From NCBI RefSeq assembly GCF_017526105.1, contig NZ_CP071839.1:7230001-7294000 (forward strand): a DNA stretch of 64,000 nucleotides, given 5' to 3'. How positions within the stretch are numbered: the first letter of the stretch is position 1; each line of letters starts with the position of its first letter. The notes beneath the pieces are model-generated. The model did not search any database. It was not told the origin of the DNA and saw only the letters and a list, made by a program, of their open reading frames with translations. Of this stretch, positions 1-64,000 are shown piece after piece. This DNA is from Streptomyces cyanogenus (GTDB lineage Bacteria; Actinomycetota; Actinomycetes; Streptomycetales; Streptomycetaceae). Made by a program: the position numbers and the translations under genes.

Positions 1-492
1 AACCCGCAGTTCAAGGAGATCGGCGACCAGCTGCGCCAGGACCTGCGAGGCGTCGGCAAGGCCGCTTCCGGCGCAGTCGCCGAGCGGCAGATCAACGCGC
101 TCGCCGACCGGCTGCACGGTCGTACGGCGCAGGTCCGCGATCAGCTGTCCGGCGTCGCGCCGTCCTCGTCCGGCGAGGAGCCGGACGAGGAGGACGGCGA
201 GGAGGGACGCGAGCAGGGCGGCCGTCAGGAGTCCGCCGACGACCGCGACGAGGACCAGAGCGGGCAGGCGTCCCGCGACGGGGAGTCGCGTGACGGGGAA
301 CCGGCCCGGAAGGCTCCGGCGAAGAAGACGGCGGGCAAGAAGTCCGCGGCCAGGAAGACGGCTCCCGCGAAGAAGACGGCGGCCAAGAAGGCGAGCGCGG
401 CCCGCAGGACGGCCGCGAAGAAGACGGCTTCGGCCGGGGACGCGGCCTCAGGGGCCGCCTCCCGGCGGTCGAAAGGCGGCGATGACCGATGA
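1..492 (+). CDS. gvpY: Gas vesicle protein GvpY, C-terminal part (5' end outside window)
   Basis: The reading frame is open from base 1, so the N-terminus lies outside the window. The visible 163 residues begin with a helical segment (NPQFKEIGDQLRQDLRG...). After about residue 55 comes an acidic stretch (EEPDEEDGEEGRE), then a Lys/Ala-rich tail with repeated KKT motifs (about residues 100-150) resembling histone H1 tails. The TGA overlaps the ATG of the next gene by 4 bp. Streptomyces gas-vesicle operons have the order gvpOAFGYZJLSK, and the next five genes match ZJLSK, which is why I call this GvpY. Its molecular role is unknown; such accessory proteins are thought to assist vesicle assembly. 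Confidence 0.7.
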   Translation, partial: NPQFKEIGDQLRQDLRGVGKAASGAVAERQINALADRLHGRTAQVRDQLSGVAPSSSGEEPDEEDGEEGREQGGRQESADDRDEDQSGQASRDGESRDGEPARKAPAKKTAGKKSAARKTAPAKKTAAKKASAARRTAAKKTASAGDAASGAASRRSKGGDDR

Positions 493-1658
493 CCGACACC
501 CTCGGATCCGCCACCTCGGCGGCCGGCAAGGCCACGGGGGCCGCCACGGGCGGCCCGCTGAGCGGTCTCGCGCACAGTGAGGCGGCCGACCGGCTGAAGG
601 AGGAAGTGCAGGAGTACCTGTCCGCGCAGGCCCAGCGCATGCTGACGGGCCTCGGCCGCAAGCTCGGCGAGACCACCGTCAAGCTCAACGACATCGCCGA
701 GGGCAACAGCCCGGGCTTCGCGAAGATGGCGCTGGAGGGCGGGCGCAAGCTCGCCGAGGGCAAGGGCCCGGTGCGCTCCGCCGTGGAGCTGGGCGCCTCC
801 CGCGCCAAGGAGAACGTGATGGGCGCGCTGAAGAGCCTCGGGGGCGGCAAGGGCAAGAAGGGCGGCGCGGGCAAGAAGCCCACCGTCATCATGGAGTCCG
901 TCGACGTCGGCGTACCGCTGCGCACGGCCTACGACCAGTGGACCCAGTACCAGTCCTTCTCCACCTTCGCCAAGGGCGTCAAGAGCGCGAACCGCGACGA
1001 CGACACCCACTCCGACTGGCAGGCGAAGATCTTCTGGTCCAGCCGGAGCTGGAAGGCGAAGACGACCGAGCAGATCCCCGACTACCGCATCCAGTGGACC
1101 TCGGAGGGCGCCAAGGGCACCACCAAGGGCGTGGTCTCCTTCCACCGGCTGGAGGAGAACCTCACCCGGGTCCTGCTCGTCATGGAGTACTACCCGACCG
1201 GCCTGTTCGAGAAGACCGGCAACATCTGGCGCGCCCAGGGCCGCCGGGCCCGGCTGGACCTGAAGAACTTCGCCCGCTTCATCACCCTCAAGGGAGAGGC
1301 GGAGGACAGCTGGCGCGGCGAGATCCGCGACGGCGAGGTGGTCCGCAGCCACGAGGACGCCCTCGCGGAGGAGGAGTCGGAGGAAGAGCGGCCGGAGGAG
1401 GAGCAGCCGGAGGAAGAGGGGCCGGAGGAGGAGCAGCCCGAGGAGGAAGAGGAAACCGAAGGGGAAGAAGAAGAGGAAGAGGAGCCCTACGAGGGCGAGT
1501 ACGAGGAGGGGGAGGAAGGGCAGTACGAGGACGAGGAGGAAGGTGAGGAAGGGGGCGAGTACGAGGGCGAGTACGAGGACGAAGCGGAACCCGAGGAAGA
1601 GCCCGAGGAAGAAGAGGAAGAGGAACCCGAGTACGCAGAGCGCGGGGGCCGTCGATGA
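489..1658 (+). CDS. gvpZ: Gas vesicle-associated SRPBCC-fold protein GvpZ with acidic tail
   Basis: 389 residues. Residues 1-130 are helical and Gly/Lys-rich. Residues about 133-280 look like an SRPBCC/polyketide cyclase-dehydrase fold: the start VIMESVDVGVPLRTAYDQWT and the later VVSFHRLEENLTRVLLVMEY are typical. The last 95 or so residues are almost entirely Glu with Pro, Gly and Tyr (EEE, EEQPEEE, YEGEYEE). The start overlaps the upstream TGA (ATGA) and the stop overlaps the gvpJ start, so translation is probably coupled along the operon. No ligand can be inferred. The acidic tail mirrors the basic tail of the upstream protein. Confidence 0.8.
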   Translation: MTDTLGSATSAAGKATGAATGGPLSGLAHSEAADRLKEEVQEYLSAQAQRMLTGLGRKLGETTVKLNDIAEGNSPGFAKMALEGGRKLAEGKGPVRSAVELGASRAKENVMGALKSLGGGKGKKGGAGKKPTVIMESVDVGVPLRTAYDQWTQYQSFSTFAKGVKSANRDDDTHSDWQAKIFWSSRSWKAKTTEQIPDYRIQWTSEGAKGTTKGVVSFHRLEENLTRVLLVMEYYPTGLFEKTGNIWRAQGRRARLDLKNFARFITLKGEAEDSWRGEIRDGEVVRSHEDALAEEESEEERPEEEQPEEEGPEEEQPEEEEETEGEEEEEEEPYEGEYEEGEEGQYEDEEEGEEGGEYEGEYEDEAEPEEEPEEEEEEEPEYAERGGRR

Positions 1659-2002
1659 CGAGCCGCTTCCCCGAAGGCGGCCGGTTCCCCGAGCCCTACG
1701 GCCAGGGCTCGGGGGCGAACCTCGCCGACATCCTGGAGCGCGTGCTCGACAAGGGTGTCGTCATCGCGGGTGACATCAGGATCAACCTGCTCGACATCGA
1801 ACTGCTCACCATCAAGCTGCGGCTCATCGTCGCCTCGGTCGACAAGGCCAAGGAGATGGGGATCGACTGGTGGGAGACCGATCCGGCGCTCTCCTCCCGG
1901 GCCCGCCGGGACGAGCTGACCCGGGAGAACACCGAGCTGCGCGAACGGCTCGCCCGGCTGGAGGAACTCGAGTCGGGCCACGCCCCGAGGGAGGCACCAT
2001 GA
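1655..2002 (+). CDS. gvpJ: Gas vesicle protein GvpJ (GvpA-family)
   Basis: 115 residues. The GvpA-type core (LADILERVLDKGVVIAGDI, then INLLDIELLTIKLRLIVAS, about residues 24-72) forms the amphipathic helix-strand-strand-helix unit of gas vesicle shells. It ends with WWETDPAL and a C-terminal coiled-coil-like helix (RDELTRENTELRERLARLEE). GvpJ proteins are minor shell or nucleation components of the protein nanocompartment. The gene overlaps both neighbours by 4 bp (ATGA). Confidence 0.88.
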   Translation: MTSRFPEGGRFPEPYGQGSGANLADILERVLDKGVVIAGDIRINLLDIELLTIKLRLIVASVDKAKEMGIDWWETDPALSSRARRDELTRENTELRERLARLEELESGHAPREAP

Positions 2003-2850
2003 TCGGACTGCGGTACGTGTACGCCGTCTGCCGCCCCTTCGGGACGCCCCTGCAGGCCGAGCTGACCGGCGTCGCGGGCGCCCCGCCGGGGCTGCTGCAC
2101 CACCACGGGCTGGTCGCGGTGGTCAGTACGGTCCCGGAGGCGGACTTCTGCGAGGACGCTCTGAAGGCCCACCTGGAGGACCTGGACTGGCTGGCCGCGA
2201 CCGCCCGCGCGCACCAGGGGGTGGTCGACGCGCTCACCACGGTCACCACCCCGCTGCCGCTGCGGCTCGCGACCGTCTTCCGCGACGACAGCGCCGTACG
2301 CATGATGATCGAGTCCCGCGAGGACGACTTCCGGCGGCTGCTCGACCGGCTGCACGGCCGCGTGGAGTGGGGCGTGAAGGTGTACCTGGAGCCCGAGCCC
2401 GCCGAGCCCGTGGCCGCAGTGGCGCGGCCCGCCAGCGGGCGGGACTATCTGCGCAGCCGGCGCCGGCACAGTCACGAGCAGGAGGAGAGGTGGCAACGGG
2501 CCGAGCGGTTCGCCCACTCCCTGCACGAGCGCCTCGCCGAGCGTGCCGAGGAGTTCCGGATGCACCGCCCGCAGAACTCCGCGCTCTCCGGAACGCCGGG
2601 CCAGAACGTGCTCAACGCGGCCTATCTCGTGCCCCGGGCGCATTCCGAGGAGTTCGTGGAACTCGTGGACCGTACGAAGGACGAGGCCCCCGGAATGCGG
2701 GTGGAACTCACCGGACCCTGGGCGGCGTACTCGTTTTCCGGTGAGGAAACCGGAAGCCGGCCCGGAACACAGTCCGGCACGAAACCCGGCGCAGGGGCCG
2801 GAACGGAATCCGGAGCCGGGTTCGGAGCGGAAGCGGGGGAGGGCCGGTGA
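1999..2850 (+). CDS. gvpL: Gas vesicle protein GvpL/GvpF family
   Basis: 283 residues from the ATG that overlaps the gvpJ stop. The start MIGLRYVYAVCRPF and the later PLPLRLATVFRDDSAVRMMI and FRRLLDRLHGRVEWGVKVY are characteristic of the GvpL/GvpF family, accessory proteins that bind shell subunits during assembly. The C-terminal 35 residues are a Gly/Thr/Ala-rich low-complexity tail following the fold. The stop overlaps the next GTG (GTGA). Confidence 0.9.
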   Translation: MIGLRYVYAVCRPFGTPLQAELTGVAGAPPGLLHHHGLVAVVSTVPEADFCEDALKAHLEDLDWLAATARAHQGVVDALTTVTTPLPLRLATVFRDDSAVRMMIESREDDFRRLLDRLHGRVEWGVKVYLEPEPAEPVAAVARPASGRDYLRSRRRHSHEQEERWQRAERFAHSLHERLAERAEEFRMHRPQNSALSGTPGQNVLNAAYLVPRAHSEEFVELVDRTKDEAPGMRVELTGPWAAYSFSGEETGSRPGTQSGTKPGAGAGTESGAGFGAEAGEGR

Positions 2851-3035
2851 CCGTCGTCGAGCGCCGTGAGATCGCCCTGGTGGACCTGCTGGACCGGCTG
2901 CTGGCCGGCGGTGTCGTCCTCACCGGCGACATCACGCTGCGCATCGCGGACGTCGACCTCGTCCGGATCGATCTGAACGCCCTGATCAGCTCCGTGAACG
3001 AGCAGGTACCGTCGCCCTTCGAGGAGCTCCTATGA
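2847..3035 (+). CDS. gvpS: Gas vesicle protein GvpS (short GvpA-like)
   Basis: 62 residues with a GTG start overlapping the gvpL stop. It consists almost only of the GvpA-like core: IALVDLLDRLLAGGVVLTGD, then LRIADVDLVRIDLNALISS. It resembles GvpJ without the C-terminal helix. Presumed minor shell protein. The ATG of gvpK overlaps its stop. Confidence 0.88.
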   Translation: MTVVERREIALVDLLDRLLAGGVVLTGDITLRIADVDLVRIDLNALISSVNEQVPSPFEELL

Positions 3036-3322
3036 CCACCCGGGCCCGGCGCAACCGGCTCGACCTGGAACCCGACACCGTCGAACGCGACCTGGTGAAG
3101 CTCGTGCTCACGGTGGTGGAGCTGCTGCGTCAGCTGATGGAACGGCAGGCCGTGCGGCGTTTCGACACCGGCGAGCTGACCGAGGAGCAGGAGGAGCGGA
3201 TCGGACTCACGCTGATGCTGCTGGAGGACCGGATGGCCGAGCTGCGGGAGCGCTACGGCCTGCGACCCGAGGACCTCAACCTGGACCTCGGGCCGCTGGG
3301 ACCGCTGCTGCCCCGCGAGTGA
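3032..3322 (+). CDS. gvpK: Gas vesicle protein GvpK
   Basis: 96 residues, last gene of the operon. It is helical and matches GvpK by RNRLDLEPDTVERDLVKLVL, LTVVELLRQLMERQAVRRF and LMLLEDRMAELRERYGL. GvpK is conserved and needed for vesicle formation in other organisms; its precise role is not settled. A strong hairpin follows directly. Confidence 0.92.
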   Translation: MTTRARRNRLDLEPDTVERDLVKLVLTVVELLRQLMERQAVRRFDTGELTEEQEERIGLTLMLLEDRMAELRERYGLRPEDLNLDLGPLGPLLPRE

Positions 3323-3327
3323 GACGC

Positions 3328-3352
3328 CGGGCCCGGTGACACACCGGGCCCG
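3328..3352. terminator. Hairpin terminator after the gvp operon
   Basis: Perfect 11-bp stem (arms 3328-3338 and 3342-3352) with a 3-nt loop, 6 bp after the gvpK stop and before the convergent methyltransferase gene. It lacks a T-run, as is common in Streptomyces, and may serve both strands. Confidence 0.75.
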
Positions 3353-3383
3353 CTCACCACTCGTACGGCGGCCGCAGCACCGG

Positions 3384-4205
3384 TCAGGCTTCCTTGCGGC
3401 ACAGAATCTCTCCGTGCAGCACCGCGAACCAGCCGTCCTCCTGCCGTCCCCACTCCCGCCAGGCCTCCGCCACCGCCCGCAGCTGCTCCGCCGTCGCGTG
3501 ACCGCCCTCGCCGGCCCGGTGGGCGTAGTCGGAGGCGACCGTGCGGTCGGCCCACAGGCCGCTCCACCAGGCCCGCTCCTCGGGGGTGGCGAACGTCCAG
3601 GTGCTGGAGGTGGCCGTGACGTCCTCGAGGCCGGCCTGCCGCGCCCACGCCGTCAGCCGGCGCCCGGCGTCGGGCTCGCCGCCGTTGGCGCGGGCCACCC
3701 GCTCGTACAGGTCCAGCCAGTCGTCCAGGCCGGGCACCGCCGGGTACCAGGTCATCGCCGCGTAGTCGGCGTCCCGTACGGCGATGAACCCGCCCGGCTT
3801 CGTCACCCGGTGCATCTCGCGCAGCGCCCGCACCGGGTCGCCGACGTGCTGGAGCACCTGGTGGGCGTGGACCACGCAGAAGGTGTCGTCCGGGTGGTCC
3901 AGGGCGTGCACGTCGGCCACCGCGAAGTCCACGTTCGTCAGCCCCCGGGCGGCGGCGGTGGCCCGGGCCTGCTCCAGGACGCCGGGCGCCCGGTCGACGC
4001 CGGTGACCCGGCCGCCGGGGACCCGTTGCGCCAGGTCGGCGGTGATGGTGCCGGGCCCGCAGCCGATGTCCAGGATCCGCATGTCGGGCTTGAGCACACC
4101 GAGCAGATAGGCAGCGGAGTTGGCGGCGGTCCGCCAGGTGTGCGAACGCAGCACCGACTCGTGGTGCCCGTGCGTGTAGACGGCGGTCTCCTGCGCTTTC
4201 GGCAT
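3384..4205 (-). CDS. Class I SAM-dependent methyltransferase (UbiE/COQ5-like)
   Basis: 273 residues. SAM-binding motif I is MRILDIGCGPGTITADLA (about residues 42-59), followed by acidic VTGVDRAP and motif-IV-like FAVADVHALDHPDDTF. The post-I region VVHAHQVLQHVGDPVRALRE and GGFIAVRD complete a Methyltransf_11/UbiE-type domain. The C-terminal third (GLWADRTVASDYAHR...) probably forms the substrate cap. The ATG is preceded by AAGGGG. It stands alone, convergent to gvpK, so the substrate cannot be inferred. Confidence 0.85.
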   Translation of the reverse strand: MPKAQETAVYTHGHHESVLRSHTWRTAANSAAYLLGVLKPDMRILDIGCGPGTITADLAQRVPGGRVTGVDRAPGVLEQARATAAARGLTNVDFAVADVHALDHPDDTFCVVHAHQVLQHVGDPVRALREMHRVTKPGGFIAVRDADYAAMTWYPAVPGLDDWLDLYERVARANGGEPDAGRRLTAWARQAGLEDVTATSSTWTFATPEERAWWSGLWADRTVASDYAHRAGEGGHATAEQLRAVAEAWREWGRQEDGWFAVLHGEILCRKEA

Positions 4206-4349
4206 GGCTCTACCCCTTCACCCTGGTCAGGCGGACCGGCCGGACCGTCCGTCCGCCGGTACGCCTTCACCGTACGCGCGCATGCCGCATGTTGAGACCC
4301 GCGTTTCGCCATCTGGACTGACGCGTATTCAGGCTCATCTGACTGATCG

Positions 4350-5846
4350 TCAGAAACCCGTCTCAAGAGGGCGGTAGACCGTCAGCGCCTCCGGCAGCTT
4401 CTCCAGCGTCATGTCGCCCGACACCGTCGTGACCTCACCGTCGTATGCCAGCGGGGTGTCCGGTTCGATGCCGGTCAGCCGTAGCCGGTTCACCTGTACC
4501 GCCGCGTGCGCGGGCGACCGGGTCAGCGGGCCGGCGGCGGCCGCCGCGAGCAGCCGCAGCGCGGGCCTGCGGCTGCCGTGCACCACCCGCACGTCCAGCA
4601 GGCCGTCCGCCAGATCGGTCCGGCGGCCCGGTGCGAGTCCCATGCGGTGGTAGACGCCGTTGCCGACGAACAGCAACCACAGCGGACGCCGTTCACCGCC
4701 CACCTCCACCTCCAGCGGATGCCGGTCGGCGCGCAGCACGCGCAGTGCGCCGAGCACCCCGGCCGGCCAGCCGCCGATCCGGTGCGACCAGCGGTCCCGC
4801 GCCCGGACCAGTTCCGGGTACACCCCCAGGCTGAGCGTGTTGAGGAACAGGCCCTCGGTGTCCCGGGTGGCGAACCGCCCCGCGTCCACCCGGACGGCCT
4901 CACCGTGCCGGATCGCCCGGGCCAGCTGGCGTTCGTCCTCCACGCCCAGGTCGTAGGCGAAGTGGTTGAGGGTGCCGCCCGGCAGCACCGCGAGCGGCAG
5001 GCCGTGCCGCAGCGCGACCCGGGCGGCCGCGTTCACCGTGCCGTCGCCGCCGCACACCCCGAGCACCTGTGCCCGGGCCGCCGCCTTCGCCAGCTCGTCC
5101 CCGACCTCCTCCGGAGCGCACTCCACGATCTCCGCCCTCGGCAGCGCGTCCTGCAGCGCCCGCACCCGCTCCGAGGTCCCCGACGAGCGGTTGGCGACCA
5201 CCACCAGGCCGTCGCCCTCGGGCAGCGCGGGCGCCTCGGTCCGCGGCCGGGCGGGCCTGCGCAGCTGGGCGCGGGTCGGCACCAGGCGCCGTACCAGGAA
5301 CGCGGCGCCCGCGCCGAACGCCGCCCCGGCCAGCACATCGCTCGGAAAGTGCACGCCCGTGTACACCCGGGACATCGCCACGGAGAACGCCACCGGCGCC
5401 ACCGCCGCACCCCACGCCGGCGACTCCAGTGCCACCCCGGTCGCGAAGGCCGCCGCGGACGCCGCGTGCCCGGACGGGAACGACGTGGTGATCGGCTGCC
5501 GCTTCAGCTGCCGCACCAGCGGCACCGGGTCCAGCACGGGCCGGGCCCGGCGCACCGAGCGTTTGCCGAGCGTGTTGATGGTCAGCGAGGCCAGGCCGAG
5601 CGAGGCCAGTCCCCGGGCCGCCGCCCGGCGGGCGCGGGGGGTGCGGCTGGCGGCCAGCGCGGCGGCTGTCGCGAACCACAGCACTCCGTGGTTGGCGCTG
5701 CGGCTCAGGCGGGGCAGGACGCGCTCGGCGCCGGGCCAGTGCCAGTCGGCGGCGGCCTCGAACAGCCGGCCGTCGAGGTCGAGCAGTGTGCGCAGCGGGG
5801 TCCGGGCGGCGGTCGCGGCCCCGGTCAGGTCCAGGTCTGGGCTCAT
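4350..5846 (-). CDS. Bifunctional PAP2 phosphatase / diacylglycerol kinase-fold lipid enzyme
   Basis: 498 residues. The N-terminal half is a membrane PAP2-type lipid phosphatase with all three motifs: KRSVRRARP, SFPSGHAASA and SRVYTGVHFPSD (about residues 95-170). The C-terminal half (from about residue 210) is a DAGK catalytic domain, with VVANRSSG at its start, nucleotide-binding CGGDGTVNAAARV, PGGTLNHFAYDLG, and LLDVRVVHG near the end. PAP2-DAGK fusions are common in actinobacteria and probably interconvert phosphatidate, diacylglycerol or related membrane lipids. Single gene, divergent from the ABC-F gene. Confidence 0.9.
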   Translation of the reverse strand: MSPDLDLTGAATAARTPLRTLLDLDGRLFEAAADWHWPGAERVLPRLSRSANHGVLWFATAAALAASRTPRARRAAARGLASLGLASLTINTLGKRSVRRARPVLDPVPLVRQLKRQPITTSFPSGHAASAAAFATGVALESPAWGAAVAPVAFSVAMSRVYTGVHFPSDVLAGAAFGAGAAFLVRRLVPTRAQLRRPARPRTEAPALPEGDGLVVVANRSSGTSERVRALQDALPRAEIVECAPEEVGDELAKAAARAQVLGVCGGDGTVNAAARVALRHGLPLAVLPGGTLNHFAYDLGVEDERQLARAIRHGEAVRVDAGRFATRDTEGLFLNTLSLGVYPELVRARDRWSHRIGGWPAGVLGALRVLRADRHPLEVEVGGERRPLWLLFVGNGVYHRMGLAPGRRTDLADGLLDVRVVHGSRRPALRLLAAAAAGPLTRSPAHAAVQVNRLRLTGIEPDTPLAYDGEVTTVSGDMTLEKLPEALTVYRPLETGF

Positions 5847-6035
5847 GGGATCCGCCTACCCTGAAGCGCCCCTTCCTTGTCTGTCTGCGCAGCGCCTGCC
5901 GCCCGGTGCGGAGGGGGATCCGGACACGTCCGCTCCTCGCCCGGCGGTGGAGGCGCCGGACACGGCCGGGGTGATGCGCCCGCCCCCGGATATGCGTTTG
6001 CTCCCGACCCCTCCCGCCTCGCAGAATGCCTCCTC

Positions 6036-7655
<1,620 letters not shown>

Positions 7656-7683
7656 CGCGGACCCGCCCACCGCGCCGCGGCCG

Positions 7684-8802
7684 TCATTTCCAGCGCAGCA
7701 GGGCGCCCAGGCCGCCCGCCGTAATGTCGTCGCCGGTGTCCTGGAGCACCGGGGTCAGCGACACGACCGGGGCGTCCGTCACCACGGCCGCCCGGACCAG
7801 CGCGTCGTCGGCGCGGGCCGGCCACGCCTGCTGCTCGCCGATCTTCCCCAGCTCCCTGCGGCGCGCCGCCAGCTGGTCCGGGTCCTCGCCGATCCACACC
7901 TCGCGGTGCGTGTCCGGCCCGTCCGGGCGGATCAGCAGCTCGGCCAGCCGGTGCTCGCGGGCCGCCCCGACCAGCTGCGGCACGCCCTCGACGGCCGCCG
8001 TCCGCTGCTCCTCGTCCGGTGTCCGCGCGGCCCGGTAGCGGTCCACCTCGGCCAGGATCCGCTCCCGCACGTGCCGGGCCCGGATGTCCTCCACCTCCTC
8101 GGGCAGCAGCCTGCCGCCGACACCGTGCGCGGCCTCCACCGCCCGGTCCCGCACCTGCTGCGGCAACTGCTCGCGCACCGACCGGCACTCGCGTTCCTGC
8201 CCGCACAGGATCAGCAGGTCGGCCCCGGTCCGGGCCTGGCGGTCCGTGAGCGCCGCGGCGATCTCCCGCGCGTTGTGCTCCCAGGTGCTCTCCACCTTCA
8301 GCTGGAAGTGCCGCTCGGACCAGTCGGACGTCTTCGCCCGGTGCACCGGCCACTGCCGACTGCCCGTGACGTGCCCGGCGTCCTCCCGCAGCACCGCGCC
8401 GCGCAGCTCGAAGTCGGCACCGGTGCGGTCGATGTACGCCACCAGCGACACCGGGTCCTCACCGGCCAGGTCCAGCAGCGGCGTGACGTGCGGCAGCGTG
8501 CCCCAGTGCACCAGCCCGTCCGGCGGCGCCTGCGTCAGCGGCACCTGGAGCACCACCTTCCCGTCCCGTGCGAACACGGCCCGGCCGTACGGCTCGGCGG
8601 CGTGCCGCAGCGCCTCCACGGCCTCGTACACCGCCCGGCAGGTCGCCTCGTCGGCGCCCTGCTCCCGCAGCCGCCGGGACACCGCCTCCGCCGTCAGATG
8701 CCGCCGGTGGTCCATGTCCTCGTCGGGCCGCGACAGGTCGACGTATGCGGAGGCCCAGGCCCCCGGATGTTCGTACAGTGGATTCAGGAACGACAGCTCC
8801 AT
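7684..8802 (-). CDS. Vms1/Rv2629-family (baeRF2-like) ribosome-rescue protein
   Basis: 372 residues from the ATG at 8802, preceded by GGGAGGAG. The start MELSFLNPLYEHPGAWASAYVD, the later FELRGAVLREDAG and TGADLLILCGQERECRSV match the mycobacterial Rv2629 / bacterial eRF1-like family (baeRF2), related to Vms1/ANKZF1 peptidyl-tRNA hydrolases. In Rv2629 this family is linked to dormancy and stress; peptide-release activity is inferred from the fold. It is transcribed divergently from a small DUF6158 gene. Confidence 0.8.
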   Translation of the reverse strand: MELSFLNPLYEHPGAWASAYVDLSRPDEDMDHRRHLTAEAVSRRLREQGADEATCRAVYEAVEALRHAAEPYGRAVFARDGKVVLQVPLTQAPPDGLVHWGTLPHVTPLLDLAGEDPVSLVAYIDRTGADFELRGAVLREDAGHVTGSRQWPVHRAKTSDWSERHFQLKVESTWEHNAREIAAALTDRQARTGADLLILCGQERECRSVREQLPQQVRDRAVEAAHGVGGRLLPEEVEDIRARHVRERILAEVDRYRAARTPDEEQRTAAVEGVPQLVGAAREHRLAELLIRPDGPDTHREVWIGEDPDQLAARRRELGKIGEQQAWPARADDALVRAAVVTDAPVVSLTPVLQDTGDDITAGGLGALLRWK

Positions 8803-8890
8803 GGAACTCCTCCCGGAAAATACTCGGGGGCAGTGCGTGCCGGGCGGGTACCCGAAGCCCATGAACGAACAAGACGAGCGGGGCAGCACC

Positions 8891-9148
8891 ATGACCGGAG
8901 TCGACCCCAGCCGGCTGGACGACCAGCAGCTCATGAAGGAGCTGGAGACCATCCACCGCACGCGCCACGACACACTCCTGTACGGCTCCAACGACGCGCT
9001 GCGGGCCCACAACGAGCGCATGGCACAGCTGGAGGGCGAGTATCTGCGCCGCAACCCCCGCCGCCTGGTGAGCGCCGCCCGCACCCGCGAGGGCGCCCGC
9101 GAACGCAGCTGCGGCGAGGCGGCGACTCCGGGCACCCCCGGCACCTGA
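8891..9148 (+). CDS. Small DUF6158 family protein
   Basis: 85 residues from ATG 8891; an in-frame ATG at 8861 would add ten residues. The core MTGVDPSRLDDQQLMKELE then IHRTRHDTLLYGSNDALRA and ERMAQLEGEYLRRNP is a conserved helical streptomycete protein of unknown function (DUF6158). I prefer the second ATG because the family begins with MTGVDPSRLDD. The C-terminus after residue 60 is variable. Confidence 0.75.
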   Translation: MTGVDPSRLDDQQLMKELETIHRTRHDTLLYGSNDALRAHNERMAQLEGEYLRRNPRRLVSAARTREGARERSCGEAATPGTPGT

Positions 9149-9172
9149 CCGGCACCCCCACCCCACGCGAAA

Positions 9173-9197
9173 GGGCCGGCCCGTGACGGGCCGGCCC
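9173..9197. terminator. Bidirectional hairpin terminator
   Basis: Perfect 11-bp GC stem (9173-9183 with 9187-9197) and a TGA loop, between the convergent DUF6158 gene and the PfpI gene. Confidence 0.75.
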
Positions 9198-9215
9198 GGC
9201 ACACCCCGGCGGGCG

Positions 9216-9758
9216 TCAGCCGGCCTCGCCGGCGAACACGTGCACGAACGCGTCGCAGAACGCCTTCAGATCGTCCGGCTTGCGGCTGGTCACCAACTGG
9301 TTGGAGCCGTGGTCACAGATCTTCACCTGCTCGTCCACCCACGTGCCGCCGGCATTGCGGATGTCCGTCCGCAGGCTCGGCCACGACGTCAGCACCCGGC
9401 CGCGTACGACGTCCGCCTCCACCAGCGTCCACGGAGCGTGGCAGATCGCGGCCACCGGACGGCCCTGCTCGAAGAAGTCCCGCACGAACGCGACGGCCTT
9501 CTCGTCCATCCGCAGGAAGTCCGGGTTCGCGACCCCGCCCGGCAGCACGAGCCCACCGAAGGACCCGGCCGACGCCTCGGCGACCACCTCGTCCACCGGG
9601 AACGTGTCCGCCTTGTCCAGATGGTTGAACGCCTGGATCTTCCCGGACTCGGTCGACACCAGCACCGGTTCGTGCCCGGCGTCCGAAGCCGCCTTCCACG
9701 GCTCGGTCAGTTCGACCTGCTCGACGCCCTCGGGTGCCACCAGAAACGCGATACGCAT
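9216..9758 (-). CDS. DJ-1/PfpI family type 1 glutamine amidotransferase-like protein
   Basis: 180 residues from ATG 9758 (GAGG 5 bp upstream). It starts MRIAFLVAPEGVEQVELTEP. The nucleophile elbow is AAICHAPW (Cys about residue 110) followed by the family's TLVEADVVRGR, and GGLVLPGGVANPD supplies the catalytic-region Glu/Gly loop. PfpI members are general-stress proteins with reported deglycase or chaperone activity. The upstream same-strand gene ends 5 bp before, suggesting an operon with the membrane protein and DUF2795 gene. Confidence 0.88.
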   Translation of the reverse strand: MRIAFLVAPEGVEQVELTEPWKAASDAGHEPVLVSTESGKIQAFNHLDKADTFPVDEVVAEASAGSFGGLVLPGGVANPDFLRMDEKAVAFVRDFFEQGRPVAAICHAPWTLVEADVVRGRVLTSWPSLRTDIRNAGGTWVDEQVKICDHGSNQLVTSRKPDDLKAFCDAFVHVFAGEAG

Positions 9759-9763
9759 GATCC

Positions 9764-10417
9764 TCAGCTTCCCTTCAATTTCCGCAGTGCCGTCCGGTGG
9801 GCCCGGGCGCGCCGCTTCCGCGCCCGCGCCGCCCGCCGGCACCGCACCAGTTCCTCGCCGTACGGCAGCAGCACACACGCGCCGATCGCGACACCGATGG
9901 CCGCCAGGTAGCCCGGCGACAGCGGGCGCCGGCGCGGCACCAGACGCCACGCGTCCGGATCTCCGCGCCCGCCCCGCAGCAGCGAACGCACCTGGTCGGC
10001 GTGCAGGCACATCAGAGACGCCAGCCCGCCGAACGGCAGCGACTCCAGGAAACTGTGGATGTGCTGCTCGATCGGCTTGACCTCCCGGTCACTGCGCACG
10101 GCCGTCCGCACGTCCCACAGCGCCGTCGCCTCGTGCACCGCCGCCGCGCCGAGCTGCACCGACAGCAGCAGCGGATTCACCTCGTACCTCAGGGTGAGCG
10201 CGATCGGCGCACCCACCTCGGCCATCATCAGCGCGTGGATCAGGGACTCCCTCGTCCCCGCCGTGTCCTCGATCCGGGTGCGCCGGTGCATCGCCCAGTC
10301 GGCGAGCCCCGGCACGAACCATCCGGGCAGCAGCCCGTACAGCAGAAACCGCGTGGTCGCATCCCCCACGTCGACCGTGGTGTCCCGCGCGATCTCCGCC
10401 GCCTGACCGCCGCTCAC
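9764..10417 (-). CDS. Membrane-associated helical protein of unknown function
   Basis: 217 residues from the GTG at 10417 that overlaps the upstream stop (GTGA). It is mostly helical with hydrophobic segments FLLYGLLPGWFVPGLADW, LNPLLLSV-like residues around the middle, and a C-terminal anchor YLAAIGVAIGACVLLPYG followed by an Arg-rich cytoplasmic tail. Conserved-looking His residues lie in WAMHRRT, LIHALMM, VHEATALWD and EQHIHSF, which could bind metal or heme; this is speculative. I do not recognise the family. It sits between DUF2795 and PfpI genes with overlap or 5-bp spacing. Confidence 0.7.
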   Translation of the reverse strand: MSGGQAAEIARDTTVDVGDATTRFLLYGLLPGWFVPGLADWAMHRRTRIEDTAGTRESLIHALMMAEVGAPIALTLRYEVNPLLLSVQLGAAAVHEATALWDVRTAVRSDREVKPIEQHIHSFLESLPFGGLASLMCLHADQVRSLLRGGRGDPDAWRLVPRRRPLSPGYLAAIGVAIGACVLLPYGEELVRCRRAARARKRRARAHRTALRKLKGS

Positions 10418-10791
10418 GCGCCGCCCGCCAGCGCTTCGGCGAGCTGCTGCACGTTCTGGTACTGGTCCCCGTGCCGCAGCCCGGCCACCGCGTCGACCAG
10501 CCCGCCGGGCGCGTTGCTGCGGCGCAGCGCCCTGGCCAGCTCGCCCGGCTTCGCGGGGAAGGCGTGCCGGCTCAGGTGCCGGGCCAGCTCCAGCCGGGTC
10601 CGCTCCAGCGACGCCGGAGACCCCAGACCGCCCACCGGGCCGCTCCAGACCTCCGGGTCGTCGTCCGCGGCCGGCTCCGGGTCGTGCCACTCCTCCACAC
10701 GCGTGGGATGGCCGGACCGGAGCAGACCCTGCAGTTCGTGTTTCATCTCGTCGTCCCTGTGGACGCTCAGCCGGTCACTGCCTCGCTGCAT
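10414..10791 (-). CDS. DUF2795 domain protein
   Basis: 125 residues from ATG 10791, chosen because GGAGGG lies 5 bp upstream; a further in-frame ATG at 10746 is possible. The C-terminal 60 residues (FPAKPGELARALRRSNAP, VDAVAGLRHGDQYQNVQQL) match DUF2795, a small helical domain common in actinobacteria and of unknown function. First gene of a probable three-gene operon with the membrane protein and PfpI. Confidence 0.8.
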   Translation of the reverse strand: MQRGSDRLSVHRDDEMKHELQGLLRSGHPTRVEEWHDPEPAADDDPEVWSGPVGGLGSPASLERTRLELARHLSRHAFPAKPGELARALRRSNAPGGLVDAVAGLRHGDQYQNVQQLAEALAGGA

Positions 10792-10867
10792 GTTTCCCTC
10801 CAGAGGGTCGAAGGTCCGCACCGCGTACCCGGTGCCGCGCGTCCGACACGGAATCCGTGCCGCACGG

Positions 10868-12664
10868 TCACTGCTTGTCCCGGCCCGGCAGGAACTCCTG
10901 CACCTTCGCCTTCAGCCCCTGCTTGATCATCGAACCCCGGTCGGCGTCGCCCTTCAGGATCGACGCGGCCGTCGCCTCCATCTGCTCCCACGTGGCGTGC
11001 GGCGGGATCGGGGGCACCGCCGGATCGGTCAGGAACTCGATCACCGCCGGCCCGTCCGCGTCCAGCGCGGCCCGCCAGCCCGACTCGACGTCCTCCGGCT
11101 TCTCCACCCGGATCCCGGTCAGGCCGAGCGACCGGGCGAAGGCCGCGTACTGGACGTCCGGGATCGACTGCGACGGCAGGAAGGACGGAGCACCCTCCAT
11201 CGCCCGCATCTCCCAGGTCACCTGGTTCAGGTCCTGGTTGTTCCACACGGCCACCACCAGCCGCGGATCCGACCAGCGGTCCCGGTACTTCGCCGCCGTG
11301 ATCATCTCCGCCAGGCCGTTCATCTGCATCGCGCCGTCCCCGACCAGCGCGACCACCGGCCGGTCCGGATGTGCGAACTTCGCCCCGATCGCGTACGGCA
11401 CCCCCGGGCCCATCGTCGCCAGCGTCCCGGACAGTGAACCGCGCATGCCGGGCCGCATCGTGATGTGCCGCGCGTACCAGTTCGCGACCGAACCGGAGTC
11501 GGAGGTCAGGATCGCGTTGTCCGGCAGCAGCGGATCCAGCGCCCGCGCCACGTACTCCGGGTTGATCGGATCCGCCGACAGCCGGGCCCGCCGCTCCATC
11601 GTCTCGTGCCAGCGCTTCACGTTCGCGCACACCGTGTCGTACCACTCGCGCCCGCGCCCCTCCGCCTTCAGCAGCGGAATCAGCCGCTGCAGCGTCGCCC
11701 GGGCGTCACCGACCAGGTTCACCTCGTACGGGTAGCGCATGCCGATCATGTGCGCGTCGATGTCGATCTGCACCGCACGGGCCTTGCCGAAGTCCGGCAT
11801 GAACTGCGTGTACGGGAACGACGAACCGATCGTCAGCAGCGTGTCGCAGTCCCGCATCAGCTCGTACGACGGCCGGCTCCCCAGCAGCCCGATCGGCCCC
11901 GTCACATACGGCAGCTCGTCGCTCAGCACGTCCTTGCCGAGCAGGGCCTTCGCCACCCCCGCACCGAGCAGCTCGGCGACCTCCCGCACCTCCGCGACCG
12001 CACCCGCGGCACCCTGCCCGATCAGGATGGCGACCTTGTCGCCCGCGTTCAGCACGTCCGCCGCCCGGCGCAGCGCCTCGTCCGTCGGGGTCGCCGTGAA
12101 GTCGCTCATCCCCAGACTCGACGGCACCATCTTGAACTCGTGCGTCGGCGGCGAGTAGTCGAGCTCCTGCACATCACCCGGGATGATCAGCGCCGTCGGG
12201 CAGCGTCGCGCGTACGCCGTACGGATCGCCCGGTCCAGCACGTTCGGCAGCTGCTCGGGTACCGTCACCGTTTCCACGAACTCCGAGGCGACGTCCTTGT
12301 ACAGCGTGTGCAGGTCGACCTCCTGCTGGTAGGAGCCGCCCATCGCGGTCCGGTTGGTCTGGCCGACGATCGCCAGCACCGGCACGTGGTCCAGCTTCGC
12401 GTCGTACAGACCGTTGAGCAGGTGGATGGCACCCGGTCCCGATGTCGCCGCGCACACCCCGATACGGCCGCTGAACTTCGCGTACCCGACCGCCTCGAAG
12501 GCGGACATCTCCTCGTGCCGGGACTGGATGAACCGCGGCTGGTCCTCGGCTCGGCCCCAGGCCGCGAGCAACCCGTTGATGCCGTCGCCCGGATAGCCGA
12601 AAACCTGTTCCACACCCCAAGCGCGCAACCGCTCGAGGATGTGGTCCGAGACCTTGGTGCTCAT
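10868..12664 (-). CDS. Thiamine pyrophosphate-requiring enzyme, pyruvate oxidase / acetolactate synthase-like
   Basis: 598 residues with GGGAGG before the ATG. Three-domain TPP enzyme: N-terminal PYR domain with FGYPGDGINGLL and catalytic Glu in IQSRHEEMSAF (about residue 50), then CAATSGPGAIHLLNGLYDA; a central FAD-type domain (AILIGQGAAGA, LLGKDVL); a C-terminal PP domain with GDGAMQMNGLAEMITAAKY and VWNNQDLNQVTWE (Mg-TPP motif GDG...NN). These features fit pyruvate:oxygen or quinone oxidoreductases (PoxB-like) better than biosynthetic acetolactate synthase, but specificity is an inference. Single gene. Confidence 0.85.
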   Translation of the reverse strand: MSTKVSDHILERLRAWGVEQVFGYPGDGINGLLAAWGRAEDQPRFIQSRHEEMSAFEAVGYAKFSGRIGVCAATSGPGAIHLLNGLYDAKLDHVPVLAIVGQTNRTAMGGSYQQEVDLHTLYKDVASEFVETVTVPEQLPNVLDRAIRTAYARRCPTALIIPGDVQELDYSPPTHEFKMVPSSLGMSDFTATPTDEALRRAADVLNAGDKVAILIGQGAAGAVAEVREVAELLGAGVAKALLGKDVLSDELPYVTGPIGLLGSRPSYELMRDCDTLLTIGSSFPYTQFMPDFGKARAVQIDIDAHMIGMRYPYEVNLVGDARATLQRLIPLLKAEGRGREWYDTVCANVKRWHETMERRARLSADPINPEYVARALDPLLPDNAILTSDSGSVANWYARHITMRPGMRGSLSGTLATMGPGVPYAIGAKFAHPDRPVVALVGDGAMQMNGLAEMITAAKYRDRWSDPRLVVAVWNNQDLNQVTWEMRAMEGAPSFLPSQSIPDVQYAAFARSLGLTGIRVEKPEDVESGWRAALDADGPAVIEFLTDPAVPPIPPHATWEQMEATAASILKGDADRGSMIKQGLKAKVQEFLPGRDKQ

Positions 12665-12987
12665 GGAGAGACCTCCCGGTGGAGTACGAGGTGGACGATC
12701 CGGTCAGCGGGTACCGAGTCACCGGCGAGAGGGACGGAAAACCTCCGGCACCGCACGGGCGACCCGGACGGCGGTGCGGACGGCGGCAGCTCGTGTGCGC
12801 TCTCACCCGGGCGGCCCCGCGCGTCCCGCTAATGGGCTCCGGCCGCGCGCGGTACGGCCGGCCGCGGGCTGTCATGGCAGCGGGGGCACGCCCCGTGTCC
12901 CCGTACCCGGACGCCGCACGGCGTTGCCGTCGTACCGGTGCGCCGGCGTACCGCCCGACCGTCGACGTCCGCCGAGGAGCCCCTCCC
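12665..12987. other. Intergenic region between divergent genes
   Basis: 323 bp between the TPP enzyme and the repeat protein. It should hold two divergent promoters, but I cannot define them. No gene supported; GAGGAG at its right end serves the downstream gene. Confidence 0.5.
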
Positions 12988-14034
12988 ATGCGCCGCACCG
13001 CTCGCGCCCTGTCCGCCGCCTTCGCCGCCGGTGCCGTGCTCGCCCTCACCGGGCCGGCCGCCTTCGCCGGGCCTGCAGTCTTCGCCGGGCCTGCAGTCTT
13101 CGCCGGGCCGGCCGTCGTTGCCGGTCCCGCCGCCTTTACCGGGCCGGCCGTCGTCGCCGGGCCAGGAGTTTTCGCCAGGTCCGTAGCCTTCGCCGGGCTC
13201 GCGGCCTTCGCTGGGCCCGCAGCCTTTGCCCGGCCCGCAGCCCTCGCTGAGTCGACAGCCTTCGCCGGGCCCGCGGCCCTCGCCGGTCCGGTCGTCGAGG
13301 CCAGTCCCGGCACCGGCGCCGGCTCCGCGGTCTGCGACCCCGTCCTCGGACCGGTGCTCGTCCCTCCCGACGCCGGCGCACCGGCCGGACCGGACGGCGC
13401 GTCCTGCGGGCAGGACGGGGCGGTGCGTGACGGCGGCGGGCAGGCCGGTGCCGGTGCCGGTGCCGACGGGGCCGGGCAAGCGGGCGTCGGGCCTGACTGG
13501 GCCGGGACCGGTGCGGCCGGGGAGGTGGGTGCCGGGCCCGACTGGGCCGGGACCGGCGGGGCCGGGCAGGCGAGTGGCGGGGCCGGGAGTGGGGATGCCG
13601 GGGGCGACGGGGCCGGGAAGGCCGGTGCCGGGCGGGACGGCGGCGGGCAGGTCGGTGCCGGGCAGGACGGGGGCGGCCGGGAGAGTGCCGGGCGCGATCA
13701 GGCCGGGCGTGACGGGACCGGGCAGGACGGTGGCGGGCGTGACGGGACCGGGCAGGACGGTGGGCGGCAGGAGGGGGCCGGGCACGAGTGTGCCGGAGCG
13801 GGGACGCGCTGCCCGGACGGCGACGGCCACTCCTGCCGCGACTCCCACGACGACGCGGGCTGCACCTCGGCCGCCGTCCAGCACGGCGTGGACGCCGGGC
13901 GGGGCGGCACCTTCAACGACTCGGTCCCGGCGCTCGCCGCCGGCGCGGCCTGCATCGCCGCCGCCTGCGCGGGCGCCGGCTACCGGCTGTACGGCCACCG
14001 GCGCACCCTGGGCGGCCGGCCCGCCGGGATGTGA
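12988..14034 (+). CDS. Secreted/membrane-anchored low-complexity repeat protein
   Basis: 348 residues from ATG 12988 (GAGGAG 9 bp upstream). It begins with a signal peptide (MRRTARALSAAFAAGAVLAL). Residues 22-105 are 14 hexapeptides of the type GPA-A/V-F/V-A. The middle (about 125-260) is Gly/Asp/Gln-rich with GAGRDGGGQ- and GTGQDGGG-type repeats. A Cys-containing stretch (RCPDGDGHSCRDSHDDAGC) follows, and near the end a single membrane segment (VPALAAGAACIAAACAGAG) precedes a basic tail. That order suggests export and anchoring with the repeats outside the membrane. I do not recognise a family. The repeats are visible at DNA level, so copy number may vary between strains. Confidence 0.7.
   Translation: MRRTARALSAAFAAGAVLALTGPAAFAGPAVFAGPAVFAGPAVVAGPAAFTGPAVVAGPGVFARSVAFAGLAAFAGPAAFARPAALAESTAFAGPAALAGPVVEASPGTGAGSAVCDPVLGPVLVPPDAGAPAGPDGASCGQDGAVRDGGGQAGAGAGADGAGQAGVGPDWAGTGAAGEVGAGPDWAGTGGAGQASGGAGSGDAGGDGAGKAGAGRDGGGQVGAGQDGGGRESAGRDQAGRDGTGQDGGGRDGTGQDGGRQEGAGHECAGAGTRCPDGDGHSCRDSHDDAGCTSAAVQHGVDAGRGGTFNDSVPALAAGAACIAAACAGAGYRLYGHRRTLGGRPAGM
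13051..13302 (+). repeat. 18-bp tandem repeats encoding hexapeptides
   Basis: Fourteen 18-bp units in frame with the repeat protein. The first three are nearly identical at DNA level, later ones degenerate. They encode GPAAFA, GPAVFA, GPAVVA and variants such as RSVAFA and ESTAFA. Confidence 0.85.
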
Positions 14035-14292
14035 CCCGGGCAACTTTGGACGCCGCCCATGGAGCGCCGTCCGGCGGGTACACAGCCTCCCGAGAGCGCC
14101 GCCCGGATCACGGCGCGAGTTCGGGGCAGGAGTTCAAGGGAAACATTCGCACCAGGAGATCACGGCACGGTCCCGACGCCCCACGAGCCCGGCACACCGC
14201 GGCCCAGGAGGACAGGACGACGGCCCACGAGGACGGCGGACGGCACGGCCCGGACCGGGCACAACGGCACCACGGACTGCGCGGAGGCGGAC

Positions 14293-15552
14293 ATGCGGCG
14301 GACGGACCCCGGTGAGGACCACGGCCCCGTCCGCTACGGCCCGCCCCTCCCCGCCGACGGCCTCCCCGTCCTGCCCGAACTCTCCGCCGTACTCGCCGCC
14401 GCGGCGGACCGCGCCGAAGCCCAGCCCGTCGGCGGCGCGCCCGCCCTGCTGGAAGCCGCCTGCGGCTACTGGACCCGCCGCGGACTGCCCACCGTCCCCG
14501 ACCAGGTGGCCGCCGGACCCGGCGCCCCCGCCCTGCTGCTCGCCCTTACCGCCGCGCTCTCCGGCGACGGCGCCGACATCCTCGTACCCCGCCCCTGCGC
14601 CGCCTGGTGGGCGCCGTACGCCCGGCTGCTCGGCCGGCCCGCCTACCACGTGCCGACCCCTGCCGAGAGCGGCGGCGTCCCCGACCCCTACGCCCTGCTG
14701 GAGACCGTCCGCCGGGTCCGCGCCGAGGGTGGCGACCCCCGGCTGCTGGTGCTGTCCGTCGCCGACGACCCCACCGCCACCGTCGCCCCGCCCGAGCTGC
14801 TGCACGAGACCATCGAGGCCGCCACCTCCGAGGGCCTCCACCTGGTCAGCGACGAGACCTGGCGCGACACCCTGCACGACCCGCACGAGACCGTGCTGCT
14901 CAGCCCCGCGGAGATGCAGCCCGACCAGGTCACCGTCGTCACCGACCTGGCCGGCGCCCTGCTGCCCCCCGGCTGGCCCGCCGCCGTCGCCCGCTTCCCG
15001 GCCACCGACGGCGGGCGGCACCTCCACGCGCGCGTGCTCGACATCCTCACCGCCCTCGGCGCACGCATCGCCGCACCGGTCGCCGCGGCCGCCGGCTACG
15101 CCCTGGACGAGCCGCCGCCCGTCACCGAACGCCGCGAGGCCGTCGTACGGCTGCACGCGCGCGTGGCCGCCGCCGCGCACACCGCGGTCGTCGCCGCCGG
15201 CGCGCTCGCCCGGCCCCCGCAGGCCGGCCGCCACCTCTACGCCGACCTCGGCCCCCTGCGCGAACCGCTGGCCGCCCAGGGCGTAGGCGACGCCCAGGAC
15301 CTGGAGGACCTGCTCACCGCCCGGCTCGGCCTGCCCGCGCCCGGCGGTCACCGCTTCGGCGACGACCTCGGCGCACTGCGCGTACGGCTCGCCACCGGCC
15401 CCCTGCTGGGTGGCACGGACGAGGAACGCACGGAATGCCTCACGTCACCCGCGCCGTTGGAACTGCCGCACGTGCAACGCGCGTTGATCTCCTTGAGGTC
15501 GGCCTTCGACGATCTCCGCGACGACGCTCAGCGATGGGAGCCTCCTCGATGA
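14293..15552 (+). CDS. Aminotransferase class I/II-fold protein lacking all lysines
   Basis: 419 residues from ATG 14293 (GGAGG upstream). The layout follows fold-type I aminotransferases: GAPALLEAACGYWTRRGLPT, VAAGPGAPALLLALTAALSG (PLP phosphate loop region), DILVPRPCAAWWAPYARLLG, LVLSVADDPTA in place of the usual NPxNPTG, LVSDETWRD (usually D-E-x-Y), and VVTDLAGALLPPGWPAAV where S-x-SK-x8-G-x-R-x-G is expected. The Schiff-base Lys is absent; I find no Lys anywhere in the protein. It therefore cannot bind PLP in the usual way and is probably a non-catalytic or repurposed homologue. Its stop overlaps the start of the MBL gene (ATGA). Confidence 0.75.
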   Translation: MRRTDPGEDHGPVRYGPPLPADGLPVLPELSAVLAAAADRAEAQPVGGAPALLEAACGYWTRRGLPTVPDQVAAGPGAPALLLALTAALSGDGADILVPRPCAAWWAPYARLLGRPAYHVPTPAESGGVPDPYALLETVRRVRAEGGDPRLLVLSVADDPTATVAPPELLHETIEAATSEGLHLVSDETWRDTLHDPHETVLLSPAEMQPDQVTVVTDLAGALLPPGWPAAVARFPATDGGRHLHARVLDILTALGARIAAPVAAAAGYALDEPPPVTERREAVVRLHARVAAAAHTAVVAAGALARPPQAGRHLYADLGPLREPLAAQGVGDAQDLEDLLTARLGLPAPGGHRFGDDLGALRVRLATGPLLGGTDEERTECLTSPAPLELPHVQRALISLRSAFDDLRDDAQRWEPPR

Positions 15553-16748
15553 CGCAGCAGACGCATGAGCCCGGACCGGCCACCACGACCACGGCAACAA
15601 CGGCTCCCACGGCGACCACGGCAACGGCTCCTACGACGACCACGGCGACCGCGGCTTCTACGACGACCACGGCGACCGCGGCTTCTACGACGACCACGGC
15701 GACCGCGAGAACCACGGCTCTCACGGCGCCCACGGCGACCGGCGAGGCCGACGCCCCGGCCCCCCTCGCGTCCCCGTTCCCCCCGCTGGCCGAGCCCCGC
15801 CCCCTCGGCGAACACCGGGTCTGGCCCCGCACGTTCCACGACCGGCTCACCGCGCCGCTGCCCGGCCTCAAGGCCCTCGCCCGCTTCGCCCGCGAAGGCG
15901 CCGTACGCCCCGGCCCCGAAGGGCTCGCCGACATCGCCCGCCTGCCCTACGAACCGGCTCCCCTTCCCCGCGTCGGTGCCCGCACCCTCGCCGTCACCTG
16001 GGCGGGACACGCCAGCTGGATCGTCCGCGTCGGCGGGCTCACCGTCCTGACCGACCCCGTCTGGTCCCGCCGCATCCTAGGCACCCCGGCCCGCATCACC
16101 CCCGTGGGCGTGCCCTGGGACACCCTGCCCCGCGTCGACGCCGTGGTCATCAGCCACAACCACTACGACCACCTGGACGCCCCCACCCTGCGCCGGCTCC
16201 CGCGAGACACCCCGGTGTTCGTACCCGCCGGTCTCGGCAACTGGTTCCGCCGCCGCCGGTTCACCGTCATCACCGAGCTGGACTGGTGGGAGGGCGCGGA
16301 ACTCTCCGGCGTCCGCTTCGACTTCGTCCCCGCTCACCACTGGTCCAAGCGCACCCTCACCGACACCTGCCACAGCCTGTGGGGCGGCTGGGTGCTCACC
16401 GCACCCGACGGGCAACGCCTCTACTTCGCCGGCGACACCGGCTACGGCCACTGGTTCTCCCGCATCGGCCGCCGCTACCCCGGCATCGACCTCGCCCTCA
16501 TGCCCATCGGCGCCTACGACCCCCGCTGGTGGCTCAGCGACGTCCACTGCGACCCCGAGGAAGCCGTCCAGGCCACCCTCGACCTCGGCGCCCGCCGCAT
16601 GGCCCCCATGCACTGGGGCACCTTCGTCCTCTCGGCCGAACCGGTCCTCGAACCGCTCACCCGGGTGAGGACGGCCTGGGAGAAGGCCGGGCTGGACCGC
16701 GAAGACCTGTGGGACCTGCCGGTAGGCGCTTCAGGAGTCCTGGACTGA
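15549..16748 (+). CDS. MBL-fold metallohydrolase (NAPE-PLD/UlaG-like)
   Basis: 399 residues. After a Thr/Ala-rich N-terminal tail of about 70 residues the metallo-beta-lactamase fold begins: VTWAGHASWIVRVGGL and LTDPVWSRR, metal motif SHNHYDHLD (H-x-H-x-D-H, about residue 205), PAHHWSKR, LYFAGDTGYG with the bridging Asp, and MAPMHWGTF with the last His. This set matches the NAPE-PLD-like/UlaG branch acting on phosphodiesters or lactones. Start chosen at ATG 15549, which overlaps the stop of the aminotransferase-like gene; ATG 15534 is an alternative. The two proteins may act together. Confidence 0.85.
   Translation: MTQQTHEPGPATTTTATTAPTATTATAPTTTTATAASTTTTATAASTTTTATARTTALTAPTATGEADAPAPLASPFPPLAEPRPLGEHRVWPRTFHDRLTAPLPGLKALARFAREGAVRPGPEGLADIARLPYEPAPLPRVGARTLAVTWAGHASWIVRVGGLTVLTDPVWSRRILGTPARITPVGVPWDTLPRVDAVVISHNHYDHLDAPTLRRLPRDTPVFVPAGLGNWFRRRRFTVITELDWWEGAELSGVRFDFVPAHHWSKRTLTDTCHSLWGGWVLTAPDGQRLYFAGDTGYGHWFSRIGRRYPGIDLALMPIGAYDPRWWLSDVHCDPEEAVQATLDLGARRMAPMHWGTFVLSAEPVLEPLTRVRTAWEKAGLDREDLWDLPVGASGVLD
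15630..15710 (+). repeat. 27-bp tandem repeats in the MBL gene
   Basis: Three consecutive 27-bp units (starting 15630, 15657 and 15684) encoding STTTTATAA, inside the Thr/Ala-rich N-terminal tail of the MBL protein. The copies are almost identical, so the array is young or kept uniform by slippage. Confidence 0.85.
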
Positions 16749-16828
16749 ACACGCCCCCGGGTGCGGCGCCGTCCCTGCGCTCCACCGCACGGGCGTCACC
16801 GGCCGCACCGCACCCGCACCCCGCGACC

Positions 16829-17449
16829 TCATCCGGCAGCCCGGACCCGCCGCCACACACCGGGCACCGCACCGACGGCCACGGTCAGCGCGACCGCCAC
16901 CACCACGCCCTCCCACGGCTCCTTGAACAAGGAGCCCCCCAGAATCCCGATCAGCTGATACGTGGCAGCCCACGCGAGACACGCGGGCAGATTCCCCCGC
17001 GCGAACCGCCGTAGCGGCCATTCCGCCATCAGGCACGCCAGCATCACCGGTATCCGCCCCGCAGGGACGAGCCGTGACAGCACCAGCACGGCGATCCCGT
17101 GCTCCGCCAGCTTCCCCCGCGCCTGCGCCAGCCGTTCCTCCGGTGCCCGCTGCCGGATCGCCTCCAGCCACCGCGACCCGTTCCTCGACGTCGTCCCGCG
17201 CCGCCCCAGCCAGTACAACGCGGCGTCCCCCAGGAACGCGGCCGACGACGCCGTCACGAACACCAGCGCCAACGCGAACGGCGCCGTCCGGTGGAACGCC
17301 ACCACCGCCGCCGAACTCACCAGCGCACCCGTCGGCACGACCGGCACCAGCGCGCCGATCAACACCAGCAGGAACAACGCCGGATAGCCCACCGCCTGCT
17401 GCGCGGACCCGGTCGTCACCGTGCGCGACGCGTCGGCGAGCCACGTCAC
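16829..17449 (-). CDS. DedA family membrane protein
   Basis: 206 residues, GTG start overlapping the upstream stop (GTGA). Hydrophobic helices: YPALFLLVLIGALVPVVPTG (about 22-41, with the re-entrant proline motif), FALALVFVTASSAAFLGDA, the conserved cytoplasmic LSRLVPAGRIPVMLACLMAE (about 123-142) and a C-terminal helix VVVAVALTVAVGAVPGV. DedA/VTT proteins are linked to lipid flipping and membrane homeostasis. The coupled upstream gene is an MBL hydrolase. Confidence 0.85.
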   Translation of the reverse strand: MTWLADASRTVTTGSAQQAVGYPALFLLVLIGALVPVVPTGALVSSAAVVAFHRTAPFALALVFVTASSAAFLGDAALYWLGRRGTTSRNGSRWLEAIRQRAPEERLAQARGKLAEHGIAVLVLSRLVPAGRIPVMLACLMAEWPLRRFARGNLPACLAWAATYQLIGILGGSLFKEPWEGVVVAVALTVAVGAVPGVWRRVRAAG

Positions 17450-18237
17450 CGCGCAACCTCCAGCCGCACGCTCTCCCCGTGCCCCAGCCGGTGCACCGCC
17501 ACCTGCGGCGCCGCCACCGCCGCCAGTCGCACGAACTCGTCCCCCGGCGCATGGAACTCGTGCGGACGCACCGCGTCCATGCCGATCGGCCAGTACGTCC
17601 CGTAGTGCACCGGCACCGCGGCCCGCGGCGCCAGCCGGGCCAGTGCCCGCGCCGCCCGCCCCGCGTCCAGATGCCCCTCCCCGAGGTACGGCCCCCAGCC
17701 GCCCACCGGCAACAGCGCCACGTCCACCGGCCCCACCCGCTCGGCCATGGCGTCGAACAGCCCCGTGTCCCCGGCGAAGTACGTCCGCGCCTCACCCTCC
17801 ACGACGTACCCCAGCGCGGGGGAACGCCGCGGCCCCACCGGCAGCCGCCGCCCGTCGTGCAGCGCGGGCACCACCCGGACCAGCACCTCCCCGATCCGCA
17901 CCTCGTCCCCGGGCACCACCTCGGTGACCCGCACCTGCCGCAGCCGGCGCAGACCCGGCACCGCCCGTGGTGCGCCCCGGGGCACGAGCAGGCGCGTGCC
18001 CGGCCCGAAACAGGCCAGCGACGGCAGATGCAGATGGTCCGCGTGCAGATGGGAGACCAGCACCACGTCCGCCTGACGGGCCCCCGCGGGCGGCAGCGCA
18101 CCCCGGCGCCGCCGCAGATGTGCCAGCCGGCGGGCGAACAGGGGATCGGTGAGAAACCGGATGTTCGCATCCTCCACCGCGCAGGTGGCGTGACCCCACC
18201 AGGTGATCTCCACCGGCACCTTCTTCGCCTCCTTCAC
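17446..18237 (-). CDS. MBL-fold metallohydrolase (UlaG-like)
   Basis: 263 residues, GTG start. It opens EITWWGHATCAVEDANIRFL and DPLF, the entry strand of UlaG-like lactonases. Metal ligands: SHLHADHLHL (H-x-H-x-D-H, about residue 62-67), VVPALHDGR, YFAGDTGLFD and VPVHYGTYW. Its stop overlaps the DedA start by 4 bp, so it heads a two-gene operon. Substrate unknown; a second MBL protein of another branch is encoded 0.7 kb away on the opposite strand. Confidence 0.87.
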   Translation of the reverse strand: MKEAKKVPVEITWWGHATCAVEDANIRFLTDPLFARRLAHLRRRRGALPPAGARQADVVLVSHLHADHLHLPSLACFGPGTRLLVPRGAPRAVPGLRRLRQVRVTEVVPGDEVRIGEVLVRVVPALHDGRRLPVGPRRSPALGYVVEGEARTYFAGDTGLFDAMAERVGPVDVALLPVGGWGPYLGEGHLDAGRAARALARLAPRAAVPVHYGTYWPIGMDAVRPHEFHAPGDEFVRLAAVAAPQVAVHRLGHGESVRLEVAR

Positions 18238-18303
18238 GCGACTCCCCGAAGCCTACGGGCAGGAGTAGGGTCGGCGGCGAAACCCGGAGGTGAGGGGGAC
18301 GCC

Positions 18304-18735
18304 ATGGGACAGCTGCGGGGTGCCTTCGGCGCGTTCACGACCGTGCGGGTCACCGCCATCGCGAGCCTCACACCCCTGGAGGAGCTGGAGGCCGACCCCT
18401 TCCTGGTGGACTCGCGCAGCCAGCACGCCATGTGCGCCCGCTGGGCCGCCGAACGCGGCTACGTCGTGGCCCGCGAACTCCTCGTCGGTGGCCTGCGCTT
18501 CGACCACTGCGCCCTCTGGGAGGGGGTCCGCCCCGGCGTGGATCTGTTCGTCGCCCCCAGCCTGCGGGTGCTGCGCCGGGCCCTGTCGTCGGTCGAGGAG
18601 TTCACCGCCGAGTGCGCCCGCCGGGGCGTACGCGTGGAGACCGTGGGCCGGGCCGAGCCGTCGTACGACGCACAGATGAAGGCACGCGTGCACCGGCGGC
18701 TGTCCATGCCGACGGCCGGCTACGACGGACGGTGA
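18304..18735 (+). CDS. Small protein resembling a degenerate serine-recombinase N-terminal domain
   Basis: 143 residues from ATG 18304 (GGAGGTGAGGG upstream). The order of elements recalls the resolvase catalytic fold: TVRVTAIASLT strand, RSQHAMCARWAAERGYVVAR (like Q-x-x-x-C-x-x-x-A-x-x-x-G-Y), a short variable loop, GVDLFVAPSLRVLRR (like the D-x-L-x-V-x-x-x-x-R-L-x-R strand) and FTAECARRGVRVETVG. The canonical Y-x-R-V-S nucleophile motif is not intact and there is no DNA-binding domain. Probably a recombinase-derived protein with another role. Fold assignment is inference. Confidence 0.6.
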   Translation: MGQLRGAFGAFTTVRVTAIASLTPLEELEADPFLVDSRSQHAMCARWAAERGYVVARELLVGGLRFDHCALWEGVRPGVDLFVAPSLRVLRRALSSVEEFTAECARRGVRVETVGRAEPSYDAQMKARVHRRLSMPTAGYDGR

Positions 18736-18832
18736 CCTGGGACCCGTGTGACAAGGTGGGGCAGGGGCCGATCGCGGCCGCGAAGCGAGACGGGGGCCGC
18801 CTGCCCGCCCGGGGCAGGGGGAGGGCCGGGAC

Positions 18833-20965
18833 ATGAGGTGTACGGGCGTGCACGGGGTGCGGTGGCGACGGATCGCCAGTCAGACAGGACGGAGCATCAC
18901 CGTCTGGGCGGTCTCCACGGTCACCATGCTGGCCCTCGCCGCACTCCTGCCCGACTTCCGGCTCCAGTCCCCGGACGGTGACAGCGCCACCCGCATCGCC
19001 GTCACCGCCGCCTGCGGCGCCGGAGCCTTCGGCATCCTCTCGGCCGTCGTCTGGCCCCTCCTGGTCCGCCTGTTCCTGCTCGTCCCGGCACTCGTCCTCG
19101 GCCTGCTGGTCTTCTTCCTCAACGGCTCCCTGCTGCTGCTCGCCCTGCGCGTCAACCCCTCCGGCCGCGCGGAGGCCGCCCCCGAGACCGCCGTCATCGT
19201 CGCCGCCGTGATGTCCGCCGTCGCCTCCGCCACCGGCGCGGCCCTCGCCGTCCGCGACGACGAGACCTACCGGCGCCGCCTGCACCGCCTCGCCACCCGC
19301 AGCCGCCGGGCCCGTCCGCCGTGCCCCACGGCGCCCGGGCTGGTCTGCGTGCAGCTGGACGGGGTCGGTCATGAGGTTCTCGTGGAAGCCGTGCGGAAGG
19401 GGCTGATGCCCACGGTGGGCCGTTGGCTGGCCGGCGGCGACGGTACCCGGCCGACGGACGGCACCACGCATCCGCCGGTCCACCGCGCCCAGCCCACCCA
19501 CCGCCTCACTGCCTGGCGCACCGACTGGTCCAGCCAGACCGGCGCCAGCCAGCTCGGCATCCTGCACGGCACCAGCTTCGACGTCCCGGCCTTCCGCTGG
19601 TACGAGAAGGACCGCGGTGAGGTGATGGTCTGCAACCGGCCGACGAGCGCCGCCGAACTGCAACGCCGCGCCACACTGCACACCGGTGACGGCGGACTGC
19701 TCACCGTCGACGGCGCCAGCCGCGGCAACCTCTTCAGCGGCGGCGCCGGCGAACAGGCCCTCGTGCTGTCGATCGCCATCCGCCGCCGTGGCCGGGCGAA
19801 CCGTTCCCGCGCCGGCTACTTCGCCTACTTCTCCGACCCCGCCAACGCCGTACGCACCGCCCTGTCCTTCCTCGCCGAGGTGGCCCGCGAGATCGGCCAG
19901 TCCACCCGCGCCCGCCTGCGCAGGCAGCGCCCGCGCGTCGGCCGGGGCGGCCTCTACCCGGTCGTGCGCGCCTTCGCCACCGTCGTCGAACGGGACGTCG
20001 TCGTCGCCGCGGTCATGGGCGACATGCTCGCCGGCCGCACCTGCGTCTACGCCGACCTCGTCGCCTACGACGAGGTCGCCCACCACTCCGGCCCGCACAG
20101 CCGCGACGCCGAGAAGGTCCTGCAGCGCCTCGACCGGTCCCTCGCCCTCCTCGAACGCGTCGCCGAACACGCCCCGCGCCCCTACCGCATCGTCGTCCTC
20201 TCCGACCACGGCCAGAGCCCCGGAGAAACTTTTCGCTCCCGCTACGGCCTCACTCTGGAAGACCTGGTCCGGGCCGGCTGCGGGCTGCCCGTCCCGCGCC
20301 GGGCGGAGCGCACCCGCAGCGGCGCCGAGGCCCGCGCCGCCGTCCGCGCCGCCCTGCGCCGGCCGGTGGAGGAGAAGGACGACCACCGCACCGACCGCCG
20401 CTCCGGGCCGATCGTGCTGGCCTCCGGCAACCTCGGCCTGATCTCCTTCCCGGACGTCCCGCACCGCATGACCAAGGAGGAGATCGACGCCCGCCACCCC
20501 GCCCTGCTCACCACCCTCGCCAACCACCCCGGCATCGGCTTCCTGCTGGTGCGCAGCGAGGAACACGGCGGCGTGGTGCTCGGCGCCCACGGCGCCGAGA
20601 TCCCGCTCGCCGGGCTGGACGACGACCCCGGCCCGCTGGCCCGCTTCGGCCCCGGCGCCGCCGACGCCGTCCGCCGCACCCACTCCTTCCCGCACACCGC
20701 CGACATCATGGTGAACTCCGCCTACGACCCCGCCGACGGCGAAGTCCTCGCCTTCGAGGAGCAGATCGGCTCCCACGGCGGCCTCGGCGGCGCCCAGTCC
20801 CGCCCGTTCCTGCTCTCCCCGCGTGAGCTGTCCGCCCCGGCCGCGGACGACGAGGAACTGGCCGGCGCCGAGCACATCCACCGCGTACTGCGCCGCTGGC
20901 TGGGCGAGTCGTCCGGATCCGGGGTGCCCCTCGCACGGGACGTGGAGGAGGAGCGGGCCGCCTGA
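18833..20965 (+). CDS. Phage-holin-4-like membrane domain fused to an alkaline-phosphatase-superfamily domain
   Basis: 710 residues. Four membrane helices lie in residues 20-140 (SITVWAVSTVTMLALAALLP, then three more), like holin family 4. From about residue 160 a type I phosphodiesterase/nucleotide pyrophosphatase-like domain follows: metal Asp in LVCVQLDGVGHEVL, nucleophile region DWSSQTGASQLGILHG, AYDEVAHHSGPHS, IVVLSDHGQSPGETF and a late GSHGGLGGAQSRPFLL. The probable job is hydrolysis of a phosphodiester or phosphonate substrate at the membrane. The same fusion occurs in other streptomycetes as far as I recall. The gene begins behind a G-rich leader (GGGGGAGGG). Confidence 0.82.
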   Translation: MRCTGVHGVRWRRIASQTGRSITVWAVSTVTMLALAALLPDFRLQSPDGDSATRIAVTAACGAGAFGILSAVVWPLLVRLFLLVPALVLGLLVFFLNGSLLLLALRVNPSGRAEAAPETAVIVAAVMSAVASATGAALAVRDDETYRRRLHRLATRSRRARPPCPTAPGLVCVQLDGVGHEVLVEAVRKGLMPTVGRWLAGGDGTRPTDGTTHPPVHRAQPTHRLTAWRTDWSSQTGASQLGILHGTSFDVPAFRWYEKDRGEVMVCNRPTSAAELQRRATLHTGDGGLLTVDGASRGNLFSGGAGEQALVLSIAIRRRGRANRSRAGYFAYFSDPANAVRTALSFLAEVAREIGQSTRARLRRQRPRVGRGGLYPVVRAFATVVERDVVVAAVMGDMLAGRTCVYADLVAYDEVAHHSGPHSRDAEKVLQRLDRSLALLERVAEHAPRPYRIVVLSDHGQSPGETFRSRYGLTLEDLVRAGCGLPVPRRAERTRSGAEARAAVRAALRRPVEEKDDHRTDRRSGPIVLASGNLGLISFPDVPHRMTKEEIDARHPALLTTLANHPGIGFLLVRSEEHGGVVLGAHGAEIPLAGLDDDPGPLARFGPGAADAVRRTHSFPHTADIMVNSAYDPADGEVLAFEEQIGSHGGLGGAQSRPFLLSPRELSAPAADDEELAGAEHIHRVLRRWLGESSGSGVPLARDVEEERAA

Positions 20966-21046
20966 AATTCGGCTGCGCCCGCACCACCCCGCCCCGCACA
21001 CTGTCCGAGTCGTACACGTCTCGAACAACCCCGAGGAAGCCCCGCT

Positions 21047-22108
21047 TTGCAGGCCGCCGTCACCGTCACCCCCGCCCGCGTCCCCGAACTCCTCCTCGGT
21101 CTCGCCACCGTCCGGCCCGTCTTCCTCTGGGGCGCCCCGGGGATCGGGAAGTCCTCCCTGGTGCGGGAGTTCGCCGCCTCGCTCGGTCTGGAGTGCGTGA
21201 GCCTGCTGGGCACCCAGCTCGCCCCCGAGGACCTGATCGGCGTGCCGCAGATCCGGGACGGGCGGTCGGTGTTCTGCCCGCCGGAGGCGATCGCGCGGGA
21301 CGAGCCGTACTGCCTGTTCCTGGACGAGCTGAACGCCGCCACCCCGGACGTGCAGAAGGCGTTCTACTCCCTGATCCTGGACCGCCGGATCGGGAACTAC
21401 GAGCTGCCGGAGGGGTCCATCGTCATCGGCGCCGGGAACCGCTCCACCGACAACGCCCTGGCCCGGCCGCTCGCCTCGGCCCTGGTGAACCGGCTCGCCC
21501 ACGTCCACCTGGAGGTCTCCGCCAGGGACTGGCTGACCTGGGCCGCGGACAACGGCATCCACCCGTGGATCGTGGACCACCTCACCGACCGGCCGGACCA
21601 CCTGTGGTCCAAGCCGCCCAAGACCGAGGAGCCGTTCTCCACGCCCCGTTCCTGGCACATGCTCTCCGACGCCCTGCACTCCTTCGGCCCGGACCTGGAC
21701 GAGCCGACCCTCGACGTCCTGGCGCACGGCACGCTCACCCCGGCGCACGCCACCGCCTTCTGCGGCTACGTCAAGGTCGTCCGCAGCCGGTACGGCATCG
21801 AGGCGATCCTCAAGGGCGACGCCCGCTGGCCGCACCGCGTCCAGGACCGCGACCTGCTGTACTACCTCGCCGAGTCCTTCCGTGGCCGCCTCGTGAAGGA
21901 ACTGCCCGTCAGCAAGGAACACATGTCGGAGAACGGCCGGCAGACCGCCTACCGTGCCAAGTCGCTGCTGGTGCAGCTCGCCGAGATCTCCGTCGAGGTC
22001 GCCCAGACCGTCATCGCCTCCGACGCCGACGGCAACCCGGTCCTGCCGTCGTGGTTCCTGGTCGAGGCCGCCCGCGACATGCCCCGACTGGTGGAGGCGC
22101 GGCGGTGA
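21047..22108 (+). CDS. MoxR-like AAA+ ATPase
   Basis: 353 residues with a TTG start (GAGGAAG 9 bp upstream). Walker A WGAPGIGKSSLV (about 28-39), Walker B CLFLDELNAATP (about 88-99), sensor-1-like IVIGAGNRSTDN, then RLAHVHLEV. This is the MoxR branch, whose members act with VWA proteins as chaperones that load metal ions or remodel complexes. The next gene, a VWA protein, overlaps by 4 bp (GTGA), the typical pairing. Confidence 0.9.
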   Translation: MQAAVTVTPARVPELLLGLATVRPVFLWGAPGIGKSSLVREFAASLGLECVSLLGTQLAPEDLIGVPQIRDGRSVFCPPEAIARDEPYCLFLDELNAATPDVQKAFYSLILDRRIGNYELPEGSIVIGAGNRSTDNALARPLASALVNRLAHVHLEVSARDWLTWAADNGIHPWIVDHLTDRPDHLWSKPPKTEEPFSTPRSWHMLSDALHSFGPDLDEPTLDVLAHGTLTPAHATAFCGYVKVVRSRYGIEAILKGDARWPHRVQDRDLLYYLAESFRGRLVKELPVSKEHMSENGRQTAYRAKSLLVQLAEISVEVAQTVIASDADGNPVLPSWFLVEAARDMPRLVEARR

Positions 22109-23898
22109 GCCGCGCCCGGCCGAAGAAGAGACGCGACCCGGCCGGCGAGGCGTTCGCCGAGGGGATGCGGCTGCTGCGCGCCAACCCGGCACTCGCCGCC
22201 GTCGAGTTCGACGTCTGCCGCACCGAGGACTGCGTCCTGGCCCCGCGCGAGGGCCTGCTCGTCACCGACTCCGACGGCACCGTGCACGCCCACCCCGACC
22301 GGCTCGCCGAACCAGCCGCCTGGGCGTGGGCGCTCGCGCACGCCGTACTCCACCTCGGCTTCGGACACCTCCCTGCCGCCAGGGGGGCGCGTGAGCAGCC
22401 CGACCGGTACGACCTCGCCGCCCGCTGCGTCGTCGTCGACCGCTTCCTGCTCGGCTTCCCCGTCGGCACCGCCCCCGAGGAAATCCCCGTGAGCTACCCC
22501 GACGGCGACGAGGAGCGGCTCGCCGCCCGCTGGCGCGCCCACGGCCTGCCGCCGGCCTACGAGCGCTGCGGCACCGCCGGCCCCGAACCCGACCAGGTGC
22601 TCACCGAATGGCTCCCCTGGCGGGGACCCGCCCCGGACCGCCAGCTGGCGTTCGCCACCGCCCTGACCCGCACGGTGTCCGCCGCGATGGACATGGCGGG
22701 CGGACGCCGGGACAGCCTCGACGGCGAACCGGCCGTACGCCGCCCCTGGGAGCAGGCCCTGAGCTGGTTCGTCTCCTCCTACCCGCTGCTCGGCGGCATC
22801 GCGGCCGGCATCACCCTGGTCGCCGACGCCGAACTCGCCCGCGCCCACGGCATCCAGATCGCCGCCGTCGACCCCGAGGCCGGCGAGATCTACGTCAACC
22901 CGCTGCGCACCTTCGAGGACGAGGAGTGGCGGTTCATCCTCGCCCACGAGATGCTGCACGCCGCCCTGCGCCACGGCGACCGCTGCGGCACCCGCGACCC
23001 CTACCTGTTCAACATCGCCTGCGACTACGTCATCAACGGCTGGCTGGTCGAGATGCAGGTCGGCACCATGCCCGAGGGACTGCTGCACGACCCGCGGCTG
23101 GCCGGCCTGTCCGCCGAGGAGGTCTACGACCGCATCGCCGGCGACCTGCGCCGGATGCGCCGCCTGGCCACCCTGCGCGGCAAGGGCGCCGGCGACGTAC
23201 TCGGCGGCCCGCTCCGCCCGGCCGGCGACTATGTCGACCTGGACGAGTTCTACCGCCGCGGCCTCACCCGCGGCCTCGACCTGCACCAGGCGCAGGAACG
23301 CGGGTTCCTGCCCGGCGGCCTGGTCGCGGAGATCCGTGCCCTCAGCCACCCGCCGTTGCCCTGGGACGCGCAACTGGCCCGCTGGTTCGACGAGTTCGTC
23401 CCGCGCCCGGAGCCCGTACGGTCCTTTGCCCGCCCCGCCCGCCGCCAGGCCTCCACCCCCGACATCCCGCGCGCGGGCCGCTACTTCCCGCCGGAGGAGA
23501 TCGCCCGCTGCACCTTCGGCGTGGTCCTCGACACCTCCGGTTCGATGAGTACCACGCTGCTCGGCAAGGCGCTCGGCGCGATCGCCTCCTACGCCGAGTC
23601 CCGCGACGTGCCGGCCGCCCGCGTGGTGTTCTGCGACGCCGCCCCGCACGACGCCGGCTACCTTCCGGTCACCGAGATCGCCGGCCGGGTGCGGGTGCAC
23701 GGGCGCGGCGGTACGGTCCTGCAGCCCGGCATCGACCTGCTGCTCCGGGCCGAGGACTTCCCGCCCGGCGCCCCGGTGCTGGTCATCACCGACGGCTGGT
23801 GCGACACGCTGCGGGTACGCAGGGAACACGCCTACCTGATCCCGCAGGGAGGTCACCTGCCGTTCACGCCGCGTGGGCCGGTCTTCAGAGTGCGATGA
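22105..23898 (+). CDS. VWA protein with DUF2201 putative metallopeptidase domain
   Basis: 597 residues, GTG start overlapping the ATPase stop. An N-terminal segment (about 30-130) contains AHAVLHLGFGH, a zincin-like helix lacking the catalytic Glu. A second zincin-like domain has ILAHEMLHAALRHGDR (HExxH, about residue 280) with IACDYVINGWL. The C-terminal VWA domain starts FGVVLDTSGSMSTTLLGKAL (MIDAS D-x-S-x-S, about residue 473) and has the later TDGWCDT. This is the DUF2201/VWA-like family and the natural partner of the MoxR ATPase. The substrate is unknown. Confidence 0.87.
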   Translation: MSRARPKKRRDPAGEAFAEGMRLLRANPALAAVEFDVCRTEDCVLAPREGLLVTDSDGTVHAHPDRLAEPAAWAWALAHAVLHLGFGHLPAARGAREQPDRYDLAARCVVVDRFLLGFPVGTAPEEIPVSYPDGDEERLAARWRAHGLPPAYERCGTAGPEPDQVLTEWLPWRGPAPDRQLAFATALTRTVSAAMDMAGGRRDSLDGEPAVRRPWEQALSWFVSSYPLLGGIAAGITLVADAELARAHGIQIAAVDPEAGEIYVNPLRTFEDEEWRFILAHEMLHAALRHGDRCGTRDPYLFNIACDYVINGWLVEMQVGTMPEGLLHDPRLAGLSAEEVYDRIAGDLRRMRRLATLRGKGAGDVLGGPLRPAGDYVDLDEFYRRGLTRGLDLHQAQERGFLPGGLVAEIRALSHPPLPWDAQLARWFDEFVPRPEPVRSFARPARRQASTPDIPRAGRYFPPEEIARCTFGVVLDTSGSMSTTLLGKALGAIASYAESRDVPAARVVFCDAAPHDAGYLPVTEIAGRVRVHGRGGTVLQPGIDLLLRAEDFPPGAPVLVITDGWCDTLRVRREHAYLIPQGGHLPFTPRGPVFRVR

Positions 23899-23965
23899 GC
23901 CCGGATGTGATCGGATAGGAACACCCGGGAACCCCGGAACCGCGACACTCGCGAAAGGAAGCATC

Positions 23966-24391
23966 GTGGCAACCACGCGCACCGCCCACACCGTCTGGGA
24001 AGGCAACCTGCTCGAAGGCAACGGAGTCGTCACCTTCGACTCCTCCGGCATCGGCGAGCAGCCGGTGTCGTGGCCCTCGCGCGCCGAGCAGGCGAACGGC
24101 AAGACCAGCCCCGAGGAGCTGATCGCCGCCGCCCACTCCAGCTGCTTCTCCATGGCCCTCTCGCACGGCCTGGCCGGCGCCGGCACCCCGCCCACCCGGC
24201 TGGAGACCAAGGCCGACGTCACCTTCCAGCCGGGCGAGGGCATCACCGGCATCCACCTCACCGTGCGCGGCGAGGTGCCGGGCCTGGACGCGGACGGCTT
24301 CCGTTCGGCGGCCGAGGACGCCAAGAAGAACTGCCCGGTCAGCCAGGCCCTGACCGGTACGACGATCACCCTGTCGGCCGAGCTGGCCTGA
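23966..24391 (+). CDS. OsmC/Ohr family peroxiredoxin
   Basis: 141 residues, GTG start (GAAAGGAAG upstream). It has the OsmC redox pair: the first Cys in ELIAAAHSSCFSMALSHGLA (about residue 60) and the second in AKKNCPVSQAL (about residue 126). The start RTAHTVWEGNLLEGNGVVTF is typical of the OsmC rather than Ohr branch. It reduces organic hydroperoxides in the cytoplasm. A hairpin follows the stop. Confidence 0.92.
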   Translation: MATTRTAHTVWEGNLLEGNGVVTFDSSGIGEQPVSWPSRAEQANGKTSPEELIAAAHSSCFSMALSHGLAGAGTPPTRLETKADVTFQPGEGITGIHLTVRGEVPGLDADGFRSAAEDAKKNCPVSQALTGTTITLSAELA

Positions 24392-24408
24392 CGCCCGTAC
24401 GTCCCCGG

Positions 24409-24440
24409 TTGCCGCGCCCCACCCCCCGGGGAGGCGCGGC
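24409..24440. terminator. Hairpin terminator between convergent genes
   Basis: 9-bp GC stem (24409-24417 with 24432-24440) 18 bp after the OsmC stop, downstream of both the OsmC gene and the convergent narJ. Confidence 0.65.
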
Positions 24441-24538
24441 ACCGCCCCACCCGTGGCGCCCCTCCGCCCCGCCGGTCCCGGCCGCGCGTTCCGGACGGCC
24501 GTGCTCGTCGTACCGGGAGCGCCACCCGGGAGGAACGG

Positions 24539-25033
24539 TCACGGGTGGTCGCCGGTGTGAGCGGTCGGCAGGGCGGCGCACACGGCATCCAGCACGCCCG
24601 CGTACGGTGTCCCGCAGTCGGTCAGCCGCACACGCAGCCCCTCCAGGCCGTCGCGGTGTTCCGTCAGCAGCGTGCTGTCCCCGGTCCGCGCCGTGAACTC
24701 CAGCACCGCCGGCAGGAAGTCCGGCAGCTCCCCGCCGCCGCACTCCAAGCCGTGCCGGCGGTAGACGTCCGCGAAGCGGGCCAGGCACATCCCGCGCCGC
24801 CGGGTGTCGCCGTCGTGCCAGCGGCTCAGGTACAGACTGCGCCGGCCCCCGAAGCCGAAGACCTGCGCATAGTGTGCGGCCAGTTCCTCCGGCGGGGTGA
24901 GGGCCGCGTGGTCGGTGAACGCCCGCAGCTGCGGAGCGGCCTCGCGCAGCAGCGGCAGCCGGGCGACGAGGTCCTCGTCCGGGTAGGTCAGGCAGAGGGC
25001 CGCCGCCTGGTAGAGCATCGCGTCCGAGGGCAT
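24539..25033 (-). CDS. narJ: NarJ-type nitrate reductase molybdenum-cofactor assembly chaperone
   Basis: 164 residues with a strong AAGGAGG before the ATG. It matches NarJ/TorD chaperones: LYQAAALCLTYPDEDLV near the start, HYAQVFGFGGRRSLYLSRW (the conserved Y-x-x-x-F-D-x-x-R-R-x-S-L-Y-L element, with Gly in place of Asp), and GGGELPDFLPAVLEF. NarJ binds the catalytic subunit NarG until cofactor insertion. No narG, narH or narI lies within the window, so this is an orphan copy, either a stand-alone chaperone or a relic. Confidence 0.85.
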   Translation of the reverse strand: MPSDAMLYQAAALCLTYPDEDLVARLPLLREAAPQLRAFTDHAALTPPEELAAHYAQVFGFGGRRSLYLSRWHDGDTRRRGMCLARFADVYRRHGLECGGGELPDFLPAVLEFTARTGDSTLLTEHRDGLEGLRVRLTDCGTPYAGVLDAVCAALPTAHTGDHP

Positions 25034-25190
25034 CGGGCCTCCTTCGCGTCGCGCGGTACGGGCATGCCGGTCACGTACGCCGCCTCGGTTCGCCCCCTAC
25101 TCAGAAGTTAGGGGCGGCCCCGGGAACCCACCCGTCCGCAGACCCGTACGGGTCATCCCCGACCGGGCGCGGGTCGCCCGGCAGGCCCGC

Positions 25191-26054
25191 TCAGAGTCCC
25201 TCGCGGTGCTCCCGCAGCAGCTTCCGGGTGCGCTGCGCGGACGCGGCCCGGGCCGTCATGTGGTCCAGCACCTCCAGGTGCGCGGCCACCTCCCGGCGCG
25301 AGTCCAGGTACAGGGCGCCGGTCAGGTACTCGGTGAACACCATGTCCGGCAGCTCCGGCTCGGCGAACCGGAACAGCGTGAACGGCGCGTACGTCCCCGG
25401 GTGCGGGCCCGCGGCGAACTCGGCGACCTGCAGGGTGACCCGGTCCCGTTCGGCGTACTCCAGCAGCCGGTCGAGCTGGTCCCGCAGCACCTCGGGCCGC
25501 ATGCTCACCGGGCGCCTGAGCACCGTCTCGTCCATGATGACCCACAGGTGGGGCGGATCGTCGCGCTCCAGCAGCCGCTGCCGTTCCATGCGCAGCGACA
25601 CATGCCGCTCGACCGCCTCCGGCGAGCTCTGCCCGATCGTCCCGGCCTCCAGCACCGCCCGCGCGTACTCCTCGGTCTGCAGCAGGCCGGGCACGAAGTG
25701 CGGCTCGTAGGAGCGGATGATCCGGGCGGCGCCCTCCAGGCTGACGTACAGGCTGAACCAGTCCGGCAGCACGTCGTGGAACCGCTGCCACCAGCCCGGC
25801 TGGTTCGCCTCCTCGGCCAGCCGCACGAACGCGCCGGCCTCCTCCTCGGCCACCCCGTAGGTGGCCAGCAGCACCTGCACGTAGGGGATCTTCAGCGCGA
25901 CCTCGGCCATCTCCATCCGCCGTACGGTCGCCGACGCCACCCTGAGCACCCGGGCGGCCTCCTCGCGGCTGAGCCCCGCCGCCTCCCGCAGCTCCTGCAA
26001 CCGTTTGCCGAGCACCACCTGGCCCACGGTGGGCGCAGCCCGCCGCTCACTCAC
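25191..26054 (-). CDS. XRE-family regulator with DUF5753 sensor domain
   Basis: 287 residues from the GTG at 26054; GGGGAGGG sits 7 bp before it, too close to the alternative GTG at 26060. N-terminal HTH: LGKRLQELREAAGLSREEAA and LRVASATVRRMEMAEVALKIP (about 15-55). The rest is DUF5753: IRSYEPHFVPGLLQTEEYARA and VIMDETVLRRPVS and GTYAPFTLFRFAEPELPDMVF. Such regulators are very common in Streptomyces, often paired with a small DUF397 protein, which I do not see here. Confidence 0.92.
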   Translation of the reverse strand: MSERRAAPTVGQVVLGKRLQELREAAGLSREEAARVLRVASATVRRMEMAEVALKIPYVQVLLATYGVAEEEAGAFVRLAEEANQPGWWQRFHDVLPDWFSLYVSLEGAARIIRSYEPHFVPGLLQTEEYARAVLEAGTIGQSSPEAVERHVSLRMERQRLLERDDPPHLWVIMDETVLRRPVSMRPEVLRDQLDRLLEYAERDRVTLQVAEFAAGPHPGTYAPFTLFRFAEPELPDMVFTEYLTGALYLDSRREVAAHLEVLDHMTARAASAQRTRKLLREHREGL

Positions 26055-26156
26055 GCCCACGCCCTCCCCTGTGCGCCGACCGAAGCGGGGAGCAGTCTGT
26101 CACGTGTCGCCGTCTCGCACACGTGCCCGAGGCAACGAATCGATCCCGATGCGGGC

Positions 26157-26981
26157 TCAACCGGCCAGGGTGTGCAGGTACTTGGCGGTGGCCGGGTCCG
26201 CCGGCAGGAACGTCTCGATGGCGAGTTCGGCGACGGTGACGTCCATCGGCGTGTTGAACGTGGAGATCGAGGACACGAACGACAGGGTCCGGCCGGCGTG
26301 CTCGATGTGCAGCGGCAGCGCGAAGTACGGTACGGACCCGGCCGGTTCGGTGTCCGGCTGGTCCTCGGGCACCGGATAGGCCGCGACCTCCTCGTACAGG
26401 GCGCGGAGCCGGTCCGAGCGGTGCAGGGCGATCTCCCGCTCCATCTGGGCCAGCAGATGCCCGCGCCACTCCCGCAGGTTGCGGATGCGCGGCGCCAGCC
26501 CCTCCGGGTGCAGGGTCAGCCGCATCGCGTTCGGCGCCGGGGCCGTCAGCTCCTCGGGAACGCCCTCCAGCAGCATGGCGATGCCCCGGTTCGCGGCGAC
26601 GACCGTGTACCCGGCGTCGACCACCAGCGCGGGATACGGCTCGTATCCCCGGATGAGCCGCTCGATGCCGTCGCGCAGCGCGTCCAGCGCCGGGTCGGCC
26701 AGCGGGGTCTCCGGATAGCGCGGGGCGTAACCGGCCGCCAGCAGCAGGGCGTTGCGCTCCCGCACCGGCACCTGGAGCTGTTCGGCGAGCCGCAGCACCA
26801 TCTCCTCGCTCGGCCGGGACCGGCCGGTCTCCACGAAACTGATGTGCCGGGCGGAGGAGTCGGCGCGCAGCGCCAGTTCCAGCTGTGAGATCCGGCGCCG
26901 CTCCCGCCAGGCGCGCAGCAGCGGGCCGACACCCTTGCCGGTGACGGCGGACACGGTGGGAGCGGACGCGGCAAGAGGCAT
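26157..26981 (-). CDS. XRE-family regulator with MmyB-like ligand domain
   Basis: 274 residues from ATG 26981. HTH: LLRAWRERRRISQLELALRA and SARHISFVETGRSRPSEEMV (about 20-62). The C-terminal domain is MmyB-like: LRDGIERLIRGYEPYPALVV, DAGYTVVAANRGIAMLLEG, and HPEGLAPRIRNLREWRGHLL. MmyB-type domains have a PAS-like fold proposed to bind fatty acids. The gene is divergent from the pterin dehydratase gene 157 bp away and could regulate it; no operator was identified. Confidence 0.9.
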   Translation of the reverse strand: MPLAASAPTVSAVTGKGVGPLLRAWRERRRISQLELALRADSSARHISFVETGRSRPSEEMVLRLAEQLQVPVRERNALLLAAGYAPRYPETPLADPALDALRDGIERLIRGYEPYPALVVDAGYTVVAANRGIAMLLEGVPEELTAPAPNAMRLTLHPEGLAPRIRNLREWRGHLLAQMEREIALHRSDRLRALYEEVAAYPVPEDQPDTEPAGSVPYFALPLHIEHAGRTLSFVSSISTFNTPMDVTVAELAIETFLPADPATAKYLHTLAG

Positions 26982-27138
26982 ACCGCCGACCCTAGTCGAG
27001 GCCGGCCCGCCGCAACGAGCCCGGGCTCCCGCACCGCACGGGGCACGCGTCGCTGCCCCGCCCGCGGCGCCGACGTGGCAGGCTGAACCGTGACCGCCCC
27101 TCCCCGCACGGGGACAAGCACCGAAGGGAGCCCCGGCC

Positions 27139-27444
27139 ATGGCCGTCGAACCGCTGTCGCAGAAGGAGATCGAGGACCGGCTGGCCGAACTGCCCGGCTG
27201 GTCGGTCGACGGCGACCGCCTCACCCGCTCCTACCGGCTCGGCTCGCACTTCGCGGCGGCCGCGCTGGTCGTGCACATCGCCGGCATCCAGGACGAGCTG
27301 GACCACCACTCCGACCTCACCCTCGGCTACAACACCGTATCCCTGAGCGTGAACACGCACAGCGCGGGCGGCGCCGTCACCGGGAAGGACTTCGCTCTCG
27401 CCCGCAGGGTGGAGGACATCGCCCCAGGCCACGGGGCACACTGA
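27139..27444 (+). CDS. 4a-hydroxytetrahydrobiopterin dehydratase (pterin carbinolamine dehydratase)
   Basis: 101 residues. The PCD/DCoH signature is present: LAELPGWSVDGDRLTRSY at the start and HIAGIQDELDHHSDLTLGYN with the catalytic His-His-Asp triad region, then VSLSVNTHSAGGAVT. It recycles the pterin cofactor of aromatic amino acid hydroxylases; no such hydroxylase is in the window. AAGGGAG precedes the ATG. Confidence 0.9.
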   Translation: MAVEPLSQKEIEDRLAELPGWSVDGDRLTRSYRLGSHFAAAALVVHIAGIQDELDHHSDLTLGYNTVSLSVNTHSAGGAVTGKDFALARRVEDIAPGHGAH

Positions 27445-27449
27445 GCGAT

Positions 27450-28226
27450 GTGCTCGATTACGAGAAGGAAGCCGGCGACTACGACGCCTTACGCGGCGGC
27501 GAGGCCCGCGCCCACGAGGCCGCACACGCCGTCCTCGGCCTGATACCGGAGCGGCCGGGCCGCCTCCTCGACGTCGCCTGCGGCACCGGGATCGTCACCC
27601 GGCGGCTCGCCGCCGCGCGCCCCGGGCTGCGGGTGACCGGCGCGGACCTCACCCCCGCCATGGTCCGCATGGCCGCGGCCCGGCTGCCCGGCGCGATCGT
27701 CCGGGCCGACAGCCGCCGGCTGCCCTTCCCCGCCGGCTCCTTCGACGCGGTCACCAGCATCTGGCTGCTGCACCTGCTCGCGGACCCCGAGGACGTCCGC
27801 GCCGTGGTCGCCGAGTGCGCCCGGGTGCTGCGTCCCGGCGGGACGTACGTCACGACGGTCGACAAGGCCGCCGCGCACGACGTCGGCAGCGACATCGACG
27901 CCGTCCTCGCGGCCCGTCCGCGCCACCCGGCCGCCGACGCCGCCGGCACCGTCACCGCGCACGCCGTCCGGTCCGGACTGCGGCCCGCCGGCCACGGCGC
28001 CTTCCGCGGCACCGGACAGGGCCGCAGCCCCCGCACCACCATCGCCGACCTGCGCCGCGGCTGGTTCACGGCGCTGCCGCCGGGCGAGCCGCGCACCGAG
28101 GAGTTCGCCGCACGCCTGGCCGCACTCCCCGGCCAGGACCGTCGGCGTCCCGACCCCCGGTTCAGCGTCCGCGCCTTCCGCAAACCGGCGGCCGCCGACG
28201 AGTCCGGCGGCTTGCGCACCGGCTAG
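27450..28226 (+). CDS. Class I SAM-dependent methyltransferase
   Basis: 258 residues from GTG 27450 (LDYEKEAGDYDALRGGEA), 5 bp behind the dehydratase, so probably co-transcribed. SAM motif I LLDVACGTGIVTRRLA (about 41-56), motif II VTGADLTPAMV, IVRADSRRLPFPAGSFDAV, and VLRPGGTYVTTVD: a Methyltransf_11 domain. The C-terminal 100 residues carry an Arg-rich segment. Substrate unknown. Confidence 0.85.
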   Translation: MLDYEKEAGDYDALRGGEARAHEAAHAVLGLIPERPGRLLDVACGTGIVTRRLAAARPGLRVTGADLTPAMVRMAAARLPGAIVRADSRRLPFPAGSFDAVTSIWLLHLLADPEDVRAVVAECARVLRPGGTYVTTVDKAAAHDVGSDIDAVLAARPRHPAADAAGTVTAHAVRSGLRPAGHGAFRGTGQGRSPRTTIADLRRGWFTALPPGEPRTEEFAARLAALPGQDRRRPDPRFSVRAFRKPAAADESGGLRTG

Positions 28227-28683
28227 CAGGGACCGCACGACCCCGCCGGGGACCCGGGGACCCGGGGACCTCGGAGAGCCGTGGCCGCGCCCCGAAGACA
28301 CCCCGCGGGCCCGTCGCGCGCGGCATCCGCAGGAAGCGGACGCGGTCCGAGACCGGCCGCGGCTGCGCGTCCGGCCGCACGCCTCTCCGGCCGGGACCTT
28401 CGACCCGGGCACGGTGTCCGCAAGCAGACGACGAGGACCGTCGCCACGGCACGGCGGGAGGATGGGACGGGAAGGGCGCCACCCGCTTCTCGCGGATCCG
28501 GATTGCGCGGTGCACGGCAGTCGGCCGCTTCTCCGCGTGGTCGACGCGTCCTTCCCGCTGCTACCAGCACACCACGGGAACCGCCGCCGCACCAGGGCGG
28601 AGCCGCATCTTCCCCGGGGCGACGCGCAGCGGACCACCGTACGACGAGGGCGCGCGCCCTCGCCCGGGTCAGCTGGTCGTACA

Positions 28684-28909
28684 GGTTCGGCGTTCGTGTC
28701 CGACCAGCTCCCCGTGAACCCGAAGGCCACCGCGCCGGCGCCGACTGCGTGTAGCCGGCGTTCCACGGCTGCGTGATCTTCTGGCCGTTCGGGAAGGTCC
28801 AGCCGAGGGACCAGCGGTTCCGGACCGTCGAGCCGGTGTTGGTGAGCCGGACGTCCGCCTGGAAACCGTCCGACCACTGGTCGGTGCTCTTGTAGGTCAC
28901 CGTGCAGGC
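28684..28909 (-). pseudogene. Remnant of a CBM2 cellulose-binding module
   Basis: On the minus strand one frame reads ACTVTYKSTDQWSDGFQADV, then NTGSTVRNRWSLGWTFPNGQ and QPWNAGYTQS, a clear family 2 cellulose-binding module. About 20 residues of the module are then missing and the frame shifts; another frame continues AVAFGFTGSWSDTNAEP, the module's last strand. No signal peptide, linker or catalytic domain surrounds it. It is most likely the decayed 3' end of a secreted glycoside hydrolase gene next to the intact GH48 gene. The remaining 28227-28683 holds no gene I can support. Confidence 0.75.
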
Positions 28910-29019
28910 GCCGGACGGGGGCGCCTGGTGGGCGTCGTCGTCGACACGGGTCCAGCTCGGGGGAGGAGAGCATGAGAGCCGGGCGGTCCCCTGTGCGGGT
29001 GGGGGCCGCCCGGCCCGGT

Positions 29020-29044
29020 GGCCCCGTCGGCCTGTGACGGGGCC
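29020..29044 (-). terminator. Hairpin terminator of the GH48 gene
   Basis: 9-bp GC stem (29020-29028 with 29036-29044), 7-nt loop, 25 bp downstream of the GH48 stop. Confidence 0.65.
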
Positions 29045-29069
29045 GGGCACGCGGAGCGCCAGCGGGGAC

Positions 29070-31982
29070 TTATTCGAGCAGCTCCGCGTACGAGCCCATG
29101 GCCAGCGCGATGTCGGCCTGCGCCCAGAAGCGGTGGTAGGTGAAGACGGGCGCGGCACCGCCCCTGAGGTAGGCCTCGATCTTCGACCAGTTCGGGTCGC
29201 TCTTGTAGAAGGACCGGAGCGAGGTGAAGGTGGACGAGGAGTTGATCGCGTCGCCGTTCGGCATGGTGCCGGTCCAGCCGCTCGGCACGTAGACGCTGTC
29301 ACCGAACCGGCTGTAGTCGGTGCGGGTCTCGGGGACGGCGATGCCGAGGCCGTCCTGGTGGTTGTTCCACATGCCGTCCAGCAGCGCCTTCGCCGTGGAC
29401 TTGGCGGCGGCGTCGCCGGACCTGGCGGCGTAGTACGTCAGGGTCCTGGCGTAGGCGGCGGCCACGCCGACGTCGTCGGTGTAGTCGGCGACGGTGACGT
29501 GCAGTCCGCTGTTGGAGCCGGGACTCGACGGGTTCCAGGTGTCGGGCCGGCCCGACCACTGGAGGGTGGAGGGGATCCGGTAGGTGCCGTCCGGGTTGAT
29601 CGTGGTCTTGGACAGCGCCCACTTCACCCACTTGTCCAGGACCGCCTTGGCCTGGGCGTTCCCGGTCTGCTGGTAGTACTCGGCGACCCGCTCCACGGAC
29701 CAGGCCTGGAACCCGAACCACTGGTTGGACGGCGGGTCGTGGTAGACGGGCTGCCAGTCGTAGGCCATGCCGTAGAAGGTGGAGGTGCCGGCCGGCGGGG
29801 TGGCGTACCGGCCCTGCCAGCTGTTGGTCGCACCGCCCGCGATCGCACCCTCGGACGACTGCAGCCACTGGTAGAACTCCAGCTGCCGCTGAAGCGACTT
29901 GCCCCAGTCGGTCGCGCCGGTCGCCGACCTGGGCTTCAGATCGGCGTAGGAGCTGAGCGCGTACGCGGCGAGCGGGTTCTGGTACCCGCCGTGGACATGG
30001 CTGGAGCCGATCCGCCAGGCCCAGCCGGCGGATGTGTCGGTGGCCCCGCCCCAGGCGTAGTACCAGGACAGCAGGTAGTGCGAGGCGTCCTTGCCGGTGC
30101 CGGCCGGGCAGGCGGAGGCGCCCACACAGTTGCCGATCTTCTTGAAGTACTTGTCGTACATCGCATACCGCAGGTAGTCGCCCATCTTCGCGGCCTTGGC
30201 GACCGTCGCGGACACGTCCGCGCTCCTGCCCTGCGCCTTCGCCCACACGTCGGCCCAGTACGCGGCCTGCACCGCGCGGGCGTCCGCGTCCGGGGCGTCG
30301 GTGTACTTCCACTGCCTGGCGTACGAGCTGTCGCCGGTGAACAGGTCCAGGTAGCCGTTCCTGCCGCCGTACTTGAAGGCGTCGCAGGTCGGCTGCGGAA
30401 CGGTCTCCCACACCGACTCCTGCGGGCCGCGCTGGAAGGTGTTGATGTACGACGGTCCGGTGGCCGCCGGACCGGCCTCGCACCTGCCGGGCCCGTTGCC
30501 GTAGCCGTAGACGTTGTCCACGTCCTGGATCCAGTGCATCCCGTAGACGTCGTCCGTGCCGTAGGCCGACTTCAGTTCACCGGACACCGGATCGGAACCC
30601 ACCGACACCGACGTGTCCAGCCTGGCCGGATATTCGTTCGGCGTGTCCAGCTCGGGTGCGTACGTCGCCGGTTTGGAGGCGTTGTAGAAGGAGTTCGTCG
30701 GCTGGTCGGCGTGCGTGGGGATCATGTACTTCTCCATGAGCTCCCAGGCGCCGTTGAACTTCGACCAGTCGCCGGTGACCTTGCCGTACATCGCCTGCAG
30801 CCAGAGAAGGTAGCTGTAGGCCTCGGACGTGGTCTCGTGGCCCTGGTCCGGAGCCTCCACGATCAGCGTCTCCACCGAGTGGTACGGGCCCTTGGGGGAG
30901 AGGTAGCCGTTCGCCGGATTGGTGATCTTCCCGTACAGGTCCAGGAACCGGGCGTCGTACGCCTTCGACGCGGGCAGCTCGGTGACGGTGACCGTCGCCC
31001 TGGTGTGGCCGGTTGCCGACGCGGTGAAGGTCGCGCTGCCGGTGCCGGAGGAGTCCGCCGTGATGGTCACCGTCTGCGCGGTGTTCCAGTCCGACGGGGT
31101 GAAGGTCAGCGAGGAACCAGCCGTCACGGAAAGGCCGGTGTTGCCGTCCGTACGGGCCGTGCTCACCGTCACGTTCGCGCTCGGCCGCGTCGACAGCTTC
31201 ACCGAGAACGTGCCCGACCGCCCCTGCTGCACGCCCAGTTGGCTCGGCGAGGCGACCACCGCGGGCCCGGAGGCCACGGTGATGCCGACCGGGGTGGAAG
31301 CGGCGGACGCGCCGAGGCTGTCGTAGGCCTTCGCCACCAACGAGTGACTGCCCACGGTCAAACTGGAGACCGAGAGCGAGTACGGAGCGCTGGTGTCCGT
31401 GCCCAGCAGCGTGGTGTCGTCGTAGAACTCGACCTTGCCGATGGTCGCGTCGTCGGCCGCCGCCGCGGTCGCCGCCAGCGGCACCGCGGTCCCCTGCGTG
31501 TAGACGGCGCCCGCGCTCGGGCTGGTCAGCACCGTCACCGGCGGCTGGTGGGCGCCGGCGCAGGTCGTGCCGTTGACGGTGAAGGCGGTGGGGGCGGTGT
31601 TGGTGCCGCTGTAGGTGAACTGGGCACCGGTGGAGACGGCGGCGCCCGCCGCGATGGTGCCGTTGTACGAGGCGTTCTTCACGGTGACCGTCCGGCCGGA
31701 CTGGGACCAGGTCCCGTTCCAGCCGTTGGACAGCTTCTGGTCGCCCGCGTAGGCGTACGACAGTGTCCAGCCGTCGATGGTGTCGGTGCCGCGGTTGGTG
31801 ATCGTGAGGTCGGCGGTGAAGCCCGCACCCCAGTCGTCGGTCCTGTAGTCGACACTGCACTGCACCGACGCCGCGTGTGCGGCCGGCGTGCCGGTGGCGA
31901 GCATCGACAAGGGCAGTGCGAACGCGGCGGCCACCGCCGTCCACAGTCTGCGCACGGTTCTGCGCTTGCGTCCGGGATCCAT
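29070..31982 (-). CDS. Secreted GH48 cellulase (reducing-end cellobiohydrolase) with N-terminal CBM2
   Basis: 970 residues. Twin-Arg-like signal region ([18 protein letters not shown]... ending AAHA, about 1-37). CBM2 (about 38-140; [38 protein letters not shown]). Two Ig-like or fibronectin-like linkers follow (about 147-235, [16 protein letters not shown]; about 238-335). The GH48 catalytic domain runs from about 340 to the end, with the acid Glu in [19 protein letters not shown] and [18 protein letters not shown]48 enzymes are processive exocellulases acting from the reducing end and pair with GH6 enzymes, one of which is divergently encoded. A perfect CebR-type operator lies 56 bp upstream of the start. 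Confidence 0.95.
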
Positions 31983-32037
31983 GTGCCGGTTCCTCCTTGC
32001 GGGCGTGCGGCTCGGGAGAAGACAAGGCTTGAACCAG

Positions 32038-32051
32038 TGGGAGCGCTCCCA
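32038..32051. promoter_or_regulatory. CebR-type operator of the GH48 gene
   Basis: Perfect palindrome TGGGAGCGCTCCCA, the known binding site of the LacI-family cellobiose/cellotriose-responsive repressor CebR in Streptomyces. It lies 56 bp upstream of the GH48 start. cebR itself is not in the window. Confidence 0.92.
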
Positions 32052-32181
32052 TAGTGGGGACGGGGCCGGGAGCGGTCAAGGTGCTTGAAGAGTCGAAAAA
32101 CTTCGACAGGTCCGGTCGAGGAAAAGTCAGGCAACTCCCCTGGGCTTTGCGGCCACTTGGCGCTACCTTCCTTCGCACCAG

Positions 32182-32195
32182 TGGGAGCGGTTCCA
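32182..32195. promoter_or_regulatory. Imperfect CebR-type operator upstream of the GH5 relic and GH6 gene
   Basis: TGGGAGCGGTTCCA differs from the CebR consensus at two positions. It lies 49 bp upstream of the ATG of the decayed GH5 gene. No other such box lies before the GH6 start, so this site probably still governs GH6 transcription. Confidence 0.8.
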
Positions 32196-32243
32196 TTCAG
32201 TCGACGCGTCCGCCACGGCGCGCCACACTGCAAGGAGTCGCTC

Positions 32244-32750
32244 ATGCGACACCCCACGCGTTCAGTACCTTTGGCCGCCGGCGGCGCGTTCGCGCTCGAT
32301 CTCGTACGAGGTCGCCGGCATGCAGGATCTCGTGGACGGTATCCGGGCCACCGGCGCCAAGAACGTCATCATGGCCGGCGGGCCGGCGTATTCCAACGAC
32401 GTCGGCCAGTGGGCCGCCTACAGGCCCACGGACCCGGCCGGCAATCTGGCCGCCGCCTACCACGTCTGCAACTTCAACACCTGCTCCAGCGAGAGCTGCC
32501 GGAACTCCACCCTCGCCCCGGTCGCCGCCCAGTCCCCCTGATCGCCGGGGAGACCGGCGAGAACACCTGCTCCCACCGGTTCGTCGACCAGGTCATGGAG
32601 TGGTTCGACGACCGCGAACTGTCCTACCTGGGCTGGACCTGGAACACCTGGGACTGCTCCTCCGGACCGTCCCTCATCTCCGCCTACGACGGCACACCCA
32701 CCGCGTAGGGCATCGGGCTGCGCGACCACCTGCGCGCCCTCACCCCGTAG
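32244..32750 (+). pseudogene. Decayed GH5 cellulase gene
   Basis: The ATG at 32244 opens a signal-peptide-like start (MRHPTRSVPLAAGGAFAL). Near 32300 a different frame takes over with ISYEVAGMQDLVDGIRATG, GAKNVIMAGGPAYSND and YHVCNFNTCSSESCRNST, the second half of a GH5 endoglucanase; the N-terminal barrel with the first catalytic Glu is missing. Near 32535 the frame shifts back (VPLIAGETGENTCSHRFVD, SYLGWTWNTWDCSSGPSLIS). TAG at 32706 replaces a probable Tyr codon, and the conserved end GIGLRDHLRALTP runs on to TAG 32750. So: a large deletion, a frameshift and a nonsense mutation. Confidence 0.85.
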
Positions 32751-32781
32751 ATCCCACGGAACTTCGAAGGAACCCGCACTC

Positions 32782-34536
32782 ATGAGTCGTACCAAGACAA
32801 CATTCCTGGTCGCCCTGGGGCTTCTCGCCGGAGCCTCCGGAACGGCGTTCGCGGCCCTGCCCGGCAGCCCGGTCGCCGCCGTCGTGCCATGTGCCGTCGA
32901 CTACAAGATCCAGAGCCAGTGGGACACCGGCTTCACCGCCGCCGTGACCATCACCAACAACGGTGCGGCCAAGTCGAGCTGGTCGCTGAAGTGGTCGTAC
33001 GGCGGCACCCAGAGGGTCACGAGCGGCTGGAACGCGAGGATCAGCCAGAGCGGCACCGCGGTCACCGTGTCCAACGAGGCCTACAACGGCGTGCTCGCGA
33101 CCGGTGGCACGGTCGGCTTCGGCTTCAACGGCACGTTCAGCGGCAGCAACCCGGTCCCCGCCGCCTTCACGCTCGACGGCGTCACCTGCAACGTGGCCGA
33201 TGGCAGCGGCGGCAGCGGCGGCGGCACGGGCGGAGACACCGGGGGCGGTACGGGCGGTGGGGGCGGCGGTGGCGACACCGGCAGCCGCGCCGACAACCCC
33301 TACGCCGGAGCCAAGGGTTATGTGAACCCGGAGTGGTCGGCCAAGGCCGCCGCCGAACCGGGCGGCAGCCGCATCTCCAACCAGCCCACCGCCGTGTGGC
33401 TCGACCGGATCGCCGCCATCAGCGGCGTGAACGGCGGGATGGGCCTGCGCGCCCACCTGGACGAGGCACTGAAGCAGAAGGGATCGGGCGATCTCGTCGT
33501 CCAGCTGGTCGTCTACGACCTTCCCGGCCGCGACTGCTCCGCCCTCGCCTCCAACGGCGAACTGGGACCGAACGACATCGACAAGTACAGGACCCAGTAC
33601 ATCGACCCGATCGCGTCGATCCTCTCCGATGCCAAGTACGCGGGCCTGCGCATCGCCACCGTCATCGAACCCGACTCCCTGCCCAACCTGGTCACCAACG
33701 CGGGCGGCACGGCAGGCAGCACCGACGCCTGCGTGACCATGAAGGCCAACGGCAACTACGAAAAGGGGGTGAGCTACGCCCTCGACAAGCTGGGTGCCAT
33801 CCCGAACGTCTACAACTACATCGACGCCGGTCACCACGCCTGGCTCGGCTGGGACTCCAACCTCGGGCCCACCGTCCAGGAGTTCTACAAGGTCGCCACC
33901 ACCAACGGCGCGAGCGTGGACGACGTGACGGGCTTCATCGTCAACACCGCCAACTACGGTGCCACCAAGGAGCCGTACTTCAAGGTCACCGACAGCGTCG
34001 ACGGCCAGACCGTGCGCCAGTCGAAGTGGGTCGACTGGAACCAGTACGTGGACGAGCAGTCCTTCGCCCAGGCACTGCGTGACAAGCTTGTGGCGGCCGG
34101 CTTCAACAGCAACCTCGGCATGCTGATCGACACCTCCCGTAACGGTTGGGGAGGCTCCGACCGGCCCACCCGGTCCGGCCCGCCGACCTCCGTCGACGAC
34201 TACGTCAACGGCAGTCGCGTCGACCGGCGCATCCACGCCGGCAACTGGTGCAACCAGAGCGGTGCCGGCCTCGGCGAACGGCCGACCGCCGCCCCGGCGG
34301 CCGGGATCGACGCCTACGTGTGGATCAAGCCCCCGGGGGAGTCGGACGGAGCCAGCTCCGCCATCCCCAACGACGAGGGCAAGGGCTTCGACCGGATGTG
34401 CGACCCGACGTACACCGGCAACGCCCGCAACGGCAACAACCTCTCCGGCGCCCTGCCGAACGCGCCGCTGTCCGGTCACTGGTTCTCCGCCCAGTTCCGG
34501 CAGCTGATGCAGAACGCCTACCCGCCGCTGCCGTAG
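32782..34536 (+). CDS. Secreted GH6 cellulase with N-terminal CBM2
   Basis: 584 residues. Signal peptide (MSRTKTTFLVALGLLAGASG..., cleaved near residue 24-33), CBM2 (about 36-137; CAVDYKIQSQWDTGFTAAVT, GFGFNGTFSGSNPVPAAF), a Gly-rich linker (about 140-172), then the GH6 barrel with catalytic Asp in VVYDLPGRDCSAL, IATVIEPDSLPNLV, YNYIDAGHHAWLGW and YVWIKPPGESDG. GH6 cellobiohydrolases act from the non-reducing end, opposite to GH48. GAAGGAA precedes the ATG, which is 31 bp after the GH5 relic, so transcription probably starts at the CebR-controlled promoter of the relic. Confidence 0.95.
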   Translation: MSRTKTTFLVALGLLAGASGTAFAALPGSPVAAVVPCAVDYKIQSQWDTGFTAAVTITNNGAAKSSWSLKWSYGGTQRVTSGWNARISQSGTAVTVSNEAYNGVLATGGTVGFGFNGTFSGSNPVPAAFTLDGVTCNVADGSGGSGGGTGGDTGGGTGGGGGGGDTGSRADNPYAGAKGYVNPEWSAKAAAEPGGSRISNQPTAVWLDRIAAISGVNGGMGLRAHLDEALKQKGSGDLVVQLVVYDLPGRDCSALASNGELGPNDIDKYRTQYIDPIASILSDAKYAGLRIATVIEPDSLPNLVTNAGGTAGSTDACVTMKANGNYEKGVSYALDKLGAIPNVYNYIDAGHHAWLGWDSNLGPTVQEFYKVATTNGASVDDVTGFIVNTANYGATKEPYFKVTDSVDGQTVRQSKWVDWNQYVDEQSFAQALRDKLVAAGFNSNLGMLIDTSRNGWGGSDRPTRSGPPTSVDDYVNGSRVDRRIHAGNWCNQSGAGLGERPTAAPAAGIDAYVWIKPPGESDGASSAIPNDEGKGFDRMCDPTYTGNARNGNNLSGALPNAPLSGHWFSAQFRQLMQNAYPPLP

Positions 34537-34549
34537 CAGGGTGAACCTC

Positions 34550-34584
34550 CGCCGGGGCCGGACCGCACCGGTCGGGCCCCGGCG
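34550..34584 (+). terminator. Terminator after the GH6 gene
   Basis: Long hairpin: outer arms 34550-34559 and 34575-34584 (10 bp), inner arms 34561-34565 and 34569-34573, 13 bp after the stop. Confidence 0.8.
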
Positions 34585-34727
34585 ACGGACGCCGGCGGCC
34601 AGCAGGTCGGCTGCGTCCTGCCGTCCTTGCCGTGGCGCCGCCCGCTTTTGCCGTATCGGCAACACCGCTGGCCTCGGTCCGGTGTGCCGTCGCACCCTGA
34701 CGGCACCCGGAAGAGAGGCTGACCACC

Positions 34728-35621
34728 ATGGCGCACGACCACCAGGACACCGAGCACGGGCACCGGCACGGGCACGGCACGGACATCGACTGGAACGAGT
34801 TGGGTCCCCTGCTGGAGTCGCAGGCGGAGCTGTTCACGCCCGTGTACGAGCGGGTCATGGCATGGCTCGGTCGGGAAGTGACCGAGCCGGGGCTGATCGT
34901 GGACGCGGGCAGCGGTCCCGGTGTGGTCTCCTGCCTGTTCGCCGAGGCGTTCCCCGGGGCCCGGATCGTCGCCGTCGACGCCGCAGCGCCGCTGCTGGAA
35001 CGCGCCCGAGCCCGGGCCGCCCGCCAGGGCTTCGCCGACCGCTTCGACACCTTGGCCGGTGAACTGCCCGGCGTGCTGCACGAGTTGGACTATCCTGCGG
35101 ACCTGTTGTGGGCCAGTCGCAGCCTGCACCACCTCGGCGACCAGCGGGCCGCGCTCGCCGCGTTCGCCGAACGGCTCGCCCCGGGCGGCACCCTCGCCCT
35201 CCTGGAGGGCGGCCTGCCCTCCCGCTTCCTGCCCCGCGACATCGGCATCGGCCGCCCCGGACTGCAGGCGCGGCTGGACGCGCTGGAAGAGGACTGGTTC
35301 GCGCGGATGCGCGCCGACCTGCCCGGCTCCGTCGCCGAGACCGAGGACTGGCCCGCCCTGCTGGCCGCCGCCGGCCTCCGGCACGCCCGCACCCGCACCT
35401 TCCTCCTCGACCTGCCCGCCCCCACCCCCGACCGGGCCCGCGCCTACGTCGCCGCACATCTGTCCCGGCTGCGCGACGGCATCGGTGACGCGCTGGACGC
35501 CGAGGACCGCGCCACCCTCGACCGGCTGCTCGACCCGTCCGACCCGGCGAGCGTGCACGTACGGCCCGACGTGTTCGTGCTGGGCGCGTACACCGTGCAC
35601 ACGGCGGTCCGCCGGGGGTGA
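34728..35621 (+). CDS. Class I SAM-dependent methyltransferase with His-rich N-terminus
   Basis: 297 residues. The first 20 residues are His/Asp-rich (HDHQDTEHGHRHGHGTD). Then SAM motif I LIVDAGSGPGVVSCLFAEAF (about 57-76), acidic IVAVDAAAPLLERA, and LLWASRSLHHLGDQRAALAA plus APGGTLALLEGGLPSR: a Methyltransf_12-like domain. The C-terminal half is a helical cap. GAGAGG precedes the ATG. The His-rich N-terminus could bind a metal; that is speculative. The substrate is unknown. Confidence 0.83.
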   Translation: MAHDHQDTEHGHRHGHGTDIDWNELGPLLESQAELFTPVYERVMAWLGREVTEPGLIVDAGSGPGVVSCLFAEAFPGARIVAVDAAAPLLERARARAARQGFADRFDTLAGELPGVLHELDYPADLLWASRSLHHLGDQRAALAAFAERLAPGGTLALLEGGLPSRFLPRDIGIGRPGLQARLDALEEDWFARMRADLPGSVAETEDWPALLAAAGLRHARTRTFLLDLPAPTPDRARAYVAAHLSRLRDGIGDALDAEDRATLDRLLDPSDPASVHVRPDVFVLGAYTVHTAVRRG

Positions 35622-35630
35622 CCCGGACGC

Positions 35631-35661
35631 TTGACTTCGAGCGCTCTCCAAGTGATCTACT
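35631..35661 (+). promoter_or_regulatory. MerR-type promoter of the SDR gene
   Basis: TTGACT (35631-35636) and TCTACT (35656-35661) are separated by 19 bp that contain the palindrome GAGCGCTC. The long 19-bp spacer is the hallmark of promoters activated by MerR-family regulators, which often control SDR genes in actinobacteria. No merR gene is adjacent. Confidence 0.55.
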
Positions 35662-35693
35662 CCCGGCGTTCACCGACGTACAGGGGGCCAGGC

Positions 35694-36401
35694 ATGACCA
35701 CGAACGACACTCCGGTCGCGCTCATCACCGGCGGAGGCACCGGTATCGGCGCGGCCGTCGCACGGCAGCTGCTGGACGCCGGGTGGCGGGTCACCGTCAC
35801 CGGGCGCACGGAGCGGCGGCTGCGGGATTTCGCCGACGGGCTCGGGAATCCGGAGGAGCTGCAGACGATCGCCGGTGACGCGGCGTCCTTCGAGGACGTG
35901 CAGAGCGCGGTCGACCGCACGCTCAAGGCGTACGGCCGGCTGGACACCGTCGTCGCCAACGCGGGCTTCGCCACGCACGACACCGTGGCGGACGGCGATC
36001 CGGCGGGCTGGACCGAGATGGTCCTCACCAACGTCCTCGGCCCCGCCCTCCTCATCCGCGCCTCCGTCGACGCGCTGAAGGAGACCGGCGGCCGGATCGT
36101 CCTCATCGGCAGTGTCGCCGGGTTCGTGCACGGCCCCGGCAACCTCTACGGCGCCACCAAGTGGGCGGTCACCGGCCTCGCCGAGAACACCCGGCGACAG
36201 GTGACGGACTTCGGGATCGGTGTCACGCTGGTCGCCCCCGGCCGGGTGGAGACCCCGTTCTGGGACGCCTACGGCAGCCTGCCCCCCGGGCACCTCCTGA
36301 CCGCCGGCCAGATCGCCGACTCGGTCGTCTGGGCGATCCGGCAGCCGGCCGGGGTCGACGTCAACACGGTCGTCGTCCGTCCGCTGGGTCAGCCCAACTG
36401 A
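35694..36401 (+). CDS. Short-chain dehydrogenase/reductase
   Basis: 235 residues from ATG 35694. NAD(P)-binding ALITGGGTGIGAAVARQLL (T-G-x3-G-x-G), TVTGRTERRL suggests NADP preference, VVANAGFA (N-A-G), catalytic Ser in IVLIGSVAGFV, Y-x-x-x-K in GNLYGATKWAVTGL, then VTLVAPGRVETPFW. A classical SDR of usual length; substrate unknown. It begins 33 bp after a MerR-type promoter. Confidence 0.92.
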   Translation: MTTNDTPVALITGGGTGIGAAVARQLLDAGWRVTVTGRTERRLRDFADGLGNPEELQTIAGDAASFEDVQSAVDRTLKAYGRLDTVVANAGFATHDTVADGDPAGWTEMVLTNVLGPALLIRASVDALKETGGRIVLIGSVAGFVHGPGNLYGATKWAVTGLAENTRRQVTDFGIGVTLVAPGRVETPFWDAYGSLPPGHLLTAGQIADSVVWAIRQPAGVDVNTVVVRPLGQPN

Positions 36402-36414
36402 CGGCGGTGGAACC

Positions 36415-37110
36415 TCAGTTGTTCGCGATGAACTGCTTGGCCAGCTTGTCGCCGAGGGAGACCGCGGCGCTGTGGCTCTCGATGGGGGAGACCTGGGAGT
36501 TCTTGAACAGGATGTAGGTCACGCCCGATTCGGCGCCGCCGGTCGCCGGATCGGGGTCGATGCCGAGCGCCTTGGCGGTGGCGTACGACGCCTCGCCGAT
36601 GATCTTCGAGGGGCCGGTGTCGCCGACGACGGCGTACTCGACCTTGTTGTTGTAGATCACGGCGACCACGCCGCCGCCCTTGATGCCGGCGCTGGAGTAG
36701 TTCCAGATGCTGCTGGTGCTGGGCACGACGACGTACGGCAGGGTCTCCGCCTTCAGCGGCTTGCCGTCGGACTGGTGGAAGGCGGTGTCGTCCAGGTACC
36801 AGGGGTCGCGGTCCTCGTTGCAGTTCGCGGTGCGCTGGCCGTCGCAGTCGATGTCCATGTCGGCCTTCCAGAACACCGCGCCGTTCTTGCCGCACACGGG
36901 GACCGTGGCCGATGTCTCGTCGTCGGTCTTGTACTTGCCGTTGGAGACCTGCGAACAGGATGTCACCTTGGCGAGCAGGTCGGCGGCGCTGACCGTGCCC
37001 TCCTGTGCGGACTTGGGGGAGGCGGCGGCGGAGGCGTGCGCGGGGAGGAGTCCGGCGGCGAGCAGGGCGGTGCCGGAGGCCGCGGCGAGGGTCAGTGTTC
37101 GGAGGCGCAC
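36415..37110 (-). CDS. Secreted GH75 chitosanase
   Basis: 231 residues from GTG 37110 (AGAAGGG upstream). Signal peptide RLRTLTLAAASGTALLAAGL... ending around AHASAAA (about 1-30). The catalytic region contains VFWKADMDIDCDGQRTANC (the D-x-D-C-D-G motif of GH75) and DPWYLDDTAF, then SIWNYSSAGIKGGGVVAVIY and YAVVGDTGPSKIIGEASYAT. GH75 enzymes are endo-chitosanases cleaving beta-1,4-glucosamine chains. A CsnR-type operator lies just before the start. The gene is convergent to the SDR gene. Confidence 0.88.
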   Translation of the reverse strand: MRLRTLTLAAASGTALLAAGLLPAHASAAASPKSAQEGTVSAADLLAKVTSCSQVSNGKYKTDDETSATVPVCGKNGAVFWKADMDIDCDGQRTANCNEDRDPWYLDDTAFHQSDGKPLKAETLPYVVVPSTSSIWNYSSAGIKGGGVVAVIYNNKVEYAVVGDTGPSKIIGEASYATAKALGIDPDPATGGAESGVTYILFKNSQVSPIESHSAAVSLGDKLAKQFIANN

Positions 37111-37124
37111 GGGAAGCCCTTCTG

Positions 37125-37141
37125 TTAGGAAAGTTTCCTTA
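37125..37141. promoter_or_regulatory. CsnR-type operator of the chitosanase gene
   Basis: TTAGGAAAGTTTCCTTA, an almost perfect palindrome around AGGAAA-G-TTTCCT, 14 bp upstream of the chitosanase GTG. Streptomyces chitosanase genes are repressed by the ROK-family regulator CsnR through such sites. csnR is not in the window. Confidence 0.75.
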
Positions 37142-37316
37142 CTGGCTGGCACCCACCGTGGCCCTCTCGGCATGCCCTCGTCAACCCTCGGCTTGCGAAC
37201 GGCCGAAACGTGTGCGTATTGCGGTGACTTACCGGGGCGTAGAGACTGGACAAGCCGGATATTTCCCTCTTGGTCCGGCACTGTCGGCGGTCCCGTACCT
37301 CCGGAGGTGAGGGCTC

Positions 37317-37928
37317 ATGTTCGTACGCGCGGTGTACGCGACCGGAAATCCGGCCCTGCTCGACACGGCCGTCCGGTCGGTCAACAGCGAGGGGCGTGAT
37401 CTGCTGGAAGAACGCCCCGGATACCGGGGCGCGGGCGTGTTCGCGGACCGGGAACTCGGCAAACTCCTCACGGTGAGCTGGTGGGAGACCGAGGAGGCGC
37501 GGCACAACAGCGACGAGGTGATGCGCGAGCGGCGCGCGGCACTGCTGGAACCGTTCGCGGGCACCGTGGCCGTCGCCAACTACGAGGCGGCGGTGTTCCA
37601 CCAGATCAGCCACCCGCGGCAGGGCGGCGGACTGCGCGTGACGAGGATGGAGTTCGACCCGCGGGACGCGGATCTCGTCGTCGACACCTTCCGGGCCACG
37701 GTGGTGCCGCGGGCCGAGGCGCTGCCCGGACTGGCCGGAGTCTGCCTGCTGATCGACCGTGAACGGGGGCGGGCGACGGCCGGCACCCTGTTCCTCGACC
37801 GTGCCTCCCTGGCCGCCTCGCGCGCGGCCGTGGCGACCTTGCGCCACGAGGCGTCGGCGAAGGCGCAGGTGGACGTCGTCGGCCTGGAGGAGCTGGAAGT
37901 GATGTACGCGGACGTGCGCTTCGAGTGA
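37317..37928 (+). CDS. Dimeric alpha-beta-barrel (ABM/EthD-like) protein
   Basis: 203 residues with a strong GGAGGTGAG before the ATG. Two similar halves are visible: FVRAVYATGNPALLDTAVRS ... GAGVFADRELGKLLTVSWWE and RVTRMEFDPRDADLVVDTFR ... GVCLLIDRERGRATAGTLFL. This is the pattern of tandem ferredoxin-like ABM domains. The function is unknown; related folds include small monooxygenases, but key residues cannot be judged. It is divergent from the chitosanase gene. Confidence 0.7.
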   Translation: MFVRAVYATGNPALLDTAVRSVNSEGRDLLEERPGYRGAGVFADRELGKLLTVSWWETEEARHNSDEVMRERRAALLEPFAGTVAVANYEAAVFHQISHPRQGGGLRVTRMEFDPRDADLVVDTFRATVVPRAEALPGLAGVCLLIDRERGRATAGTLFLDRASLAASRAAVATLRHEASAKAQVDVVGLEELEVMYADVRFE

Positions 37929-37963
37929 GCCGGGCCGCCCGGCCACGCGGTACGTCCCTCGTG

Positions 37964-38005
37964 CCCGGCCGTGCGGCCCGCGCGGCGGCGGGGCGCACGG
38001 CCGGG
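37964..38005. terminator. Hairpin terminator between convergent genes
   Basis: Perfect 12-bp GC stem (37964-37975 with 37994-38005) between the ABM-like gene and the convergent aldo/keto reductase gene. Confidence 0.7.
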
Positions 38006-38039
38006 ACCGGCGAGGACGGTGCCGCCCTCGCGCCGGGCG

Positions 38040-38876
38040 TCAGCCCATGTCGAAGGCGGCGGGGTCGGGACCCAGGCGCCGGTCCTCGTCGAGGGCGCTG
38101 ATCGCGGCGAGGTCCTCGTCGTCCAGGCTGAAGTCGAACACCTCGATGTTCTCCTTGATCCGGGACGGCGTCACGGACTTCGGGATCACGATGGTGCCGA
38201 GCTGCAGGTGCCAGCGCAGCACGACCTGGGCCGGGGTGCGGTTGTGCTTCTGCGCGATCGCGACGATCGCCGGCACCTCCAGCAGACCCTTGCCCTGGCC
38301 GAGCGGCGACCAGGCCTCGGTGGCGATGCCCTGCTCGGCGTGCAGCGCGCGTGCCTCGCGCTGCTGCAGGTGCGGGTGCAGCTCGATCTGGTTGACCGCC
38401 GGGACGACCGAGGTCTCCGAGATCAGCCGCCGCAGGTGCTCGGGAAGGAAGTTGGAGACGCCGATGGCGCGGACACGGCCGTCGGCGAGCAGCTTCTCGA
38501 ACGCCTTGTAGGTGTCGATGTACGTGCCCCGGGACGGCAGCGGCCAGTGGATCAGGTACAGGTCGACGTAGTCGAGTCCCAGCTTCTCCAGCGACGTGTC
38601 GAACGCGCGCAGCGTGGAGTCGTACCCCTGGTCGCTGTTCCAGAGCTTGGTGGTGACGAAGATGTCCTCACGGGGCAGGCCGGAGGCGGCGATGGCCTTG
38701 CCGGTGCCCTCTTCGTTGCCGTAGATCGCAGCGGTGTCGATGCTGCGGTACCCGGCCTCCAGCGCCGTGGCGACGGCCCGCTCGGCCTCGTCGTCCGGCA
38801 CCTGCCAGACGCCGAAGCCCAGCTGGGGCATCTCGACGCCGTTGTTGAGGATGATCGGGGGGACCTTGCTGCTCAC
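38040..38876 (-). CDS. Aldo/keto reductase (2,5-diketo-gluconate reductase-like)
   Basis: 278 residues. The family tetrad is present: Asp and Tyr in GYRSIDTAAIYGNEEGTG, Lys in FVTTKLWN, His in LYLIHWPLP. NADPH-binding IPKSVTPSRIKENIEVFDF lies near the end. A soluble (alpha/beta)8-barrel enzyme, closest to DkgA-type reductases; the natural substrate cannot be told. Single gene. Confidence 0.93.
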   Translation of the reverse strand: MSSKVPPIILNNGVEMPQLGFGVWQVPDDEAERAVATALEAGYRSIDTAAIYGNEEGTGKAIAASGLPREDIFVTTKLWNSDQGYDSTLRAFDTSLEKLGLDYVDLYLIHWPLPSRGTYIDTYKAFEKLLADGRVRAIGVSNFLPEHLRRLISETSVVPAVNQIELHPHLQQREARALHAEQGIATEAWSPLGQGKGLLEVPAIVAIAQKHNRTPAQVVLRWHLQLGTIVIPKSVTPSRIKENIEVFDFSLDDEDLAAISALDEDRRLGPDPAAFDMG

Positions 38877-38964
38877 GGGCCTCTTGATCCTTCGGTTGTC
38901 GACAGGTGGTACTCATATCGTCAACGATCACGGACCGCTGTGCATTCCTGACCGCGGAATCCGA

Positions 38965-41900
38965 TCAGCTTCCCGCGGCACGGCCGGCTCCGTCGCCCGC
39001 CGTACGGCCGGAGCGGTGCAGCCGTTCCCGCAGCGGACGGCACAGCTCCTCGCCCTCCGGGCCGCGGACGCGTTCGTACACCGCCAGGGCCTCGGCCCAG
39101 CAGGTCCGGGCCCGCGCCGACTCGCCCTGCCCGGCCATCGCGTCCCCCAGGACCACCAGCACGTCGGCCCGTCGCCGGTCGCCCCCGACCCGGCTGAGCA
39201 CCGCGAGCGCCTGCTCCGCCTCGGCGGCCGCCCGGCCGGGCTCCCGCAGCGCCAGCCGGATCTGGGCGCGCCGGAAGCGGACCATGCCCTCGCCGAGTGT
39301 CTGGCCGCAGTCCTCGAAGATCACCAGCGCCTGATCCAGCTGGCTCAGGGCCTCGCCGGTCCGGCCGGTCGCGGACAGCGCGATGCCGAGCGCGTACCGC
39401 GACTCGGCCAGCGCCAGGGTCGCGGCCTCGGAACCGATGCGCTCGACGGCCTCCGCGGCCAGCGCGACGGCGCTGCGCACATTGCCGATGCCCGCCTCGA
39501 CGTGGGACAGCTGGCACAGCGCGCTGGCCACACCGAACGGGTTGTCGTCGGCGCGGAAACGGGACAGCGCCTCGCGCAGACAGCGGTTCGCCTCCGGGAA
39601 CCTGCCCTCCTGGAGCGCGATGACACCGCGGTCGTACTGCACCCACGCGCCGGTCACCGGGTCGTCGACGGCGAGGGCCAGCACCAGCGCCCGCTGGGCC
39701 TCCGCGTCGGCCGCGCGCAGGTCGCCCGCCGTCAGGTGCACGGCCGTCAGCGCGGCGCACGCCCGGCCCTCGGCCTGCGCGTCACGCGCCGCGTGCGCGG
39801 CACGCTTCGCCGCCGCGGCGGTCTCGTGGTACAGCCGGGGACTGCGGACGCCGACCGTGTCCTTGACACTCCACAGCAGATCGATCGCCCGGCGCAGCCG
39901 TGTGCCGTGCGCCAGCTGCCGGGCGCAGGACAGAATGCCCTCCGTCTCCGCGCCCAGCCAGCGTCGCGCGTCCTCCAGGTAGGAGAACTCGGCCGCCGCA
40001 CGGGACGTCGGCGCCAGGTGCTCCACACTGCGGTCGCCGGGGTGCTCCACGGCGTACGCCTCGGCCGCGCTCGCCAGATAGAAGTCCAGCAGCCGGGTCA
40101 GGGCCGCGTCGCGCTCCTCGGGGGCCTCCCGCTCGGCGCAGGCCCGGGCGTACAGGCGCGTGAGGTCGTGGAAGCGGTAGCGGCCCGGTGCCGCGGACTC
40201 CAGGAAGCCGGTGTCGACCAGCGCCTCCAACTGGTCCTCCGTCTCCTCCGGCGGCCCGTCCAGCATGGCGGCGGCAGCGGCGAGCGAGATGTCCGGCCCG
40301 TCGGCGAGCCCGATGAGCCGGAAGGCCCGCGCCTGGTGGGGTTCCAGCTGGCCGTAGCCGAGTTCGAAGGTGGACCGCACCGCGAGGTCGCCGGCCTGGA
40401 GTTCGTCCAGCCGGCGCCGTTCGTCGGCGAGCTTGGCGGCCAGGACGGCCACGGTCCAGGTCCGCCGGGCCGCCAGCCGGGACGCCGCGATGCGGATCGC
40501 GAGCGGCAGGAAACCGCAGGCGCTGACCACGTCCAGGGCCGCCTCCCGCTCCGCGGCCACCCGCTCCTCGCCCACGATCCCGGTGAAGAACTGGACCGCC
40601 TCGTCGGGGCTGAGCACATCGAGGTCCACCAGATGGGCACCGGCCAGATCGACCATGCGCACCCGGCTCGTGATGAGGGTCGCGCAGCCCGGAGCGGCCG
40701 GGAGCAACGGCCGCACCTGCGCCGAGTCCCGGGCGTTGTCCAGCAGCACCAGGACCCGGCGCCGGTCCAGCATCGAGCGGTACAGCGCCGCGCGGTCGTG
40801 CAGGGAGTCCGGGATCTGGGCGTCGGGGGTACCGAGGGCGCGCAGAAAGCTGCCGAGCACGGTCTCGGGCTCCGCGGCCCGTGGTCCCACGCCCTGGAGG
40901 TCCGCGTAGAGCTGCCCGTCGGGGAACGCGGACCGGGCGGCATGGGCGACGTGGACGGCGAGGGTCGTCTTGCCGATGCCGCCGATGCCGGCGGCGCCCG
41001 AGATGGCCGTCAGGAAGCCCGGTTCGGTCGCCAGCAGCGTCACCAACTCGTTCACGAGCGCCGTCCGGCCGGTGAAGTCCGGGACCGTGGCGGGCAGTTG
41101 TGCGGGCCGCACGAGGGCCGCCCGGTAGGTCGCCTCGGCACCGTCGGCGGCACCGCCCAACGCCGGGTCGGACTCCAGGATGCGCTGCTGGAGTTCGCGC
41201 AGCGCGGGCCCGGGGTCGACGCCCAGTTCCTGGGCGAGGAGCCGTCGGGTGTCGGCGTACACGGCGAGGGCCTCGGCCTGCCTGCCGCCGCGGTACAGCG
41301 CCAGCATCTGCAGCTCGCGAAGGCGCTCGCGCAGCGGGTGCGCCGCGGTGAGCGAGGTGAGTTCGGAGACGGCCTCCGCGTGCGCGCCCAGCTCCAGATC
41401 CAGGCCGAGCCGTGACTCCCGCAGCTCCAGCCGCCATGCCTCCAGCCTGGCCCGGTGCGCCTCGGCGAACGGTCCGGGCACCCCCGCCAGCGCCTCCCCG
41501 TCCCACAGCGCCAGCGCCTTGTCGAGCAGCATCCGTGCCCTCGCGGACTTCCCGTCCGTACGGCAGCGTTCCGCTTCGGCGGCGAGGTGCTGCGCCTGCT
41601 CCAGGTCGAGGGAGCCCGGCGCGGCCGCGAGGGCGTAACCGCCGGATTCGCTGACCAGGACGCCGGGGCTGAGGATCTTGCGGAGCCGGGACGCGTAGGT
41701 GCGCACGGCCGCCAGTGCCTGTGACGGGGGGTCCTCCCCCCAGAGGGCATCGATGAGTTCGGCGGCGGTGACGGTGCGTCCTGCGCGCAGCAACAGGACG
41801 GCGAGCAGGGCGCGTTGCTGGGGCGAACCGGAGGGCACCTCGTCGCCGTACCGGTAGAGCCGTACCGGGCCGAGCACCTTGAACTGCTGGGGCGGGGCCG

Positions 41901-42951
41901 GTGCGGCCGTGGCTCGCCGGCGTGCCGGTGCGGACGTCGTGGGGGGAGGGGGCAAGGCAGGGGCGGCGGGCCGGCTGCCGGGTCGCGGGCGGGCCGCGGC
42001 CGAGCCGCGGGCGGCGATCTCGGCCCGCTCGCGTGCGGTGGCCGCCAGACGGCCGGCCGCCCGCAGCCGTCGTCCGTCCCCGCTGTGCACGGCTGCGTCG
42101 CCCTCCGCGGCGGCGAGGCTCACCAGCGCCGCCACCGCCTGGGGGTGCAGGGCCCCGGCGGTCGCCGCCGACTTCTGCGCCGCGATGGCCAGGACGTCCG
42201 CCGCCCGCTCCATGCGGTCCCGGTCGTCGGCGGCTCTGGCGGACTCGAACTCGGCGGTCGCCAGCGCCACCAGCGCGGACAGCGCGGCCGGATGCTGTCC
42301 GCCGAGCACCGCGACGAGGCGCCGGACGGTCAGCTCGATGTCGTCGACGAGCCGGTCCGCGTCCCGGTGCCGGTCCTGGATCCGGGCCGCCGCGGCGAGG
42401 ACACACGTCACCAGCAGGTTCAGTTCGAGACGGTCCACGGTGTCGCCGTCGTCCTCCGGCACCCGGTGCAGTGCCTCCGCCGCGGCCTCGGCAGCCCCGC
42501 CGGGGTCCCCCAGCCGCAGCCGCGTCGCGGCCAGGTTGGCGAACGTCCTGGCGGCGACGAGGCCGGTGTCCTGGCGGGCGCCCAGTTCCACGGCGGTCCC
42601 CAGCACGGTCGAGGCGGCCGGCAGGTGGCCGTGGTCGGCCAGGACGACGGCCAGGTGGTTGAGCGAGTCGAGGTCGTCGCGCAGCCGCCGCGCGTCCCAG
42701 GCCAGGCGGGACACCACCTGTTCCAGAAGGGCGTGCGACGCGGCCCGCAGACCGAGGGCGTCGAGCCGCCCGATGAGCCGGGCGAGGACCCGGCCGAGAT
42801 CCGGATGGGCCAGCAACGCCTCGCTCTGGCTCAGCAGCCGGGCCGCGACGGCGGCGCGCTCACGGTCGGTGATCCGGTCCGGGCGCGCCTGCTCGGCGTG
42901 CCGCAACGCCTCGCGCCACACCCAGGGAACGTCGGGTGCCGTCCCGGTCAT
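38965..42951 (-). CDS. SARP/AfsR-like STAND regulator with extra N-terminal domain
   Basis: 1328 residues. Domains in order: an N-terminal helical, TPR-like region (1-310) not usual in AfsR proteins; a Pro-rich linker (318-355); an OmpR-type winged helix (356-430; PQQRALLAVLLLRAGRTVTA, AVRTYASRLRKIL); bacterial transcriptional activation domain (440-590); NB-ARC NTPase with P-loop SGAAGIGGIGKTTLAVH (651-667), Walker B RVLVLLDNARD and LITSRVRMVDL; then C-terminal TPRs (about 1080-1310). Such proteins are NTP-gated switches activating transcription. Its ATG overlaps the stop of the trypsin-like gene by 4 bp, which makes it the last gene of a TCO1-protease-STAND operon. Confidence 0.88.
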   Translation of the reverse strand: MTGTAPDVPWVWREALRHAEQARPDRITDRERAAVAARLLSQSEALLAHPDLGRVLARLIGRLDALGLRAASHALLEQVVSRLAWDARRLRDDLDSLNHLAVVLADHGHLPAASTVLGTAVELGARQDTGLVAARTFANLAATRLRLGDPGGAAEAAAEALHRVPEDDGDTVDRLELNLLVTCVLAAAARIQDRHRDADRLVDDIELTVRRLVAVLGGQHPAALSALVALATAEFESARAADDRDRMERAADVLAIAAQKSAATAGALHPQAVAALVSLAAAEGDAAVHSGDGRRLRAAGRLAATARERAEIAARGSAAARPRPGSRPAAPALPPPPTTSAPARRRATAAPAPPQQFKVLGPVRLYRYGDEVPSGSPQQRALLAVLLLRAGRTVTAAELIDALWGEDPPSQALAAVRTYASRLRKILSPGVLVSESGGYALAAAPGSLDLEQAQHLAAEAERCRTDGKSARARMLLDKALALWDGEALAGVPGPFAEAHRARLEAWRLELRESRLGLDLELGAHAEAVSELTSLTAAHPLRERLRELQMLALYRGGRQAEALAVYADTRRLLAQELGVDPGPALRELQQRILESDPALGGAADGAEATYRAALVRPAQLPATVPDFTGRTALVNELVTLLATEPGFLTAISGAAGIGGIGKTTLAVHVAHAARSAFPDGQLYADLQGVGPRAAEPETVLGSFLRALGTPDAQIPDSLHDRAALYRSMLDRRRVLVLLDNARDSAQVRPLLPAAPGCATLITSRVRMVDLAGAHLVDLDVLSPDEAVQFFTGIVGEERVAAEREAALDVVSACGFLPLAIRIAASRLAARRTWTVAVLAAKLADERRRLDELQAGDLAVRSTFELGYGQLEPHQARAFRLIGLADGPDISLAAAAAMLDGPPEETEDQLEALVDTGFLESAAPGRYRFHDLTRLYARACAEREAPEERDAALTRLLDFYLASAAEAYAVEHPGDRSVEHLAPTSRAAAEFSYLEDARRWLGAETEGILSCARQLAHGTRLRRAIDLLWSVKDTVGVRSPRLYHETAAAAKRAAHAARDAQAEGRACAALTAVHLTAGDLRAADAEAQRALVLALAVDDPVTGAWVQYDRGVIALQEGRFPEANRCLREALSRFRADDNPFGVASALCQLSHVEAGIGNVRSAVALAAEAVERIGSEAATLALAESRYALGIALSATGRTGEALSQLDQALVIFEDCGQTLGEGMVRFRRAQIRLALREPGRAAAEAEQALAVLSRVGGDRRRADVLVVLGDAMAGQGESARARTCWAEALAVYERVRGPEGEELCRPLRERLHRSGRTAGDGAGRAAGS

Positions 42952-43751
42952 GCGCCGCCTCCGCCGAGTTCCTTGTCGATGAGCTTCTGGACGGTCAGGA
43001 ACTTCAGCTCGGCGAGCTGCGCCGGGTCGAGGATCCTGCGTTCGGCCCAGTCGTCCAGCTGGCGCAGCAGCGCCTCGGTGCCGGAGAACCGCGGGGGCTG
43101 CGGACCGTCCGCGGCGGCTCGCGATCCGGCGGGGCGCAGTACGTCCACGAGGTGCGCGACGTCGAGGTGGTCGAAGCGGCGCATCGCCTCCCCGAGGGTG
43201 GCCGCGATGAGGACGTTGGTGGCACGGGAGCCGTCGGACCGGTCCGGGGTCTGCTCGATGAGGATGCCCACCACCGCGGGCCGCCGGTCGCCGCCGGGCG
43301 GCACGCCCTCCACGGGCCCGCCCGAGTAGCCGGAGTAGTCGCCGAGCTGCTGGTCCGCGGTGAGCTGGAGCGCCTCGATGGTCGCCCCGCCGGCGCACAG
43401 ATGCGGTGCGGTGCGGTCGATCCGGCCACTGAGGTGGACCTCGTCGGCGGCCGGCCGGTACGGGCCGTGCCAGCGGTCCCCGTCCTGCGCCACGTCCGCC
43501 GCGGGGATCGGCAGGTCCACGTGGTGCTCCGCGGCGATCTCGACCAGCGCCAGGTCTGCTTCCTCGTCCTGCCGGCGGACCCGGCCGCCGACACTGCGCC
43601 CGTCGGCGAGCCGGATGTCGACGCACTCCTCCACGGCCAGGCCGCGCAGACAGTGCAGCGCGGTGAGGACGAACCGCCGGGTGAGCAGGAAGCCGCCGCC
43701 GAGCCGCTGCCGGGCCTGGTAGAGGTCGACCCAGTACCCCGCGCCGGTCAC
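42948..43751 (-). CDS. Trypsin-like serine protease of a TCO1/STAND operon
   Basis: 267 residues, GTG start overlapping the upstream TCO1 stop (GTGA). The fold lacks a signal peptide, so it is cytoplasmic. The triad is complete: His in FVLTALHCLRG, Asp in EEADLALVEI, Ser in YSGYSGGPVEG (Tyr replaces Asp before the Ser, seen in some members). The C-terminal 45 residues (FSGTEALLRQLDDWAERRIL and AELKFLTVQKLIDKEL) form a small helical domain, possibly an adaptor like the effector-associated domains known from conflict systems. It probably cleaves a target when released by the NTPase partner; target unknown. Confidence 0.85.
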   Translation of the reverse strand: MTGAGYWVDLYQARQRLGGGFLLTRRFVLTALHCLRGLAVEECVDIRLADGRSVGGRVRRQDEEADLALVEIAAEHHVDLPIPAADVAQDGDRWHGPYRPAADEVHLSGRIDRTAPHLCAGGATIEALQLTADQQLGDYSGYSGGPVEGVPPGGDRRPAVVGILIEQTPDRSDGSRATNVLIAATLGEAMRRFDHLDVAHLVDVLRPAGSRAAADGPQPPRFSGTEALLRQLDDWAERRILDPAQLAELKFLTVQKLIDKELGGGGA

Positions 43752-44065
43752 GGCGTCCCCGTCTCCGGGGTGCGCTCCACGGTGAGGGTCACTTCGAAGG
43801 AGGCCTCGGCGGACGCCTTGGACAGGATGACGCCGGCTTCCGCCGCCAGGGTCAGTCCGAAGGTGACGTCCAGGCTCCGTACCTGCCATCCGTCGCGCCG
43901 GGGCACCCGGTCCAGGGAGCGCTGGGCGATCTCCGAGGCCTGCACGATGGCCTGCTCGATCTCGGCGGCGCGTGCGTCGAGGCCATCGGTGGTGCGGGTG
44001 CGGCTCGCGATCTGCCGGTTGCCCGCCGCGTCGAGCGACACCGTCTCGACCCTGATGTCGGCCAT
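43748..44065 (-). CDS. Trypsin-co-occurring domain 1 (TCO1, CU044_2847 family) protein
   Basis: 105 residues. ADIRVETVSLDAAGNRQIAS at the start, IEQAIVQASEIAQRSLDRVP in the middle and LDVTFGLTLAAEAGVILSKA then ASFEVTLTVER near the end are the features of TCO1, a small domain named for its genetic link with trypsin-like proteases. By comparative genomics it belongs to NTPase-regulated conflict or signalling systems. First gene of the operon; its stop overlaps the protease GTG. Confidence 0.82.
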   Translation of the reverse strand: MADIRVETVSLDAAGNRQIASRTRTTDGLDARAAEIEQAIVQASEIAQRSLDRVPRRDGWQVRSLDVTFGLTLAAEAGVILSKASAEASFEVTLTVERTPETGTP

Positions 44066-44210
44066 GACCGTACTTCCCCCGTGTGCGCTGGAGCCTGCGA
44101 TGACGGACCGTGGCCCTGGCGGGCGGAGATCCCAACAGGAGCGTAGCCGCGGGGACTTGGTGCCGCGACCGCTTCCCGCGGCAACGCCGGGTGCGGTTCC
44201 GGCCGGCCGG

Positions 44211-46037
44211 TCACATCCGGTACAGCGCCTCGACCTCGTTCTCGTACGCCTTCTCGATCGCCTTCCGCTTCAGCTTCAGTGACGGTGTCAGCAGCCCGTG
44301 TTCCTCGGTGAACGGCTGGGCGAGGATGCGGAAGGTGCGGATCGACTCGGCCTGGGAGACGAGGGTGTTGGCGGCGACCACCGACCGCCGCACCTCCGTC
44401 TCCAGGTCCGGGTCGCGGACCAGGTCGGCCGGGGCCAGCCGGGGCTTGCCGCGCATCTGGAGCCAGTGTTCGACCGCCTCCTGGTCCAGGGTGACCAGGG
44501 CGGCGATGTACGGGCGGTCGTTGCCGACCACGATGCACTGGCTGACCAGCGGATGTTCGCGGACCCGCTCCTCCAGCACGCCTGGGGAGACGCTCTTGCC
44601 GCCGGAGGTCACCAGGATCTCCTTCTTGCGGCCGGTGATCGTCAGATAGCCGTCCTCGTCGAGGGAGCCGAGGTCGCCGGTGGCGAGCCAGCCGTCGTGC
44701 AGCGTCTGGTCGGTGGCCTTGGGGTTGTTGAGGTAGCCCTGGAAGACGTTGCCGCCGCGCAGCCAGATCTCCCCGTCGTCGGCGATGTGCACGGTCACGC
44801 CCGGGATGGCCTGGCCCACGGTGCCGTAGCGGGTGCGCTCGGGCGGGTTGGCGGTCGCCGCGGCCGTCGACTCGGTCAGGCCGTAGCCCTCGTAGATCTG
44901 CACGCCGGCCCCCGCGAAGAACAGCCCCAGCCGGCGGTCCATGGCCGATCCGCCGGACATCGCGTTGCGTATCCGGCCGCCCATCGCCGCGCGGACCTTC
45001 GCGTACACCAGCTTGTCGAACAGCTGGTGCTGCATCCGCAGCCCCGCCGACGGGCCCGGCCCGGTGCCCCACGCCTTCGCCTCCACCGCCTCCGCGTACT
45101 TCACGGCGATGTCGACGGCCTTCTCGAACGGCCCGCCCTTGCCCTCCTTCTCGGCCTTGCGGCGGGCGGCGTTGAAGACCTTCTCGAAGATGTACGGCAC
45201 CGCGAGGATGAACGTCGGCCGGAACGCGGCCAGGTCGGGCAGCAGGGCGGCCGCGTGCAGCTGCGGCTGGTGCCCGAAGCGGACCCGGCCGCGGATCGCG
45301 GCAATCTCCACCATCCGCCCGAAGACGTGCGCCAGCGGCAGGAACAGCAGGGTGGACGCCTCGTCGCCCTTCTTCGAGTGGAACACCGGCTCCCACCGCC
45401 GGATCACGGTGTCCGCCTCGAACATGAAGTTGCCGTGGGAGATCACACAGCCCTTGGGGCGGCCGGTGGTGCCGGAGGTGTAGATGACGGTGGCGACCGA
45501 GTCCGGGGTGACCGCCTCCCGGTGCCGGTGCACCACCTCGTCGTCCAGGTGCGCTCCCGCGTCGTACAGCTCCTGCACACAGCCGGCGTCCAGCTGCCAC
45601 AGCTGGCGCAGCTGCGGCAGCCGGTCGATGACGGTGGCGATGGTCATCGCGTGGTCCTCGTGCTCCACGATCGCCGCGGACACCTCGGCGTCGTAGAGCA
45701 TCCAGAAGCACTGCTCGGCCGAGGAGGTCGGGTAGACGGGCACCACCTGTGCGCCGATCGTCCACAGGGCGAAGTCGAAGAGGGTCCACTCGTAGCGGGT
45801 GCGGGACATGATCGCGACCCGGTCGCCGAACCTGACGCCGCGGGCGAGGAGGCCCTTGGCGAGGGCCATGACCTCGTCGCGGAACTCGGCGGAGGTCACG
45901 TCCCGCCACTGTCCGTCCGCATCCTTGCGGCCGAGCGCGATGTGCAGCGGGTCGGTCAGGGCATGGTCGAAGACGACGTCTGCCAGACCGCCCGCCGGCG
46001 GCGCCGACGCCAGCGGAGGGTTGGTGAACTCGCGCAA
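44211..46037 (-). CDS. Long-chain fatty acid-CoA ligase (AMP-forming)
   Basis: 608 residues from TTG 46037 (GGGGAG upstream); an in-frame ATG at 46082 would add 15 residues. The family start LREFTNPPLASAPP supports TTG. AMP-binding motif VIYTSGTTGRPKGC (about 185), SGGSAMDRRLGLFFAGAG, EGYGLTESTAAATAN, and DGWLATGDLGSLDEDGYLTI with TGRKKEILVTSGGKSVSPG. It activates long-chain fatty acids for beta-oxidation or lipid synthesis and probably works at the membrane. A TetR-type dyad lies 173 bp upstream. Confidence 0.92.
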   Translation of the reverse strand: MREFTNPPLASAPPAGGLADVVFDHALTDPLHIALGRKDADGQWRDVTSAEFRDEVMALAKGLLARGVRFGDRVAIMSRTRYEWTLFDFALWTIGAQVVPVYPTSSAEQCFWMLYDAEVSAAIVEHEDHAMTIATVIDRLPQLRQLWQLDAGCVQELYDAGAHLDDEVVHRHREAVTPDSVATVIYTSGTTGRPKGCVISHGNFMFEADTVIRRWEPVFHSKKGDEASTLLFLPLAHVFGRMVEIAAIRGRVRFGHQPQLHAAALLPDLAAFRPTFILAVPYIFEKVFNAARRKAEKEGKGGPFEKAVDIAVKYAEAVEAKAWGTGPGPSAGLRMQHQLFDKLVYAKVRAAMGGRIRNAMSGGSAMDRRLGLFFAGAGVQIYEGYGLTESTAAATANPPERTRYGTVGQAIPGVTVHIADDGEIWLRGGNVFQGYLNNPKATDQTLHDGWLATGDLGSLDEDGYLTITGRKKEILVTSGGKSVSPGVLEERVREHPLVSQCIVVGNDRPYIAALVTLDQEAVEHWLQMRGKPRLAPADLVRDPDLETEVRRSVVAANTLVSQAESIRTFRILAQPFTEEHGLLTPSLKLKRKAIEKAYENEVEALYRM

Positions 46038-46447
46038 CCTCGCTCCCCGTGTCTCGCGCCTCAGTGACGTTGGTCCACGCACCGCACAGTGCGCTGAAAG
46101 CTACCCCACCCGGTCGGTATCCGGGAGGGGTACGGAACCCGAGCAAACCTCACGTTCCACCCGTACGACGGTCGTGAAATGCCCGCACATGGGGAAGGGC
46201 CGGACACAATACTGACGGGTCAGTAAGTTTCGGTTCCGTAATCTCCACCGAATCTGTACGCGCCGGTTACGGCCGCCCGCGCGCGGCGGGTGCCGCGGAC
46301 GACGGCGGTGACGGCGAGGCCCGGGAACCACGCGGTGACGGCGAGGGTCAGGAACCGGCCACATGGCGGACGCGAAGGCGATCTCGTGGTGGGTGGGCCA
46401 GGGCCCGGCCGACGGAGCCCGGCGCGTCCGCGGCCGTGGTGAAGGGG
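46038..46447. other. Intergenic region with one operator-like dyad
   Basis: 410 bp between the fatty acid-CoA ligase start and the lysR stop. Apart from the dyad at 46210-46225 I see no gene. The left part should hold the ligase promoter. Confidence 0.5.
46210..46225. promoter_or_regulatory. TetR-type operator upstream of the fatty acid-CoA ligase gene
   Basis: TACTGACGGGTCAGTA: perfect 7-bp arms TACTGAC/GTCAGTA with a 2-bp centre. This is the style of site bound by TetR-family lipid regulators of actinobacteria. No tetR gene is adjacent, so control is probably in trans. Confidence 0.65.
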
Positions 46448-47320
46448 TCAGCCGCTGCTGCTGCGGCGCAACCGCTCGCCGCCCGCCAGGACCGCCGCCG
46501 CCAGCGCGTTCGCGGCGCCCTCCGCCGGCCCCCGGCGGCGGCCGTGGACGAGGACGAAGTCGACCTTGCCGAGATCGGGCAGGCCCGCACGGTCGGGCAG
46601 CCGGAACAGGCCCGGCGGGATCAGCCGCCGGGAGTGGGCCATCACCCCGAGCCCGGCGCGGGCCGCCGCGATCAGCCCGTTGAGGCTGCCGCTCGTGCAC
46701 ACGATCCGCCACGGGCGGCCCTGCCGCTCCAGCACCTCCAGCGCCCGGGCCCGGGTGATGCCCGGCGGCGGATACACGATCAGCGGAACCGGGCGGTCGG
46801 GTTCCAGACGCAGCCGCTCCGCGCCGATCCACACCAGGTCGTCGCGCCAGACCAGCTCACCGCGCGGATCCTCCGGACGCCGCTTGGCCAGCACCAGGTC
46901 GAGCTTCCCGGCGGCCAGCTGCTCGTGCAGCGTCCCCGACAGCTCCACCGTGAGTTCCAGGTCGACCTCCGGGTGGTCGTAGCGGAAGCCCTCCAGGATC
47001 TCCGGCAGCCGGGTCAGCACGAAGTCCTCCGAGGCGCCGAAACGCAGCCGGCCACGCACGCGCGTACCGGTGAAGAATGCCGTGGCCTGCTCGTGCACCT
47101 CCAGGATCCGGCGGGCGAACCCCAGCATCGCCTCGCCGTCGTCGGTCAGCTCCACCGAGTGGGTGTCCCGCGTGAAGAGCTGCCGGCCGGCCGCGTCCTC
47201 CAGCCGGCGCACCTGCTGGCTGACCGTGGACTGGCGCAGCCCCAGCCGCCGGGCCGCCTGCGTGAAGCTCAGCGTCTGGGCGACCGCCAGAAAGGCGCGC
47301 AGCTGCGTCGGGTCGTACAC
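46448..47320 (-). CDS. LysR-family transcriptional regulator
   Basis: 290 residues from GTG 47320 (YDPTQLRAFLAVAQTLSF, the usual LysR beginning); ATG 47344 is an alternative. Winged HTH FTQAARRLGLRQSTVSQQVR and RLEDAAGRQLFTRDTHSVEL (about 18-58). Effector domain with RLRFGASEDFVLTRLPEILE and IAAARAGLGVMAHSRRLIP. It is divergent from the symporter gene (142 bp between starts), the usual arrangement for LysR control. Confidence 0.92.
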   Translation of the reverse strand: MYDPTQLRAFLAVAQTLSFTQAARRLGLRQSTVSQQVRRLEDAAGRQLFTRDTHSVELTDDGEAMLGFARRILEVHEQATAFFTGTRVRGRLRFGASEDFVLTRLPEILEGFRYDHPEVDLELTVELSGTLHEQLAAGKLDLVLAKRRPEDPRGELVWRDDLVWIGAERLRLEPDRPVPLIVYPPPGITRARALEVLERQGRPWRIVCTSGSLNGLIAAARAGLGVMAHSRRLIPPGLFRLPDRAGLPDLGKVDFVLVHGRRRGPAEGAANALAAAVLAGGERLRRSSSG

Positions 47321-47461
47321 ACCGCCCGAGCCTAGCGCGGTCATCGTGATTCGTGATGACAGTGAGAGCGGTGTGCGGGATTCCCGATCGGCCACCATGG
47401 GAGCACGATGGAAGGGGCCCACGCCCCGGCAACGTCCGTCACCCACCGTCATCGGAGCACT

Positions 47462-48505
47462 GTGAAACGCCTGCGCCGGCCGAGTCGGATGCCGATCGAC
47501 CCGTACGTCCTGCTGCTGCTCGGGACGGTCGGTCTCGCCGCGCTCCTGCCCGCCCGGGGCGTCGCCGCCGACGTCACCTCCGGCGCCTCCACGGCCGCGA
47601 TCGCCTTCCTCTTCTTCCTCTACGGCGCCCGGCTCTCCACCCGCGAGGCACTCGACGGACTCAGGCACTGGCGGCTCCATCTCACCGTGCTGATCTGCAC
47701 CTTCGTCGTCTTCCCGGTGTTCGGGCTCGCCGCCCGCGGACTGGTGCCGGTCCTGCTGACCCAGCCCCTCTACCAGGGCCTGCTCTTCCTGACGCTGGTG
47801 CCCTCCACGATCCAGTCGTCCATCGCCTTCACCTCGATCGCCCGCGGCAACGTGCCCGCCGCGATCTGCGCCGGGTCCTTCTCCTCCCTCGCCGGCATCG
47901 TCCTCACCCCGCTGCTCGCCGCGGGACTGCTGGGGGGCGACGGGGTCGGGTTCTCCACCGACTCACTGCTGAAGATCGTGCTCCAGCTGCTGGTGCCGTT
48001 CCTCGCCGGGCAACTCCTGCGGCGCTGGATCGGCGGCTTCGTCACCCGGCACAGGAAGGTCCTCGGGCTCGTCGACCGCGGCTCCATCCTGCTGGTCGTC
48101 TACACCGCCTTCAGCGAGGGCATGAACCAGGGGATCTGGCACCGGGTCAGTCCCGTACGACTGGCCGGCCTGCTCGGCGTGGAGGCCGTGCTGCTGGCCG
48201 TGATGCTGCTCCTGACCTGGTACGGCGGCCGGGCCCTGGGCTTCGGCCGGGAGGACCGGATCGCCATCCAGTTCGCCGGCTCGAAGAAGTCCCTCGCCTC
48301 CGGACTGCCCATGGCGAGCGTCCTCTTCGGCAGCCACGCCTCGCTGGCCGTCCTGCCGCTGATGCTCTTCCACCAGATGCAGCTGATGGTGTGCGCGGTC
48401 ATCGCCAAGCGGCGCGCCCACGACCGCGAGGCGACCGCGGACGCGCCCGAGGGGTCAGCCGCGCACCCGGTCGAGGGGCAGCCAGAGGACCGTGTCCCGC
48501 GGTGA
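47462..48505 (+). CDS. Bile acid:sodium symporter family transporter
   Basis: 347 residues from GTG 47462 (GGAG upstream). About nine to ten membrane helices: PYVLLLLGTVGLAALLPARG, GASTAAIAFLFFLYGARLS (signature of the BASS family), LTVLICTFVVFPVFGLAARG, LTLVPSTIQSSIAFTSIARG, LLVPFLAGQLLRRWIGGF, IQFAGSKKSLASGLPMASVL. The last two are the crossover motifs of BASS/SBF-like proteins. The last 30 residues are a charged tail whose gene overlaps the convergent sialidase gene by 51 bp. The substrate, probably an organic acid, is unknown. Confidence 0.88.
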   Translation: MKRLRRPSRMPIDPYVLLLLGTVGLAALLPARGVAADVTSGASTAAIAFLFFLYGARLSTREALDGLRHWRLHLTVLICTFVVFPVFGLAARGLVPVLLTQPLYQGLLFLTLVPSTIQSSIAFTSIARGNVPAAICAGSFSSLAGIVLTPLLAAGLLGGDGVGFSTDSLLKIVLQLLVPFLAGQLLRRWIGGFVTRHRKVLGLVDRGSILLVVYTAFSEGMNQGIWHRVSPVRLAGLLGVEAVLLAVMLLLTWYGGRALGFGREDRIAIQFAGSKKSLASGLPMASVLFGSHASLAVLPLMLFHQMQLMVCAVIAKRRAHDREATADAPEGSAAHPVEGQPEDRVPR

Positions 48506-50332
48506 CCGCAGGACGTCCGGGTCGGACGGCTCGTCGTCGGCGAGTGCCCGGTCCCAGACACGCACCTCGTCCAGCGCGCCGGTGAAGAAGGCGCGGCTGT
48601 CCATGCGCTGACCGAGATGGACGCCGAAGGGAGAGTTACGGCTGACGGAACCCGGTACGTCGGCGACGGCGGACTGCACACCGTCGACGGACAGCGACAG
48701 CCGGCCGCCCCCGCGGCGGAGCACGGCGTGATGCCAGCGGCCGTCGTTGTACGCGGTCTCCGTGCGCACGTATGCGGTCCGCGGTGGACCGGCGCCGTCG
48801 CGTACGGTGATCAGCGCCTGTACGCGGTTGTTCGCCGGCTCCCCGCGCAGCCACACCTGCGGCTGGCTGGTGCCCACCCCGCCCATCCACAACAGCGGCT
48901 GCTCCCCGGCCGTCGCCGTGTACCGGAACGACAGCGACGCCGTGAAGTCCTTCGTGCCCAGGGGGAGGCCGGAGCGGAACGGCAGACGTACGGCGTCGTC
49001 CGTGCCGTCGAACTCCAGGGCGTCCCCGGACACTCCGTCCGTCTCCTCAGGGCCGCCGAGCACCACCGCCGGGCGGGCGTGCGGGGCCAGGTCGGCGGTG
49101 ACCGGGTCGGGGCCGCGGCGCGGGGCGAGCCAGTCCTCGGTGAAGCGGGCGAAGCGGATCTCGTCGCGGGCGTCCACCGCACCGCCCTCGTACATCAGGC
49201 CGACCGTGCCGGAGCCGATGCGCACCAGGTCGGAGTAGCCGGACCAGTCCGTGCTGACCACCGTGCCGCGGTCGACGCCGTCCCAGGTCCGGCCGCCGTC
49301 GTAGGAGGAACGGATCATCATCGTGCGCCGCCGGTCGGGGTCGCCGGGGCAGGCGAGCAGAAGACGGTCGCCCAGGCGCAACAGGGAGCCCTGCACCTGC
49401 GGGGTGTACAGAGCGGGCAGGTCGTGGAAAGGGGCGGTGAAGCCGGTGCCGCCGTCGCGGCTGACGGCCTGCGTACGGTGACCGAGGTCGGTGCCGTCCT
49501 GCTCCCGGCCGCTGACCAGGACCGAACCGTCACCGCGCTCGGCGAGCGTCAGTTCGGAGGGCTTCTGCCGGAACGTGCCGTCGGGGGCGATGGGCCAGGT
49601 GTCGGTGGCGCCGATCCGCCAGTGGCCGCCGTGGTCGTCGCTGACGATCAGGGCCGCGTGGTTGGCGGTGACCCTGCTGCCGTTCCACGTCTCGGCGTTG
49701 ACCCCGAAGACCAGGCGCCCCGCGTACCGGCCGCGGGTGAGCTGGATGCCGTGCACGGGCCCGGTGGCGTACCAGGAGTTGTAGTCGGCGGGCAGGATCT
49801 CCGGGCTCAGATCGCGCGGCTGTGACCAGGTACGGCCGTCGTCGTCGCTGTACTGCAGATGCGGGGTGCGGTCGCAGGGGACCGGGCAGCCGGCGCTGTC
49901 GGTACGGCCCGTGTTGTAGGTCTCGGCGAGCCAGACGCGACCGGTGGCGCGGTCCACGACCGGCGCCGGGTTGCCGTGGGTGTCGCCGGCGCCCTCGTTG
50001 ACCACCTGTAACGGCCCCCAGGTGCGGCCGCCGTCGGTGGAGCGTTTGAGGACGATGTCGATGTCGGCCGCGTCCCCGCAGTTGAGGACCCTGCCCTCGG
50101 CGAACGCCAGCAGTGTCCCGTCGGCCGATCTGACGACCGCCGGAATGCGGAAGCACGCGTAGCCGGGGTCCTGTGCGGCCTTGAACAGCACCTGTTGCTC
50201 GAACTCCGGTGCCGCCCCTGCCGGCCGGGCGTGCGCGGGGTGGGCGGGGACGAGCGGTGCGAGCAGGCCGGCCGCGACGGCGGCGGCGGTGGCGAGTACG
50301 GATCCGGGACGGGCGCGAAGACCTGACGGCAC
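48455..50332 (-). CDS. Secreted exo-alpha-sialidase (GH33) with C-terminal LamG domain
   Basis: 625 residues, GTG start. Signal peptide (GLRARPGSVLATAAAVAAGL... to about HPAHARP, residues 1-37). The six-bladed sialidase propeller begins with CFRIPAVVRSADG (FRIP motif) and has Asp boxes STDGGRTWGPL, SDDDGRTWSQP, SDDHGGHWRIG and SSYDGGRTWDG. Residues about 440-615 form a LamG/concanavalin-like carbohydrate-binding domain (ALEFDGTDDAVRLPFRSG, GRWHHAVLRRGGGRLSLSVD, GALDEVRVWDRALADDE). It releases terminal sialic acids outside the cell. Its 3' end overlaps the symporter gene by 51 bp, tail to tail. Confidence 0.93.
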   Translation of the reverse strand: MPSGLRARPGSVLATAAAVAAGLLAPLVPAHPAHARPAGAAPEFEQQVLFKAAQDPGYACFRIPAVVRSADGTLLAFAEGRVLNCGDAADIDIVLKRSTDGGRTWGPLQVVNEGAGDTHGNPAPVVDRATGRVWLAETYNTGRTDSAGCPVPCDRTPHLQYSDDDGRTWSQPRDLSPEILPADYNSWYATGPVHGIQLTRGRYAGRLVFGVNAETWNGSRVTANHAALIVSDDHGGHWRIGATDTWPIAPDGTFRQKPSELTLAERGDGSVLVSGREQDGTDLGHRTQAVSRDGGTGFTAPFHDLPALYTPQVQGSLLRLGDRLLLACPGDPDRRRTMMIRSSYDGGRTWDGVDRGTVVSTDWSGYSDLVRIGSGTVGLMYEGGAVDARDEIRFARFTEDWLAPRRGPDPVTADLAPHARPAVVLGGPEETDGVSGDALEFDGTDDAVRLPFRSGLPLGTKDFTASLSFRYTATAGEQPLLWMGGVGTSQPQVWLRGEPANNRVQALITVRDGAGPPRTAYVRTETAYNDGRWHHAVLRRGGGRLSLSVDGVQSAVADVPGSVSRNSPFGVHLGQRMDSRAFFTGALDEVRVWDRALADDEPSDPDVLRSPRDTVLWLPLDRVRG

Positions 50333-50467
50333 GGCGTGACCTGCCCTTCATCGGCCGGACCTCCGGACATCCGGACATCCCACGTCCAACGTGCGGCTCC
50401 TCGACGGTAGTTGCGGGTGGCGCGCGTCACAAGAAGCGTGCAGACGGTTGTGGGCACAGGAGGACGG

Positions 50468-51409
50468 TCACGGGCACAGGAGGACCTTGCCGAGATTGGC
50501 CCGGGATGTGATCACCTCGTGCGCAGCCGCCGCGTCCTCCAGAGCGAACTCCCTGTGGACGACTGGTTTCACGGCGCCCTCGGCGAACAGGCGCCACAGT
50601 TCCTGCCGCCACTGTTCGTACAGGTCCGGTCGGCCACGGGCGATCAGCGCCATCTGGAAGCCGATCACCGACTTGCCTCCCACCAGCAGGTCGTAGGCCC
50701 GGATCGTGCCGCCGCCGGAGCTGTAGGCGACCAGGCGGCCGTGCGGGGCGAGCGCGGCGAGGGCGGGGGTGAGCAGGTCGCCGCCGACGGCATCCAGTAC
50801 ACAGTCGACCGGCTCACCCCAACTGTCGCCGTACCGCACACAGTCGTCCGCGCCGAGTGAGCGGACGAGGTCCGCCTTCGTCCGGCCGGCCGGGACCTGC
50901 GCCTCCGCCGGGCCGGATACGGCGCCCAGCACCCGTCCGGCGCCCCGCGCCCGCGCCAGTTGCAGGGCGAGATGCCCGACGCCGCTCGCCGCCGCCGTGA
51001 CGAGGACCGACTCTCCCGGCGCGAGCCGTGCCGCCTCCAGCGCGCCCAGCGCCACCAGACCGCTGCGTACCAGTGCGACCGCGGTCACGGCGTCGGCCTC
51101 GTCCGGTATCGGTGTGGTCATGGCCTCGTGCAGCAGGGCGAACTCGGCGTACCCGTGCCCGAAGCACAGTCCGGTCACCCGGTCGCCGGCACGGAAGCGG
51201 GTGACGCCCTCGCCGGCCGCGACCACCTCGCCCGCGATCTCACCGCCCAGCGGCACCGGCTCCGCCGCCTCGGTCACCTTGCGGACCATCGGCAGGGTGA
51301 CGCCGACGGCCGCGCAGCGCACCAGCAGCTCCCCGGGGCCCGGTTCGGGAACCGGCGCCTCTTCCACGAACAAGGGTCCGCCGACGGACTCGTATCGGAC
51401 GCGACGCAC
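50468..51409 (-). CDS. Zinc-independent quinone oxidoreductase-like MDR protein
   Basis: 313 residues from GTG 51409 (GGAGGTT upstream; chosen over the longer frame). MDR fold: RVRYESVGGPLFVEEAPVPE, GGEIAGEVVAAGEGVTRFRA, AGDRVTGLCFGHGYAEF, nucleotide motif VLVTAAASGVGHLALQLARA (A-x-x-G-V-G), VLDAVGGDLLTPALAALAPH. No structural zinc Cys cluster. NADPH-dependent reduction of quinones or enals is likely. It is divergent from a marR gene whose operators lie in front of its start. Confidence 0.88.
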   Translation of the reverse strand: MRRVRYESVGGPLFVEEAPVPEPGPGELLVRCAAVGVTLPMVRKVTEAAEPVPLGGEIAGEVVAAGEGVTRFRAGDRVTGLCFGHGYAEFALLHEAMTTPIPDEADAVTAVALVRSGLVALGALEAARLAPGESVLVTAAASGVGHLALQLARARGAGRVLGAVSGPAEAQVPAGRTKADLVRSLGADDCVRYGDSWGEPVDCVLDAVGGDLLTPALAALAPHGRLVAYSSGGGTIRAYDLLVGGKSVIGFQMALIARGRPDLYEQWRQELWRLFAEGAVKPVVHREFALEDAAAAHEVITSRANLGKVLLCP

Positions 51410-51447
51410 GACAACCTCCAGGGGCCGGGCGAGCCGGCACGGAATAT

Positions 51448-51512
51448 CGTTGGGAACACCCACGAAATCGTTGGGAGGCCCAACGGTAGGGGAAGTTTGT
51501 TGGGAAGTCCAA
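51448..51512. promoter_or_regulatory. Three MarR-type operators between the oxidoreductase and marR genes
   Basis: Three related dyads: 51448-51464 (CGTTGGGAACACCCACG), 51469-51485 (CGTTGGGAGGCCCAACG, perfect 7-bp arms) and 51500-51512 (TTGGGAAGTCCAA). They fill the 127-bp divergent gap and fit autoregulation plus control of the oxidoreductase by the adjacent MarR protein. Confidence 0.75.
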
Positions 51513-51536
51513 TGATTGTTCGGCTAGGCTGCCGCC

Positions 51537-51986
51537 ATGGCCGAAGCACCCCTGCCCGCGATCCGCTCCCTGCCCAGCTGGCTCCTCGGCCGGGCCGCCG
51601 CGCGGGGCCGCACCCTGGTCGCCGACGCCCTCGCCGCCGAAGGGCTCAAGATGTGGCACCACGTCGTCCTCTCCGCCGTCCGCGACCTCGCCCCGGTGGC
51701 CCAGGCCGACCTCGGCCGCAGCGTGAGCCTCGACCCGAAGGACGTCGTCGGCATCCTCAACGACCTGCAGTCCGCGGGCCTGGTCGATCGCGCCCCCGAC
51801 CCCCGGGACCGGCGCAAGAACGCCGTCTCCCTCACCGACGACGGCGCCCGTCTGCTCGTACGCTGCGAGCGGGCCGCCCGGCAGGCCAACGACGAGCTGC
51901 TCGCCCCGCTGTCGGCCGACGAACGCGACCAGTTCATGGACCTGCTGCTCCGGATCTCCGGCACGGGGGCCGACAGGCGGACGTAG
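51537..51986 (+). CDS. MarR-family transcriptional regulator
   Basis: 149 residues. LKMWHHVVLSAVRDLAPVAQ, DLGRSVSLDPKDVVGILNDL, QSAGLVDRAPDPRDRRKNAV and LTDDGARLLVRCERAA form a standard MarR winged helix (the wing D-P-R-D-R-R-K-N-x-V is textbook). It probably represses itself and the divergent oxidoreductase through the three dyads, with a small aromatic or electrophile as signal by family analogy. Confidence 0.93.
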   Translation: MAEAPLPAIRSLPSWLLGRAAARGRTLVADALAAEGLKMWHHVVLSAVRDLAPVAQADLGRSVSLDPKDVVGILNDLQSAGLVDRAPDPRDRRKNAVSLTDDGARLLVRCERAARQANDELLAPLSADERDQFMDLLLRISGTGADRRT

Positions 51987-52053
51987 GGTGAGCGGCTTCC
52001 CGCCGTCGCGCGAGGGCAGCCGGCCCGGCCGACGGAAAGGGCCCTGTCGGCGC

Positions 52054-52155
52054 CCGGTGTCCCTACGCGTCCGGTGTCCCTACGCGTCCGGTGTCCCTGC
52101 GCGTCCGGTGTCCCTGCGCGTCCGGTGTCCCTGCGCGTCCGGTGTCCCTACGCGT
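52054..52155. repeat. Six tandem 17-bp repeats
   Basis: Six exact-length copies of CCGGTGTCCCTACGCGT (units at 52054, 52071, 52088, 52105, 52122 and 52139). Copies 3-5 have G instead of A in the same position. No spacers, so not a CRISPR. They lie just downstream of the marR gene and next to the 89-bp array. Confidence 0.95.
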
Positions 52156-52164
52156 CGGCCGTCC

Positions 52165-52520
52165 GGGCGATCGCGGTCGGGAAGCGGGCCGGTCTGGTCT
52201 GGGCGGCCGGCTGTTGGAGGGTGGTTCGGTCCTCGCCCGTGTGGATGTTCATCGGGCGATCGCGGTCGGGGAGCGGGCCGGTCTGGTCTGGGCGGTCGGC
52301 TGTTGGAGGGTGGTCCGGTCCTCGCCCGCGTGGGTGTTCATCGGGCGATCGCGGTCGGGGAGCGGGCCGGTCAGGTTTGGGCGGCCGGCTTCTGTGGGGT
52401 GGTCCGGTCCTCGCCCGTGTGGATGTTCATCGGGCGATCGCGGTCGGGGAGCGGGCCGGTCAGGTTTGGGCGGCCGGCTTCTGCAGGGTGATCCGGTCCT
52501 CGCCCGCGTAGACGTTCATC
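52165..52520. repeat. Four tandem 89-bp repeats amplifying the 3' end of fdhD
   Basis: Units start at 52165, 52254, 52343 and 52432. The last unit contains the real 3' end of fdhD; the others lie downstream of it in transcription direction. Read on the minus strand, each unit encodes a version of the FdhD tail beginning MNxxxGEDRxTxQxP. In units 3 and 4 the tail ends QT-stop; in units 1 and 2 point changes remove the stop. Together with the 17-bp array this fills 51987-52459, where I see no other gene. Confidence 0.92.
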
Positions 52521-53308
52521 GAGCTGCCGCGCAGGAAGCCCACCAGGGTCAGGCCGGTCTCCGCGGCCAGGTCCACCGCGAGCGACGAGGGCGCCGACAC
52601 GGCCGCGAGCACCGGGATGCCCGCCATGACCGCCTTCTGGGCCAGTTCGAAGGAGGCCCGGCCGGAGACCATGAGGATCGTCCGGGACAACGGCAGTCCG
52701 TCGTTGCGCAGCGCCCGTCCGACCAGCTTGTCGACCGCGTTGTGCCGGCCCACGTCCTCCCGGGTGTCCAGCAGCTCCCCCTCCGCGCTGAACAGGGCCG
52801 CCGCGTGCAGGCCCCCGGTCCGGTCGAACACGCGCTGCGCCGACCGCAGCCGGTCGGGAAGGGCGGCCAGCAGCTCGGGCGTGATCCGGAGCGGGGGAGT
52901 GTCGGCGATCGGCCAGCGCGCGGTCGTACGGACGGCGTCCAGGCTCGCCTTGCCGCACAGCCCGCACGAGGAGGAGGTGTAGACGTTCCGCTCCAGGCCG
53001 AAGTCCGGGAGCGTGACACCCGGTGCGGTCCTCACGTCGACCACGTTGTAGGTGTTCGAACCGTCCGCGGTCGCCCCGGCGCAGTAGACGATGTTCTGCA
53101 GATCGGCTGCCGAGGCCAGGACGCCTTCGCTCACCAGGAAGCCGGCCGCCAGCGCGAAGTCGTCGCCGGGGGTGCGCATGGTGATCGCGAGCGGTTTGCC
53201 GTTCAGCCGGATCTCCAGGGGTTCCTCGGCGACGAGCGTGTCCGGCCGGGTGGAGACCGCGCCGTCCCGGATACGGAGGACCTTGCGTCGTTCCGTGACA
53301 CGTCCCAT
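52460..53308 (-). CDS. fdhD: Formate dehydrogenase accessory sulfurtransferase FdhD
   Basis: 282 residues from ATG 53308. PDTLVAEEPLEIRLNGKPLA, TPGDDFALAAGFLVSEGVL, the sulfur-transfer Cys pair in SSSCGLCGKASLD (about residue 120), DREDVGRHNAVDKL-like LDTREDVGRHNAVDKLVG, and MVSGRASFELAQKAVMAGIP are all typical. FdhD passes sulfur to the molybdenum cofactor of formate dehydrogenases. No formate dehydrogenase gene is in the window. Its last 20 codons belong to the 89-bp tandem repeat. Confidence 0.95.
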   Translation of the reverse strand: MGRVTERRKVLRIRDGAVSTRPDTLVAEEPLEIRLNGKPLAITMRTPGDDFALAAGFLVSEGVLASAADLQNIVYCAGATADGSNTYNVVDVRTAPGVTLPDFGLERNVYTSSSCGLCGKASLDAVRTTARWPIADTPPLRITPELLAALPDRLRSAQRVFDRTGGLHAAALFSAEGELLDTREDVGRHNAVDKLVGRALRNDGLPLSRTILMVSGRASFELAQKAVMAGIPVLAAVSAPSSLAVDLAAETGLTLVGFLRGSSMNVYAGEDRITLQKPAAQT

Positions 53309-53602
53309 GTTCTGATCAGCCCCGGTTCTGTATGTACTGGCAATGCACTGGCAGCGGAAACGGCCCTTGATGCAGAGGTTGCCGTCGGTCACCGGGCGCG
53401 TGCGGCCGAGGTGACCTCCACGATCTCATTGTCCTGCACATGGAGAGCGAGAGGCGGCTCTGTCCGGGGCGGGGACGGGTCGCGGCTGAGGAGAGCCGAC
53501 AATCCCGGCGCCCGATTCCTGTGGGTTCACCTGCCCTCGTACCCGTGAGTCACTGATCAGACTGGGGGATCCCGCTACCCACGGCACGAGGGGATCCCCG
53601 GC

Positions 53603-54550
53603 ATGAACGGCTCACGCATCGCCGCCATCGGTCACTACCAGCCCGCCAAGGTGCTCACCAACGACGACCTGGCAGGCATGGTCGACACCAGTGACGAGTG
53701 GATCCGCAGCCGGGTGGGCATTCGGACCCGGCACATCGCCGGCCCTGACGAGCCCGTCGACGAACTGGCCGCGCACGCCGCCGCCAAGGCCCTCGCCGCG
53801 GCCGGCCTCACCCCGGGCGACATCGACCTCGTCCTCGTCGCCACCTCAACGGCGATCGACCGCTCCCCGAACACCGCCGCCCGGGTCGCGGCCCGGCTCG
53901 GCATTCCGCAGCCCGCCGCCATGGACGTCAACGTGGTGTGCGCCGGCTTCACCCATGCGCTGGCCACCGCCGACCACACGCTCCGGGCCGGGGCGGCCAC
54001 CCGCGCCCTGGTCGTCGGCGCCGACAAGATGTCCGACGTCACCGACTGGACCGACCGCTCGACCTGCGTCCTCGTCGGCGACGGCGCCGGGGCAGCCGTC
54101 CTCACGGCGTGCCCGCCGGGGGAGGAGCCGGGGGTCGGTCCGGTGCTGTGGGGGTCGGTGCCGGAGATGGGGCACGCCGTGCGGATCGAGGGGACGCCGC
54201 CGCGGTTCGCGCAGGAAGGGCAGAGCGTCTACCGCTGGGTCACCACCCAGCTGCCGGCCATCGCCCGGAAGGCCTGCGAGAAGGCGGGCGTCGCGCCCGA
54301 GGACCTCGCGGGGGTCGTCCTGCACCAGGCCAACCTGCGGATCATCGAGCCGCTGGCCGAGAAGCTCGGCGCCGTCAACGCGGTGATCGCCCGCGATGTC
54401 ACCGAATCCGGCAACACCTCGGCCGCCAGCATCCCGCTCGCGTTCTCCAAGCTGGTCGAGCGAGGAGCGCTCAGCACCGGCGACCCGGTGCTGCTGTTCG
54501 GCTTCGGCGGCAACCTGTCGTACGCGGGACAGGTCGTCCGCTGCCCCTGA
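53603..54550 (+). CDS. fabH: Beta-ketoacyl-ACP synthase III (FabH-like)
   Basis: 315 residues; GAGGGGA precedes the ATG. RIAAIGHYQPAKVLTNDDLA, TSDEWIRSRVGIRTRHIA, active-site Cys in DVNVVCAGFTHALATADHTL (about 112), His in VVLHQANLRIIEPLAEKLG (about 240) and Asn in VTESGNTSAASIPLAF (about 270). This is the complete Cys-His-Asn triad of KAS III, which starts fatty acid synthesis by condensing acyl-CoA with malonyl-ACP. It stands apart from the main fab operon, so it may serve a specialised pathway or be a spare copy. Confidence 0.9.
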   Translation: MNGSRIAAIGHYQPAKVLTNDDLAGMVDTSDEWIRSRVGIRTRHIAGPDEPVDELAAHAAAKALAAAGLTPGDIDLVLVATSTAIDRSPNTAARVAARLGIPQPAAMDVNVVCAGFTHALATADHTLRAGAATRALVVGADKMSDVTDWTDRSTCVLVGDGAGAAVLTACPPGEEPGVGPVLWGSVPEMGHAVRIEGTPPRFAQEGQSVYRWVTTQLPAIARKACEKAGVAPEDLAGVVLHQANLRIIEPLAEKLGAVNAVIARDVTESGNTSAASIPLAFSKLVERGALSTGDPVLLFGFGGNLSYAGQVVRCP

Positions 54551-54741
54551 GCCCGGGCCGGCCGTCCACAACCCGTCTCTCACGCAGGGTACGCAGGGTC
54601 TTGCCGTCCGTATCCCGTCGTCATCGCCCCGGGTCCCCAGCCGCCCCGCAGACGGATACGCAGGTGAAACGCACTCCGAAACCTTGGTATTGTTGTCCAT
54701 GTCGCCGCGGGGAACACACCCCGCCAGGCGGCAGACACCTG

Positions 54742-54826
54742 GTCCGGGTGGCGGAATGGCAGACGCGCTAGCTTGAGGTGCTAGTGCCCTTTATCGGGCG
54801 TGGGGGTTCAAGTCCCCCCTCGGACA
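54742..54826 (+). tRNA. tRNA-Leu (anticodon GAG)
   Basis: 85 nt. Acceptor stem GTCCGGG pairs with CTCGGAC (one G-T), anticodon stem CTAGC/GCTAG with loop TTGAGGT (anticodon GAG), a long variable arm (TGCCC...GGGCG), T-arm GGGGGTTCAAGTCCCCC. CCA is not encoded. Leucine tRNAs are frequent integration sites, and the sequence to the right looks like a genomic island. Confidence 0.95.
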
Positions 54827-55072
54827 CAGACAAGGGACGTTCACGAGATCGCCCCGAAGCGTTCACGAATTACCGGTCGAGTCATGTTACTCGCCGGTAT
54901 TTCGTCGTTTCTGGGCCTTCGGGCCTCGTGATCGGCTCGGTGAGGGGTTGGTGCGGTGGCGGTCCGAGTGCTGCGTCTCTCATCTGCGGAAACAGGACAT
55001 GCCTGTGCGACGGCTGGTGGCCGTGGCGCAGGCATGTGGGGTTTTCAGGAGGCAGAGCGCGGCGGAGGTGTG

Positions 55073-55882
55073 TCACTCGCGTGGCGGAGGCTCGACCTGC
55101 TCGGTCGGAAGCGGTCGCGCCTGGGGCGGGTCGAAGGGCTCACCAGGTGGGGTTGCGGCGCTCTGCGTGCCGGCTTTGCGGGGCTGGATGCCCTGGTCGC
55201 GGAGGAACCGTCGGATGGCTCTGAGGTTCGCCACGAAGATGATGACGGCATTGAGCAGGGTCTGTGCGACGCGTCCGTGCGGCAGGCGGAGCTGGGGATT
55301 GTCGATGCTGTCGAGGGCGGACTTCTTGAGGTTGCCGTTGCCGCCCTCGTTCTGACTTCGCAGTCCGGACCAGGCTTCCTGCCACAGGGGGGTGAACAGG
55401 GGGTATTTCTGCCGCCACTCGGCCAACACGGTGCCCGGGACGGTGATGCTCTTCCCCCTGCAGATGTCGGGGTAGACGGGGGTATCCCGCTTGGGCCTGG
55501 GGATGGTGGACAGGGCTGCTGGGGTACGGGCAGTGGGGGCGTCGAGGTCGACGACGGTGGACGGGCGTGGCTGGGGCCGGCGGTAGCAGGTGACCGTGGC
55601 GTGGGACCCGAGGGCGGGGCACTGTCTACGCTGGTCCCCTGCGGGCCCGTACTCCTTGATCTTGGTCTGGTAGTCCTTCCGGGACTGGATCAGGTTGAGT
55701 GCGTGGGCGCGGTCCTCGTCCGTGCGGCTGTCGATGTATGTGGCGCCCGCAGTGATGAGCGGGGCCGGCATCAGCGGGCAGTAGAACTCGCCGCCGACCA
55801 GCTGCATGCCGCGGAACTCTCCCTGCCGGTCGACCTTGTCGTCGTTGTAGTGCTTCACCGCGTGGGAGATCTGCGTCTTCAC
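55073..55882 (-). pseudogene. Truncated transposase-like gene
   Basis: 269 residues from a GTG; an in-frame stop lies just upstream, where the frame reads TTTLGDVKTQISHAVKHYND, suggesting the 5' half is lost. HSEs of a DDE-type transposase C-terminus: WSGLRSQNEGGNGNLKKSAL (R-x-x-x-E-x-x-x-G-x-L-K) and VAQTLLNAVIIFVANLRAIR. IS family not recognised. The last 40 residues are Pro-rich. Moderate confidence that it is a transposase; it is an island marker rather than an active gene. Confidence 0.5.
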
Positions 55883-56283
55883 GTCACCGAGCGTGGTCGT
55901 CCCGCTCTACTCTGACCAGCACATCCCTCAGTACGGAGGGTGCTTGTATCGACACGGAAGGTTTCGTGTGCGGGGTGTCGGTCGTGACGCGGGAAAGGGG
56001 GCAGTCGTGTGCGAGGCGGCGGTGGAGGCGCAGGGGGCCTACGACGAGGGGGAGTTGAGCGGTGACCTGATGCGTGCAGTGGGCAAGCCCGCGCTCGGCA
56101 GCGCCCTGACGGCTCCCGCGGAGGGCCGCTGTGCGGCCGTAGGGAGCGAGCTTGCTGTAGCTGCCGATCGCGTAGCGGCCGATGAGGTCACCGAGCAGGA
56201 AGAGATCAGCCGCAACCGGTGCCAGCCGTGATTGACCTGAAACGGCGTTTGTTGTTCCAGCGAGGTTTTGGTTCGAGGTTCAG
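55883..56283. other. Gap between transposase remnants
   Basis: 401 bp. On the minus strand one frame reads ADLFLLGDLIGRYAIGSYSK and then LAPYGRTAALRGSRQG, which looks like protein coding but has no clear start or homologue known to me. Probably a fragment of a mobile or transfer gene. Confidence 0.35.
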
Positions 56284-56307
56284 GTGTCGCGCCAGTTCGG
56301 GGTGGAC

Positions 56308-56830
56308 TCACTGATGACTCGTCGGCGTATGAGGTCGATCACCGCGGCGTGGATCACGGCTTCGGAGCGGCGGGAAGTGGGTTTCGTAGTCGCGTGCGAG
56401 ACGGCGGTGGTGCATAGGCCAGTCGAAGGTCCGCTCGACCACCCGTCGTGGGGGGATCACCTTAAACCCTTATCCGCTGGAGCCGCGTTGGACGATTTCT
56501 ACGTCGATTCCGAGGCGGGCGCCGCGGTCGATGGGGGCGCCGCGCCGGGCGATCTTCGGGACGATGCCGCGGACCCACAGGAGTCGGCGGTACTTGCGGA
56601 AGTCGTAGCCTCGGTCGGCGTACAGACGCTTCGGCTTGTGGCGGGGGCGGCCACGCCGGCCCCGGATGCGCGGAATGGCCTCCAGGAGCGGGACGAGCTG
56701 GGTGACGTCGTGCCGGTTGCCGCCGGTCAGTGAGACGGCAAGCGGGGTCCCGTGGCGGTCGACGATCACATGGTGCTTGCCGCTGGGACTGACCCCGGCG
56801 TACAGCCGACTCGTCTGCCGCCACCTGCGG
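56308..56830 (-). pseudogene. IS5-family transposase remnant
   Basis: One frame reads SRLYAGVSPSGKHHVIVDRH, GTPLAVSLTGGNRHDVTQLV, PRHKPKRLYADRGYDFRKYR and VPKIARRGAPIDRG, the DDE core of an IS5/IS1647-like transposase with the second Asp in ADRGYD. After a stop at about 56470 another frame gives [20 protein letters not shown], the family's catalytic Glu region. The N-terminal third is missing. Broken by frameshift and truncation, so inactive. Confidence 0.8.
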
Positions 56831-56981
56831 CTTTGCCTCTGAAAGGGACTCTGACCTGCAGCGGAGTGCCCTCTCCGCTCTTTCAGGAGCTTGCCGCGTC
56901 AGGCGGCGGAAAGTCCCTCGTTAGTCCCTCGGACAGCGCTGAAAGCCCCTGGAACGCAGATTCGGGCAACTCTTCTGGCCT

Positions 56982-57704
56982 GTGGCAGATCGTAGTCCCG
57001 GTGGATCGCCGTACGTCGTGCCGACGACCACATCAACGTCCGTTGCCACCCTCGTCCGCGAAGACGGCATCCGTGCCCAGACCGAATGCCGAGAGACCGA
57101 AACCGACTTCGGCCCCCAGATCCTCAACGGCGGCGACCACACCGCCGCCCAGCGCCCCACTAGCGCCGAACGTTCCAAGGCCGAGCGATCCGGCCGTATC
57201 GAGACACCCCGCGAGACGCTGCGGGAGAGCGTCCGCCACGCCCTGGCCGGAGCCGCCAGCGAGGAAGAGTTCTTGTACCGCCTCGCTGTCGCCGACCTTG
57301 CCCGTGAACGAGCACCGCATCCGGCCCGCGCCCGACGCCAGGCAGCACCAGTCACCGAACGGGCGGCATCGATCCTCGACGGGAACGACGACGAGGACTC
57401 CGCTCGGCCCCGACTCGGCGCCGGGCTCTAGCAGCTTTCGCCCGAGGCCGCGGCGCTCACCCCTACGCTCGAGGACGAGATGCGGGGCGCCGCGATGCAC
57501 ACGCTGGGGTACGCGGACGATGTACTTGGCCCAGCGGCGCCGAGAGTTGACCGGTCGGCACGGCTGCATGACCTCGGCGTGGTTGCGCGCTCGCTGCTGA
57601 CAGTCGTCGAGATGACCGCTGAGTATGAAGCGAGGCAGGCGCTCTATGGCGCGGCGGCCCGTCAGCAAGTCATTACAGGGAGGCTGCGCAGTCCCCGTTT
57701 GTGA
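56982..57704 (+). pseudogene. Possible remnant of a relaxase/mobilisation gene
   Basis: A plus-strand frame to 57431 contains ETLRESVRHALAGAASEEEF, a pattern I associate with the C-terminal part of streptomycete relaxases. A second frame (57480-57704) follows with GAAMHTLGYADDVLGPAAP and LLTVVEMTAEYEARQALYG. The two could be one gene split by a frameshift. It runs tail to tail into the P450 gene, overlapping 43 bp. The assignment is weak. Confidence 0.3.
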
Positions 57705-58864
57705 AACGTCGGCCACCACTCCAACTCGTTAAGCCCCACCGCCAGTTCAAGCTCGGAGAACCGTTTCATAAGGGACCATACGGCGATTTCCGCCTCCATC
57801 CGCGCGAGCGGGGCGCCAATGCAGTAGTGCACTCCGTAGCCGAACGCCAAGTGAGTTGGTGTACGGGTCGGGTCGAACACCTCGGGAGACGGGAACTCCC
57901 GCCCGTCCCGGTTCGCCGAAGCGATGGAGACCCACACTCGACTGCCAGCGGGGATGAGAGCGTTACCGATGCTGACGTCTTCGAGGGCGAAGCGGCGTAC
58001 CGCCAGTGCGAAAGGGGGGTTCCAGCGCAGCGTCTCCTCGACCACCGACCGTATCGGGACGGCGCCACCTCGCACCGCCGTCAGCAGTCGGGGGTGCAGC
58101 AGCAGACTCAATGCTGTGTTGCCGATGAGATGCACGGCGTTGTCGTAGCCGGCGAACAGAGTGAGGAACGCCAGGGAGACGAGTTCAGGCTCGGTGAGTA
58201 CGTCGCGGTCGTCGCGGGCTTGGACGAGGGCAGACAGAAGGTCCTCGGTCGGACTGTTTCGTTTTTCCTCGATAACACTTTTGAGAAATTGGTGCATCTG
58301 CCTCATCGCAGTGCGTGACTCCGTTGCCGCGCCTGGCGCTGGTGAGAAGAGTGTGTCGGTCCAGGCCCGAAAGTCGAGCCTCGCTGTCTCCGGGATGCCG
58401 AGCAGTTCACAGATGACGCTCATCGGCAGTGGGACGGCCAGGGCGTGGACGAGGTCCACGCGAGGGCCGGTCATCGTGGTGAGGAGTTCGTCGGTCAGCT
58501 TCTGGATGCGCATGCGCAGGCCCTCGACGCGACGAGGAGTGAATGCTTTGGCGACGAGCCGGCGCAGGCGAGTGTGGTCGGGCGGATCCATGTTGAGCAG
58601 GTGAGTATCGAGCTCAGGGGGCATGGAGGATCTGTACTCGCCGCTGGTCTTGGCGTTTGCCTTGTTCAGGGAGAGCCGGGGGTCTGCCAGAGCCGCGCGG
58701 GCCTCGGCGTACCGGGTGATCAGCCACATGGGTTCGCCGTCGGGAGTGGCGGTGCGGTGGACCGGGGCGGCTTCACGGAGCCGGGCATAGGTGCCATGTG
58801 GGTCAGCGACGAGTGCTTCACTGAGCAGCGACGAGACGCTGCCGGTCTGTTCGGTGTTGCTCAT
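57662..58864 (-). CDS. Cytochrome P450 with atypical I-helix
   Basis: 400 residues; ATG overlaps the stop of the upstream membrane-protein gene (ATGA). LNMDPPDHTRLRRLVAKAFT (C-helix region), I-helix LTLFAGYDNAVHLIGN, K-helix VEETLRW (E-x-x-R), and heme loop LAFGYGVHYCIGAPLARMEA (F-G-x-G-x-H-x-C-x-G) identify an actinobacterial CYP. In the I-helix the usual AG-x-D/E-T reads AGYDN, so the oxygen-activating Thr is Asn. The coupling to the membrane protein and ImmA-like gene suggests a small-molecule function tied to that module. Confidence 0.93.
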   Translation of the reverse strand: MSNTEQTGSVSSLLSEALVADPHGTYARLREAAPVHRTATPDGEPMWLITRYAEARAALADPRLSLNKANAKTSGEYRSSMPPELDTHLLNMDPPDHTRLRRLVAKAFTPRRVEGLRMRIQKLTDELLTTMTGPRVDLVHALAVPLPMSVICELLGIPETARLDFRAWTDTLFSPAPGAATESRTAMRQMHQFLKSVIEEKRNSPTEDLLSALVQARDDRDVLTEPELVSLAFLTLFAGYDNAVHLIGNTALSLLLHPRLLTAVRGGAVPIRSVVEETLRWNPPFALAVRRFALEDVSIGNALIPAGSRVWVSIASANRDGREFPSPEVFDPTRTPTHLAFGYGVHYCIGAPLARMEAEIAVWSLMKRFSELELAVGLNELEWWPTFHKRGLRSLPVMTC

Positions 58865-60084
58865 GCGTCCGTTTTCGCCGACTGGAGCCGCTCGAGAACG
58901 GCGGGGATGACGGGGGAGGTGCTGAAGGCGTCGGCGACCAGGGTCAGACGAGCACCTTCCTTGCTGAGGTCGCCGTTGGCGGCGTCGTCGAAGTCTGTGC
59001 CATGTCCCCCTGACGCCTCGTGGCCGGTGGACCGAGCCTGAAGGGCTGCTGCGATCTGCGCGGCTTCTGCAACGGCATCCGCCTCGTCACCGGGGATGTT
59101 CTGGTTCGCCGCTACTTCTCGTGTCATGCGGCTGATCTCCGGGTCATGGTGGGGACGAAGTCTCATTTCGCCGTCGAGTATCTCGATCACCTGGCGACCG
59201 AGGAAGAACCGGAGGTCGCGAGCCAGTTCCCTGCGGGAGGTCGGCGGGGTGACGAGGACGACTTCGGGGAAGGCACGGGTGATCGCCTGCCAAAGGGGGT
59301 AGCGGCGGTGGAAGGTGCGGTAGTCGGACATCCATGCCATGACCCGGCCGAGGCCGACCCCCCAGGCGGGCATGGTGAACCCTATGGCGAAGAGTGCCGC
59401 CGAGACGCTGGCGAACATGGGGGCCACAACGGAGTTGACGAAACCGAGTGGTGAGATGCCGAGCTTGTCCCAGATGAGGGAGATGACCTTGGGCAGGCAG
59501 TAGCCCAAGCCGGCGACTGCTCCCACGGTGACGATGCGCAGGCCGCGCCGCAGCCAAGGCTGGCCGACGATCTTGGAGTAGCGCCAGCAGAGCCGGATCA
59601 GCCCGATCATGCTGACTGTGTACAGGGTCTGGTGGACGAGGAGGAACTCCCAGATGTATGCGGTCTTGGCATAGTGAACGTCGAAGTCAAGGGCATGCGA
59701 CGTATCGGTGGCGTCCCCCAGGAAGAACAGCACCCAGTTCGTGGTGACCGTGGCGAGGGCGTATCCGAGGATCAGCCGGTGACGGAGCCGGACCTTCGAC
59801 TGCGCAGACGACCAGCTGACGAGGAGGGCCAGGAACGAGGTGAGGCAGACCTCCACGGTCGTGTAGATGATCAGCGAACTGATGTTGGGCGTGCCGATCA
59901 GAGCATCGACACGTACGTACACCGGGGGAGCGGCGAAGCCGAACGGTGCGGCGAACATTGCGATCGCCAGACACAGCCGCTGCAGTTCCTTGTTGCGCCA
60001 GTCGCGGGCGAGGTCTCTCAGCTTGAAGGCGAACGCGCTCCAAGTGATCAAGGAGAGCGTTCCGTAGACGACATTGAATAACAC
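58861..60084 (-). CDS. MAB_1171c-type integral membrane protein
   Basis: 407 residues, GTG start 4 bp after the ImmA-like stop. Seven or so membrane helices in residues 1-235: LFNVVYGTLSLITWSAFAFK, LCLAIAMFAAPFGFAAPP, LIIYTTVEVCLTSFLALLVS, ILGYALATVTTNWVLFFLG, LVHQTLYTVSMIGLIRLCW, VGAVAGLGYCLPKVISLI, FASVSAALFAIGFTM. The soluble C-terminus (240-407) begins VMAWMSDYRTFHRRYPLWQA and RDLRFFLGRQVIEILDG, as in the family called MAB_1171c putative transporter/DUF6545. The 7-helix plus cytoplasmic tail layout also resembles a sensor. Function unknown. Confidence 0.75.
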   Translation of the reverse strand: MLFNVVYGTLSLITWSAFAFKLRDLARDWRNKELQRLCLAIAMFAAPFGFAAPPVYVRVDALIGTPNISSLIIYTTVEVCLTSFLALLVSWSSAQSKVRLRHRLILGYALATVTTNWVLFFLGDATDTSHALDFDVHYAKTAYIWEFLLVHQTLYTVSMIGLIRLCWRYSKIVGQPWLRRGLRIVTVGAVAGLGYCLPKVISLIWDKLGISPLGFVNSVVAPMFASVSAALFAIGFTMPAWGVGLGRVMAWMSDYRTFHRRYPLWQAITRAFPEVVLVTPPTSRRELARDLRFFLGRQVIEILDGEMRLRPHHDPEISRMTREVAANQNIPGDEADAVAEAAQIAAALQARSTGHEASGGHGTDFDDAANGDLSKEGARLTLVADAFSTSPVIPAVLERLQSAKTDA

Positions 60085-60088
60085 TCGG

Positions 60089-60622
60089 CTATGTCCTTGG
60101 TGTGGAACTGCGCCCCAGGGAGCGCTCGAGGTGGCTGACGAGGTTGACCACGTCTTCCGAAAGACTTGGCGTCGGCCGGGGAGCGGCGTTGGCGGCCTGC
60201 AGGGGGATCAGCGAGGCAACAAGCTCGGCAGCCCTCTCCTCGCTCCGGTCGTAGCAGGTGCGCCCGAGGACGGTGCGCACTAGCGCCGGGTCGATGTTCG
60301 GCAGAAGGAGTCGGGAGACCTCTTCCTCCTCTGCCGGGGTGGACTCGTGCTCGCAGAGCATGTGGCCGATCTCGTGGAGGACGATGTGGCCTTGGTGCGC
60401 TTTTCTGGCCTCCTCCTGGTAGATGACGTAGTCCACGTCGGATGTTGCGACCCACATGCCGCACAGGCCTCGGTCGGCGGGGAGCGGCATCGGTACGAGC
60501 GAGATGGCACGTCCGCGGCGCTCCTCTATCTGGTCGACGAGGGCATTGATGTTGAACGGCTCGGGGATGTCGAGTTGCCGGACCAGATCGGCGCAGTAGC
60601 GACGCAGTTCCCTGTCATTCAT
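60089..60622 (-). CDS. ImmA/IrrE-family metallopeptidase
   Basis: 177 residues from ATG 60622 (G-rich GGGGGGAGCGGGG upstream). LRRYCADLVRQLDIPEPFNI, then the zinc motif in GHIVLHEIGHMLCEHESTP (H-E-x-x-H, about residue 87). In ICEBs1 and Deinococcus such proteases cleave an XRE-type repressor to release its regulon. A double-HTH regulator is encoded 172 bp upstream on the same strand, the expected partner. First gene of a probable operon with the membrane protein and P450. Confidence 0.87.
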   Translation of the reverse strand: MNDRELRRYCADLVRQLDIPEPFNINALVDQIEERRGRAISLVPMPLPADRGLCGMWVATSDVDYVIYQEEARKAHQGHIVLHEIGHMLCEHESTPAEEEEVSRLLLPNIDPALVRTVLGRTCYDRSEERAAELVASLIPLQAANAAPRPTPSLSEDVVNLVSHLERSLGRSSTPRT

Positions 60623-60794
60623 CCCCGCTCCCCCCGGGTCGGCCCACTGCCACTGGACAAAGACCACTTTCGTGCTCCCCCCCTCACCACCGCGGCGCCT
60701 GTCTCGCTCGGCAGCGGCGGAAGTCCGCATGGACCGCCGGACCCAACCCAGTTGCCTGCAGTGGAGCATCTTCGTATACCGCCCTACCAGCAGC

Positions 60795-61781
60795 TCACAT
60801 CCGTTGCCGCTTGCTTGCCCGCTGCAGGTGCTGGATCACCGGGACGAGGGCAGCAAGCGCCTCCTCGTCCAGGTCGGCGACTGCCCGAAGAGCGATCTGG
60901 CGGGGGCCGATGCCCTGGGACTTCAGCGTCTCCACGAGGTTGAGATCTGCGGAGACCTGAGACGCTACTTCGTCGTTGACGAAGTAGCCGACGGGTACGC
61001 CGAAGAAGCTGGCGAGCGCATCGAGTTGCTCAGGACTCGGCGAAGTCCAGGTGCCGTGTCGTAGCTCCTCGACTTGTGCTGCTGTGATCTTGACCCCGTG
61101 CGCGGTGATTGTCTCGGCAACCTCGTGCGAGGTGTACGTCTCACGCCCTCTGGGGTGCATGACCGCGAAAAGGCGGTTCAGTCGCGCCGAGAGATCCGGG
61201 ACGGCGGACGGCGGCTGCGCAGGCCTCGGCGGGTTCTCGGCGTCCGCCTCCCGGGGTGAGGGCACCGCAGCTTCGCGCTCCGCCGGCGAAGTGGCTGAAC
61301 CATCGACCTCCGGCCTCCCTGACGTCTGCTGCAGCGCGGCCAACATGGGCAGCAGTACGCGGTTGAGGGCCTCAGCAGCTGGGGCGGTGAAAAACGCCTC
61401 GCCTCCCTCGACACCGAAGAATCCCACCAGGCCGTGCAGCAGTTCAACACTCGGTACTTTGTCGCCAGAGCACACCTGACGTGCCCAGAAAGAGGAAACA
61501 CCCAGCTGTCGGGAAATGCTGCCAGCCAGGTCTGACATAGGCTTTCCGGTGCGTGCCAAGTATGCATCAGCAAGGATCTTGATACGTGCACTGACCCGGG
61601 CTGCCACGGTGTCGGCCGGAGTGTGGCCGCCTCTGAGTAGGACGGCGACGGTGTTTTGGGGCAGCGCCGCCTTTGCTGCCAGCTCCCCGATGTCGAGCAC
61701 TTGCGATCGATTCATGCCCCGTTCTTTGAGCAGTGCCTCGAGGCGCGCAAGCGTCATCGGCAGGGGTGAGGCAGAGCCCAC
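60795..61781 (-). CDS. Double-HTH XRE-type regulator
   Basis: 328 residues, GTG start with GGGAG 8 bp upstream. The first HTH-like region (about 25-125) includes ELAAKAALPQNTVAVLLRGG and LAGSISRQLGVSSFWARQVC. A Pro/Ala-rich linker (about 155-190) leads to a second XRE domain: YTSHEVAETITAHGVKITAA and VEELRHGTWTSPSPEQLDAL, ASFFGVPVGYFVND (about 205-265). The C-terminal helix has LDEEALAALVPVIQHLQ. It is the likely repressor or activator cleaved by the ImmA-like protein; dyads in the upstream gap are candidate operators. Confidence 0.82.
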   Translation of the reverse strand: MGSASPLPMTLARLEALLKERGMNRSQVLDIGELAAKAALPQNTVAVLLRGGHTPADTVAARVSARIKILADAYLARTGKPMSDLAGSISRQLGVSSFWARQVCSGDKVPSVELLHGLVGFFGVEGGEAFFTAPAAEALNRVLLPMLAALQQTSGRPEVDGSATSPAEREAAVPSPREADAENPPRPAQPPSAVPDLSARLNRLFAVMHPRGRETYTSHEVAETITAHGVKITAAQVEELRHGTWTSPSPEQLDALASFFGVPVGYFVNDEVASQVSADLNLVETLKSQGIGPRQIALRAVADLDEEALAALVPVIQHLQRASKRQRM

Positions 61782-61854
61782 TGAGACACTCCCAGGCTAC
61801 GGATGGTTAGGTTGGTCTGTGCATGGCACCTTACAGCGCCCCTGGTGGCAGGCT

Positions 61855-61888
61855 CAACGATCATTTATCGCCGAAAATGAGATTGTTG
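61855..61888. promoter_or_regulatory. Operator-like dyad 1, upstream of the XRE gene
   Basis: CAACGATC (61855-61862) and GATTGTTG (61881-61888), an imperfect inverted repeat with an 18-bp centre, 74 bp before the XRE start. It shares its half-site with dyad 2. Confidence 0.6.
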
Positions 61889-62170
61889 TGCATCGGTCCG
61901 CTCGTGCCGGCAGGACGTCACGAGGCAGTGCGTGGCTACTCGACATCTGTCATGGCGGGCGTTGTTGGTGTAGCTCTGCAGATGCGGCACGCCGTCATTC
62001 CGTGTTGCGGGCGCCGTTGGTGCGGCCCGTGACCTGCCCCGCGAAGTGCCGGACAGTTGCGGATGGGGCGTGGGTGAGTCCGCAACGTCAGGCACCACCT
62101 GCAGCGCCACACTGTCTGGTCTAGAGCCCAGGTGGGCAAGACCAGCGGGTGTCGCGCACTGCATGCTTTC

Positions 62171-62203
62171 AACGATCCTTTAGCTGAAAACGATCGTTGA
62201 CAT
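62171..62203 (+). promoter_or_regulatory. Operator-like dyad 2 overlapping a -35 box
   Basis: CAACGATC (62171-62178) and GATCGTTG (62193-62200), perfect inverted repeat; the right arm lies in the palindrome AACGATCGTT and overlaps TTGACA (62198-62203), a consensus -35. A regulator binding here would block the promoter of the rightward small genes. Confidence 0.65.
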
Positions 62204-62293
62204 TGCTTATTGGACCTAGCACGATCCTGGGCTAGTCGAGCCGTGTCCGATGGACAACTTCCCGTGACGGACATGGCCGTGATCCGTTTGATT

Positions 62294-62306
62294 TTCAATC
62301 GTTGAA
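62294..62306. promoter_or_regulatory. Operator-like dyad 3
   Basis: TTCAATCGTTGAA, perfect 5-bp arms around TCG, 14 bp before the ATG at 62321. It shares the core ATCGTTG with dyad 2. Confidence 0.5.
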
Positions 62307-62320
62307 TCGGAGGCGCGTAT

Positions 62321-62497
62321 ATGCGTGCGCCAACTGTGCGGACGGCGCTTCAACTGGCTGACGACGACTTCACCAAAACGGATGTGGCCGAATTCCATCG
62401 CTTGATGGCGGAGATTGTCGTGGTGTGCAAGGCGATCGGGGAGCTGTACACGCCTGGGGGCGAATGGTCCCCGATCGCCACCGGTCTCCTTGAGTAG
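62321..62497 (+). CDS. Small protein of unknown function (58 aa)
   Basis: ATG 62321 with GGAGG 8 bp upstream. The protein starts MRAPTVRTALQLADDDFTKT and continues DVAEFHRLMAEIVVVCKAIG, a short acidic helical protein with one Cys. Downstream of a clear -35 box and two dyads. I do not recognise a family; small genes like this are typical between the regulator and GntR genes of Streptomyces islands. Confidence 0.6.
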   Translation: MRAPTVRTALQLADDDFTKTDVAEFHRLMAEIVVVCKAIGELYTPGGEWSPIATGLLE

Positions 62498-62509
62498 TTT
62501 GAGGAATCC

Positions 62510-62641
62510 ATGCAGGTCACCGCGGATATTTCCCGCCAGCTCAACAGGACGCGCAGGGGTATCCGCAGAATTACCGACAGGGCCCGTACGCGCAGGGACG
62601 ACGGTCGTGGCGGCCGCTGCGGCCATACGTGGTGGCCCTAG
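62510..62641 (+). CDS. Small basic protein of unknown function (43 aa)
   Basis: ATG 62510 with GAGGAA 3 bp upstream, 12 bp after the previous stop. Starts MQVTADISRQLNRTRRGIRR and is strongly Arg-rich, ending CGHTWWP. Position and ribosome site support translation with the previous gene; the composition alone does not. The 239 bp to the GntR gene hold nothing I can name. Confidence 0.4.
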   Translation: MQVTADISRQLNRTRRGIRRITDRARTRRDDGRGGRCGHTWWP

Positions 62642-62880
62642 GAAGGCGGTTCCTCGCACGGCTGGCCTGCGAGCCCCATGCTGGGGCCTGCCTGGTAGTA
62701 CTTCGTCCCTGGCCCGGCATGTCCCGTCGCCGCTGTCACAGCCAGAATCTGTCAAGTCGATGCCCGAACGCCACGCCGGCAGACCTCCGGCGGACGCTTG
62801 GTGCGGCAACCCTTCGACGACTCTTCGAGTCTGCGCCGCACCGGTGCACTGAAGGAAAAGCACAAGGGGGAAACGCTCTG

Positions 62881-63390
62881 ATGACATCCGTACCACATCC
62901 GCCCGCATCCAGTGTCGATCCAGCTGGCAGGAACATTGGAGCCGGCGCCGCACCAGGTGCCGGGTCGGCGCTCTACACCCGGATAGGGCGCAAGCTCAAG
63001 CAGGAGATCGTGTCGGGTGTCTATGCCCAGGGCGCGTACCTGCCTTCGTCGGGTGAACTCGGAAAGTTATATGGCGCGAACAAGAACACCGTCCTCCGGG
63101 CGCTTCGGATGCTGCGCGCCGAAGGGCTGATCGACTTCGGCCGGGGCCGTGGCGCGGTCGTGGTGCACTCGGCGCGCAAAGTGGGCCTCGCGGAGATATC
63201 GGAGCAGCTCCGCTACGTCGTGAACCTTGCCGACGTCTCCGGGATTCCGAGGGCCGCCGTCGTGGCTGCAATACACCGAATTCCGCCATCGCAAGGCCCG
63301 CGCCCCGCTGGGGCCTTGCCCGCCGCGGCGGCCCGACGTGGGGGAGCAGGCCGCACGGCGTTCAGGCCGCACGGGCGTGGTGCCGCGTGA
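62881..63390 (+). CDS. GntR-family transcriptional regulator
   Basis: 169 residues from ATG 62881 (AGGGGGAAA upstream). After a 35-residue Pro/Gly-rich leader: LYTRIGRKLKQEIVSGVYAQ, YLPSSGELGKLYGANKNTVL and RALRMLRAEGLIDFGRGRGA, a classic GntR winged helix (about 37-105). After VSGIPRAAVVAAIHRIP the last 35 residues are low-complexity Pro/Arg/Ala, which could reflect a frameshift past the normal end. No effector domain, as in short KorSA-like or YtrA-like regulators of mobile elements. Confidence 0.85.
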   Translation: MTSVPHPPASSVDPAGRNIGAGAAPGAGSALYTRIGRKLKQEIVSGVYAQGAYLPSSGELGKLYGANKNTVLRALRMLRAEGLIDFGRGRGAVVVHSARKVGLAEISEQLRYVVNLADVSGIPRAAVVAAIHRIPPSQGPRPAGALPAAAARRGGAGRTAFRPHGRGAA

Positions 63391-63592
63391 CGGGCGGCAC
63401 CGCCGCGACAGTGGCAAGGAAGCTAATACCCAGGGTCACGATAAAGCCAGGGAAACCATCTCTCCTGGCCGAGGATCCCTTCGTGCGCGATGACTCGGAG
63501 CATGGGCAAAAGGCCAGGCAGCGCCGTAGCCCCGAGGGTCGGTTGATGTACTCTCCGTGGTGACCACGCAGAGTACAGGAATTGGTCTTTCA

Positions 63593-63622
63593 TTGATCGC
63601 CGCATTCACCTGCGCCTAGATT
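63593..63622 (+). promoter_or_regulatory. Predicted promoter of the lasso-peptide gene cluster
   Basis: TTGATC (63593-63598), 18-bp spacer, TAGATT (63617-63622), giving a leader of roughly 60 nt before the precursor ATG. The palindrome GTGGTGACCAC lies upstream at 63557-63567. The rest of 63391-63686 shows no gene. Confidence 0.5.
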
Positions 63623-63686
63623 CGCTGGCGACCGGAAGACCCCACGGGGCACCGCGTCTACTCCATACGGAAGGGAGGTGAACAGC

Positions 63687-63806
63687 ATGGGACGGAAGAT
63701 CTACGAGGCGCCGGCGATGTTCATTGCCGGTGACTTCCGACTGGACACCGGATTCCTGCGGCGCGGTCCGCATGAGCCCAGGGTCCGTCTGCCGCTGGGT
63801 TGGTAG
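63687..63806 (+). CDS. Lasso peptide precursor (39 aa)
   Basis: Short gene with a strong GGGAGGTG 8 bp before the ATG. Leader of 22 residues (MGRKIYEAPAMFIAGDF, then RLDTG) with the Y-x-x-P motif (Tyr6, Pro9) read by the B1 recognition element, a G-x-F pair, and Thr21 at position -2, required by lasso leader peptidases. Core: FLRRGPHEPRVRLPLGW (17 residues). Phe1 and Glu8 are placed exactly for the macrolactam, giving an 8-residue ring with a 9-residue loop and tail, no Cys (class II). The next gene, 16 bp downstream, is the lasso cyclase. Biosynthetic genes B1/B2 should follow outside the window. Confidence 0.88.
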   Translation: MGRKIYEAPAMFIAGDFRLDTGFLRRGPHEPRVRLPLGW

Positions 63807-63822
63807 CGATCTCTGGAGAACT

Positions 63823-64000
63823 ATGTCGAGCCACGGCGAAAGCTGGTTTGTGGTACTGCCTGATTGTGAGGCCGGCCTCGCCGTGGCCTCGCGTCTCGAA
63901 GAACAACGAAGAAACAAGGCCCCAAAGCGGGTGCTCCATCCTTCCGGCCGGCCCCTGCTGATCGGCTCCTGGGGCTCCGCGTTCGTCACGACGACCCGGC
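63823..64000 (+). CDS. Lasso peptide cyclase (asparagine synthetase-like), N-terminal 59 residues
   Basis: Begins at ATG 63823 (GGAGA upstream), 16 bp after the precursor stop, and runs off the window. The visible part reads SWFVVLPDCEAGLAVASRL, then KRVLHPSGRPLLIGSWGSAF. F-V-V-L-P-D and the H-x-S-G-R-P-W/L-L-x-G-x-W motif open lasso cyclases (asparagine synthetase homologues that adenylate the ring Asp/Glu side chain and form the isopeptide bond). Order precursor-cyclase is the normal actinobacterial A-C arrangement. Confidence 0.85.
   Translation, partial: MSSHGESWFVVLPDCEAGLAVASRLEEQRRNKAPKRVLHPSGRPLLIGSWGSAFVTTTR

Follow-up and report, generated by a model that had tools for sequence, protein, structure and literature searches.

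A lasso peptide cluster followed by a class I lanthipeptide cluster in Streptomyces cyanogenus and its relatives: a proposed compound locus for two classes of RiPP

Does the short gene at the right edge of this stretch of DNA open a lasso peptide cluster, and if so, why do the genes of a second class of RiPP follow directly behind it? The window, i.e., the whole stretch of 64,000 nucleotides that was analysed, corresponds to G000:C1:7230001-7294000 of the 8.77-Mb single-contig genome of S. cyanogenus, and the next 28 kb of the chromosome were added to it. Features beyond the edge are given in window-equivalent positions, which are obtained by adding 55000 to a coordinate of stretch L002 or 75000 to a coordinate of stretch L003, both taken from the same chromosome.

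The lasso precursor and its biosynthetic genes

The precursor gene lasA lies on the plus strand at 63687..63806 and encodes 39 residues plus a stop, with its ATG at 63687 and its stop codon at 63804-63806. A ribosome-binding site, GGGAGG (63673..63678, plus strand), is found eight bases 5' of this ATG, which is preferred as the start because an in-frame GTG at 63678 overlaps that site. The full LasA is the leader MGRKIYEAPAMFIAGDFRLDTG (63687..63752) followed by the 17-residue core FLRRGPHEPRVRLPLGW (63753..63803), for which an isopeptide ring between F1 and E8 and a nine-residue tail are predicted. The initial annotation had described a 39-residue lasso precursor with Y-x-x-P in the leader, Thr at -2 and Glu at core position 8, and all of these are confirmed in the sequence; the leader, which was read in an alignment of six distinct precursors, has the Y-x-x-P motif as YEAP. 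Glu8 is the sole acidic residue of the core, which leaves no other candidate acceptor for the ring, and falls within core positions 7-9, where an acidic residue is required. The core contains no Ser, Thr, or Cys, and the predicted peptide is basic owing to four Arg and one His; its computed masses are 2068.183 for [M+H]+ and 1034.595 for [M+2H]2+. LasA matches the Pfam family DUF5972 with 37.1 bits against a cut-off of 22.6, and this match, together with the presence of the gene beside a cyclase gene in 12 Streptomyces genomes, argues that lasA is not a chance open reading frame.

The next gene, lasC (63823-65625, plus strand; 63823..64000 within the window), starts 16 bases after lasA and had been taken for a lasso cyclase on the strength of its first codons. 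This assignment holds for the complete gene, a 600-codon open reading frame whose product matches Asn_synthase (PF00733) with 133.4 bits, the cut-off being 21. The protein falls below both NCBI lasso-cyclase cut-offs, with 245 of 300 bits for NF033561 and 42.6 of 525 for NF033535, which we read as divergence. Its translation also contains SGGxDS, which we take to be the cyclase motif. A frameshift in the cyclase was looked for in the parent chromosome and none was found: all 600 codons are open here, and across all 11 loci the length of the gene is 597-600 codons.

The rightward extension proposed with the initial annotation, namely, a search for B1, B2, and a transporter, revealed all three downstream on the same chromosome. 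The B1 gene (window-equivalent 65648-65899, plus strand) encodes a PqqD-like RRE protein of 83 residues, which reaches 97.7 bits against the lasso PqqD model NF033530 (cut-off 70) and can be aligned along most of its sequence with TfuB1 (6jx3), at an E-value of 1e-16. It is followed by B2 (window-equivalent 65896-66354, plus strand), a transglutaminase-fold leader protease of 152 residues that scores 121.7 bits against the lasso B2 model NF033537 (cut-off 33) and 97.2 bits against PF13471 (cut-off 26). B2, C, and LasA had no match in sequence searches of solved structures. The ABC exporter gene ABC1 runs on the plus strand from about window-equivalent 66359, with a GTG start as placed, to 68086, and its product has a Pfam ABC match above the cut-off. 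Its end is overlapped by luxR (window-equivalent 68079-68366, plus strand), which with the chosen start encodes a LuxR-type HTH regulator of 95 residues in which only DNA-binding domains were matched.

Missing B1 and B2 genes or a broken cyclase had been named at the outset as findings that would speak against a lasso cluster; both genes are present and the cyclase is unbroken, and the lasso interpretation is supported on that account. The genes at the window edge are almost certainly, to judge from their sequences, the first of a complete actinobacterial lasso cluster with a predicted threaded product. By analogy with the known lasso pathway, B1 would bind the YxxP leader and hand LasA to B2, which would cleave it after TG; C would then activate Glu8 and link it to the amino group of Phe1, closing the ring around the threaded tail PRVRLPLGW, and ABC1 would export the resulting 17-residue lasso. 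The same genome carries a second lasso-type cyclase gene at G000:C1:6522697-6524487, whose product is 42% identical to that of lasC.

The attached lanthipeptide genes and the upstream region

Directly after the lasso genes comes a class I lanthipeptide half, which spans window-equivalent 68435-77214 (L002:13435-20000 and L003:1-2214) with all of its genes on the plus strand. Its precursor gene, lanA, begins at window-equivalent 68435 and encodes the FDLD-type class I lanthipeptide precursor MSGNAFDLDVRVTSPSTAGLDRAPASISSLLTRAVCTRVTCKANCTYVCTTVCTSGICPKEHSH, which has a core with Ser, Thr, and Cys and matches NF038155 with 40 bits (cut-off 20); nine LanA sequences were aligned. The LanC cyclase gene ends at window-equivalent 70084 (PF05147, 138.5 bits), and the gene for the LanB dehydratase, which has both N and C domains (PF04738, 509.7 bits; PF14028, 179.1 bits), ends at 73149, all three scores lying above their cut-offs. 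A second ABC exporter (exporter 2; window-equivalent 73146-74930, Pfam ABC) follows. An LLM-family oxidoreductase is encoded next, at window-equivalent 75025-75918 as read, with a start that may be further upstream; it reaches 104.5 bits in Pfam (cut-off 27.9) and falls short of the cut-offs of all NCBI F420 models that it matched. By analogy, this oxidoreductase may be a LanJC reductase. The last gene of this half encodes an erythromycin-esterase-like (Ere-like) protein (window-equivalent 75958-77214; Pfam match above the cut-off). No protease for the LanA leader was found among the genes scanned.

LanB and LanC would form rings in LanA separately from the lasso pathway. The possibility that the lanthipeptide enzymes also modify the lasso core was rejected: this core offers no Ser, Thr, or Cys for lanthipeptide rings, and the link between the two halves is therefore not chemical.

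On the other side of lasA, a GntR-type DNA-binding regulator of 169 residues is encoded at 62881..63390 (plus strand), with a single N-terminal wHTH match (PF00392, 54.9 bits, cut-off 27). All 11 loci have a homologue of this regulator 5' of lasA, where it opens the conserved block. Between the two genes, a palindrome scan found the 29-bp inverted repeat GTACTCTCCGTGGTGACCACGCAGAGTAC with one mismatched pair (63548..63576), from which we infer only a candidate operator; it was absent as the top or the same repeat from the 10 other loci scanned at the matching place. An operator common to lasA and lanA was considered and rejected, because no shared motif was seen when the two upstream alignments were compared by eye and because the lasA palindrome is not the top repeat elsewhere. 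The interval between GntR and lasA also holds, on the minus strand at about 63364-63589, a conserved hydrophobic frame (..VTLR.SFLG..), which was recognised by motif in 10 of 11 loci and is possibly the tail end of a membrane gene that has been lost. Further upstream, three minus-strand genes have homologues upstream of lasA in many of the 10 named loci described below: a DUF6545 protein (58861-60084; 9 of 10), a HEIGH-motif protein (60089-60769; 7 of 10), and an HTH protein (60795-61781; 9 of 10). The HEIGH-motif protein has no Pfam hit and is presumably ImmA/IrrE-like.

Conservation, loss, and divergence of the paired locus

How widely the two halves occur together was assessed on GTDB contigs by a pattern and tblastn scan derived from the precursor alignment, which yielded 10 named loci, all in Streptomyces; the scan used two short patterns, by which distant relatives would be missed. 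Together with S. cyanogenus and one further genome, G326, this makes 12 carriers, duplicates being counted once (G278 = L012, G257 = L019, G367 = L016, and G062 = L020, with 100% identity over 3.1 kb). The order GntR-lasA-C-B1-B2-ABC1-LuxR-LanA is kept in 11 of 11 loci, i.e., the 10 named ones and the present genome, and G326 is a twelfth with the same order, so that lanA follows the lasso genes in every one of the 12 distinct Streptomyces genomes that carry this lasA. LanC and LanB come next in 10 of the 11 loci, the eleventh, L018 of S. ipomoeae, ending at a contig end; with G326 this amounts to 11 genomes. The distance between the starts of lasA and lanA is 4748-4991 bases in the 11 loci and 4746 in G326, and the gap between the end of luxR and lanA measures 68-165 bases in each of the 11 loci. 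Exporter 2, the LLM oxidoreductase, and the Ere-like protein are encoded in the same order in this genome and in all four of the longer stretches, three of which have the lasso half (G326, G367, and G278) and one of which is without it (G348).

Around lasA, the DNA of G326 shows about 94% identity. Its C and ABC1 genes have one frameshift each; the one in C, a one-base difference in a G-run, we read as a probable assembly error. Several of the 12 carriers are closely related, as exemplified by L012 and L019, which are 98.9% identical over 3.1 kb. Plasmid- or virus-borne copies were looked for: PLSDB gave no match at an E-value of 0.01, and the 62 stretches of viral contigs that fitted a pattern all went unconfirmed. 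The LanA profile, run on 394 genomes of the class, found the present genome and two marginal matches (E-values of 6e-4 and 9e-4).

A genus-wide control asked how often a lasso precursor has such a neighbour. The precursor was found at E-values of 2e-28 or lower in 6 of 392 genomes of the genus, and 54 further, weaker lasso-leader hits were obtained at 0.001 or lower. The LanA profile, applied to an equally sized draw of 392 genus genomes with the same handles, found seven: the six lasso carriers and G348. Lant_dehydr_N, which was mapped in the 53 genomes that gave at least one lasso-leader hit, lies less than 9 kb from lasA in all six carriers, whereas none of the 54 other hits has it within 20 kb and only one has it within 50 kb, at 22.6 kb; neighbours of these 54 hits can be hidden by contig ends. 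These distances cover 60 lasso places and most of the dehydratase places, secondary fragments a few kb from included ones being left out. Loci were available for 24 of the 54 hits; a lasso precursor could be read in 23 of them, and citrulassin-type cores account for 20 of these. The resulting figure of 1.4e-12 counts related genomes as independent and is thus no usable probability. This control also bears on the initial remark that Phe at core position 1 is uncommon, which is loosely true: Phe also starts two of the 23 readable precursors from the 24 control loci.

The two halves can be separated. In a thirteenth genome, G348 (L055, G348:C1:7433000-7452000), luxR, LanA, LanC, LanB, exporter 2, the LLM gene, and the Ere-like gene are kept, and lasA, C, B1, and B2 are unmatched at an E-value of 0.1 in the 7.1 kb outward from luxR; genome-wide, a single lasso-leader hit was found, weak and distant. 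Just upstream of luxR there is a relic that matches residues 458-574 of ABC1 with 43% identity and the TBY4 exporter with 54% identity over 115 residues, the rest of the exporter being unmatched. The simplest history for G348 is that the lasso half was lost from a compound ancestor. Because this genome has the lanthipeptide half only, that half can persist alone and is not dependent on the lasso.

Trees of C, ABC1, LanC, and LanB agree in separating this genome and DI166 from the rest, in pairing L012 with L019 and L014 with L015, and in grouping L016, L017, and L020; they have no outgroup, the C tree leaves the placement of L013 unsettled, and branching within the group of three varies between trees. 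Across the carriers, the enzymes and ABC1 have diverged to about 54-67% identity with the gene order intact. The lasso and lanthipeptide halves have very probably been inherited together across two diverged clades of Streptomyces.

The two products appear to have diverged at different rates. The lasso core varies between K and R at positions 3 and 10 and has W, L, or A as its last residue. Between this genome and DI166, 16 of 17 residues of the lasso core are identical, compared with 76-86% identity for C, B1, B2, ABC1, LanC, and LanB and 24 of 36 residues for the lanthipeptide core, so that constraint seems stronger on the lasso product than on the enzymes and weaker on the lanthipeptide product, although the counts are small. 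The nucleotide changes in the lasA core, which are drawn from few sites, amount to 0.07 nonsynonymous against 0.31 synonymous changes per site between clades (L002 and L012). The lasA leader has four synonymous and no amino-acid changes between this genome and DI166; between clades, its values, again from few sites, are 0.21 nonsynonymous and 0.29 synonymous, with no special constraint. Within the second clade (L012, L013, L016, and L020), the lasA leader shows no synonymous change in four comparisons, where the lanA leader shows some in all four. The lasA core shows a synonymous change in three of these four comparisons, and the sites are too few for a claim of constraint at the RNA level.

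Relation to known systems and explanations of the pairing

Citrulassin clusters carry the cyclases closest to that of the lasso half. Among cyclases outside the orthologues in 295 Streptomyces genomes, the 11 nearest are 46-47% identical to C, and all 11 of their loci carry citrulassin-type precursors (LL...GNDR...LSKN) whose leaders align with that of LasA. LasA and the citrulassins, which have a 15-residue core such as LLQRSGNDRLILSKN, share Thr-Gly before the core and a ring of eight, which for LasA is predicted; LasA differs in having Glu8 rather than Asp8, Pro9 rather than Arg9, and 17 residues ending in LPLG(W/L/A), and its locus has a lanthipeptide cluster attached. Citrulassins are defined by Arg at core position 9, the site of citrullination, and a PAD gene is described elsewhere in the genome in 15 of 34 strains (PMC12971885). 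Position 9 is Pro in the six distinct aligned precursors and in a seventh, that of G326, and a PAD gene (PF03068) was found in none of six carrier genomes, the same search finding one in three of nine genomes with citrulassin-type cores. Membership in the citrulassins was rejected in view of the missing Arg9 and the lack of a PAD gene in the six carriers searched. Judging from the precursor and the enzymes, LasA should give a lasso peptide that is made like a citrulassin and is not a citrulassin.

A lasso cluster beside a second RiPP cluster has a parallel in the Bacillota, in which a paeninodin-type lasso cluster is often co-localised with an LPP cluster and synergy has been suggested by the authors (PMC13381572). 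There, a linear polyphosphorylated peptide with a shared RRE-binding leader motif takes the partner's place, and the main text nowhere uses the word "lanthipeptide" (PMC13381572). In the present locus, this place belongs to a class I lanthipeptide, which has a leader of the FDLD type. Other FDLD-type class I lanthipeptide systems are alike in LanA leader, LanB, and LanC and differ from the present locus by its attached lasso cluster. Birimositide is a two-component lantibiotic for which adjoining LLM (PF00296) enzymes have been proposed as LanJC reductases making D-Ala; the likeness lies in the PF00296 enzyme beside a lanthipeptide and in the two co-encoded peptides, but birimositide consists of two class II lanthipeptides (PMC7268733), whereas one partner here is a lasso. 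Lariocidin, like the predicted product, is a strongly basic 17-residue lasso peptide, although its ring uses Asp (PMC11451635; PMC13352647) and the ring predicted here uses Glu8. Ribosome binding by the predicted lasso peptide, after the example of lariocidin, is a conjecture by analogy. A second EF-G-type gene lies just 3' of the Ere-like gene (L003:3056-5164; TIGR00484 above the cut-off). The lariocidin-inspired idea that this EF-G paralogue provides self-protection was rejected. The gene is not counted as part of the locus because a search of 16 stretches, four of which (L055, L056, L058, and L059 with L060) extend past the Ere-like gene, gave no match to it.

We consider it likely, with a probability of roughly 0.78, that these genes form one inherited compound locus making two RiPPs of different classes. 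That the two peptides also cooperate functionally is plausible, though somewhat less likely than not. If the halves are deployed together, a near-invariant lasso with a fixed job would be paired with a drifting lanthipeptide with a changing one, and LuxR, encoded at the end of the lasso set just before lanA, would be the likely link between them. A more specific version of this, in which a fixed basic lasso and a variable class I lanthipeptide constitute a cross-class two-component antibiotic, with the lasso as partner or releasing signal, is unlikely; if true, two unrelated RiPP scaffolds would be joined in one two-component system. It is almost an even chance, by comparison, that two independent RiPP clusters became neighbours in a mobile or ancestral block and have been co-inherited by linkage without any functional tie. 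In favour of this, the two halves encode separate exporters and core enzymes, only the lanthipeptide half is present in G348, and the carriers found belong to one genus and to two clades with close relatives inside each, so that the halves could have hitchhiked together on a single block. However, mere linkage does not readily explain why the order is kept while identity has fallen to about 54-67%, why lanA comes behind the lasso genes in every one of the 12 genomes, or why luxR, with its chosen start, overlaps the end of ABC1 here and is kept within 68-165 bases of lanA in 11 of 11 loci. The absence of such a neighbour within 20 kb of all 54 other lasso-leader hits also argues against it, this control consisting mostly of citrulassins.

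The contrast between a near-invariant lasso core and a varying lanthipeptide core, and the regulators on both sides of the lasso genes, would also suit a lasso that acts as a signal or regulator rather than as a weapon, its fixed sequence being sensed and the lanthipeptide half switched on via GntR or LuxR. This is quite improbable, as no sensor kinase or receptor was found among the genes scanned, LuxR shows DNA-binding domains only, and signalling by lasso peptides is, to our knowledge, little documented. Still less credible, and indeed very improbable, is a dead or non-lasso cluster whose reading frame is translated without any lasso being made. The cyclase scores below the NCBI cut-offs and the frameshifts in G326 would be in keeping with it; against it stand the intact lasA, C, B1, and B2 of this chromosome, the full-length cyclase in 11 of 11 loci, and the low ratio of nonsynonymous to synonymous change in the lasA core between clades, few as those sites are.

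Taken as one compound locus, these fixed-order lasso and lanthipeptide sets in 12 genomes of two clades are a testable case of two RiPP classes that may work as a unit, and such a pair could be missed, since either half expressed alone may show little. Taken by itself, the lasso cluster is a new member of a familiar kind, and the novelty lies in its conserved pairing with a lanthipeptide cluster. No report of a lasso-lanthipeptide pair was found in the open-access literature searched, in which a cluster table may still list such a region. The initial annotation had also called the core unfamiliar. Five core strings, as well as six paired names, are absent from the open-access papers searched; the core is not unique to this genome, being shared, in the same or near-identical form, by 11 other Streptomyces genomes. 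With its Glu8 and Pro9, a cyclase near those of the citrulassins, and no PAD gene in the carriers searched, this lasso widens the diversity around the citrulassins. Other unusual lasso cores were also seen in Streptomyces, namely, FFRNGANEAFFFFQNQND in L026 (G388) and ILGIKGVEPVVNYPKSWW in L008 (G035).
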